Of a stretch of 37,886 bases of DNA, positions 1 through 37,886 are shown piece by piece. Source of the DNA: an uncultured Methylococcaceae bacterium. Lineage in GTDB: Bacteria; Pseudomonadota; Gammaproteobacteria; Methylococcales; Methylococcaceae. Position numbers and translations under genes: made by a program. The notes under the pieces were generated by a model that saw only the letters and a list, made by a program, of their open reading frames with translations, ran no database searches and had not been told where the DNA came from. The first letter of the stretch is position 1. Each line of letters opens with the position of its first letter. Where the stretch lies: positions 1 through 37,886 of the forward strand of contig CAIZPP010000294.1 of the NCBI GenBank assembly GCA_903934875.1, in the 5' to 3' direction.

Positions 1-140
1 ACTGATGTTACGCAACCGTGTAGGCTGTAGCCCGGATGTTGTGGAGTGCGGCGACTCGTCGCCGCCTTTTGCGTCCAGCGGCGACGAGTCGCCGCACTCC
101 ACAAGTTGCCATCCTCTAGCGATGACTGCGTAACATCAGT
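1..140. repeat. Family 3 palindromic element (MITE-like)
   Basis: The element begins ACTGATGTTACGCA and ends with the exact inverse TGCGTAACATCAGT. Inside is a long inverted repeat of GTGGAGTGCGGCGAC-type sequence around a short centre. It has no coding capacity and its left flank lies outside the window. Relatives are at 8527-8657 (complete), with single ends or remnants near 5687, 4890-5001 and 18340-18390. It looks like a non-autonomous, transposase-dependent element; no cognate transposase is visible. Confidence 0.8.
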
Positions 141-145
141 TGTTA

Positions 146-232
146 AGTTATATCGTTTGGCAAAGCACACACACAAGATGGTTTGATTGAGCATCTTTTT
201 TTATTTTCCTCTGTTAAGATAAAATCGCTGTA
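146..232. repeat. Family 1 element remnant
   Basis: The inner sequence (ttatatcgtttggcaaagca) resembles the element at 29685-29780, and the right end reads GATAAAATCGCTGTA, a diverged copy of the family 1 terminus GATGAAAACGCTGTA. The left end is missing where the family 3 element at 1-140 abuts it, which suggests nested insertion. The rest of the gap to 442 holds the inverted repeat at 251-277 and a degenerate hairpin repeat near 315-340. Confidence 0.5.
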
Positions 233-250
233 CATAAATCAAATCGCGAC

Positions 251-277
251 TCCTAGCGATGTAGTGGCACATAGGCC
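251..277 (+). repeat. Left 27-bp inverted repeat flanking the VOC gene
   Basis: Positions 251-277 are the exact reverse complement of 851-877. The two copies bracket the VOC gene with about 570 bp between them. The repeat begins TCCTAGCGATG and ends CACATAGGCC. Confidence 0.85.
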
Positions 278-442
278 GTCTAGATTAGGAAGATGTTTCA
301 GCAAAACCCAACACGCCGTCGTTACGGCAGGGATCGTCGGAACCTAGGCTTCATGGACGGCGGGGCCTTGGGCATCACTGCAATCTGGATTCCGTCGGTC
401 CATGACGGAATGGCTGAATAATTTTCTATAAGGGCAAATGCA

Positions 443-817
443 ATGACAAACAATCCCGTCGCTTGGTTTGAAATCTATGTTCAGGACATTGAACGCGCAA
501 AGCGTTTTTACGAATCCGTGTTTCAGGTCACGCTGCAAAAACTGAATGAGCCATTTCCGGGCATTGAACTCTGGGCGTTTCCGGCGGACAAAACCAGTTA
601 CGGAGCTTGTGGAGCACTTGTCAAAATGGACGGGGTTTCCTCAGGCGGCAATGCTACCCTCGTATATTTCCATTGCGACGACTGCGCCATTGAGGAAAGC
701 CGCGTTGCGAGTTCTGGTGGGCAAGTCAATCGTGCAAAGATGTCAATCGGGGAATATGGCTACATCGCTCATATTCAAGACACCGAAGGCAATATGATTG
801 GCCTGCATTCGATGTAA
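443..817 (+). CDS. VOC family protein (glyoxalase/bleomycin-resistance fold)
   Basis: A 124-residue protein of the vicinal-oxygen-chelate superfamily, the usual size for a single-domain member. Two beta-alpha-beta-beta-beta modules can be read. The first begins WFEIYVQDIERAKRFYESVF (about residues 8-27). The second runs through VYFHCDDCAIEESRVASSGG and ends IQDTEGNMIGLHSM, the typical closing strand with an acidic metal-ligand position. Members bind a divalent metal or small ligand; the substrate here cannot be told. The start follows an AAGGG ribosome-binding site. The gene stands alone between perfect 27-bp inverted repeats (251-277, 851-877), so it may have been moved as a cassette. It has no clear functional link with the NLR unit downstream. 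Confidence 0.85.
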   Translation: MTNNPVAWFEIYVQDIERAKRFYESVFQVTLQKLNEPFPGIELWAFPADKTSYGACGALVKMDGVSSGGNATLVYFHCDDCAIEESRVASSGGQVNRAKMSIGEYGYIAHIQDTEGNMIGLHSM

Positions 818-850
818 TTGGACTGGCAAAGTTTTTTTGCCCGACAAAAA

Positions 851-877
851 GGCCTATGTGCCACTACATCGCTAGGA
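851..877 (-). repeat. Right 27-bp inverted repeat flanking the VOC gene
   Basis: Exact inverse of 251-277. A family 1 terminus-like sequence (GTTTGAAAACGCTGTG) follows at 884-899, directly upstream of the ribosome-binding site of the next gene. Confidence 0.85.
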
Positions 878-910
878 CTCCCGGTTTGAAAACGCTGTGA
901 GGGGCAAAAT

Positions 911-1234
911 ATGGTTTGGCGTTTGCTTGTCGTAGTTTGGTTGCTGGCCCTGTCGGTTTGGGGAGTGCTGCATGTTGCCCCGCAACTGTCCGCCGCGCTG
1001 CGTACCGTGTGGGGTTGGGATAAAGACCAGATCGACAAACTAAAAACCTTGCTGGACCTTACATTGCCGATACTCACAGGCGTGGGTACTGTTGTTAAGT
1101 TCATCCTCGCTAGGCCCAAAGAATCTCCCAGAGCCACCGGCAATAGCGCGATCTTCAACGGCACGTTAAAAATCAACGGCGATTTCGTGCAAGGCGATAA
1201 GAACCTTTCCAAGCCAGGGGATAAGGATGTTTGA
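911..1234 (+). CDS. Small membrane protein, putative effector partner of the NACHT protein
   Basis: A 107-residue protein of no family I recognise. Residues about 4-22 are strongly hydrophobic (VWRLLVVVWLLALSVWGVL), and about 48-66 form a second hydrophobic helix (LDLTLPILTGVGTVVKFIL). A soluble tail follows. Residues about 80-97 (IFNGTLKINGDFVQGDKN) match residues about 8-25 of the next protein (AFNDEVDIAGDLVQGDKN) at roughly 11 of 18 positions. The ribosome-binding site is GAGGGG at 899-904. The stop overlaps the downstream start by 8 bp, which implies translational coupling. By analogy with bacterial NLR pairs that share an amyloid-like or homotypic motif, it could be a membrane-acting effector recruited by the NLR. 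That role is inference; membrane location and motif sharing are seen. Confidence 0.75.
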   Translation: MVWRLLVVVWLLALSVWGVLHVAPQLSAALRTVWGWDKDQIDKLKTLLDLTLPILTGVGTVVKFILARPKESPRATGNSAIFNGTLKINGDFVQGDKNLSKPGDKDV

Positions 1235-4028
1235 TAAAGACAACACCGCGTTCAATGACGAAGTCGACATAGCTGGCGATTTGGTCCAAGGCGACAAAAA
1301 CGCCATCGAACAACTGGTTGTCAATATCTACGGCGATAAAGCCAGCCCGGTATTCAGCGAGCAGGAAATGCAAGACCAATTGCGTGAATACAAACGCTAT
1401 CTGGTCGAAACCTATAAATATCTGGACTTCAAAGGCATAGACAGCATCGCCGAGGCGGTCAAGGGTTCCAGCGGCATCACGCTGGAGTCAGTCTATGTGC
1501 CGCTACGCGCAAGGCTAGACACCCCAGATGCAGAAACTTGGCACCGGTTCGGCGGACGGCTTTATCAAGGCTCCAAAGCGGTTGCAAAAGCTGAAAAGCT
1601 GGAGCAGGAAATCAGCCGTACCGAGCAAGCGGCCTTAACGGCCCAAGAATGGGTCAACCAATGGCCTCCTGCGTTGGTGATCTTAGGCGACCCCGGCAGC
1701 GGCAAATCCACCACGCTGAAGCGTCTGGCTTTGGGGCTGGCGCAACAAGACAACGCGCCCCTGCCTATTTTGATATCGCTGAATGCTTATGGCAAAAGAC
1801 TGGAAGAAGGCATTATCAGCTTTGAGGAATTCTTGCCCGAGTATTTCCAAGGCAAACGCGCTCAATTGGACCGGGATAAACTGCGTAAGCTATTCACCGA
1901 AGCCTTTAAGCAACAGAAGGCATGGGTTTTGATGGACGGGCTGGATGAGGTCGGTCAAAATCGGGGGCCGTTGGTGGCTCAGATTGAGCACTTTGTACGG
2001 TATTGGGTTCCCGAACGTCCAGTTTTAAAACTACCAAAGCCTCCCCAAAAACCCAATCAAAAGAATCCACGCGAAGAAAATTGTAAACATAAAGAAGATC
2101 ATGAACGTCAATTAGAGCAATACAACAAAATACGAGAAGATTATAAATGCAAATTAAAGCAATATAATAAGGAATCTAAACAAATAAAAACTGGTTACGA
2201 GCATGATTTGCACGAATGGCTTCAGCATGGTAACCGCATGGTCGCCACTAGCCGTTTTGTCGGCTACCGCGATTATCCATTGAGTGATCCGCGCTGGCAA
2301 ACCGTCGCGCTGAATGACTGGAACCGGCAGGAAATTGACCAGTTTTTCACGCTGTTTACTCTGGCCAGCGAACTAGCTTGGCAAGGAGGGGAAAACCTAG
2401 CAGATGCACAACGTCTGGCAAGTCTTGAGCGCCAGTCCTTGTTGAAGGTTATTGATGCCAACCCCGGCATACGGCGGCTGGCGGGTAATCCCTTGCTGGC
2501 ATCACTGTTGGCGCTAATCAAACGGCAAGGTGTCACGCTGCCGGATCGCAGGGTGGAGTTGTACAAACTGTATATGGAAACCTTACTACGCAGTTGGAAC
2601 CGCGCCCGCAGCTTGGACAAGCAAGCGATAGGCCCGGAAATAGATTTCGTACCTACGCAACGGCTGCTGGCAAAACTGGCTTTGCATTTGCGCCAGACCA
2701 ACCCGCAAGACGGGTTGATTGAAGAAACAGCGATGATGGATTATCTACTAAAATACTTTCAAGATGATGGCTACACTCGTAAAGAAGCCGACGAACAAGC
2801 CAAGGGATTCCTCGACTCAGCGCACAAATATTCCAACCTACTGATTGAAAAAGGCCACCGCCAATATGGCTTCATCCATCTGACTTTTGAAGAGTATTTG
2901 GCCGGTTTCGGCTTGGCTTTGGAGAGCGAAGCTGAGTTATTGAAACTTTTCCCCACCTATCTACAACAGCCCGAACAATGGCGGGAAACCCTGTTGCTGG
3001 CAATCGGCGTGATGGCCGTGGTCAATAACGACCGGGAGAAGGCCAATGCAGTGCTGAAAAACCTGTTGCAACTAGGGTCCGACGCGATATTTTTTGCCTA
3101 TTCAGCCCTGAACGATGTAGGTGCGAGGGTAGTCGGCAATAGCATGGCCCGGCAAATCTATCTGGCTTTGGGTCAAGACGAAATGCAAACCTTGCTCATA
3201 CGCCGCCGCGCTGGCCTGTTGCTGGGCGATTCGGGCTGGTTGCCGGTTGATTTAGACATGTTAATACGCATTCCACTGGGGACATTTCTGTGTGGTGAGG
3301 ACAAAATCCCGACAACGATTCAGCATGATTATTGGATAAGCAAATACCCGGTGACAAATGCCCAATACCGGCGCTTTATCGAAGCAGGTGGCTACTATAA
3401 TCAAGCATTCTGGACCGTGGAAGGGTGGAGCATGTCCATCGAAAACCAGTGGCAACAACCCAGTCTTTGGGAGGCTGACGGATGGGCGAATCCTTTGTCG
3501 CCCGTCGTTGGTGTCAGTTTTTATGAAACGCAAGCTTATTGCCGCTGGCTACAAACCCAAGTGTTAGACCATCCTGAGGCGTTTGGTTTGACTGGCGATA
3601 TCCCTGATGACTATTGTGTTCGTCTGCCTACTAATGACGAATGGGAGCGGGCAGCGCGGGGTGTGGACGGGCATAAATTTCCTTGGGGGAATAACTTCAA
3701 GGCAGCTTATGTGAATTGCCGGGATTCTTGGGGGAAAGATGCAAAGGACCTTGGTACCACTGCGGTAGGGCTTTTTGTGCAAGGTGCCAGCCCCGATGGT
3801 TTGCAGGATTGTGCTGGCAATGTTTGGGAGTGGACTTTGAAAGAGAATGGTTGTTATTATATTCGCGGCGGTTCTTGGAGTGATAGCACCGTCCGCATCC
3901 GCTGTGCGATCCGCTTCATGGACCAACCCTATGGTCGAAACTTCGATCTGGGGTTTCGCTTGGTTGTTGGGTCCACTTGTGTAATTTCTGAGCTGTCTCC
4001 TGTAACAATACCTTCGCCAATATCGTGA
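1227..4028 (+). CDS. STAND NTPase: shared N-terminal motif, NACHT, C-terminal FGE-sulfatase-like domain
   Basis: A 933-residue signal-transducing NTPase. The order is: motif DIAGDLVQGDKN (residues about 14-25) shared with the upstream membrane protein; a linker typical of bacterial NACHT proteins (GIDSIAEAV...LESVYVPLRAR); Walker A GDPGSGKST (154-162); Walker B VLMDGLDEV (234-242); sensor region MVATSR (338-343); a helical region with GNPLLASLLALI and FIHLTFEEYLAGF; and an FGE-sulfatase/C-type-lectin domain from about residue 675 (YPVTNAQYRRFI, VVGVSFYETQAYCRWL, RLPTNDEWERAARG, GLQDCAGNVWEW, RGGSW, LGFRLV). The FGE catalytic cysteine pair is incomplete (only IRCAIR is kept), so a sensing role is more likely than enzymatic activity. 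A charged AT-rich stretch interrupts NACHT at about 268-332. The last residues and the stop come from a family 2 repeat. The ribosome-binding site AGGGGATAAGG precedes the start. Likely an NLR-type conflict or defence ATPase. Confidence 0.9.
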   Translation: MFDKDNTAFNDEVDIAGDLVQGDKNAIEQLVVNIYGDKASPVFSEQEMQDQLREYKRYLVETYKYLDFKGIDSIAEAVKGSSGITLESVYVPLRARLDTPDAETWHRFGGRLYQGSKAVAKAEKLEQEISRTEQAALTAQEWVNQWPPALVILGDPGSGKSTTLKRLALGLAQQDNAPLPILISLNAYGKRLEEGIISFEEFLPEYFQGKRAQLDRDKLRKLFTEAFKQQKAWVLMDGLDEVGQNRGPLVAQIEHFVRYWVPERPVLKLPKPPQKPNQKNPREENCKHKEDHERQLEQYNKIREDYKCKLKQYNKESKQIKTGYEHDLHEWLQHGNRMVATSRFVGYRDYPLSDPRWQTVALNDWNRQEIDQFFTLFTLASELAWQGGENLADAQRLASLERQSLLKVIDANPGIRRLAGNPLLASLLALIKRQGVTLPDRRVELYKLYMETLLRSWNRARSLDKQAIGPEIDFVPTQRLLAKLALHLRQTNPQDGLIEETAMMDYLLKYFQDDGYTRKEADEQAKGFLDSAHKYSNLLIEKGHRQYGFIHLTFEEYLAGFGLALESEAELLKLFPTYLQQPEQWRETLLLAIGVMAVVNNDREKANAVLKNLLQLGSDAIFFAYSALNDVGARVVGNSMARQIYLALGQDEMQTLLIRRRAGLLLGDSGWLPVDLDMLIRIPLGTFLCGEDKIPTTIQHDYWISKYPVTNAQYRRFIEAGGYYNQAFWTVEGWSMSIENQWQQPSLWEADGWANPLSPVVGVSFYETQAYCRWLQTQVLDHPEAFGLTGDIPDDYCVRLPTNDEWERAARGVDGHKFPWGNNFKAAYVNCRDSWGKDAKDLGTTAVGLFVQGASPDGLQDCAGNVWEWTLKENGCYYIRGGSWSDSTVRIRCAIRFMDQPYGRNFDLGFRLVVGSTCVISELSPVTIPSPIS

Positions 4029-4125
4029 GAGACCTCCAATTTGGGCACAGAACCGCCGATATAAAGGCCAACCTGGTGCTGCGTTCCCATTGGGATCGCC
4101 AAGCACCCGCTTGGCGAAGGTATTG
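4006..4125. repeat. Family 2 palindromic element with 6-bp target duplication
   Basis: The ends are CAATACCTTCGCCAA and its inverse, with an inner inverted repeat near the right end. The flanking CTGTAA occurs at 4000-4005 and 4126-4131, a clean duplication. The element supplies the last codons and the stop of the STAND gene. Without it, that reading frame would continue for some 30 codons after the duplication. Confidence 0.85.
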
Positions 4126-4442
4126 CTGTAAACGATAAATACAACCCCGTCATTTCAGCAGGGATGCGCCGACTTGTCGTCTGGAACGAATTTGGATGCT
4201 CAAAGCGTGGGGTGTAGCCCGAGGCACATGGACGTGGTGAGCCAATCCGGTGACTAGGGATGGCAACTCATTGATTATGATGGGCTTGAATCCGTAGTCT
4301 TGTTACCGTCCTTGGCCTGGGTTTCGGCATCCCTGCCGAAACGACGGGGCCTTGAGCCAAACTGAGAATTGCTGGTTTTGTCCAGTAACGTGTGATATTA
4401 AAAAACGCTGTATACCACCTTCCACGCTGAGAGGACCGCACT
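4126..4442. other. Non-coding interval with a hairpin repeat
   Basis: No convincing gene. A 9-bp-stem hairpin at 4321-4342 (GTTTCGGCA tccc TGCCGAAAC) belongs to the CGTCGTTTCGGCAGGGATGCC type of dispersed repeat; a degenerate relative is near 315-340. A family 1 right end follows at 4384-4412. Confidence 0.6.
4384..4412. repeat. Family 1 right-end remnant
   Basis: AGTAACGTGTGATATTAAA followed by AAACGCTGTA, the same layout as the remnant at 36112-36142 (AGTAACGTGTGATGTTG...). It lies about 30 bp before the DUF1640 pseudogene. Confidence 0.6.
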
Positions 4443-4719
4443 ATGGCCACTATCACCTTCGACACGCTCAAATTCGTCCGCAAGTTGCAAGAAGCGGGTT
4501 TTGAGCAACGGCAAGCCGAAGGCATCGCCGAGGCGTTCAAGGATGCTTAGGGGGGAAGCCGAACTCGCCACCAAACGCGATATAGAGCGGATGGAGGCCA
4601 AGATTGACCCGATAGAAACGAGGCTAGGCGGCGAGTTGACCTTGGTCAGATGGATGATGGGTCTTATTTTGGGCGGGGTTGTCGCCTTAATCATGCGGGC
4701 ATTCTCCCCGGCCTGGTGA
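4443..4719 (+). pseudogene. DUF1640-type coiled-coil membrane protein, broken
   Basis: Frame 1 from ATG 4443 (ribosome-binding site GAGAGGA) reads MATITFDTLKFVRKLQEAGF and continues to ...AEAFKDA before TAG. The rest, EAELATKRDIERMEAKI and a C-terminal hydrophobic helix (WMMGLILGGVVALIMRAF), is in another frame and ends at 4719. Two lesions meet at 4550-4556: a probable CAG-to-TAG nonsense change and one extra G in a G run. Together the frames give a normal-length DUF1640 protein: a short N-terminal helix, a coiled coil and one C-terminal membrane anchor. The family's function is not established. The extra G could be a sequencing error, but the TAG would remain. Confidence 0.75.
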
Positions 4720-4756
4720 CATCTAAGCGGATATCCAATAAACAACATCCCATCCA

Positions 4757-4870
4757 AAGGCCAAGCTGGTGCTTGGCGCTCCCAATGGGAACGCCAAGCA
4801 CCAGCTTGGCTCTTAGAACGGCGGTTCTGTGCCAAAATTGGAGGTCTCCACGTTATCGGCGAAGGTATTG
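4757..4870. repeat. Family 2 element, inverted, left end degraded
   Basis: It reads as the reverse complement of the copies at 4006-4125, 5557-5678 and 34276-34397. The right terminus GGCGAAGGTATTG is intact at 4858-4870. The left terminus has decayed. The inner palindrome GCTTGGCG..CGCCAAGC is kept. Confidence 0.75.
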
Positions 4871-4889
4871 ACCTAATGAACCTGTATAT

Positions 4890-5017
4890 AGAGTTTGGCG
4901 ACTTGTCGCCGCATGGTTCGAAAGACTGGTCAAGTCGCCGCACTCCACATGAGGCAACCCTTTGCCTCTAGCGGTTGCGGTACCCATGCCTAACATCAAT
5001 TAGGAAAAAACGCTGTA
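4890..5017. repeat. Family 3-related remnant plus family 1 end
   Basis: GGCGACTTG (4897-4905) and CAAGTCGCC (4931-4939) form an inverted repeat followed by GCACTCCAC, as inside the element at 1-140. The end TAACATCAATT at about 4991-5001 is a decayed family 3 terminus. AAAAAACGCTGTA at 5005-5017 is a family 1 end lying 4 bp past the stop of the DUF2887 pseudogene. Confidence 0.5.
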
Positions 5018-5021
5018 TGCC

Positions 5022-5539
5022 TTAATGCCCCCAAATCTCGTCCAGACTGTTGGCATCAAGGACACGCTCACCCCACACTAGCAGGGTTTCGGCATCGGCG
5101 CTTGCAACGCGCTGGCGGGCGGATTCCGGCATGGGGTTGAATTTGCGTTCCAACAGGCGCAACAACATGGCCGCTTCGCCTTCTACACGCCCTTCCACAA
5201 GCCCTTCCCCAAACACATCTTGATAAAATCGGGTTGTCTTTAAATCGACATCATTTAAGCCAAACATCTTTTGAATCTCCTCGCGGGTGAATGTGGGTAG
5301 TTTATAGACCAACACGGTCTCTAGCAATTCCAGCCAGTCGATGCCGTCGGCAGGGTGGCTTTCCCAATGGGCTTGGACTTTCCGCACGATGGGGCTTATG
5401 TTTGCGGCATCGGTGACAATCAGGGCGATTAGCCAAAGCTTTGGGTTGCGCTGTCGAGCAGCGGCAATCGGTCCAGGTAAACCCGGTGCAGATTAGGCAG
5501 GCCAAGAAACGGGAATGTCGCTGGGGAGTGGCGTTCGAT
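5022..5539 (-). pseudogene. DUF2887/Rpn-like transposase-nuclease family protein, truncated and frameshifted
   Basis: The intact C-terminal frame (5022-5387) reads IDWLELLETVLVYKLPTFTR, MFGLNDVDLKTTRFYQDVFG and LLRLLERKF, and ends LDEIWGH. This is the tail of the PD-(D/E)XK Rpn/DUF2887-type family common in cyanobacteria and some proteobacteria. Upstream on the minus strand the same protein continues (FLGLPNLHRVYLDRLPLLDS, then LIALIVTDAANISPIV), but in two frames, with a 1-nt loss near 5450. The N-terminal nuclease part is absent: a stop and then a family 2 element at 5557-5678 replace it. A near-identical fragment lies at 35699-35985 in inverted orientation. It is unlikely to be active. Confidence 0.8.
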
Positions 5540-5556
5540 TTATGTTCTAAAAGTTA

Positions 5557-5678
5557 CAATACCTTCGCCAATATCTTGAGAGACCTCCAATTTTGGCACA
5601 GAACCGCCGACATAAGAGCCAAGCTGGTGCTTGGCGTTCCCATTGGGAACCCCAAGCACCAGCTTGGCGAAGGTATTG
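5557..5678. repeat. Family 2 palindromic element with 5-bp target duplication
   Basis: Complete 122-bp copy with termini CAATACCTTCGCC and GGCGAAGGTATTG. AGTTA occurs at 5552-5556 and 5679-5683. It sits where the 5' part of the DUF2887 gene would be expected. Confidence 0.85.
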
Positions 5679-5686
5679 AGTTACTA

Positions 5687-5833
5687 ACTGATGTTACGCA
5701 GTGACTTTGCCTCCCCCTTTGGATAAGGGGGAGAGCGAAGCGAGGGGGCCGAGGGGGATTTGTAGAACTAGCCACGCAAGCTAGTATGGCAGAAAATCCC
5801 CCTAGCCCCCCTTTTTCAAAGGGGGGGATGCCT
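5687..5833. repeat. Family 3 end followed by G/C-run palindromic repeat
   Basis: ACTGATGTTACGCA at 5687-5700 is a family 3 terminus. After it, CTCCCCCTTTGGATAAGGGGG and the GAGGGGGCCGAGGGGGATTT region pair with AAATCCCCCTAGCCCCCCTT further right, giving a long imperfect palindrome. The same repeat type is found in frame inside cysS (6321-6366) and, diverged, inside recD. Positions 5834-5897 show no gene. Confidence 0.6.
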
Positions 5834-5897
5834 TTCCGCCGCACGAAGAGCACCCTCGACAAATGCGGATTTCTTCGCCGGAAACGCCCTCTGGCGC

Positions 5898-5926
5898 GGG
5901 TTAATTCCGGCCTACGGAATTAACCC
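5898..5926. terminator. Hairpin spanning the cysS stop codon
   Basis: GGGTTAATTCCG and CGGAATTAACCC form a 12-bp stem with a 5-nt loop. The cysS stop (5920-5922, minus strand) lies inside the stem. There is no strong T run, so it may be a palindromic repeat rather than a true intrinsic terminator. Confidence 0.45.
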
Positions 5927-7347
5927 CTACGCCAACTTGTGCCTTGCGGGGTATCCTCTAAAATAATCCCTTGCTCCTTGAGTTCGTCCCGTATGCGGTC
6001 GGATTCTTTCCAGTTTTTAGTCTTGCGGGCTTGCAGGCGTTGTTCGATCAATGTTGCTATGGCATCGGCGCTCAAGCCGTCTTCGGCATCACCACGCAGG
6101 TAGTTTTCCGGGTCTTCTTGCAACAGGCCAAGGACGGAAGCCAATGATTTCAATAAAACAGCCAATTCCAAAGCCGCCGATTCGTTCGTGGTTTTCTGCC
6201 GGTTGATTTCGCGGGCCAGGTCAAACAGCACAGCGATGGCCTGTGGGGTGTTGAAGTCGTCTTGCATGGCTTCCTCGAAACGGATGGCATGATCGTCTTC
6301 CCGAACACTGCCCAATGGCCGAGAAATCCCCCCTGCCCCCCCTTTTCCAAAGGGGGGAATCGTAGAACCTAACCCCCTCAGTGCAGTATAAAGCCGCGTC
6401 AATGCCGCATGGGCTTCGTCAAGATTTTCATCGCAGTAATTCAATGGGCTGCGGTAGTGGCTGTTGAGGATAAAGAAGCGCACGGTTTCAGGGCGGTAGC
6501 GGGCGAGGATTTCACGCACGGTGAAGAAATTGCCCAAGGACTTGGACATTTTCTCCTCGTTGACGCGCACAAAGCCGTTATGCATCCATAAATTGACGAA
6601 TTTTTCCCCTGTCGCGCCTTCGGATTGGGCGATTTCGTTTTCGTGGTGGGGGAATTGCAAGTCCATGCCGCCGCCGTGGATGTCGAAATGATTCCCTAAG
6701 CAGCAGGTGGACATCGCGGAGCATTCAATATGCCAACCGGGCCGGCCATCGCCCCAAGGGGATGGCCAATAGGGTTCGCCGGGTTTTGCCATTTTCCATA
6801 GCACAAAGTCCAGCGGGTCACGCTTGGCCTGGTCCACGTCCACGCGCTCGCCGGCACGCAGTTCATCAATATTTTTGCCGGACAACTGGCCGTAGCCGGC
6901 AAATTTGCCAACCGCATAAAACACGTCGCCATTGCCGCCGATGTAGGCGTAGCCGCGTTCGATCAGCTTGTCTATCATGCGGATAATTTCGGCGATGGAG
7001 GTGGTGGCGCGGGGTTCGTGGTCCGGCGACAACACGCCCAAGGCACGTTCGTCCTCGTGCATCGCGTTAATGAAACGTGCGGTCAGGGCATCGGTGGGTT
7101 CACCGTTATCCTTGGCCCGCTTGATGATTTTGTCGTCGATATCGGTGATGTTGCGCACATAGGTCACGGCATACCCCAAATGGCGCAGGTAGCGCACCAC
7201 GGTGTCGAAGGCGACCATGACCCGCGCATGGCCCAAGTGGCAGTAGTCGTAAACGGTCATGCCGCAGACGTAGAGGCGGACTTTGCCGGGTTCCAGTGGC
7301 TCGAACTCTTCTTTTTGGCGCGTTAGGGTGTTATGGATTTTTAGCAT
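5920..7347 (-). CDS. cysS: Cysteinyl-tRNA synthetase with a repeat-derived insert
   Basis: A 475-residue class I aminoacyl-tRNA synthetase that charges tRNA-Cys in the cytoplasm. The zinc ligand region [15 protein letters not shown] holds C28 and the HIGH-type motif H37-LG-H40. KMSKS lies in [13 protein letters not shown]. The zinc and binding motifs [10 protein letters not shown] and [14 protein letters not shown] are present. The C-terminus ends in the usual tRNA-binding tail ([18 protein letters not shown]). It is about 15 residues longer than the E. coli enzyme. The excess is at residues about 325-345 ([15 protein letters not shown]), encoded by a C/G-run palindromic repeat that also occurs outside genes at 5705-5833. 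The insert is in frame and lies between the catalytic core and the helical region, so the enzyme is probably functional. Confidence 0.95.
6321..6366. repeat. Palindromic repeat carried in frame inside cysS
   Basis: AAATCCCCCCTGCCCCCCCT followed by TTTCCAAAGGGGGGAAT matches the intergenic repeat at about 5795-5830 (AAATCCCCCTAGCCCCCCTT...CAAAGGGGGG). On the minus strand it encodes [12 protein letters not shown]. The intergenic copy, read the same way, would give IPPFEKGGLGGF. Confidence 0.75.
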
Positions 7348-7447
7348 GTTGCGGTTTCGATAGGGAGTGATTGCCTTTGTATTATGGCTTTACATTTGCT
7401 TGAGTTGGGTTAGTATAAGCCTTGCTTTAACCGTTGTTATACCATTG

Positions 7448-8527
7448 ATGCGCCTGTCCAGTAAAACGCCTCTCTCCCGGCATGGGGCTTGCTCCAATCC
7501 CGATTCCCGATTTCTCAAGCTAACCCGCTCCGCCGAGGTTTTGCTGGGGGAGGAGGAATGGGAAGTGGATACTGCCGCGATCAAGACGGAGCTTTCTTTC
7601 GAACAGGCCAAGTCGATCATTAGTTACAACCAATCCCCGGACATCCCATTCGACCGCTCGGTCAATGCGTATCGCGGGTGCCAGCATGGCTGCATTTATT
7701 GTTATGCGCGTCCGACCCATGAATATCTCGGGCTTTCAGCCGGCTTGGATTTCGAGACTAAGATTGTGGTCAAGGACAATGCGGCGGAGCGTTTACGCCA
7801 AGAACTGTCCCGGCCCAATTACCGGCCTGCGCCTTTGGCCTTGGGGGCGAATACCGACCCCTACCAACCGCTAGAGCAAAAGCAGCGAGTGACGCGCCAA
7901 GTTTTGGAAGTGCTGGCCGAATTCAAGCATCCTGTAACCATCACCACCAAGGGAGCCTTGATTTCTCGGGATATCGATCTATTGGCCTGCATGGCGGAGA
8001 ATAATTTGGTTCGCGTGATGATATCCATAGCCACCATGGAGCCTGAAATCGCCCGGCGCTTGGAACCCAAGGCGGCCTCTCCGCTGCGGCGGATGGCGAT
8101 AGTGAGCCAATTGAGCGAGGCGGGCATCCCAACAGGCGTGATCGTCGCACCCATCATCCCAGCACTGACCGACCAGGATATCGAGAAGGTGCTGAAGCTC
8201 GCCAAACAATCCGGGGCTTGCATGGCATCCTATGTGTTTCTGCGCTTGCCGCTGGGGGTTAAGGAATTGTTTGTCGAATGGCTGGAGGCCAATTACCCCG
8301 AACGCGCCACGCATGTGATGAGTCTGCTGCGCCAATCGCGGGGCGGGCGCGAGAATGTCTCGAATTTCGGTGAGCGCATGGAGGGCTGTGGTGTCTTTGC
8401 CCAAATGATCAAGCAGCGTTTCACAAAAACCTGTAACCGCTTGGGGTTCGTCCAGCCTGAGCCTCTAAACATCGGACTGTTCAGCCCGCCTAAGCCGGTT
8501 AAACCGCAGATGGATATGTTTGAGTAG
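7448..8527 (+). CDS. PA0069-family radical SAM protein (SPL-like)
   Basis: A 359-residue radical SAM enzyme. The cluster motif is in YRGCQHGCIYCYARP (CxxxCxxC). Family blocks NQSPDIPFDRSVNAYRGC, LGANTDPYQPLE, HPVTITTKGAL and VAPIIPALTD are all present. The family resembles spore photoproduct lyase, but its substrate is not established. I start at ATG 7448 (MRLSSKTPLSRHGACSNPDS), because the family begins at about this GACSNP block. A GTG at 7367 would add a hydrophobic N-terminus not expected for it. The stop TAG is split: TA belongs to a 5-bp target duplication, and the G is the first base of a family 3 element at 8527. Confidence 0.88.
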   Translation: MRLSSKTPLSRHGACSNPDSRFLKLTRSAEVLLGEEEWEVDTAAIKTELSFEQAKSIISYNQSPDIPFDRSVNAYRGCQHGCIYCYARPTHEYLGLSAGLDFETKIVVKDNAAERLRQELSRPNYRPAPLALGANTDPYQPLEQKQRVTRQVLEVLAEFKHPVTITTKGALISRDIDLLACMAENNLVRVMISIATMEPEIARRLEPKAASPLRRMAIVSQLSEAGIPTGVIVAPIIPALTDQDIEKVLKLAKQSGACMASYVFLRLPLGVKELFVEWLEANYPERATHVMSLLRQSRGGRENVSNFGERMEGCGVFAQMIKQRFTKTCNRLGFVQPEPLNIGLFSPPKPVKPQMDMFE

Positions 8528-8657
8528 CTGATATTACGCATGGAGTGGCAAAGCTCGCTTTGCCTGCCAAGGCAAGCCTTGGCACTCCAAAACTAATCGC
8601 CGTAGGTCGGCAATCCTTTGCCGATAACAGCACCGGGGGCCTCTGCGTAACGTCAGT
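8527..8657. repeat. Family 3 palindromic element with 5-bp target duplication
   Basis: The termini are GCTGATATTACGCA and TGCGTAACGTCAGT, with GAGTA directly repeated at 8522-8526 and 8658-8662. The element completes the stop codon of the radical SAM gene on one side. On the other side it supplies the stop of the convergent NUDIX gene (8653-8655, minus strand). Confidence 0.9.
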
Positions 8658-9156
8658 GAGTAGGAATAAAATCCGTGCCTAAGCCGTCCGCATCGACTAG
8701 CCCCAGCCTTTCACCCCGGTGAGCCAGTCTGGCCCGTTCCAGAATGGGCAACAGCCCCTCGGCGATGGGAAATTTGTCTAATTCGTTTTCTGCTACCCAA
8801 GCAGCAGCATCGGCATCATCGGCGGCCAGTAGGTCTGTTTGGTCAGGGTTGGCAAGGCGGGCCAAAAAATCGACGATCACATAATGGAAGCCTTCTTGCC
8901 TGCGTTCGACCACGGCCATGATTGGCCCAATGTTCACGTCCAACCCGGTTTCCTCTTTGACCTCCCGCCGAACCCCTTCCACTAAGCTTTCACCGGCTTC
9001 CAATTTGCCGCCGGGGACATGCCAAAAACCCGCTGCGGGTGGTTTGCCGCGCCGAATCAGCAGGACTCGCTCGTCTTGGTCAAAGATGATTGCACTGACG
9101 CCTAGTGAAGGGTTGGGGGATAGGGGTGACGACAATTTAATTTTTCCACATGCCAC
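8653..9156 (-). CDS. NUDIX hydrolase
   Basis: A 167-residue NUDIX-fold protein. The Nudix box GGKLEAGESLVEGVRREVKE, continuing ETGLDV, fits GX5EX7REUXEEXGU at about residues 49-74, with the catalytic glutamates in place. The preceding strand VSAIIFDQDERVLLIRRGKP and the following VVERRQEGFHYVIVDFLARL are typical. The family cleaves nucleoside-diphosphate-linked compounds; the exact substrate cannot be told. The C-terminal tail after ERARLAHRGE shows no conserved motif, and the last codons and stop (TGA) come from the family 3 element and its target duplication, so the natural end may have changed. Confidence 0.88.
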   Translation of the reverse strand: MACGKIKLSSPLSPNPSLGVSAIIFDQDERVLLIRRGKPPAAGFWHVPGGKLEAGESLVEGVRREVKEETGLDVNIGPIMAVVERRQEGFHYVIVDFLARLANPDQTDLLAADDADAAAWVAENELDKFPIAEGLLPILERARLAHRGERLGLVDADGLGTDFIPTH

Positions 9157-9199
9157 TCAAACTATTTGGCTAATTTGGTGGCACTATACCTTTCCAGTG

Positions 9200-9460
9200 T
9201 TATGCCGCCGATTCATAGGGAACTTCCCAGCCTGGAAAAACAAGTACTGCTGGATGACATTTTAAGGTAATGGCAAGAAGCTTCGCTGTCTCTATATCAA
9301 GATTAATCCGCCCTTCTTCAATCTCAGAAAGAGTAATCAGAGATATGCCCGTAATTGAAGAGAGTTGGTTCTGGCTCAGTTCTTGGAGTTCTCGCATAAT
9401 ACGGACAGATTCACCAATCGAAACATCTACCCTCTTTTTGGCAGGATGGAATTCGTTCAT
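9200..9460 (-). CDS. XRE/HTH antitoxin of a HigBA-like module
   Basis: An 86-residue protein with a helix-turn-helix at about 16-68 (VRIMRELQELSQNQLSSITG, then SLITLSEIEEGRINLDIETA), typical of Cro/CI-type antitoxins. It should bind its own promoter and neutralise the toxin encoded just upstream. The start ATG lies 1 nt past the toxin stop (TGA-T-ATG), so the two are one operon with toxin first, as in higBA. The toxin frame is broken, which leaves the antitoxin apparently intact and possibly acting only as a DNA-binding regulator. Confidence 0.8.
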   Translation of the reverse strand: MNEFHPAKKRVDVSIGESVRIMRELQELSQNQLSSITGISLITLSEIEEGRINLDIETAKLLAITLKCHPAVLVFPGWEVPYESAA

Positions 9461-9461
9461 A

Positions 9462-9745
9462 TCAAATCTTCCTATAATCGTGGGCAGTTACTTGTACCAC
9501 CTGAATTAACAAAATATGGGCGGTAACTCGATAAATCACTCGCCACTGAAGCCCTAGCCTAGAAGATCGGGGTCGTTCCACTTGCCAGACAAAGCTTCAT
9601 CATGGAAACCCTTAATAGCACGTAAGCCAGGCGGACCTGAAAGTCTTGCAACGTCTTTCCACTTTTCATATCGCTTTAACACTTCAAGTGGGATATCCTC
9701 CGTTAGCTGTTTATCGACGCGACGATGCTCCTCAATTTGCCACAT
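9462..9745 (-). pseudogene. RelE/HigB-like toxin, frameshifted
   Basis: The first frame begins MWQIEEHRRVDKQLTEDIPL and reaches ...GPPGLRAIKGFHDEALSGKW, then runs into a stop at 9554. The protein continues in another frame as RSSRLGLQWRVIYRVTAHIL and QVVQVTAHDYRKI, ending at TGA 9462-9464. Joined, this is a normal-length RelE/ParE-superfamily toxin: the SGKW...SSRLG..WRVIYRV core is the family hallmark. The break is near a CCCC run at about 9567-9572 and needs one extra base to restore the frame. Loss of the toxin is the simplest reading; a homopolymer sequencing error is possible. Confidence 0.75.
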
Positions 9746-9762
9746 GTCGAATTATCCCCAAT

Positions 9763-9820
9763 TGTAGGTGCGAATTTATTCGCATTGATGCATGGTTTGG
9801 CGAATAAATTCGCACCTACA
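9763..9820. repeat. Hairpin repeat (TGTAGGTGCGAATTTATTCGC type)
   Basis: TGTAGGTGCGAATTTATTCGC and its inverse GCGAATAAATTCGCACCTACA form a 21-bp stem around a 16-nt loop, between the toxin gene start and gltX. It resembles REP-like dispersed palindromes known in many proteobacteria. Confidence 0.8.
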
Positions 9821-9869
9821 GTCATTCCAACGACCTAATTTAGGGTGATGTTTATTCCGGCAGAGGCAA

Positions 9870-11270
9870 TTAACCTGCCACACCCGCATATTCCGCCAGC
9901 CGCTTGCGCAATAGTTGGGGTTCCAGCGCTTGGTAAAGCTTCGCCAGTTCGGGGCCGTCTGTGCGGCCACTCAGTGCTGCCCGCAGTGGCATGAACAAAG
10001 CCTTGCCCTTGGCTCCGGACTTTGCTTTCAATTGACCCATGAATGTATTGAAATCCTCCCCTGCCGCCGTAGCGGCATCCAGCGCGGAGAGAAAGAACGC
10101 CTCGCCCGCCTGTCGCGCAATATTGGCTATTTCAACAGTGGGTGCCAATTCGTCGGTGAAGAGAATTTTAGCCCATTCGTCCGCCTGATTCGGAAATACA
10201 CAGTTGGTTCTGACAATATCCATGAATAATACGTGTTTTTGCATGGGCACCAAGGCTTGGGTTTCTTTGTGCAACCACTGCCACAGAGTTTCGTCATCAG
10301 CCACCCGCACCACTTCTTCCTGCCAATGCTGCAAATGGGCTATGTCGAATCGCGATGGGGATTTGCCCAGATGGCTGATGTCGAAATGCTGTTTTAGTTC
10401 ATTGAGACTCAGCAAGCCTTCATTTTCGTAGTGGTGGCCTACGCGGGCCAGCATGTTCAGCAGGGCCAGGGGAAAATAACCCTCCTCGCGCAGCTGGTTC
10501 AGACTGCGGCTGCCGTTGCGTTTGGAGAGCGGGGCGCCATCGTCGCCTAGCACCAGAGAAATGTGTGCGTATGCAGGTGCTGGAAGCCCCAGTGCCTTGA
10601 GTATCAGCAACTGGCGCGGGGTATTGCTCAGATGGTCTTCGCCGCGTAACACATGGGTCACCCCCATCAGCGAATCATCAATGGCGTTGCAAAAGAAAAA
10701 AGCCGGTGTGCCGTCCGCACGGCGGATGATGAAATCGCCAATGTCATCGGTGTCGAATTTCTGCGCGCCACGCACGAGGTCGTTGAATTCCACCGTTTCG
10801 TCGTGCGGCACACGGAAGCGCAGAGTTGCTTGCAGTCCTTTTTGCAGTCGGCGCTCGACATCCTCAGGATTCAGGCGTCCGCATTTTCCGCCATAGCGCG
10901 GCGGCTGGCCCGCGCTGAGCTGGACCTTGCGGGAAACCTCCAATTCCGTGGCGGTGCAAAAGCAAGGATAGGCAAGTCCTTTGAGTTCCAATTGTTCGTA
11001 ATAGCGTGCATAGACTTGGCTGCGTTTTGATTGAAAATAGTCGGCGTTGGCCTTGGCAGATTGCGGTCCCTCATCCCATGCCAGCCCCATCCAGCGCATA
11101 TCGTCCAGCAGTTCCGCAACGAATTCGCTACGGCTGCGTTCCAAGTCGGTGTCCTCTATGCGTAGCAGGAAGCGCTCCCCAAACAGAGCGCTTAACAAAG
11201 CCGTGCGGGCATTTCCCAGATGCAGGAGGCCAGTGGGGCTGGGGGCGAAGCGGGTTTTGGTGTGGTTCAT
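9870..11270 (-). CDS. gltX: Glutamyl-tRNA synthetase
   Basis: A 466-residue class I aminoacyl-tRNA synthetase. The N-terminal signature RFAPSPTGLLHLGNARTALL contains the HIGH-type HLGN. The KMSKS-type motif is PLSKRNGSRS. Zinc-site cysteines are visible in YPCFCT and GGKCGRL. RGEDHLSNTPRQLLILKALG is the conserved tRNA-acceptor region. The first ATG (11312) would add 14 residues; I prefer ATG at 11270 (MNHTKTRFAPSPTG), because the family starts just before RFAPSPTG. Some bacteria carry two GluRS paralogues with different tRNA preference, so misreading it as the only GltX is a small risk. Confidence 0.93.
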   Translation of the reverse strand: MNHTKTRFAPSPTGLLHLGNARTALLSALFGERFLLRIEDTDLERSRSEFVAELLDDMRWMGLAWDEGPQSAKANADYFQSKRSQVYARYYEQLELKGLAYPCFCTATELEVSRKVQLSAGQPPRYGGKCGRLNPEDVERRLQKGLQATLRFRVPHDETVEFNDLVRGAQKFDTDDIGDFIIRRADGTPAFFFCNAIDDSLMGVTHVLRGEDHLSNTPRQLLILKALGLPAPAYAHISLVLGDDGAPLSKRNGSRSLNQLREEGYFPLALLNMLARVGHHYENEGLLSLNELKQHFDISHLGKSPSRFDIAHLQHWQEEVVRVADDETLWQWLHKETQALVPMQKHVLFMDIVRTNCVFPNQADEWAKILFTDELAPTVEIANIARQAGEAFFLSALDAATAAGEDFNTFMGQLKAKSGAKGKALFMPLRAALSGRTDGPELAKLYQALEPQLLRKRLAEYAGVAG

Positions 11271-11361
11271 GGCAATTATCGCCGCTAAAGAATTAGGATA
11301 AGGTTTTGGCAAGCGCGCACTTTATCAACAATAGAGCATAGTCGGCAAGATTAACCGCATC

Positions 11362-11931
11362 TCAATCCAAAAAAGCTTCCACTTGAAGATTCAACTTCAC
11401 TTCATCGCCTATAAACGGGAGGAAGGCCTTCATGCCGAAGTCGCTGCGCTTGATCAGCCCGGTGGCATCGGCACCGCAGATATTGCGCTTATTGATAGGA
11501 TGCACTCCGCAATGGAAACGCTCGATGGTTAAGAGTATAGGCTTGCTGATGCCAAGCAGGGTCAAGGTTCCTTCGGTGGCAATAGGCGTTTCGCCAGAGA
11601 ATTTGACTTGTGTGGAAACAAAGGTGATCGAGGGGTGCTTTTCTGTATTAAAAAAATCGGCCTCTTTCAGCTTCGCCTCTAATTCAGGCAGGCCGGTGTC
11701 GATGGAATTGGCATCTATGTTGACATGGATGGAACCCCATTCGCTTTTCGGTTCCAGTAGTATGGTTCCGCTCGTTTGGTCGAAGCGACCCCGTTGTGTG
11801 GAAAAACCTATATGGCTGATTTCAAAGCTTGGGAAAGTGTGTTTTGAATCTATGGTGTAGTTTTCCGCAAAACTGATTCCGGTGTAGGCAAGGCAAAGCG
11901 CGACCGCATAGGGTGCGTAGCGGATAGGCAT
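11362..11931 (-). CDS. YceI family periplasmic protein
   Basis: A 189-residue secreted protein. The signal peptide MPIRYAPYAVALCLAYTGIS with cleavage near SFAEN precedes a YceI lipocalin-like barrel: YTIDSKHTFPSFEISHIGFS, GTILLEP...VNIDANSIDTG, FFNTEKHPSITFVSTQV, GTLTLLGISKPILLTIERFH and RSDFGMKAFLPFIGDEVKL. Members bind isoprenoid chains such as polyprenols or quinones in the periplasm; the ligand here is not known. ATG 11931 is preferred over 11946 because a GGAG lies about 10 nt upstream of it. It is monocistronic between gltX and the protease gene. Confidence 0.88.
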   Translation of the reverse strand: MPIRYAPYAVALCLAYTGISFAENYTIDSKHTFPSFEISHIGFSTQRGRFDQTSGTILLEPKSEWGSIHVNIDANSIDTGLPELEAKLKEADFFNTEKHPSITFVSTQVKFSGETPIATEGTLTLLGISKPILLTIERFHCGVHPINKRNICGADATGLIKRSDFGMKAFLPFIGDEVKLNLQVEAFLD

Positions 11932-12028
11932 AGGGGTTTTCTCCAAAGGAGGGTATGAAAAACGGCATTTTACTAAAGTAGTTGTTAAAAAACTTATGAA
12001 CCCTTACTTATGGACCTTAACGACCGGC

Positions 12029-12736
12029 TTACTTTGGCATCAACTGCAATTCATTATTGGCATCGTCTAAGGAAAAGCGGAAGCGGTTCAGAAAGCTCAT
12101 TCCCAATAGGCGCACACCGCTGAGTTTCTGGTCACTGATGAAACTGACGGGCACATTCTCGACCGACACATCGCCAACCCGCACCGAGTGGAGGATGCCT
12201 GTTTTGACCGGAATGGAACCAGCGGCGGTCTGGCTGATACCCTCTCGCAGATTTTCCCGGCTAAAGCCCAACTGCAGAAGCATGGATGCCGGCAGCACCA
12301 AGGTCGTCGCACCCGTGTCAACCAGCAGCGAGCTTGCAATTTCAATGTTGTTTGGACCTAGAAGCGTTGCTAGAACCTGATGGTGGATACCTATGCGCTG
12401 AGTTTTTACCACTCCGCTGCTTTTGGGTTTTGGGGCGACATCCTTTACGCTGGTGATTGTCACTCGTTCGATCTTGCCGTTTTGGCCAACGATCATGAAA
12501 TTGTAATCTGCAAGCAAGGATTTAACGCGTTGGGCAACGTCCCCCTCGGCTGGAATGGATGGCTCGTCACCAACCCTATCCAAGCCATCAATGCGAACAC
12601 CAGTCTCTTTGCCTAGGGCTTCCAATTGGGAGCGCAAGGTCTCCGCTTGGACCCGTGCCGCAGGCGCAAATAACAGCATGGCAATCAAGGCTGCGCTTAA
12701 AGGCCATGTTTTTCCAGATGGGCAACAAGAAATCAT
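12029..12736 (-). CDS. Retropepsin-like aspartic protease (clan AA), exported
   Basis: A 235-residue protein with an N-terminal signal sequence (hydrophobic 12-25, APAARVQA before ETL). A small N-terminal region at about 32-95 (VAQRVKSLLADYNFMIVGQN) has a fold I cannot assign. The protease domain is at about 115-233, with the single-copy catalytic motif SLLVDTGATTLVLPASM and the flap-and-closing block SGVRLLGMSFLNRFRFSLDD. Such proteins are predicted homodimeric aspartic proteases in the periplasm; physiological substrates are unknown. It is divergent from gyrA across a 176-bp gap with a possible gyrA promoter. Confidence 0.85.
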   Translation of the reverse strand: MISCCPSGKTWPLSAALIAMLLFAPAARVQAETLRSQLEALGKETGVRIDGLDRVGDEPSIPAEGDVAQRVKSLLADYNFMIVGQNGKIERVTITSVKDVAPKPKSSGVVKTQRIGIHHQVLATLLGPNNIEIASSLLVDTGATTLVLPASMLLQLGFSRENLREGISQTAAGSIPVKTGILHSVRVGDVSVENVPVSFISDQKLSGVRLLGMSFLNRFRFSLDDANNELQLMPK

Positions 12737-12790
12737 CGTAGCTTGCGGGTTCTGAGTGATTGAATAACGCCATCATACGCCCTAATTTGG

Positions 12791-12796
12791 TATAAT
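12791..12796 (+). promoter_or_regulatory. Possible -10 box upstream of gyrA
   Basis: A consensus TATAAT lies about 117 bp before the gyrA start. No good -35 box is found at the usual 16-18 bp, so this is only a candidate. Confidence 0.3.
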
Positions 12797-12912
12797 TGGC
12801 CGTTGTTGAAGCGTGTGCCATAGATGGCCCACAGAAATTAGCCTGTTCGCCTTTGAAAAAAGCGAAACCCTCTCCTGCTTTATTGCTCCGAATCGCACAA
12901 TTAACGGTCCTG

Positions 12913-15531
12913 ATGTCCTCATTCGCCAAAGAAATCATCCCGGTAAACCTAGAAGACGAAATGAAGCAGTCCTACTTGGATTACGCCATGAGCGTGATCG
13001 TAGGACGTGCGTTGCCTGATGCCCGCGACGGGTTGAAGCCAGTGCATCGTCGAGTTCTATTCGCCATGCAGGAACTGGGCAACGACTGGAACAAGCCCTA
13101 TAAGAAATCCGCCCGCGTAGTCGGTGACGTGATTGGTAAATACCACCCACACGGCGATTCGGCGGTTTACGACACCATCGTCCGCATGGCCCAGCCATTT
13201 TCTTTGCGCTACATGCTGGTCGACGGGCAAGGCAACTTTGGTTCCGTGGATGGCGACCCCCCAGCCGCAATGCGTTACACCGAAGTTCGCATGGCGCGCA
13301 TCGCGCACGATTTGCTTGCCGATTTAGACAAGGAAACAGTTGATTTCGTGCCCAACTATGACGAATCCGAACGCGAGCCTTCGGTCCTGCCGACGCGAAT
13401 TCCCAATCTGTTGATCAATGGCTCGGCTGGTATCGCCGTCGGCATGGCAACCAATATTCCCCCGCATAATCTTAGCGAGGTGATTAGCGCTTGTCTGGCC
13501 CTGATCGAAAATCCTGATGTCAGCATTTATGACTTGATGCGCTATATCCCAGGCCCTGATTTTCCGACTTACGGATTCATCAATGGGGCCGGCGGCATCC
13601 GTGAGGCTTATCTTACCGGGCGTGGCCGCATTTACTTACGCGCCCGTTGCGCTTTTGAGGGTGAGGAGGGCGGCAGGCAAAGTATTATCGTCAACGAATT
13701 GCCTTATCAGGTCAATAAAGCCCGCTTGTTGGAGAAAATAGCCGAATTGGTCAAGGAAGGCAAGCTGGAGGGTATTTCCGGGCTGCGTGACGAATCGGAC
13801 AAGGACGGCATGAGAATGGTGATTGAACTGCGCCGCAATGAAGTGCCTGAAGTGGTGCTGAACAACCTGTATCAGCAGACCCAGATGGGCACCGTTTTCG
13901 GCATCAACATGGTGGCTTTGTTGGATGGGCGTCCGCGTTGCATGAATCTGAAGGAGCTGTTGGTCGCCTTCGTAGACCACCGCCGCGAAGTGGTCACCCG
14001 CCGGACAGTGTTTGAATTGCGCAAGGCCCGCGAGCGCGCCCATATACTGGAAGGCCAAGCGGTGGCGCTGGCCAATATCGACGAGATCATTGATCTAATC
14101 AAGTCATCGCCGACCCCGGCGGATGCAAAAGAGCGGATGTTAGCAAGAGTTTGGCTGCCCGGTGTGGTATCGGTGTTGCTGGAGCGGGCGGATGAGGCTT
14201 CCCGCTCCCGCCCCGACAACTTGGAAGCCATTTATGGGCTAGGCGGTGAGGGCTACCGGCTTTCCACTGTCCAAGCCCAAGCCATCCTCGACCTGCGCCT
14301 GCACCGCCTGACCGGGTTGGAGCAAGACAAAATCATTGAAGAATATAAAATCTTGCTGGAGCAGATTGACGAATTGCTACTGATTCTTGCCGACGACCAG
14401 CGGCTAATGGAAGTGATACGGGATGAATTAGTCGCGGTGCGCGAGCAGTACGGTGACAAACGCCGCACCGAGATTCTGGAAGACCGCCTGGACCTGTCCG
14501 CAGGCGATCTAATCACCGAAGAAGACATGGTGGTGACGGTGTCCCACGAAGGCTATGTCAAGTCGCAACCGTTGACCGATTACCGTTCGCAGAGGCGCGG
14601 CGGGCGGGGCAAGCAGGCGGCACCGACCAAGGAAGAGGATTACATCGAAAAGCTCATCGTCGCCAACACCCACGATACTATCTTGTGCTTTTCCAGCACC
14701 GGTAAAGTGTACTGGCTCAAAGTCTATGACTTGCCGGTGGCCAGCCGCACCGCACGGGGCAGACCCTTCGTGAATTTGCTGCCGCTGGCGGAGGGCGAGC
14801 GCATCAATGCCATTCTTCCTGTGCGCGAGTTTGATGACAAACATTACATCTTCATGGCGACCACATCGGCCACGGTCAAAAAAGTGCCATTGAACGAATT
14901 CGAGCGCCAGAGGCAAACCGGCAAAATTGCCATCGAATTGCGCGAGGACGACCATCTGGTCAATGTCGCCATCACCAATGGCGAACAGGATGTGTTGCTG
15001 TTCAGCAGCGACGGTAAAGTGGTTTGCTTCAAGGAAACCGATGTGCGGGCAATGGGCCGCACCGCCACGGGTGTGCGTGGCATGTCCCTGAAAGAAGGCC
15101 AAAAGGTCATTGCCCTGATTATTTCCAGTTCCGGCACAGTGTTGAACATCACCGAAAACGGTTACGGCAAGCGCACCGCCTTGGAGGAATTCCCCCGCCA
15201 TGCGCGTGGTGGCCAGGGTGTCATCAGCATCCAAACCTCCGCCCGCAACGGTGCCTTAGTCGGTGCGACCTTGGTGGAGGACACTGACGAAATCATGATT
15301 ATCACCGATGCCGGCACCTTAGTCCGCACCCGTGTGGATGAAATTTCCGTGGTAGGCCGCAACACTCAAGGTGTCACCGTCATCAAACTGAGTCCGGGGG
15401 AAAAAGTCGTCGGCGTGGACCGGATTGCCAATTTGCCGGAGGGGGAGGAGGAGAGTGTCGAGGTCGAAGTAGAGGAATCACCTGTCGTTGAGGAAGGAGA
15501 TAAGCCGTCTCCATCTCCAGACGGAGAATAG
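12913..15531 (+). CDS. gyrA: DNA gyrase subunit A
   Basis: An 872-residue type IIA topoisomerase subunit that works with GyrB to introduce negative supercoils. I start at ATG 12913 ([20 protein letters not shown]); the frame stays open upstream to 12796 but is not family-like. With this start the catalytic tyrosine is Y122 in [10 protein letters not shown], and the quinolone-determining residues are S83 and D87 ([10 protein letters not shown]), identical in number and kind to wild-type E. coli. The C-terminal beta-pinwheel carries a GyrA box QRRGGRG. The tail is acidic ([13 protein letters not shown]). It heads the block that leads to serC and the aromatic genes, but an inserted restriction-modification island now separates them. 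Confidence 0.97.
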
Positions 15532-15540
15532 TTTTGGCTG

Positions 15541-15564
15541 GTTCCCAATCTCCAGATTGGGAAC
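15541..15564. repeat. Hairpin repeat after gyrA
   Basis: GTTCCCAATCT CC AGATTGGGAAC is an 11-bp stem with a 2-nt loop, 9 bp after the gyrA stop. TTGGCTG precedes it, and a GAAGCTCCTGCTTC palindrome follows. A related copy in inverted orientation is at 37527-37597. It may act as a terminator, but no T run follows. Confidence 0.6.
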
Positions 15565-15641
15565 CCACGTCTCGGAAGCTCCTGCTTCTTGCCCAATGCA
15601 ATCAGGATAAAGTCTGTATCTGGTTTTTCTTGGATAACACT

Positions 15642-15943
15642 ATGAACGAATATCATGTTATGGTCAATGGACAGTGAAGGGCTTCATTGATATATTCAAA
15701 AATGTCTACACTATTTCGGCAGATACCAAAATTGTTTCTAAGATTCTTAAAATTCATCTATTTCCAAAAATCCTTCAGTTTGCTCAAGTCAATGGTTATA
15801 AAATAGTTCTTGCTGACCACCAGAATTATTACCCTGATATATCATTTGTAAAAGCCAACGATGAATTTATTAGGTTTGCGTTTGATTTCAAAACAACTTA
15901 CAGGAATTATAGAAATGGAGATGTTTCATTGATTGTAGAATAG
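15642..15943 (+). pseudogene. EcoRV-like restriction endonuclease, degraded
   Basis: The readable core ADTKIVSKILKIHLFPKILQ, NGYKIVLADHQNYYPDISFV and FAFDFKTTYRN matches the N-terminal third of R.EcoRV (SDTKVLSTI..., QQNHYPD, IDIKTTYTN), including the catalytic aspartates and lysine of the PD...D-x-K centre. Two lesions are visible. The likely original start ATG 15642 (MNEYHVMVNGQ) is out of frame with the rest by one nucleotide at about 15673. After TTYRNYRNGDVSLIVE the frame stops, with about 150 C-terminal residues missing. GTG 15674 is the only start for the core. It lies 17 bp before the methyltransferase and is AT-rich, unlike gyrA and serC. It is probably inactive. Confidence 0.8.
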
Positions 15944-15960
15944 AGAAATATTGAAACCTA

Positions 15961-16812
15961 ATGACAAAAACTAATGTGCCTCCAATCAAATCCCAAGGAA
16001 TTAAAACAAAGCTTGTTCCTTGGATTAGGAGCGTCATCCCCGGCGGATTTAATGGCACTTGGATTGAGCCATTCATGGGTACCGGAGCCGTGGCGTTTAA
16101 CATCGCACCGCACAGAGCGGTTCTCTGCGACACAAATCCGCATTTAGTCAACTTTTATTCCAGTATTGCCAATGGTGATATAACTCAAGAAATTGTTAAG
16201 GACTATCTTGTAAGTGAAGGTGAAAAGCTATTGTCTAAGGGCAAAGAACACTATTATTTTGTTAGAGACCGCTTTAATTCATACCATTCACCGCTCGATT
16301 TCCTATTTCTTAATCGGGCAGGTTTTAATGGAATGATTCGTTTCAATAAAAAAGGAGACTTCAATATACCATTTTGTAGAAAACCTCAACGCTTCTCCAA
16401 AGCCTATATTACAAAAATAGTTAATCAAGTTGCATATGTCAGCAGTTTGTTAATGGCGAAAGATTTTACCTTCAGATGCCAAGACTTTTCTAAAACTATT
16501 ACTGATGCGACACCGCATGATATAATTTATTGTGATCCGCCTTATATAGATCGGCATGTGGATTATTTCAATGGTTGGGACGATAGCCATGAAAAACAGC
16601 TATTCGAAAAGCTAGCTGTCTTTAGTGGATTATTTGTTTTGTCAACATGGCATCATAATGATTATCGTTCCAATGAATATATTCAATCATTATGGTCTAA
16701 TTTTAATGTTCTCACTCAACAACATTTTTACCATGTAGGTGGTAAAGAAGAAAATAGAAATCCAGTTATTGAAGCATTAATTATAAATTTTAAACATACT
16801 AATGGAATCTAA
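15961..16812 (+). CDS. DNA adenine methyltransferase, Dam/M.EcoRV type
   Basis: A 283-residue N6-adenine methyltransferase of the alpha class (D12/Dam family). The SAM motif [18 protein letters not shown] is at about 37-53. The family block [20 protein letters not shown] is in the middle, and the catalytic DPPY is in [20 protein letters not shown]. The neighbouring EcoRV-like nuclease fragment suggests the target GATATC, by analogy only. The gene is intact while its nuclease is not, so it is now an orphan methylase. AT-rich codon use and position within a core operon block point to horizontal transfer. It overlaps the next small gene by 11 bp. Confidence 0.9.
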
Positions 16813-16990
16813 ATTAATTCGGGCAACATTGCGCTTACCCTCAACAGATAGATCTGTCGTTGCTGTTCGTGTTGATGCCAATACGTTGAAATGGTTTCAA
16901 AGCCAAGGAGAGGAAGCCGAGAACCAAATGGCCATTGCCTTGCGAATCTATGCTGAAGCTCATCAATACGTTGGATCATCTAATAAGTAA
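16802..16990 (+). CDS. Small protein, BrnA/DUF4415-like antitoxin or control protein
   Basis: A 62-residue protein overlapping the methyltransferase end by 11 bp. [20 protein letters not shown] followed by [16 protein letters not shown] resembles the ribbon-helix-helix segment of BrnA/DUF4415 antitoxins (the xRLDxDVLxWFKxQGxxYQTRIN pattern), but the family basic residues are partly replaced. No BrnT-like toxin lies beside it. It may be an orphan antitoxin or a regulator carried with the restriction-modification remnant. Function uncertain. Confidence 0.55.
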
Positions 16991-17048
16991 TAGACTTGTT
17001 CCTAAACCTGTTCATGCTTCCAATACTGCCCTATTATAATAAGGTATT

Positions 17049-17171
17049 TACAGCATTTTCAACATCAATAGAGTTACTTGATAGCTGGAATGAAATGGCA
17101 AGTTATTCGGTTAACTTGAAACTTAGCTTAATATTCTTTACTAGGTGTATTATAAAGATGAAAATGCTGTA
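17049..17171. repeat. Family 1 element, complete
   Basis: A 123-bp element with termini TACAGCATTTTCAACATCAA and GATGAAAATGCTGTA. The TA at each end fits a TA target duplication. Interior and ends match the copies at 28732-28855 and 37690-37811. It bounds the AT-rich restriction-modification island on its right side. Confidence 0.9.
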
Positions 17172-17178
17172 CATATCT

Positions 17179-17217
17179 ATTTTCTTGACACCACGCGCTG
17201 CGTGGTGTCAAGAAAAT
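17179..17217. terminator. Perfect 18-bp-stem hairpin before serC
   Basis: ATTTTCTTGACACCACGC and its exact inverse are separated by GCT. It lies about 30 bp upstream of serC. It could be a bidirectional terminator or another palindromic repeat. It also holds TTGACA on both strands, but no paired -10 box is evident. Confidence 0.5.
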
Positions 17218-17246
17218 ATTATTAATACTAACCCTAAGAGGTTTAT

Positions 17247-18329
17247 ATGTCCAGAGTCTACAACTTCAGTGCCGGCCCTTCGACGATAGCGGAGGAAGTA
17301 TTGCAGCGCGCCCAGGCGGAACTGCTCGAATGGGGCAAGTCGGGCATGTCGGTGATGGAAATGAGCCATCGCGGCAAGGATTATGTTAGCATCGCCGAAA
17401 AGGCCGAGGCGGATTTCCGTGAAATACTCGGCGTTCCTGCCAATTACAAAGTGCTGTTCCTGCCGGGTGGCGCGACTGGGCAGTTTGCTGGCATCCCGTT
17501 GAATTTGCTGCGCGGCAAAACCGTTGCCAATTATGTCAACACGGGAATCTGGTCGGGCAAGGCCATTAGTGAGGCCAAAAAATATGCGGAAGTGAAGGTC
17601 GTCGCCAGTTCCAAAGAAAATGGCTTCAAGAATATTCCAGCCAGGGCGGATTGGAAAATCGACCCGGATGCCGCCTATTTGCATTACACGTCGAATGAAA
17701 CCATCAACGGCGTGGAGTTTCAGGAAATACCCGATGCGGGCGGTTTGCCCTTGGTCTGCGATATGTCGTCCAATATCCTGTCACGTTCGGTGGATGTGAG
17801 CCAATTCGGATTGATTTACGCGGGCGCGCAGAAAAACATGGGGCCGTCCGGCATTGCCGTGGTCGTCGTGCGCGATGATTTGATCGGTCAGGCTCTGCCG
17901 ATCACGCCTTCCATTTTTGATTACAAGGTCCAGGCCGAAAACGGCTCCATGCTCAACACCCCGCCCACCTATAATTGGTATTTGCTCGGGCTAGTGTTGG
18001 AATGGGTGCAAGCACAGGGCGGTTTGGCGGCGATTGAGGCACATAACCAGGCCAAGGCGGCCAAGTTGTATGCTGCCATTGACGCGTCTCCGTTCTATGC
18101 CAACCCGGTGGAACCGGCTTTCCGCTCGCGTATGAATGTGCCTTTCACCTTGGCTAAGTCGGAGTTGGAGAAAACTTTCGCCGCTCAGGCCAAGTCTGCC
18201 GGATTGGTTTCCCTAGAAGGCCATCGCTCGGTAGGCGGGATGCGCGCCAGCATTTATAATGCAATGCCAGCGGCGGGAGTGGACGCGCTGATTGAGTTCA
18301 TGGCTGAATTTGAACGGAAAAACGGTTAA
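17247..18329 (+). CDS. serC: Phosphoserine aminotransferase
   Basis: A 360-residue PLP enzyme (class V aminotransferase fold) that converts 3-phosphohydroxypyruvate to phosphoserine and also serves pyridoxal phosphate synthesis. The signature MSRVYNFSAGPSTIAEEVLQ is at the start. The PLP lysine is K196 in YAGAQKNMGPSG. The C-terminal GLVSLEGHRSVGGMRASIYN is conserved. The ribosome-binding site AAGAGG precedes ATG. Length is that of the E. coli enzyme. It works directly with serA, 246 bp downstream across an inserted palindromic element. Confidence 0.97.
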   Translation: MSRVYNFSAGPSTIAEEVLQRAQAELLEWGKSGMSVMEMSHRGKDYVSIAEKAEADFREILGVPANYKVLFLPGGATGQFAGIPLNLLRGKTVANYVNTGIWSGKAISEAKKYAEVKVVASSKENGFKNIPARADWKIDPDAAYLHYTSNETINGVEFQEIPDAGGLPLVCDMSSNILSRSVDVSQFGLIYAGAQKNMGPSGIAVVVVRDDLIGQALPITPSIFDYKVQAENGSMLNTPPTYNWYLLGLVLEWVQAQGGLAAIEAHNQAKAAKLYAAIDASPFYANPVEPAFRSRMNVPFTLAKSELEKTFAAQAKSAGLVSLEGHRSVGGMRASIYNAMPAAGVDALIEFMAEFERKNG

Positions 18330-18339
18330 GCTAGACTAT

Positions 18340-18390
18340 AGCGCGGCAACCCTTTGCCGCCAACGGTTTTAATGCCCTTACATAACATCA
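18340..18390. repeat. Family 3-like right-end remnant
   Basis: GCGGCAACCCTTTGCCGC forms a small hairpin, followed by a TTACATAACATCAG terminus resembling family 3 (TGCGTAACATCAGT). The left end is absent. Confidence 0.45.
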
Positions 18391-18396
18391 GAAGTC

Positions 18397-18521
18397 TAGG
18401 ACTTACGCAAATGCGTCTTCCAATACCGTTCGCCCTGAGCTTGTCGAAGGGTGAGCGGCATTCGCAAAGCCCATTCATGCTCCGACAGGCTCAGCACGAA
18501 CGGGGCTTTGCATAAGTCCTA
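18397..18521. repeat. Family 4 palindromic element
   Basis: A 125-bp element with termini TAGGACTTACGCAAA and TTTGCATAAGTCCTA. Inside are inverted copies of the GTTCGCCCTGAGCTTGTCGA-type repeat, which is widely dispersed in bacteria. It is inserted between serC and serA. Confidence 0.75.
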
Positions 18522-18575
18522 AAGTTACACAAATTAACAAAATCTGCGCAAGATGCGCAAAGGAACCAAAGCTGC

Positions 18576-19751
18576 ATGTTCAAAATTCTGACTTACAACA
18601 ATATTTCACCCGTAGGCCTGAACCGGTTTGCGCGTGACAAATATGAGGTTGCCTCGGAAATCCGGCATCCCGACGCGATCATGTTACGTTCGTTCAAGTT
18701 ACACGGCATCGCCATCCCAGACTCGGTAAAGTGTGTCGGTAGGGCAGGGGCTGGGGTGAACAACATTCCGGTAGCCGAATATTCCCAGCGTGGCATCCCG
18801 GTGTTCAACGCCCCCGGTGCTAATGCCAACGCAGTCAAGGAACTGGCTATCGCCGGTATGCTGCTGGCCAGCCGGAATATCTGCGAGGCGTGGGATTTCG
18901 CCAATAAGCTGGAACCCGGCGACGATGATGCAATCAACCAAAAAGTGGAAAAAGGCAAGAATAACTTCGCCGGGATCGAACTGGCGGGGAAGACGCTGGG
19001 CGTGATCGGCTTGGGTGCCATTGGCGTCAAGGTCGCAAACGCCGCGCTTGCCTTGGGCATGAAGGTTATTGGTTTTGACCCCTCGATGACGGTCGATAGC
19101 GCTTGGCAGTTGTCTTCCACGGTGGAAAAGGCATTGGGCGTGGACGATTTGGTGGGCAGGTCTGATTTTATCAGCCTGCACGTACCCTTAAACGATCATA
19201 CGCGCAATCTGATCAACCCATCCCGCATCGACCTGTTGAAAAGCACGGCTGTGTTGTTGAACTTTTCCCGGTCTGGAATCGTCGATGAAGAAGGGATTTT
19301 GGCCGCGCTTAAGGCGGGGAAGCTGCGTAATTATGTTTGCGACTTTCCCACTTCCGCTTTGCTGGGGAGCAAGGGTGTCATCCTGCTGCCGCATCTTGGC
19401 GCGTCCACTGAAGAGGCGGAGGACAATTGTGCGGTGATGGTGGCTGACCAGATTCGTGACTTTCTGGAAAACGGCAATATCCGCAATGCGGTCAATTTCC
19501 CGGAAGTGGTTTCACCCCGTGCGGATGAGGCCGTATGCCGCTTGTGCGTGACCAATGCCAATGTGCCCAATATGGTCAGCCAAATTTCCAGCGCATTGGG
19601 CGAAGCCAATCTGAACATTGTCGATTTGCTGAACAAGTCACGGGGAGAGTACGCGTATACCTTGGTTGACCTAGGGGACAGACTGTCACAGGAAACATTG
19701 GAGAGGATAGGCTCTATCCAGGGTGTGTTGTCTGCGCGCTTGATTGGATAA
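18576..19751 (+). CDS. serA: D-3-phosphoglycerate dehydrogenase
   Basis: A 391-residue NAD-dependent dehydrogenase, the first step of serine synthesis. The substrate lobe is at the N-terminus. The Rossmann motif TLGVIGLGAIGVKVANAAL is at about 139-158. The catalytic histidine is in LLPHLGASTEEAEDN, and LLNFSRSGIVDEEGILAALK is the conserved helix region. A C-terminal ACT domain (about 320-391, CVTNANVPNMVSQISSALGE) suggests serine feedback control. The length matches the shorter SerA class with one ACT domain. The ribosome-binding site AAAGGAA precedes ATG. It runs into pheA with an 18-bp gap. Confidence 0.95.
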   Translation: MFKILTYNNISPVGLNRFARDKYEVASEIRHPDAIMLRSFKLHGIAIPDSVKCVGRAGAGVNNIPVAEYSQRGIPVFNAPGANANAVKELAIAGMLLASRNICEAWDFANKLEPGDDDAINQKVEKGKNNFAGIELAGKTLGVIGLGAIGVKVANAALALGMKVIGFDPSMTVDSAWQLSSTVEKALGVDDLVGRSDFISLHVPLNDHTRNLINPSRIDLLKSTAVLLNFSRSGIVDEEGILAALKAGKLRNYVCDFPTSALLGSKGVILLPHLGASTEEAEDNCAVMVADQIRDFLENGNIRNAVNFPEVVSPRADEAVCRLCVTNANVPNMVSQISSALGEANLNIVDLLNKSRGEYAYTLVDLGDRLSQETLERIGSIQGVLSARLIG

Positions 19752-19769
19752 AGCACGGGAAGCCAGCGC

Positions 19770-20879
19770 GTGGAGAACCACAATGACAACCCAGCGGTGA
19801 TCGATCCGGCGCTTGCGGAGATTCGCAGGCAAATCGATGCCATTGACGACCAGTTACTCGAACTGCTCAGTCGGCGTGCGGTTTGCGCACAAAAAGTGGC
19901 CGAAACCAAGCAAGCCCGCGGCGAGGTGGAGTCCTTCTACCGGCCCGAACGGGAGGCCGAAGTATTGCGCAGGGTGGCGGCCAACAATCCCGGGCCATTC
20001 TCCAGCGAGACGGTGGTGCGTTTTTTCCGTGAAGTGATGTCATCCTGCCTTGCTTTGGAAAAACCGCTTGCCGTGGCGTTTCTGGGTCCCGAGGGCACTT
20101 TCACCCAGCAGGCGGCCTACAAGCATTTCGGCCACGCCATCAATGCGCAACCCTACCCGGCCATAGACGAGATTTTCCGTGCGGTGGAGGGCGGGGCCTG
20201 CCAGTATGGCGTGGTTCCGGTTGAGAACTCCACGGAGGGGGTGATCACCCACACCTTGGACAGTTTCCTGCGTTCGCCCCTGCTCATCGCCGGGGAGGTG
20301 GCATTGCGCATACATCATAATCTGATGAGCAAAGAGCGGGGTTTGGTGGATATTCGACGGGTGTTTTCCCACCAACAGTCACTGGCACAGTGTCGCCGCT
20401 GGCTGGACCGTTTCCTTCCCCATGCCGAGCGGATTAGTGTCAGCAGTAACGCCGAAGCCGCACACATCGCCTTTGTTGAGCCAGACAGTGCCGCGATAGC
20501 AGGCGAAGTGGCAGCCGAGTTGTACCGGCTGGATATACTGGAGCGGAATATAGAGGACGAACCGGACAATACGACCCGCTTTCTGGTCGTGGGCCGTCAT
20601 GCGGTCGGACCTACTGGAGAGGACAAAACATCGCTGTTAATATCAACCCACAATTCCCCTGGGTCTTTGTACAATACGCTGGAGCCGTTTGCACGTTATT
20701 CGATCAGTATGAGCAAAATCGAATCACGGCCTTCCCGCCGCGGCGTGTGGGATTATGTTTTTTTTATCGACGTTGAAGGACATCAGCAGGATGAATCCTT
20801 GGCAAAAGCACTTAAGGCTTTGGAAAAAAATGTGCTTCTGCTGAAGCTGCTAGGCTCTTATCCACGCGGCATTTTTTAG
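19770..20879 (+). CDS. pheA: P-protein: chorismate mutase/prephenate dehydratase
   Basis: A 369-residue bifunctional enzyme that makes phenylpyruvate. The AroQ chorismate mutase domain is at about 14-95 (IRRQIDAIDDQLLELLSRRA). Prephenate dehydratase follows (VAFLGPEGTFTQQAAYKHFG, YGVVPVENSTEGVITHTLDS, then NTTRFLVVG). A C-terminal ACT domain (LLISTHNSPGSLYNTLEPFA with ESRPSRR) should bind phenylalanine for feedback inhibition. The start is GTG 19770, behind a GGAAG site; the ATG 13 nt further on is out of frame. It is part of the serA-pheA-hisC-tyrA-aroA run. Confidence 0.95.
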   Translation: MENHNDNPAVIDPALAEIRRQIDAIDDQLLELLSRRAVCAQKVAETKQARGEVESFYRPEREAEVLRRVAANNPGPFSSETVVRFFREVMSSCLALEKPLAVAFLGPEGTFTQQAAYKHFGHAINAQPYPAIDEIFRAVEGGACQYGVVPVENSTEGVITHTLDSFLRSPLLIAGEVALRIHHNLMSKERGLVDIRRVFSHQQSLAQCRRWLDRFLPHAERISVSSNAEAAHIAFVEPDSAAIAGEVAAELYRLDILERNIEDEPDNTTRFLVVGRHAVGPTGEDKTSLLISTHNSPGSLYNTLEPFARYSISMSKIESRPSRRGVWDYVFFIDVEGHQQDESLAKALKALEKNVLLLKLLGSYPRGIF

Positions 20880-20916
20880 AATCTATGGAAAACAGAGCAC
20901 AAAGAGGCTAAGAGTT

Positions 20917-22032
20917 ATGCATCCTGAACAACTCGCCGTTTCCGGCGTAAGCAAGCTGACCCCCTATCAACCCGGCAAACCCATTGCAGAGTTGGAACGG
21001 GAGTTGGGAATTTCCAATATAATTAAACTGGCCTCCAACGAGAACCCGCTGGGGCCTGGTCCGAAGGCTTTGGAAGCCATACAGGCGGAGTCGGGCTCGC
21101 TGCATCTTTATCCCGATGGAGGCGGATTCGATTTGAAAGCGGCTTTGGCCGGAAAACTCGGCATTGACCCCGCGCAGATCACCTTGGGGAATGGCTCCAA
21201 TGATGTGCTGGAATTGGCCGCCCGTGCTTTTCTGTCAGCGGAAACCTCGGCGGTTTTCTCGCAACACGCATTTGCCGTTTATCCGATTGTCACGCAAGCG
21301 GTAGGCGCACACGCACATGTTGCCAAGGCCCATGACGGTACGCGTGGACCTCTCTATGGTCACGATCTGGATGCCATGCATCAGTTGATCGAAGAGGACA
21401 CCCGCCTAATTTTCATTGCCAACCCCAATAATCCGACGGGAACGTACTTGGGAAGGGACGAATTGGCGGGTTTCTTAAAGAAAGTTCCCGCACATGCCCT
21501 GACCGTCGTTGACGAAGCCTATTTTGAATATGTCAGTGAGCCGGATTACCCTAACACGCTCGAATGGCTGGAGTGTTACCCAAACCTTATCGTTACGCGC
21601 ACTTTTTCCAAAGCCTATGGTTTGGCTGGTTTGCGTGTGGGTTACGCGGTCAGCAGTTTATGCATAGCCGATTTGCTCAATCGGGTACGGCAGCCGTTTA
21701 ACGTCAATTCCTTAGCCCTAGTTGCCGCGAAGGCGGCATTGTCCGACGACGGGCATCTGCAACGGACGGTTTTGCTGAACCATGAGGGGCTTGGACTGCT
21801 TACCGAAGCTTTGGCAAAGCGGGGTTTGTCCCATATCCCGTCGGTGGGAAATTTTATTACCGCCGATGTGGGGCGGGTTGCCCTTCCGGTTTACGAGGCT
21901 TTGCTGCGTGAAGGGGTAATCGTCCGTCCCATAGCCAATTATGGCCTCCCCAACCATCTTCGTGTAACGGTCGGGACGAAAAAGGAAAATCAAGTGTTTC
22001 TGAGTGCATTGGATCGCGTTTTGGCCTTATGA
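20917..22032 (+). CDS. hisC: Histidinol-phosphate/aromatic aminotransferase
   Basis: A 371-residue class I/II PLP aminotransferase. Signatures: IIKLASNENPLGPGPKALEA near the start, FIANPNNPTGTYLGRDEL, VVDEAYFEYV, and the PLP lysine K232 in TRTFSKAYGLAGLRVGYA. By sequence it belongs to the HisC group, but it lies between prephenate dehydratase and prephenate dehydrogenase with no other his gene present. In such supraoperons HisC-type enzymes often transaminate phenylpyruvate and hydroxyphenylpyruvate, so an aromatic or dual role is likely here (inference). The last 4 bp overlap tyrA (ATGA), implying coupled translation. Confidence 0.92.
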   Translation: MHPEQLAVSGVSKLTPYQPGKPIAELERELGISNIIKLASNENPLGPGPKALEAIQAESGSLHLYPDGGGFDLKAALAGKLGIDPAQITLGNGSNDVLELAARAFLSAETSAVFSQHAFAVYPIVTQAVGAHAHVAKAHDGTRGPLYGHDLDAMHQLIEEDTRLIFIANPNNPTGTYLGRDELAGFLKKVPAHALTVVDEAYFEYVSEPDYPNTLEWLECYPNLIVTRTFSKAYGLAGLRVGYAVSSLCIADLLNRVRQPFNVNSLALVAAKAALSDDGHLQRTVLLNHEGLGLLTEALAKRGLSHIPSVGNFITADVGRVALPVYEALLREGVIVRPIANYGLPNHLRVTVGTKKENQVFLSALDRVLAL

Positions 22033-22937
22033 TCGAAAAACTTTGTATTATAGGCGTAGGGCTTATCGGTGGCTCCATCGCCAAGTCAGCACGGAAGCAA
22101 GGGCTTTGCCGCGAAATTGTAGGTGTGGATGCAGACCCGGCAAACTTGGCCAGGGCAGTGGAGTTGGGTGTCATTGATTCCGGTTTTAAGGCAAACTCCT
22201 CAGGGGATTTCGCCAATGCTGCGGAAGGGGCGGATTGGGTGGTGATTGCCACGCCCGTAGGGGCGACTCAAGGGATATTTAGCGATTTGCAGCCGGTGTG
22301 GTCGCCTGATGCAATTTACACCGATGTCGGCAGCATTAAGCAAAGTGTTGTTTGGGCCGCTGGGAAAGCCTTTGGCAAGATTCCTGCCAATTTTGTCCCG
22401 GGCCACCCGATAGCCGGGGCTGAGCGCAGCGGAGTGGATGCCGCAACGGATGGCCTTTACTTGGGCAAGCGCGTCATCTTAACGCCAACGACTGAAACAG
22501 CGCCCTCCGCAGTACGGTTGGTCGAGGAGTTCTGGACAGGGTTAGGCGCATTGGTTTCATTGATGGAACCCCTCTATCATGACCAAGTCTTCGCAGCGAC
22601 CAGCCATTTGCCGCATGTGTTGGCTTACGCATTGGTGCATATGTTGGGCAAGAAAGACGAGCAGGAAGAAATTTTCCAATATGCCGGAGCTGGCTTTCGT
22701 GATTTCACCCGGATTGCATCCAGTAACCCTGCGATGTGGCGGGACATCTGCTTGCTTAACAGCGAACAGATCATTCCCTTGCTCAATTCAATGGGCGAGG
22801 AATTAAAGCAAGTGGCGAGCATGATGGGGCAAAATTCCGTTGAGCCAGCCGAAAAATTACTGCATTATTTCTCCGCGGCCCGTAATGCCCGGCAACGCTT
22901 TCTTGCCCAGTCACTGCCCGAGCTTGGGTCGAACTGA
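22029..22937 (+). CDS. tyrA: Prephenate dehydrogenase
   Basis: A 302-residue monofunctional TyrA-type NAD(P)-dependent dehydrogenase of tyrosine synthesis. The N-terminal Rossmann motif CIIGVGLIGGSIAKSARKQG is at about 6-25. The substrate region GHPIAGAERSGVDAATDGLY carries the catalytic histidine. The helical domain has DQVFAATSHLPHVLAYALV. No chorismate mutase or ACT domain is fused. The start overlaps the hisC stop by 4 bp. In many relatives tyrA and aroA overlap or are fused; here a 60-bp gap with a family 1 terminus lies between them. Confidence 0.94.
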   Translation: MIEKLCIIGVGLIGGSIAKSARKQGLCREIVGVDADPANLARAVELGVIDSGFKANSSGDFANAAEGADWVVIATPVGATQGIFSDLQPVWSPDAIYTDVGSIKQSVVWAAGKAFGKIPANFVPGHPIAGAERSGVDAATDGLYLGKRVILTPTTETAPSAVRLVEEFWTGLGALVSLMEPLYHDQVFAATSHLPHVLAYALVHMLGKKDEQEEIFQYAGAGFRDFTRIASSNPAMWRDICLLNSEQIIPLLNSMGEELKQVASMMGQNSVEPAEKLLHYFSAARNARQRFLAQSLPELGSN

Positions 22938-22954
22938 AAGAGTTTGTTATGGCA

Positions 22955-22980
22955 GTAATTTATCAGTTGAAAACGCTGTA
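22955..22980. repeat. Family 1 right-end remnant upstream of aroA
   Basis: AGTAATTTATCAGTTGAAAACGCTGTA-type sequence, a decayed version of the inverted left arm with an exact terminus TTGAAAACGCTGTA. It ends 17 bp before the aroA start. Confidence 0.55.
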
Positions 22981-22997
22981 ACCAAATATGTGGTGTT

Positions 22998-24320
22998 TTG
23001 ATGAATAATAATAATGTGATTTTCCGAGTCTTTCCCGGAGGAACCCTGCACGGCGTTGCCCGTGTCCCCGGTGATAAATCTATCTCCCACCGTTCAATTA
23101 TGCTGGGGTCCATTGCCGAAGGAGTGACTCACATCACCGGTTTTTTGGAAGCTGAGGATTGTCTGTCCACTATGAACGCTTTCCGTGCCATGGGGGTCCA
23201 AATCGAAGGGCCGGAGCAGGGGGTTGTCACCGTCCACGGTGTCGGGATGCACGGTTTGAAGGCACCTAATGAACCACTTTACTTGGGAAACTCGGGCACT
23301 TCTATGCGTCTGCTCTCAGGTTTGCTGGCCGGTCAGTCATTTGATGCGGTTTTGACCGGCGATTCGTCCCTGAGCCGACGTCCAATGAAACGTGTGACCG
23401 ATCCTCTGCGGCAAATGGGTGCGGTAATCAAAACATCGCCCAATGGGACCGCGCCTATCAGAATCAGGGGCAGCGGGCCGCTGGAGGCCATCCATTACGA
23501 TATGCCCATTGCCAGCGCCCAAGTCAAATCCTGTCTGCTGCTCGCCGGACTCTATGCTGACGGCGAGACTGGCGTTACCGAACCAGCGCCCACCCGCGAC
23601 CATACCGAGCGGATGTTGGCGGGTTTCGGTTATCCGGTAAAACAGGTTGGTAATCGCATTACGGTCTGTCCAGGCGGCAAACTGGTAGCCGCAGACATTG
23701 ATGTGCCTAGCGATATCTCATCGGCAGCATTTTTTATGGTGGGGGCCGCGATTGCCGAGAACGCGGACTTGACTCTGCTTCATGTCGGTGTGAATCCCAC
23801 CCGTACCGGTGTCATCGACATTCTGCGGCTGATGGGTGCCAACATCGAAATACTCAATGAGCAAATGGTCGGGGGCGAGCCGGTGGCAGACCTGCGCATC
23901 CGTTCAAGCCGGCTTAAAGGCGTGCAAATTCCCGAGAATCTCGTCCCTTTGGCCATTGATGAGTTCCCTGTGCTGTTCGTAGCGGCCGCTTGTGCGGTCG
24001 GCGAGACCCGGCTCAGTGGCGCGGCAGAACTGCGCGTAAAAGAAAGTGACCGCATCCAGGTCATGGCCGATGGTTTGCAGTCTTTGGGTGTTCACGCCAT
24101 CGCCACGCCCGACGGTATGGTTATCCAGCCGCGTCCGATCAAGGGTGGCAAGGTGGATTCCCACGGCGACCACCGCATTGCCATGTCCTTTGCCATTGCC
24201 AGCCTGCGTGCCAGTGGGCCGATTTATATCAATGATTGCGCCAACGTTAATACTTCATTTCCTACCTTTGTCAATCTTGCCAAGGGTTTGGGGTTGAACA
24301 TCATGGTATGCACGGAGTGA
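22998..24320 (+). CDS. aroA: 3-phosphoshikimate 1-carboxyvinyltransferase (EPSP synthase)
   Basis: A 440-residue enzyme of the shikimate pathway that joins PEP to shikimate 3-phosphate. Motifs: VPGDKSISHRSIMLGSIAEG near the start, YLGNSGTSMRLLSGLLAG, SAQVKSCLLLAGLYADGETG, ELRVKESDRIQVMADGLQSL and DHRIAMSFAIA. The GDKSISHRS form and overall length resemble class II enzymes, but the glycine of the NxGT motif is kept, so glyphosate response cannot be judged. The ribosome-binding site is weak; the leader contains a family 1 terminus. The stop overlaps the cmk start region. Confidence 0.95.
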   Translation: MMNNNNVIFRVFPGGTLHGVARVPGDKSISHRSIMLGSIAEGVTHITGFLEAEDCLSTMNAFRAMGVQIEGPEQGVVTVHGVGMHGLKAPNEPLYLGNSGTSMRLLSGLLAGQSFDAVLTGDSSLSRRPMKRVTDPLRQMGAVIKTSPNGTAPIRIRGSGPLEAIHYDMPIASAQVKSCLLLAGLYADGETGVTEPAPTRDHTERMLAGFGYPVKQVGNRITVCPGGKLVAADIDVPSDISSAAFFMVGAAIAENADLTLLHVGVNPTRTGVIDILRLMGANIEILNEQMVGGEPVADLRIRSSRLKGVQIPENLVPLAIDEFPVLFVAAACAVGETRLSGAAELRVKESDRIQVMADGLQSLGVHAIATPDGMVIQPRPIKGGKVDSHGDHRIAMSFAIASLRASGPIYINDCANVNTSFPTFVNLAKGLGLNIMVCTE

Positions 24321-24325
24321 TGCGG

Positions 24326-24991
24326 ATGAGCAACAATATTCCGATCATGACCCTGGATGGCCCCGCCGGTGCCGGCAAAGGAACGGTTAGCCGGGCAATT
24401 GCGAAAACGCTTGGTTGGCAATACCTTGACAGCGGTGCGATTTACCGTTCCCTAGCCATTGCGGTGCAAGATGCCGGGGTACTATTGGACGATATAGGCG
24501 GCATTGTCGACATCGCCAATAAAATGGATCTGCGTTTCGGGTCGGGTGAAGCGCCTTCAGTTTTTTTATACGGACAGTCAATCACGGACCGCATTACTAG
24601 CGAAACCTGCGGGCACATTACCTCGAAAATTGCCGCCAACGGCCTAGTTCGGCAGGCTTTATTGCAAAAACAGCGCGAATTTTGCAGATTTCCCGGATTG
24701 GTGGCGGACGGGCGGGATATGGGCACGGTGGTATTTCCTGAGGCCAAATATAAGGTTTATTTGACCGCCAGTGCCGAAGAGCGTGCAAAACGCCGATTTA
24801 AGCAGTTGAAAGAGAAAGGAATAGATGTTAGCCTAATGGGTCTGGCAAAAGAGATTGAGGAAAGGGACAGGCGCGATATGGAACGTAGTGTGGCGCCGCT
24901 GAAAATGGCCGATGGCGCGGTGTTAGTGGATTCTTCCGATATGCGTATCGACGAAGTCATTGACCGTTGCTTGGGTCTGCTTGCAGCCTGA
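24326..24991 (+). CDS. cmk: Cytidylate kinase
   Basis: A 221-residue P-loop kinase that phosphorylates CMP and dCMP. The Walker A TLDGPAGAGKGTVSRAIAK is at about 9-27. YLDSGAIYRSLA and VADGRDMGTVVFPEAKYKVY are the conserved CMP-binding and catalytic segments. The LID-region arginines are in EERDRRDMERSVAPL. I choose ATG 24326 because GGAG lies 8 nt before it; ATG 24308 and 24320 are possible alternatives. The cmk-rpsA order is conserved in proteobacteria. Confidence 0.94.
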   Translation: MSNNIPIMTLDGPAGAGKGTVSRAIAKTLGWQYLDSGAIYRSLAIAVQDAGVLLDDIGGIVDIANKMDLRFGSGEAPSVFLYGQSITDRITSETCGHITSKIAANGLVRQALLQKQREFCRFPGLVADGRDMGTVVFPEAKYKVYLTASAEERAKRRFKQLKEKGIDVSLMGLAKEIEERDRRDMERSVAPLKMADGAVLVDSSDMRIDEVIDRCLGLLAA

Positions 24992-25094
24992 ATCAACCGA
25001 ATGTCAGTTGGCCGCCGGAATACGGCGAAATGTTCAACCCTACCCAAATCCAAACAGATGCCCTGCCGTCTGCTCGGAGTAAAAGAAGATTGTC

Positions 25095-26759
25095 ATGAGC
25101 GAAAGCTTTGAAGATTTATTGAATGAAAGTTTTGCCAAGTCCGAAATGCGCCCTGGTAGCGTCTTGTCGGGTACGGTGATGGATATCACCCAGGAATATG
25201 TCGTGGTCAACGCAGGGCTTAAATCCGAAGGCGTGGTCCCGAAATGGCAGTTCCTAAACCCTGAAGGTGAGCTGGAAGTTAGCATTGGCGATGAGGTTGA
25301 TGTCACCCTCGACATGCTTGAAGACGGAATGGGCAATACCTTGCTTAATCGCGATAAGGCGAAGAAGCAGAAAGCCTGGGGCGACTTGGAAAAGGCCCAC
25401 GATGTCAACGAGACTGTTGTTGGTCGGATTACCGGCAAAGTGCGCGGAGGATTTACCGTGTCCATTGGCTCTCTTCGTGCGTTCCTGCCCGGTTCCTTGG
25501 TCGATGTGCGTCCTGTTCGCGATACCACATTTTTGGAAAATCGTGACCTCGAATTCAAAGTCATTAAAATTGATCAAAAACGTAACAACGTGGTTTTATC
25601 CCGCCGTGCAGTGGTAGAGTCCGAATACAGCGCCGAAAAGGAAGCGTTGCTGGAAAGCTTGCAAGAGGGGGCCATCGTCACTGGCGTGGTTAAGAACCTT
25701 ACGGATTACGGTGCGTTTATTGACTTGGGCGGCATTGATGGGCTGTTACACATCACCGATATGGCTTGGAAGCGTGTCCGCCATCCTTCGGAAACGGTGC
25801 AAATCGGTCAGGAAATTAAAGTCAAAGTTCTCAAATACGACCAAGAAAAGAACCGGGTGTCTTTGGGATTGAAGCAATTGGGCGAAGATCCGTGGTTGAA
25901 CATCGCCCGCCGCTATCCGTCCAACACCCGCCTTTTTGGCAAGGTCAGCAATCTCACCGATTATGGCTGCTTCGTCGAGTTGGAGGAGGGCGTCGAGGGC
26001 TTGGTGCATGTTTCCGAAATGGATTGGACTAACAAAAACGTCAATCCCGGCAAGATCGTGCAGTTGGGCGAGGAAGTTGAGGTCATGGTGCTTGACATTG
26101 ACGAAGACCGCCGCCGCATTTCCTTAGGCATGAAGCAATGCAAGCCGAATCCTTGGGAAGAATTTGCAGCCACCAACAAAAAGGGCGACAAGATCACCGG
26201 TAACATCAAGTCCATCACCGACTTTGGCATTTTCATAGGCCTAGATGGCGGTATCGACGGCCTAGTGCATTTGTCCGATATTTCATGGACGACCTCTGGC
26301 GAAGACTCAATCCGTAACTACAAGAAGGGCGATGAGGTCGAAACCGTCATTTTGGCCATTGATCCTGAGCGTGAGCGTATCTCCTTGGGGGTCAAACAAC
26401 TTGAGCAAGATCCTTTCCAGAACTGGTTGGCAGGGCATGACAAGGGTGCAATTGTCAGGGGTGTAGTCAAGGAAGTGGATGCCAAAGGTGCGATTATCAC
26501 CCTCGCCGACAGTGTGGAAGGTTATTTGCGGGCTTCGGAAATTTCCCGTGACCGATTGGAGGATGCGCGTACCCAGTTGAGTGTGGGGGATGAAATCGAA
26601 GCCAAGTTCATTGGCGTAGACAAAAAGAGTAAATCCATTTCGCTCTCCGTTAAAGCGAAGGACCAGGAGGAGGAGCATGCTGCAATCAAGGACTACTCAC
26701 ATCAGCAACCCAGCACTCCCACGCTAGGAGATTTGTTCAAGGAACAGATGGAGAAGTAA
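25095..26759 (+). CDS. rpsA: 30S ribosomal protein bS1
   Basis: A 554-residue protein with six S1 (OB-fold) domains, the normal number for gammaproteobacteria. Repeats end in characteristic blocks, for example [60 protein letters not shown] and [20 protein letters not shown], each followed by an SLG(L/M/V)KQ-type strand. It binds AU-rich leaders and unwinds mRNA at initiation. This matters here, because several genes of the window have start codons beside AT-rich element ends without a Shine-Dalgarno sequence. An intrinsic terminator follows at 26775-26806. Confidence 0.97.
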
Positions 26760-26774
26760 TCTTCTTTGGCTAAA

Positions 26775-26806
26775 GACGGGGGGCTATTTTGCCCTCCGCC
26801 TTTTTT
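26775..26806 (+). terminator. Intrinsic terminator after rpsA
   Basis: GACGGGGGGC pairs with GCCCTCCGCC around a TATTTT loop and is followed by six T. It lies 16 bp after the rpsA stop and 18 bp before ihfB. Some read-through or a promoter in the short gap would be needed for ihfB. Confidence 0.85.
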
Positions 26807-26823
26807 ATTGATGGATACGTAAG

Positions 26824-27126
26824 GTGACTAAGTCTGAACTAATCGAAATATTAGCCAATAGATTCCACAACCTGCCGCAAGGTGAAGTGGAATTGGCAGT
26901 CAAATCCCTGCTTGAACAGATGAGCAACGCGCTTTCATTCGGCGAGCGAATCGAGATACGCGGCTTTGGCAGTTTTTCCCTACATTATCGCCCCCCCAGG
27001 GTTGGTCGCAACCCTAAAACAGGCGATTCGGTGGAATTAAACTCAAAATACGTGCCTCACTTCAAGCCCGGAAAAGAACTTAGGGACAGGGTCAATCTGT
27101 CCGGTGGCAATGCTGCCGAGGACTGA
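26824..27126 (+). CDS. ihfB: Integration host factor subunit beta
   Basis: A 100-residue HU/IHF-family DNA-bending protein. [20 protein letters not shown] is the N-terminal helix pair. [20 protein letters not shown] with NPKTGDSV is the beta-arm with the intercalating proline (RNPKTG). [12 protein letters not shown] closes the body. GTG start at 26824. The stop overlaps the lapB start (TGATG). The rpsA-ihfB order is conserved in gammaproteobacteria. IHF is known to bind some MITE families, which may be relevant in this repeat-rich genome. Confidence 0.95.
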
Positions 27127-28283
27127 TGGAGGGATGGTTATTCCTTCTTCTTCCTGTTGCAGCCGCATCTGGATGGCTTGCCGCCCAAAGGCATTACGCC
27201 CGCAAATATCTCATTGAGCATACTCACTCGCTGAGAAAGGCCTACTGTCGTGGGTTGAATTATTTGCTCAGTGAAAAGACGGATAAGGCCATAGAAGCCT
27301 TCGTCGATTTGCTGACGAATGACTTTGAAACGGTCGAGACTCATATCGCCGTGGGCAATTTGTTTCGGCGCCGTGGCGAAATCGAAAAGGCCATTGAAAT
27401 CCATGAAGCCCTGATTGTCAGGGAAGACCTCAATGCCCAGCAGCAGGAAAGCGCACAATTCGAACTGGGGCTGGACTATATGCGGGCGGGGCTGTTCGAC
27501 CGGGCGGAAAGCATTTTCCAGAATTTGGTCGATCATGAAGATTCCCGCCGGGGGGCGTTCCAACAGTTGCTGGACATCTACCAGCATGAAAAGGAATGGA
27601 GTAAGGCGATGGAATGTACCCGTCAATTGCAGGCAATGGGCAAGCCCCCTAGAAGGGGCGAAACCGTTGCCCAATTCCTTTGCGAATTGGCGGAGGAGAC
27701 CCTCTGCTCCGACTGCGAGAAGGTTTCCCGGCAATGGCTGGAAGAGGCCCTGCGGGAGGATCCCCGTTGCGCTAGGGCTAGTTTGTTGATGGCGAAGTTG
27801 GAAATGCGCGAGGGCCGCTTTGATGAGGCGCTGCAAACGCTTAAACGCGTCGAATCGCAAAAATCCGACGTAATTCCAGAAATCATTGAACCTTTGCGCA
27901 TTTGCCATGATCGCTTGGAGAAACCTGTCGGGGAATTGATAGGCTATCTTGGTTATCTATACGAAACCTACGGATTCGAGTCAGCCGCTTTGGCCTTGGC
28001 CGAGAGTATCCGTTCGGAACAAGGTGCGGGAAAAGCGATAGATCATATGATGCGTGTTTTGGAAAACAATCCTACCCTGAAATCGCTGAATACTTTGACC
28101 GGCTTTCTGTTGGAAGACGGTGCGGAAACACAGCGAGAGGTATTAATTCGCTTGGACCGGGCCTTGGATCGCATGTATTCCTATGTCCCACGCTACCTAT
28201 GTACCCATTGTGGATTCAGCGGAAGCGAATTGCACTGGCGTTGCCCTTCCTGCCGCTACTGGGAGACGACAAAACCTTCATGA
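27126..28283 (+). CDS. lapB: Lipopolysaccharide assembly protein LapB (YciM)
   Basis: A 385-residue inner-membrane-anchored TPR protein. An N-terminal membrane segment (WLFLLLPVAAASGWLAAQRH) is followed by about nine TPR-like repeats (KAIEAFVDLLTNDFETVETH, RAGLFDRAESIFQNLVDHED). A C-terminal rubredoxin-type knuckle with four cysteines, CTHCGFSG...WRCPSCRYW, ends the protein. In E. coli LapB, with FtsH, controls LpxC turnover and hence LPS synthesis. The usual small partner gene lapA between ihfB and lapB is missing here; lapB overlaps the ihfB stop directly. The 3' end overlaps the next gene by 4 bp. Confidence 0.93.
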   Translation: MEGWLFLLLPVAAASGWLAAQRHYARKYLIEHTHSLRKAYCRGLNYLLSEKTDKAIEAFVDLLTNDFETVETHIAVGNLFRRRGEIEKAIEIHEALIVREDLNAQQQESAQFELGLDYMRAGLFDRAESIFQNLVDHEDSRRGAFQQLLDIYQHEKEWSKAMECTRQLQAMGKPPRRGETVAQFLCELAEETLCSDCEKVSRQWLEEALREDPRCARASLLMAKLEMREGRFDEALQTLKRVESQKSDVIPEIIEPLRICHDRLEKPVGELIGYLGYLYETYGFESAALALAESIRSEQGAGKAIDHMMRVLENNPTLKSLNTLTGFLLEDGAETQREVLIRLDRALDRMYSYVPRYLCTHCGFSGSELHWRCPSCRYWETTKPS

Positions 28284-28726
28284 CATATAGCATTAACCCT
28301 TTAATTCAACGGCTTGAAACTTTATTGGCGGATGGATTTTCCGTGGCAGAAGGCAGTTTGGAGGCCAATGTTCGCAGACTCGGCAATGACTTGCCTGACG
28401 ATTTGCGGGATGAGCTGCTAAATCTCGCCCATCGCAGCACAGAGACGGGGGTTGGCGAAACTGACCCGCTTGAATTGGCCTTTCTCTGCGGGCAGGCCTA
28501 CGAGCGGCTGGAAAATTTGCTGCGCAACCGGCTTGCTGCCGATATTGCCTTCCGTGCGCCGGACGGAGTCCTTCCACCGGAATTGGAAGATAAAGATTTA
28601 GCCGCCCTTTCCCGTTTCATCAGACTGCGCGACCATGTGTTGAGGACCGTCGCCGACTACACCCTGAAGTTTTTACTGGTTTCAGCCATTTTGCTGTTCA
28701 TCGGCCTGTCGTTGGGTTTAATTTAA
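28280..28726 (+). CDS. Small protein with C-terminal membrane anchor, unknown
   Basis: A 148-residue protein I do not recognise. I start at ATG 28280 (MTYSINPLIQRLETLLADGF), overlapping the lapB stop (ATGA), rather than at 28199, which would lie inside lapB. Residues about 1-125 are helical and charged. Residues about 131-148 form one hydrophobic helix (FLLVSAILLFIGLSLGLI), so it is likely tail-anchored. Coupling to lapB suggests a role at the same membrane, possibly in LPS or envelope control, but that is only context. Confidence 0.75.
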   Translation: MTYSINPLIQRLETLLADGFSVAEGSLEANVRRLGNDLPDDLRDELLNLAHRSTETGVGETDPLELAFLCGQAYERLENLLRNRLAADIAFRAPDGVLPPELEDKDLAALSRFIRLRDHVLRTVADYTLKFLLVSAILLFIGLSLGLI

Positions 28727-28731
28727 CCTTA

Positions 28732-28855
28732 TACAGCGTTTTCAACATCAAAGAGTTACTTGATAGCTGGAATGAAAGGGCAAGATATTCAGTTAACTTG
28801 AAACGTTAGCTGGATATCCTTTATTTAGGTATATTTTAAAGATGAAAACGCTGTA
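28732..28855. repeat. Family 1 element, complete
   Basis: A 124-bp reference copy with termini TACAGCGTTTTCAACATCAA and GATGAAAACGCTGTA. Its right end lies 2 bp before the ATG of the lipoprotein gene, and its left end 5 bp after the stop of the previous gene, so it fills the intergenic region. Confidence 0.92.
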
Positions 28856-28857
28856 AC

Positions 28858-29184
28858 ATGAGATTGTACGTTGTCACCGTATTGACTCTCTCCGTGTCGC
28901 TGTCTGGCTGTGCGGGGGAGCCTGCGTATCATTGGCCTTTGTCCGATTCCCAGAAAAGGCCCTTGGCATTTCACGACACTAGGCTCCAGTATGCTTTGGT
29001 GATGGGTGACAATGACACCTTGGCCAAGGATTTTGCAATGAAACTTCCGCCGTCAATGGCTGAGCGTGTCGTCGCCGGTGCGGTCCTGCCCTTGACCATA
29101 GCCACTGAAACCGCGTTTTGGCCGATTTTCACCGGCATCAAAGCTTTCGCCCCGAGTCAAGATAAATCTAAAAGCCACGACTGA
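28858..29184 (+). CDS. Small lipoprotein, unknown
   Basis: A 108-residue protein with a lipoprotein signal peptide: MRLYVVTVLTLSVSLSGCAG, lipobox LSGC with the cysteine at 18. The mature part is short, with a mildly hydrophobic stretch at about 72-92 (VVAGAVLPLTIATETAFWPI). No family recognised. The start codon is only 2 bp from the end of a family 1 element, and no Shine-Dalgarno sequence is visible, so both expression signals must lie in the element or be absent. It is convergent with the peroxidase gene downstream. Confidence 0.8.
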   Translation: MRLYVVTVLTLSVSLSGCAGEPAYHWPLSDSQKRPLAFHDTRLQYALVMGDNDTLAKDFAMKLPPSMAERVVAGAVLPLTIATETAFWPIFTGIKAFAPSQDKSKSHD

Positions 29185-29194
29185 CTTACCACAA

Positions 29195-29680
29195 TCACGA
29201 AAGTAAAGCTTGGATATCCCTGCTGATTTTTTCGGGTTTGTCCATCGAGCCAAAGCGCTGGACTGGCTTGCCGTTCCGGTCGATCAAGAATTTGGTGAAG
29301 TTCCATTTGATCGCTTGAGTGCCTAGCGCCCCCGGCAAGGACTTGGTCAGATAGGTAAACAAGGGGTGCGCGCCGGGTCCATTGACCTCCACCTTTTCCG
29401 ATATGGGGAAAGTCACACCGTAATTCAGTTGGCAAAACGCGCCTATCTCATCCGCATTTCCCGGCTCCTGTTTGCCAAACTGGTTGCAAGGGAAACCAAT
29501 CACAACCAGCCCCTTGTCCCCATAAACGCGGTAAAGCTGTTCCAGCCCCGCATATTGTGGAGTAAACCCGCATTGGCTTGCGGTGTTGACAATCAACAGC
29601 ACCTTCCCTTTGAATTGGGCGAAATCCAGTTCATCGCCATTCAGCATTTTGGTTTTGAAAGAATAGATGTCAGCGGTCAT
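29195..29680 (-). CDS. Glutathione peroxidase family protein (cysteine type)
   Basis: A 161-residue thiol peroxidase. The catalytic cysteine C37 is in VNTASQCGFTP (cysteine, not selenocysteine). The second conserved block VIGFPCNQFGKQEPG carries C65 and the glutamine. The tryptophan-asparagine site is in IKWNFTKFLIDRNG. Bacterial members usually take electrons from thioredoxin and reduce hydroperoxides. The length is that of BtuE-type enzymes. The start MTADIYSFKTKMLNG is the family's natural N-terminus and lies 4 bp from a family 1 terminus (CGCTGTA-tatt-ATG) with no Shine-Dalgarno sequence. Confidence 0.93.
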   Translation of the reverse strand: MTADIYSFKTKMLNGDELDFAQFKGKVLLIVNTASQCGFTPQYAGLEQLYRVYGDKGLVVIGFPCNQFGKQEPGNADEIGAFCQLNYGVTFPISEKVEVNGPGAHPLFTYLTKSLPGALGTQAIKWNFTKFLIDRNGKPVQRFGSMDKPEKISRDIQALLS

Positions 29681-29684
29681 AATA

Positions 29685-29938
29685 TACAGCGTTTTTAATA
29701 TCGAAGAGTTACTTGTTGGATTATATCATTTTGCAAAGCAGTTCATACACATGATGAAAATTTCTTTTGAAAACCTAGGGGCATTGGATGTTGGCGAAAT
29801 TGAAGCACCCAGCCAAGTACAGCGTTTTCATGTTTAAAAACTAACTAAAAATGAATATTCAAACAAGCTCTGATTGAAAAAATATCTGGCACAACCATAT
29901 GCCTTATCAAGTAACCAGTTGACGTTGAAAACGCTGTA
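29685..29938. repeat. Composite family 1 element with two outward left arms
   Basis: TACAGCGTTTTTAATATCGA with AGAGTTACTTG at the left is mirrored by CAAGTAACCAGTTGACG with TTGAAAACGCTGTA at the right, both left-arm type. An inner terminus TACAGCGTTTTCA is at 29818. The unit fills the whole gap between the divergent peroxidase and recD genes, so both genes start beside one of its ends. Confidence 0.75.
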
Positions 29939-29939
29939 A

Positions 29940-31811
29940 ATGCTAATTTCCGAAACCCCGCTAGACCGCCAGTTCGCCGCTTGCATGCGCCGCTTTGACC
30001 CCGGCATGGATATCGCTGTGGAATGGGCCGCGAAGCTGGCTTGCCATGCATTGGGCGAGGGCCACGTCTGCCTTGATTTGCGCACTTGGGCCGGTAGCGA
30101 AGTCGGCCCCGGTTTGCGCCTGCCATCTGTTTTGGCATGGAAACAAGCCCTATTCACCAGCGCAGTCGTGGGCCAGCCCGGAGATTTCAAACCCATGATA
30201 GTCGAGGGGGATAGGCTGTACCTCGCACGTTACTGGCAATACGAAAATAACCTGGCGGAAAATCTATTGGCCAAGGCCGTTGCTATCTGTGCTGAGTGTG
30301 ACTTGGAACGCCTTAAGGCCGACTTGGACCGGTTGTTTGCCCATAATGCGGGGCAATGCCCTGATTGGCAAAAAACCGCTGCCGCGATTGCCGTGTTGCG
30401 CAGGCTTTGCGTCATCTCCGGGGGGCCGGGCACTGGCAAAACCTCGACCGTGGTGCGCATCCTCGCCGCCCTGCAATCGCAAGCCGATGGAGGATTGCGC
30501 ATTGCCTTGGCCGCCCCCACTGGCAAAGCCGCAGCCAGAATGCAAGATTCTATCCGGGCACAAAAATATAAGCTGGACCTGCCGGAGGCCATTGTCGGTT
30601 CGATCCCGGAAACTGCCTCCACCTTGCACCGCTTATTGGGTAGCAAGCCGGATTCCCAGTACTTCCGCCATAACCGGGACAACCCGCTGCCAGTGGATGT
30701 CGTCGTCATTGATGAGTCCTCAATGATTGATTTGGCATTGCTGTGCAAGCTGTTGGAGGCGTTGCCGGCTAAGGCCAGGCTGATAATGCTGGGCGACAAG
30801 GACCAACTGGCTGCCGTCGAGGCCGGCGCGGTGTTTGGCGACCTCTGTGCTGGGCAGGGATTTACAGGGCCGTTTCTCAGCTTACTGCAAAAAACCGTGG
30901 GGGCAAAATCTGAAACAAGCGAAGATGCCAGTCTCCCCCCCCTACTCAATGCTGTTGAGTTAACTCCACCCCCCCGCGGGGGGAAGGGCGAAGCGAAGGG
31001 GGCTTTGGGAGCGGGACGAGCTAAATCAGAGGTTTCAGCGCTAGGCGATTGCATTGTTTTGTTGAAGCACAGCCACCGCTTCGGGACGCACAGCGGCATC
31101 GGCGAGTTGGCGCGGCGGGTGAACGAAGCGGAAGACTCATTGCCGGTACGGCAGATATTGTTGGAAGGGGGGTTCACCGATATTGCATGGCGGTCGCAAT
31201 TCGATGAGGCTGACCTGCTGGAAAAGATGGAGATAGGCTATAGGCACTATTTCGACTTGGTGGGCAGCGGGGCAGGGGGAGTGGAAGTGCTGTCGGCGTT
31301 CAATCGTTTCCGTGTGCTCGCAGCCCACCATGAAGGGCCTGCCAGTGCGTCTTCGGCCAACCGCTTATACGAGTCATTTATCCGGCAACGCCTGCGTGTT
31401 CCAAATTACGAGCGCTGGTATCCGGGCAGACCCATTATTGTGACACGCAATGATTATGGCCTTAAGGTGTTTAACGGGGATGTGGGTGTATGCCTGTGGG
31501 CGGAGAGCGAACTGCGCGTCTGTTTCGAGGATGGCGAGGGCGGCTTGCGCAGTATTGCCCCCGCCCGCCTGCCCGAGCATGAACCTGTCTACGCCATGAC
31601 CGTGCACAAGAGCCAAGGTTCGGAGTTCGATGAGGCGCTATTATTACTGCCCGAAACCGCCTCTCCGGTGTTGAACCGCGCATTGGTCTACACTGGCATC
31701 ACCCGCGCCAAAAGCCGCGCTGAAATTTGGGGCGGGCAAGATATACTAGCCGCCGCCGTCAGGAATGCCCCGGAACGCAGTTCAGGTTTGCGGGAAAGGC
31801 TGTGGGCTTAG
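29940..31811 (+). CDS. recD: Exodeoxyribonuclease V subunit alpha (RecD helicase)
   Basis: A 623-residue SF1 5'-3' helicase subunit of RecBCD, for double-strand break repair and degradation of foreign DNA. The N-terminal domain is followed by Walker A SGGPGTGKTSTVVRILAAL (about residue 160), motif VVVIDESSMIDLALLCKLLE, LIMLGDKDQLAAVEAGAVFG, and the C-terminal UvrD-like AMTVHKSQGSEFDEALLLLP. Residues about 318-368 carry an insertion-like stretch (LPPLLNAVELTPPPRGGKGE) encoded by G/C-run palindromic sequence. No recB or recC is in the window. The ATG is 1 bp after a family 1 terminus and lacks a Shine-Dalgarno sequence. Confidence 0.92.
   Translation: MLISETPLDRQFAACMRRFDPGMDIAVEWAAKLACHALGEGHVCLDLRTWAGSEVGPGLRLPSVLAWKQALFTSAVVGQPGDFKPMIVEGDRLYLARYWQYENNLAENLLAKAVAICAECDLERLKADLDRLFAHNAGQCPDWQKTAAAIAVLRRLCVISGGPGTGKTSTVVRILAALQSQADGGLRIALAAPTGKAAARMQDSIRAQKYKLDLPEAIVGSIPETASTLHRLLGSKPDSQYFRHNRDNPLPVDVVVIDESSMIDLALLCKLLEALPAKARLIMLGDKDQLAAVEAGAVFGDLCAGQGFTGPFLSLLQKTVGAKSETSEDASLPPLLNAVELTPPPRGGKGEAKGALGAGRAKSEVSALGDCIVLLKHSHRFGTHSGIGELARRVNEAEDSLPVRQILLEGGFTDIAWRSQFDEADLLEKMEIGYRHYFDLVGSGAGGVEVLSAFNRFRVLAAHHEGPASASSANRLYESFIRQRLRVPNYERWYPGRPIIVTRNDYGLKVFNGDVGVCLWAESELRVCFEDGEGGLRSIAPARLPEHEPVYAMTVHKSQGSEFDEALLLLPETASPVLNRALVYTGITRAKSRAEIWGGQDILAAAVRNAPERSSGLRERLWA
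30935..31022. repeat. Palindromic repeat-like sequence inside recD
   Basis: ACTCAA TGCTG TTGAGT is a hairpin. It is followed by CCACCCCCCCGCGGGGGGAA and GGGCGAAGCGAAGGGGGC, similar to the intergenic GGGGGAGAGCGAAGCGAGGGGG at about 5725-5745. It stays in frame through about 30 codons. Confidence 0.55.
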
Positions 31812-31983
31812 AACTGGTTGATATGTACATATATCTGTAACAATTATCATTAATATCGTTTATTGTTTCTTTTAAAGAAATAGATCGGGCAGGGATTTTT
31901 CATTGCAACCGTGGGTCATACCCGTATATTGATGGCTATTTCCGAAAGACGGAATTTAATTGTTTGTACAGGAGGATAAGTCT

Positions 31984-33000
31984 ATGCTGACTTCTACCCA
32001 TAAAACGCTCTTTTCTATTGTAGTTCCTGCTTGGCAGGGTGTGGATGCCACTGATTTGCGCAGTGTGGCCATACTTCTGGTCTTTTGCTTGTTATTCGCG
32101 CTAGAGGCTCTTGGCGGGTATCGGAAAGATCCAGCCAAAGCGACGCGGCAATCGTATCTAAGCAACCTTGGCACCTTCATCATGAACGACACATTAATGT
32201 CGCTGATGTCAGTGTCGGCACTGTTCGTGGTTGCCGAAAAGTTTGGGCATTGGGGCCTGCTCCATCATGTCCCCGATCCGGGGTTGAAGACAGTACTTTC
32301 ATTTCTGGCGCTGGACCTGAGCTTATATCTCTGGCATCGGCTTAACCACCGCTTTGATTGTCTGTGGATGTTCCATAAAGTGCATCACAGCGACACTACG
32401 ATGAATGTCAGCACGGCTTTCCGCCTGCATTTTGTGGAGGTTGTCCTGACTGCTGCGGTCAAAGCCATTTTCATCGTGGTGATGGGGGTTCCGTCGGCTG
32501 TCGTGCTATTCAACGAAGCGATAATTACGTTGATGATCATGTTCCACCATGCCAATCTCCGCTTCGCCGGTGAGCGCTGGATGGCCAAGCTTTTCATCGT
32601 CCCCAGTTTGCACCGGGTTCACCATTCTGCCTTGCGCAAGGAGCATGACAATAACTATGGGGCCGTGTTTTCCTTCTGGGACCGCTTCTTTGGCAGTTTT
32701 GCCGAAAAAGAACCTGATAAAATTGGGCTTGAATCCATTCCGGGGCTGGGTGTGCTGGAACTGGTAAAGTACGGTTTGAGCAAACATTGGACTCCCAGCC
32801 CGCAGTCGACGGTTAGTGCAAGCCCCCAGATGTTGGAGAAGATGATTGCCGAGGCGGCTTATTACCGGGCAAAAGAACGCGGTTTCGTGCCGGGCAATGA
32901 TTATCTCGACTGGTTGGAGGCAGAAAAGGAAATAAAATCCCGTGTGAGGTGGGATAAGAAAAAAAGATCACTCCATTCATTTTTTCTGATTGGTTGCTGA
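31984..33000 (+). CDS. Sterol desaturase / fatty acid hydroxylase superfamily protein
   Basis: A 338-residue integral membrane di-iron enzyme. Hydrophobic helices lie at about 25-45, 60-80 and 97-115. The histidine motifs are all present: HRLNH (H118-H122), FHKVHH (H131, H134, H135), HH at 188-189 and HRVHH (H210, H213, H214). The family hydroxylates or desaturates lipids such as sterols or fatty acids; the substrate cannot be told. I start at ATG 31984, because AGGAGG lies 8 nt upstream; an upstream TTG frame is less likely. The 3' end overlaps the convergent cinA gene by 24 bp. Confidence 0.88.
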   Translation: MLTSTHKTLFSIVVPAWQGVDATDLRSVAILLVFCLLFALEALGGYRKDPAKATRQSYLSNLGTFIMNDTLMSLMSVSALFVVAEKFGHWGLLHHVPDPGLKTVLSFLALDLSLYLWHRLNHRFDCLWMFHKVHHSDTTMNVSTAFRLHFVEVVLTAAVKAIFIVVMGVPSAVVLFNEAIITLMIMFHHANLRFAGERWMAKLFIVPSLHRVHHSALRKEHDNNYGAVFSFWDRFFGSFAEKEPDKIGLESIPGLGVLELVKYGLSKHWTPSPQSTVSASPQMLEKMIAEAAYYRAKERGFVPGNDYLDWLEAEKEIKSRVRWDKKKRSLHSFFLIGC

Positions 33001-34146
33001 TAACGCCCTCTTCAAGGTGTCCAATGCCACGTTAGCCGACCATTCAAGCACCAAGGCGGGGTGGCCGCCAAAGCCACGCCGCCATTGTTGCCTTATATCG
33101 GCGTTCCATAGCCCCACCCCCAGTTGGATTTCTCCGCCGCTTTCCTCAACCACACAGGCCAGGCCCCAATCCGCCTGGGCTTGGGCGGCAGTTAGTCGGG
33201 CCAGTTCCACCAAATCGGTTGATTCTGCTTGGGTGGTGATTTTACCCACCACGAACCCGGCCTTGCCCTGTTCCGACAGGGAGAGTTTGCAAGCCAAACG
33301 CCCGCCCGTGCCGCTTTCCACCACGGTCAGGGTTTCTCCCCGCAGGCTCAACTCGGCCAGTACAGAGCCTTCCAAGGTTTCCCCGTCGGATCCGAAAACT
33401 AGATTCCCTAACCGTTCCCGTACGCTAGCCTCGATTGGGGCGATCAGGCCATCCGCTTCGTCCTCGTTGGAGGCAGTTGCGGTGATGCGGATGACGACTA
33501 TGCCCGAATGGGCATTCAGCCCCACCGTCGGGTTTTCCAGCCTCTCCAAATCGCCGACTTGCGCATCCACCTGGCTTTCGCCCACACCTGATACCTTCAG
33601 TGCGCGGCTTTTGATGATGCCGGTTAATTTGAAGCGTTGCCGCAGGAACGGCAGCACGGAATGATCCATCAAATAGTCCATTTCGCGGGGTACCCCCGGC
33701 AGGCTGATGACCACCCGTCCGTCTTGTTCGACAATAAAGCAAGGTGCCGTGCCGACCGGGTTTTCGATGGCAAGCGAGCCTTCCGGGCGGAAAGCCTGTT
33801 GCCGGTTGTTGTCGGTCATCGTCCGGCCCCAGCGCTTAAACCGCTGTTCTATCTGCGCCAGTAAGCCATCGTCGAATACCAGTGGCTTTCCAACCGCCTG
33901 CGCGACGGCCTCGCGGGTCAAGTCATCCACCGTCGGACCCACGCCCCCGGTGGTGATGACCACATCCGAGCGGGCCAACCCCTGCCGGATCGCCGCCACC
34001 ATCCGCTCCAAATTGTCGCCCACGGTGGAGGTGTAAAACAGCGGCATGCCGATGGTTTGTAATTTTTTGGCGATGGCACCTGAGTTGGTGTCTACAATCT
34101 CGCCGAGCAGAATCTCGCTGCCTATGGTGATGATTTCAGCGTGCAT
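32977..34146 (-). CDS. cinA: CinA-like protein (competence/damage-inducible; PncC-type C-terminus)
   Basis: A 389-residue protein. The N-terminal MoaB/Mog-like domain begins MHAEIITIGSEILLGEIVDT and includes VVITTGGVGPTVDDLTREAV and VISLPGVPREMDYL. The C-terminal domain (about 245-385) resembles the NMN amidohydrolase PncC, but the usual ESCTGG reads ESGTGG and the region is diverged, so amidase activity is doubtful. The family functions in NAD repair and salvage. The start codon shares its A with the last base of a family 1 terminus (CGCTGT-ATG), with no Shine-Dalgarno sequence. The natural N-terminus is exactly at this ATG. Confidence 0.9.
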   Translation of the reverse strand: MHAEIITIGSEILLGEIVDTNSGAIAKKLQTIGMPLFYTSTVGDNLERMVAAIRQGLARSDVVITTGGVGPTVDDLTREAVAQAVGKPLVFDDGLLAQIEQRFKRWGRTMTDNNRQQAFRPEGSLAIENPVGTAPCFIVEQDGRVVISLPGVPREMDYLMDHSVLPFLRQRFKLTGIIKSRALKVSGVGESQVDAQVGDLERLENPTVGLNAHSGIVVIRITATASNEDEADGLIAPIEASVRERLGNLVFGSDGETLEGSVLAELSLRGETLTVVESGTGGRLACKLSLSEQGKAGFVVGKITTQAESTDLVELARLTAAQAQADWGLACVVEESGGEIQLGVGLWNADIRQQWRRGFGGHPALVLEWSANVALDTLKRALSATNQKK

Positions 34147-34265
34147 ACAGCGTTTTTAACATCAAGTTGTTCAATTGGGTTTATGGTGAAGCAAAAAATA
34201 TAAATCAATGGTTTATTTGAATGTTTGTCATTCTATATAAAGCGTTCTAAAAATGAAAACGCTGT
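34146..34265. repeat. Family 1 element, diverged centre
   Basis: A 120-bp element. The termini TACAGCGTTTTTAACATCAA and AATGAAAACGCTGT are kept, while the centre is AT-rich and differs from the reference copies. Its left end overlaps the cinA start codon by one base. Confidence 0.8.
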
Positions 34266-34275
34266 CAATCTGAAA

Positions 34276-34397
34276 CAATACCTTCGCCAATATCGTGAGA
34301 GACCTCAAATTTTGGCACAGAACCGCCGATCTAAGGGCCAAGCTGGTGCTTGGCGTTCCCAGTGGGAGCGCGAAGCACCAGCTTGGTGAAGCTATTG
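34276..34397. repeat. Family 2 palindromic element
   Basis: A 122-bp element. The left terminus CAATACCTTCGCCAA is intact; the right terminus has mutated to GGTGAAGCTATTG. Flanks TCTGAAA and TCTGAGA look like a slightly decayed target duplication. The inner palindrome GCTTGGCGTTCCC is present. Confidence 0.8.
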
Positions 34398-34486
34398 TCT
34401 GAGAAAATTCAGATTGCTGGAATTCTACCCTATAATGCTGGCTGATTGCCCGTTTTTACAGTGCTAAAATTGATAGGATATACCCA

Positions 34487-34756
34487 ATGCCAGCGATCAG
34501 CATGTTTTATGGCCTTATCATACGAATGCTTTTCATGGATACCAAGCTGCACAACCTACCACATATCCACGTCGAATACCAAGGGCAAAATGCGGTGTTC
34601 GCCATTCCTGGCGGCGAGTTGCTAGAAGGCACACTGCCGACAAAAAAAGTGCGGCAAGTGCAAGTCTGGATTGACCTACATGAGGAGGAACAGATGGCGG
34701 ACTGGTCACTGGCCATCAATGGCGAACCGGTTTTCACAATTGACCCACTCCGTTAA
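34487..34756 (+). CDS. DUF4160 family protein
   Basis: An 89-residue protein. MPAISMFYGLIIRMLFMDTK and HNLPHIHVEYQGQNAVFAIP are the DUF4160 signatures (MPxIxxFyGiiIxMyxxDH...HxPHiHvxYg). The family is usually paired with a DUF2442 gene, as here, and such pairs are suspected toxin-antitoxin-like modules without a proven mechanism. DH of the usual motif reads DT here. The DUF2442 partner at 34766 is truncated. Confidence 0.8.
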   Translation: MPAISMFYGLIIRMLFMDTKLHNLPHIHVEYQGQNAVFAIPGGELLEGTLPTKKVRQVQVWIDLHEEEQMADWSLAINGEPVFTIDPLR

Positions 34757-34765
34757 GAGGATGCC

Positions 34766-34870
34766 ATGCTGCCAGCTGTCACATCTGCACTAGCCTTACC
34801 GAATTATCGCCTGTTATTGACTTTTGATAATGGTGAACGCAAATGTTTTGATATGTCACCTTCCATTTGA
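34766..34870 (+). pseudogene. DUF2442 protein, truncated
   Basis: A 34-codon frame, MLPAVTSALALPNYRLLLTF then DNGERKCFDMSPSI, ending in TGA. This is the N-terminal part of DUF2442, which normally runs to about 80-90 residues. It lies 9 bp after the DUF4160 stop. The remainder is lost; a rearranged family 1 element begins at 34892, just past the break, so insertion or deletion there likely removed the 3' half. Confidence 0.7.
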
Positions 34871-34891
34871 ACATTATCCAGCACCACCCAG

Positions 34892-34988
34892 TAGCTATCA
34901 AGTAACTCTTTGATGTTGAAAACGCTGTAACTTGAAACGTTAGCTGAATATCCTACATTAGGTATATTTTAAAAATGAAAACGCTGCA
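34892..34988. repeat. Family 1 element with inverted left half
   Basis: 34892-34929 is the left arm in reverse orientation (TAGCTATCAAGTAACTCTTT ending AACGCTGTA). 34930-34988 is the right arm in normal orientation (ACTTGAAACGTTAGCTG to AAAACGCTGCA). In complete copies the arms face each other, so the left half has flipped. The end lies 1 bp before the methyltransferase ATG. Confidence 0.85.
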
Positions 34989-34989
34989 A

Positions 34990-35664
34990 ATGGAACCTCA
35001 TCAATTTTGGCACGAACAATGGCAACTTGGGCAAATCGGTTTCCATCAAGCCCAGGTCCACCCGTGGTTAAACCAATTTTGGCCGCTGCTTGGCGAAGGG
35101 GCAGGGCAGGTATTCGTCCCCCTGTGCGGCAAGAGCCTGGATATGGCATGGCTGCGACGGCAGGGGCATTCAATCCTAGGCATTGAACTCAGCCCTATTG
35201 CCGTCACCGAGTTTTTCCAGGAACTGAAGCTGGCACCCTCCATCCATTCGGCGGACGGGTTCGACTGGTATGAAAGCAATGGGTTTCAATTGTTGTGCGG
35301 CGATTTTTTCGACCTCCAGCCCCGGCATCTGGACAAGATCGCAGCGGTGTACGACCGGGCCGCCTTAGTCGCCCTGCCGCCGGACTTGCAAGCGCGTTAT
35401 GCCCAACACCTGTTGCACTTGCTGTCCCAGCGCCCGCCCATGCTGATCATCACATTCGAGTATGACGCGGCGGAAATGCAAGGCCCGCCGTTCCCGGTCA
35501 GCGAAGCGCGGATACACGAATTGTTTGGGGTTGCCTATGCAATCGAGAAACTCTCGGCAACCGACGCACTAGCCAGCCAGCCGGGGCTAAAAGCGCAGGG
35601 TTTGAGTGGCTTGCTTGAGAAAGCTTATTATCTACAGCGTTTACAACATCTAAAAATTACTTGA
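34990..35664 (+). CDS. tpm: Thiopurine S-methyltransferase family protein
   Basis: A 224-residue SAM-dependent methyltransferase of the TPMT family. MEPHQFWHEQWQLGQIGFHQ is the family N-terminus. VFVPLCGKSLDMAWLRRQGH is motif I, followed by GIELSPIAVTEFF and VYDRAALVALPPDLQARYAQ. In bacteria it methylates thiols and tellurite or selenite species. I start at 34990 rather than 34975: the earlier ATG lies in the family 1 terminus, and the family begins at MEPHQFW. The last residues (LQRLQHLKIT) and the stop come from another family 1 left end at 35633, so the C-terminus is bounded by elements on both sides. Confidence 0.9.
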   Translation: MEPHQFWHEQWQLGQIGFHQAQVHPWLNQFWPLLGEGAGQVFVPLCGKSLDMAWLRRQGHSILGIELSPIAVTEFFQELKLAPSIHSADGFDWYESNGFQLLCGDFFDLQPRHLDKIAAVYDRAALVALPPDLQARYAQHLLHLLSQRPPMLIITFEYDAAEMQGPPFPVSEARIHELFGVAYAIEKLSATDALASQPGLKAQGLSGLLEKAYYLQRLQHLKIT

Positions 35665-35697
35665 TATCCAGTCGATGGTGCAGGATATACGCTGAAA
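35633..35697. repeat. Family 1 left end overlapping the tpm 3' end
   Basis: TACAGCGTTTACAACATC then AAAAATTACTTGATATCCAG matches the left arm. It carries the stop of tpm and ends next to the broken 5' edge of the second DUF2887 fragment. Confidence 0.7.
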
Positions 35698-35698
35698 T

Positions 35699-35985
35699 AG
35701 AAGAAACTACCCACATTCACCCGCGAGGAGATGCAAAAGATGTTTGGCTTAAATGATGTTGATTTAAAGACCACCCGATTTTATCAAGATGTGTTCGGAG
35801 AAGGGCGCTTGGAAGGGCGTGTAGAAGGCGAAGCGGCCATGTTGTTGCGCCTGTTGGAGCGCAAATTCCACCCCCTGCCGGAGTCCGCCCGCCAGCGCGT
35901 TGCCAGCGCCGATGCCGAAACCCTGCTAGTGTGGGGTGAGCGCGTCCTTGATGCCAAAAGTCTGGACGAGGTTTGGGTGCATTGA
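35699..35985 (+). pseudogene. DUF2887/Rpn-like C-terminal fragment, second copy
   Basis: From the TAG edge the frame reads KKLPTFTREEMQK, then MFGLNDVDLKTTRFYQDVFG and LLRLLERKF, ending LDEVWVH. It is nearly identical to the tail of the 5022-5539 pseudogene but in the opposite orientation 30 kb away. There is no N-terminal nuclease region; a family 1 element abuts the break. ATG 35731 could in principle start an 84-residue peptide, but it is more likely a dead fragment. Confidence 0.75.
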
Positions 35986-36111
35986 TGCATTGTGTTGTAG
36001 CCAATGCGGCATTCAAATTCGGATGTAAATAAAGCCCATACGCGCCGATTTAAGGACAATGAAAACCAGCCAAATTTTTTTAACCGAATGTCATGCCCAT
36101 TATGTACGCTA

Positions 36112-36142
36112 TTAAGTAACGTGTGATGTTGAAAATGCTGTA
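36112..36142. repeat. Family 1 right-end remnant
   Basis: AAGTAACGTGTGATGTTG followed by AAAATGCTGTA, the same sub-type as 4384-4412. Confidence 0.65.
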
Positions 36143-36167
36143 ACCTAATCAAGGTAAACCTTATGCG

Positions 36168-36318
36168 AAGTGCGGCGGGGTTTGCAACCCCGTCGCTAAC
36201 GTTTTGTGCAAGGCCACGGCATCCGGCGTGGCACAAAACGTTTCGGACGGGATGACATATCCCGTTCGGCTTTAGCTCATAGGGCGCAACAGCGGCTTAG
36301 GCCGCGTATTGCGCACTT
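36168..36318. repeat. Multi-hairpin structured element
   Basis: Closing pair AAGTG (36168-36172) with CACTT (36314-36318). Inside are four arms: 36172-36182 with 36186-36196; 36198-36208 with 36232-36242, with an inner CCACG/CGTGG; ACGGGA (36247-36252) with TCCCGT (36260-36265); and GCGCAA (36284-36289) with TTGCGC (36309-36314), with an inner GCGGC/GCCGC. Some closing bases are shared between alternatives. It may be a palindromic repeat cluster or a structured RNA. Confidence 0.65.
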
Positions 36319-36479
36319 GCGGGCTGAAAGTCTATACATATTTGCCAACGCCACAGACTGACCCGTCATCGGTGACCTGAATATCTGCGAAATCCGATTC
36401 GGGTCCGACTTTTAATGCTAAACTTAACGCTTACTTGAAATAGAAACCCACCTCACACAATTAGTCCAGCCCACACCCT

Positions 36480-37493
36480 ATGGAACCAGAAATTACACTC
36501 AAAAGCACCAAAAATGAAATTCTCGATGCTTATCATGCCGTCTTGAAAAAGATGGAGGAACAGAAACAGACTAGCCGTCGAGAGGAGAAAGTGCGTGTGG
36601 AGAAAAGGGAAATCGTGGACGAAGCGCATGGCAACACCATGGAAGGCATCGTCAAAAGCCTAGCCGAATTGAAACTTGCCATCGGCAAGTCCCTAGATGA
36701 ATTGGAAAGCCAGTTGTTGGCCGAGGCTAGGCGTTTGGGAGTGATGCGGCAGGCCTTTGAAATCGAAAACAAGAATCTCGAAGATATCCACCAGATTCAG
36801 GCGGAAGCCAATAGCCTGTCAGCGCTCATTGAGGCGCAGAAAGACAAGAAGCGTGAATTCGAGGCGGATGTCGAAACAAAAGCCGCCGCCTTTGAAACAG
36901 AGATGACGCAAAAAAAGCAGCAATGGAAAAAGGAGCAGGAAGAATTCGAGCGCACCCGCAAGGAGCGGGACGATCAGGCCAAGAAAGAACGCGCACGGGA
37001 GGAAGAAGAATATGCCTACGGCATAAAGTTGACGCGCAAGAAAGACGAAGACGATTACGCAAGCCGCAAGAACGCCCAGGAAAAGGCATTGGAGGAGAAA
37101 CGAGCTAGCCTGGAAAAATCCTGGTCGGAAAGGGAGGGTGCCTTGGCGGTGCGCGAGCAGGAGTTAGCCAACTTGCGCAGCCGAGCGGAGGCTTTCCCCG
37201 TCGAATTGGAAAAAGCGGCCAAAGAGGCGGAAGTCAGGATTGCCGCGAAGCTTAAAACCGAACATCAGTTCGAAAAGCAAATACTTGCCAAGGATTCCGA
37301 GGCAGCCTGCAAGCTCAAAGATCAAATGATTGCATCGCTTGAAGCCAAAATACAAAACCAGGATGATCTCATCCGCCAGCTTTCACGCAAAGCCGACGAG
37401 GCAGGCTTGTCGGTTCAGAACATTGCCCTGAAAGCTCTAGACTCGGGAGTCACGAGGCGACCCGCTACGGATGTTCGTGGCGACGAAACCTAA
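36480..37493 (+). CDS. Long coiled-coil protein, unknown
   Basis: A 337-residue, highly charged protein. Nearly all of residues 15-300 is heptad-like coiled coil (FETEMTQKKQQWKKEQEEFE, then RTRKERDDQAKKERAREEEE). There is no signal peptide or membrane segment. The C-terminus has LIRQLSRKADEAGLSVQNIA followed by LKALD, a short conserved-looking helix before a disordered tail. Proteins of this layout occur in cyanobacteria and other bacteria without an assigned function, perhaps structural. It stands alone, flanked by repeat-rich intergenic DNA on both sides. No family name can be given with certainty. Confidence 0.75.
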   Translation: MEPEITLKSTKNEILDAYHAVLKKMEEQKQTSRREEKVRVEKREIVDEAHGNTMEGIVKSLAELKLAIGKSLDELESQLLAEARRLGVMRQAFEIENKNLEDIHQIQAEANSLSALIEAQKDKKREFEADVETKAAAFETEMTQKKQQWKKEQEEFERTRKERDDQAKKERAREEEEYAYGIKLTRKKDEDDYASRKNAQEKALEEKRASLEKSWSEREGALAVREQELANLRSRAEAFPVELEKAAKEAEVRIAAKLKTEHQFEKQILAKDSEAACKLKDQMIASLEAKIQNQDDLIRQLSRKADEAGLSVQNIALKALDSGVTRRPATDVRGDET

Positions 37494-37689
37494 GGCACCA
37501 CGAAGGATGTTTTTGAAGGTCCAGCTTCCCGAAGAACGGCCAAGCAGGAACTTGCAAGAAAAGGGGTTCCCAAGCCGGAGCGTGGGAACCAGCCAATATT
37601 AGACTCTATCAGAAACCGCCCTTTGGTTTGCTAGTGACGCGGATATTGCCTAGGTTTATGATAATGTCTATTCACTTTGAGTTTGCTTT
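37494..37689. other. Non-coding interval with a hairpin repeat
   Basis: GGTTCCCA (37565-37572) and TGGGAACC (37583-37590) form a hairpin followed by AGCCAATA. It is the inverted relative of the repeat after gyrA (15541-15564). No gene was found to the window end; a family 1 element follows. Confidence 0.65.
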
Positions 37690-37811
37690 TACAGCATTTT
37701 CAACATCAAAGAGTTACTTGGTAGTGGGTATGATAGCGCAGGTTATTCGGTTAACCTGAAGGGTTAACGGAATGTCTGTTACAGGTATATTTTTAAGATG
37801 AAAATGCTGTA
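37690..37811. repeat. Family 1 element, complete
   Basis: A 122-bp element with termini TACAGCATTTTCAACATCAA and GATGAAAATGCTGTA. The interior matches 17049-17171 and 28732-28855. The last 75 bp of the window are AT-rich with no gene seen. Confidence 0.9.
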
Positions 37812-37886
37812 CATAAAGATATCCCAATGCTTTATATACCATACGAATAAATATATGTCAACAAATCATTTAAACGCGTATAATAA

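Follow-up and report, generated by a model that had tools for sequence, protein, structure and literature searches.

A TA-ended MITE-like repeat family lying against start and stop codons in a Methylumidiphilus genome

The ERIC or RU elements of enterobacteria target TA. They are MITE-like, around 127 bp long and intergenic, as described in PMC2759123. The Correia elements of Neisseria (CREE or NEMIS) are likewise short MITEs of high copy number, and, according to one review (PMC10969869), most of them lie directly 5' of genes, where promoters have been described. Moreover, Snyder et al. 2009 (PMC2649163) report a CREE in the gonococcus that shares its last A with an ATG, i.e. a precedent for the abutment of start codons, which the preliminary description of the DNA studied here had taken to be not known for Correia-type elements.

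Here, we analysed family 1, a non-autonomous, MITE-like element of around 122 bp which ends in TA and has no transposase of its own, in a stretch of 37,886 nt (the window), i.e. one of the 344 contigs of an uncultured Methylococcaceae genome (G000). Its relative G006 matches the public record of Ca. Methylumidiphilus alinenensis AMbin10 exactly in both stretches that were compared, and G000 is hence a further Methylumidiphilus species. In the 5.41 Mb of G000, the exact pattern AAAACGCTGTA was counted 885 times and the reversed pattern four times. Across the genus, the terminus counts were 885, 439, 126 and 102, then 8, 6 and 3, the last three being around the control level; family 1 would have spread in several Methylumidiphilus species, most of all in G000.

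Short and of high copy number, the element has TACAGCGTTTT/AAAACGCTGTA terminal inverted repeats, as is typical of a MITE, with TA present at both ends. The 65 copies aligned, selected for facing termini 118–126 bp apart, have asymmetric ends, reading outward ...GATGTTGAAAACGCTGTA at the L end and ...AAGATGAAAACGCTGTA at the R end, and fall into clear subfamilies. A profile search of 61 stretches (898 kb) gave 197 matches, 117 of them near full length, and the distances between facing termini less than 800 bp apart clustered at 119–125 bp. There is also a long form of 454–455 bp, in which two copies, R ends inward, surround around 210 bp; since both forms are too short for a transposase, neither encodes one of its own. 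Copies occur in both orientations, and integron cassettes were therefore set aside. Elements sharing the terminus but with different interiors were found in G030 and G049.

By description, family 1 is comparable to ERIC/RU in size and intergenic site. In contrast to the Correia elements, its host is Methylumidiphilus and its ends are TACAGCGTTTT, which differ from the Correia ends; it also forms a composite of inverted pairs, and its 885 exact termini compare with the more than 120 gonococcal Correia copies given in PMC10969869. Rfam gave no family match at E 0.1 for positions 28600–36300 of the window, and the literature searches gave no earlier description of family 1, the main Methylumidiphilus paper (PMC8397446) making no relevant mention of repeats. 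Family 1 is thus a further MITE family, unusual in its copy number and in its closeness to both gene ends.

Its TA target and CAG termini suggest an enzyme of the IS630/Tc1-mariner kind; however, no IS630 copy with family 1 ends was found. The 29 facing pairs contained 25 ORFs, and inspection of their first 60 residues by eye pointed to no autonomous parent with the same ends, and the two transposase remnants found in G000 both lack family 1 ends. At ten PF13358 loci of the genus there was no flanking TACAGC pair, one locus containing a MITE and three a lone end. A 384-aa DDE_3 transposase does lie between apparently the same ends in G030 (L213:1500–2841, 1342 bp). This candidate parent was rejected, as inspection by eye showed an IS630 unit, bounded by CTCCCTTCTC ends distinct from those of the element, nested at a TA inside a 106-bp MITE; at three loci with 97–99 % identical pieces of the unit (two other copies), the TACAGC ends are absent.

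The features of the window are as follows; Pfam was run on the window genes and one transposase, and junction distances are the bases from the terminal TA (CA in tpm) to the ATG.

17049–17171, plus strand: further full copy, 75 nt 5' of the next gene
28732–28855, plus strand: full family 1 element, R end (terminus 28855) 2 nt 5' of the lipoprotein ATG (28858)
28858–29184, plus strand: small lipoprotein gene (lipobox judged by eye), with a homologue each in G006 and G002 at least
29195–29680, minus strand: glutathione peroxidase gene, gpx (PF00255)
29685–29756, minus strand: L half-element (profile positions 1–72), L end (terminus 29685) 4 nt 5' of the gpx ATG (29680)
29754–29817, no strand: non-element stretch of 64 nt between both elements of the gpx-recD gap
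29818–29938, minus strand: full-length element running from L to R on minus; its L end (terminus 29938) lies 1 nt 5' of the recD ATG (29940)
29940–31811, plus strand: recD (PF21185, PF13245)
32977–34146, minus strand: cinA (PF00994, PF18146)
34146–34266, plus strand: degenerate but full-length element running from L to R on plus; the last A of its L end doubles as the first base of the cinA ATG on the minus strand (distance –1, at 34146)
34893–34929, minus strand: fragment of an L end that points outward on plus, fused to an R half-element
34930–34988, plus strand: R half of an element, variant end CGCTGCA (ending at 34988) 1 nt 5' of the tpm ATG (34990)
34990–35664, plus strand: tpm (PF05724)
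35633–35664, plus strand: L end of another copy, which the tpm reading frame enters and in which it stops (last residues LQRLQHLKIT)
37690–37811, plus strand: further copy, R end continuing into a long-form centre, near the contig end

The five junctions at the lipoprotein gene, gpx, recD, cinA and tpm had been described before, and rechecking of the exact positions bore them out. The element upstream of the lipoprotein gene also has its L end 5 nt 3' of the stop of the upstream gene (28199–28726), the gpx element contains TGATATAAT 44 nt inside its terminus, and the R half before tpm holds an internal ATG (34975) in frame with tpm. That the ATG is the natural N-terminus of the protein family was likewise confirmed for gpx and cinA: the alignment begins at this very codon in two of three gpx and four of five cinA orthologues (in the remainder at residue 5 or with the N-terminus uncovered). 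For tpm, the alignment with a G006 homologue begins at residue 1.

Across the 61 stretches, an outward start at a distance of –1 to 8 was found at 28 of 289 unique termini, compared to around 4 expected from all intergenic TA sites, a null that we judged too generous. The excess was also present in the systematic stretches L021–L060 alone (14/145 termini vs around 2 expected), a count that leaves out the window and the hand-picked stretches, L001–L020 having been chosen around listed copies, and in G006 (7/84 vs around 1). The earlier argument that chance is unlikely to have produced the pattern therefore stands against random TA placement. In a small control repeat family with vague ends, a single side out of 27 came within 8 nt. 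Terminus and ATG have the A in common in nine cases. The abutted genes include what we take, from their N-termini, to be thrC, panC, hemL, cinA and an rnfD-like gene, and 22 orthologues of thrC, panC, cinA, hemL and gpx align from the same start codon. The gene finder used was home-made, mis-called some starts and called 75 % of the sequence coding; five cases at a distance of –17, seemingly with start codons born within the element (MLKTL...), are probably artefacts of it, and at L018 a signal-peptide-like start follows the terminus.

A Shine-Dalgarno (SD) sequence had been reported as lacking at these junctions. The absence is real; it is not supported as the sign of a special leader, since around 70 % of ATG genes lack the core, as do 21 of the 22 same-codon orthologues, the exception being cinA of G006. 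In element-free ATG genes, the core was found at –18 to –4 in 97/340 (29 %) in G000, where a control window gave 8 %, and in 106/340 in G006. After removal of the element, abutted starts have the core in 1/21 cases in G000, where at least five of the 21 emptied flanks are themselves repeat DNA, and in 0/3 in G006. A general rule by which the SD persists beyond the element was rejected on this count. Abutted starts are hence poorer in SD than element-free genes (1/21 vs 97/340), as expected if insertions parting the SD from its ATG get removed.

Start codons are not singled out, as stop codons are abutted just as strongly. For the 232 termini that remained after dropping composite R ends (57/289), we observed 28 at a 5' distance of –1 to 8 (around 3.4 expected) and 23 at a 3' distance of 0 to 8 (around 2.4 expected); in addition, 18 genes end inside an element, a count made without a null. 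A conditional null, in which each element is placed at a random TA of its own emptied gap, left an excess in G000 and G006 together at both starts (17/62 sides vs 9.1 expected) and stops (15/58 vs 5.5), and a target-site PWM altered this little. The null was computed for one-unit gaps without gene overlap (110 units, 77 alone in their gap); an earlier run on 46 elements had given 11 vs 6.2 at the 5' and 16 vs 3.8 at the 3' side. With all usable units, overlaps included, abutment was seen at 28/105 start sides and 38/115 stop sides. Taken by itself, G006 shows only a weak conditional excess at the 5' side (3/18 vs 2.2). At 158 termini away from called starts, ATG is not enriched either (0.0197 per position near the terminus vs 0.0220 farther out), ruling it out as a sequence target. 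The comparison with random placement in the sampled stretches thus confirmed the excess at starts and revealed one as strong at stops, and the proposal that the element targets start regions specifically is not supported: the pattern first seen at starts is the 5' half of a gene-edge pattern.

What the gaps looked like before insertion was approached through relatives. A search of 14 element gaps and part of 15 more (query 1856 of 2547 residues) yielded mostly gaps without adjacent orthologues, and eight were comparable, i.e. recO-pdxJ, nnrD-tsaE, the divergent pair of L051, gpx-recD, rnfC-rnfD, htpX, ubiG-like and rdgB; sufS-cysE and the L027 pair, with adjacent orthologues but long gaps in G006, were left out. 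Target-site duplication was judged from reconstructed sites, no element-free allele of the same site having been seen. The best candidate for an empty site, a reconstructed one, is recO-pdxJ, where the recO stop contains the TA that the element occupies: with the element taken out and one TA left, the sequence reads ...KYST and TAA, three residues before the end of recO in G001 and G003 (...KYSVLPK), and a spacer of 23 nt as opposed to 39 in these relatives. At nnrD-tsaE the genes of the relatives touch or overlap, and therefore no native DNA is missing in G000. The htpX, ubiG-like and rdgB gaps, whose lengths were worked out by hand from printed coordinates, measure 81, 272 and 434 nt in G000 as opposed to 77–135, 75–134 and 124–130 nt in relatives; the G006 region across the rdgB start matches a degenerate copy (E 2.7e-6).

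Native spacer is clearly missing in two of the eight gaps. The L051 pair is separated by 91 bp in G006 and 429 in G001, and by 8 nt besides the element in G000; at rnfC-rnfD, ten codons and 65 nt of G001 and G003 are absent in G000, where 6 nt remain. The gpx-recD gap, of 83 bp in G002, holds two copies and around 66 nt of non-element DNA resembling nothing found. We withdrew it as a case of lost native spacer: the stretch at 29754–29817 has no second genome copy at E 0.01, and its last 61 nt, between the copies, have no detectable similarity to the G002 gap (457 of 500 shuffles reach it). At the rnfC 3' end, G000 and G006 carry elements at the same position. As these are of different subfamilies and 69 % identical, common descent of the insertion is unsupported, and the pair may mark a hot spot or, alternatively, go back to one old insertion that was later converted.

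Taken together, we favour, with a probability of about 0.64, a TA-inserted MITE whose insertions persist at the edges of coding sequences, native spacer having been lost at a minority of loci. This reading builds on the family itself, its abutment at both gene ends and the two loci at which the native spacer of the relatives is absent. Family 1 would insert at TA, and insertions would survive where they do least damage, presumably through selection: at the 3' edge in the stop codon or just after it, and at the 5' edge at a TA overlapping or just preceding the start codon, chiefly of SD-independent genes. At a minority of loci, the native spacer on the gene side would also have been lost, by whatever route, leaving the element joined to the ATG. 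Once settled, the element would be a transcribed leader and, at some loci, probably a promoter too, one subfamily showing an extended –10-like motif at a constant position.

Several observations touch on survival at the edges. Per TA site, edges are occupied more often than distant intergenic sites, which speaks against it. Pure survival predicts at most equality of the two, unless most 'intergenic' DNA is functional or contains missed genes; with 75 % of the sequence called coding, part of the edge excess may be an artefact. Stops are abutted by L ends (22/39) more than by R ends (7/41). Symmetric survival does not predict this asymmetry, which might instead stem from derivatives of the long form produced by deletion. 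Also against survival are L047, exceptional in having its SD stranded 122 bp upstream of the abutted ATG, the weak 5' excess in G006 and the inexact fit of the emptied recO-pdxJ site.

Insertion machinery drawn to TA sites where transcribed genes start and stop, be it by the structure, supercoiling or openness of the DNA, would account for the excess over distant intergenic TA at both kinds of edge, and the two subfamilies at one rnfC position would fit a possible hot spot. The same pair may, however, be one old insertion later converted, the PWM of the flanks fails to explain the excess and ATG is not preferred at the 158 termini; such targeting is unlikely. That two of eight comparable gaps have lost native DNA means that simple insertion is not the whole story, and a ratchet, by which insertion is followed by a stepwise loss of native DNA that halts only at coding sequence, through deletions next to the element or copies recombining with one another, would explain why termini lie within 6 nt of the ATG at L051 and rnfC-rnfD; the 66 nt of non-element DNA at gpx-recD, set against 83 bp in G002, can be read in the same way. 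Nevertheless, four of the eight gaps (nnrD-tsaE, htpX, ubiG-like and rdgB) show no shortening when the element is subtracted, although length alone is no proof of kept DNA, and we see little reason to expect that the ratchet is the general cause.

Exaptation would turn the argument round: the terminus would serve to start translation without an SD, one subfamily would add an outward promoter, and copies at starts would have been retained as drivers of their genes. An extended –10-like motif (TGATATAAT/C) is present in 36/170 L ends, as opposed to 12/170 in shuffles and 0/62 R ends, nearly always 43–45 nt inside the L terminus. Its higher share in abutting L ends (8/22 vs 28/148 of the others) is suggestive only, and 14 of the 22 lack it. 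Some abutting copies (gpx, thrC) retain the L half alone, and genes recognised as thrC, panC and hemL are in the abutted set. On the other hand, stop codons are abutted equally strongly, R ends abut starts without the motif (6/62 vs 22/170 L ends) and SD-less starts are ordinary in G000, which makes exaptation as the reason for the pattern rather doubtful. Predicted use as leader or promoter at some loci is nonetheless plausible. At L051, where almost only the element lies between two divergent ATGs (8 nt besides it), transcription of both genes would have to begin inside the element or beyond the opposite start, and at this locus and rnfC-rnfD, both without native spacer, the element must, on present sequence, be the leader. 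Of the earlier suggestion that the element end works as a leader, this much can be retained for L051, whereas the arguments from SD absence and start-specificity lack support.

A more speculative reading starts from the folding of the element as RNA. Seven of eight folded sequences had an end-to-end stem of at least 10 bp, mostly 12–13, that closed exactly at the termini; in the eighth it closed one base further in, and the whole-element fold had z from –7.0 to –1.9. The element may be a portable coding-sequence boundary, although we regard this as very improbable: it would loop out of the mRNA, retaining the spacing of upstream signals to the ATG, and would form a hairpin immediately 3' of stop codons. 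In eight of the 28 abutting copies (one at a contig edge), the search pattern detected no opposite end belonging to the copy, so that the stem cannot be required everywhere. If true, native leaders would have been replaced at an estimated 140 starts (scaled from 14 in the 541 kb of systematic stretches), and the host would be supplied with mobile SD-less leaders and terminal hairpins.

Regardless, family 1 provides a large natural set in which one defined sequence is placed against both ends of many coding sequences, those of core genes among them. As most genes of the host are SD-less, what initiation needs just upstream of the AUG, and at which sites a genome tolerates insertions, becomes directly testable.

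The family 1 element, a MITE-like repeat of ~122 bp with TA ends and asymmetric L and R ends, was also found in compound arrangements among the sampled stretches (L-numbers), i.e.:

L017:4009-4462 and L016:5612-6066, long form of the element
L014:985-1026 and L011:12122-12163, direct tandem copies of the L-end terminal 20-21 nt

The long form consists of two ~122-bp copies, with R ends inward and L ends outward, flanking a centre of ~210 bp that begins CATAA. Tandem L-end copies were present as four pairs spaced 21 nt, and these 20-21-nt copies resemble footprints or nested ends. At L213:1500-2841 of another genome, G030, a 106-bp MITE that has TACAGCGTTTT ends in common with the family 1 element is interrupted at a TA by an IS630-family element, which has ends of its own.

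Further features of the window are:

29754-29817, 64-nt stretch that separates both element copies in the gap from the glutathione peroxidase gene to recD
4744-4826, 5602-5668 and 34321-34386, second repeat family, palindrome GCCAAGCTGGTGCTTGGCG

No second copy of the 64-nt stretch, which we take to resemble the beginning of an ATPase-type ORF (MKISFENLGALDVGEIE), was found in the genome. Within recD, a low-complexity C-run/G-run segment lies in frame (30935-31050) and looks like another repeat inserted within the coding sequence. The palindrome family comprised 16 merged copies in the sample (61 stretches, 898 kb), with a gene at most 8 nt away at 1 of 27 sides. The window also carries a 287-nt inverted repeat (5017-5303 and 35704-35990; arms 93 % complementary), whose second arm overlaps a DUF4351 fragment.

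Close to the 3' end of rnfC, elements of different subfamilies occupy the same position in two species (L003:5952-6074 and L184:1402-1525), and the RnfC C-terminus is element-encoded in both. An element contributes a new C-terminus and stop codon to recO (L009:1363-1386) and to tpm (window 35633-35664).
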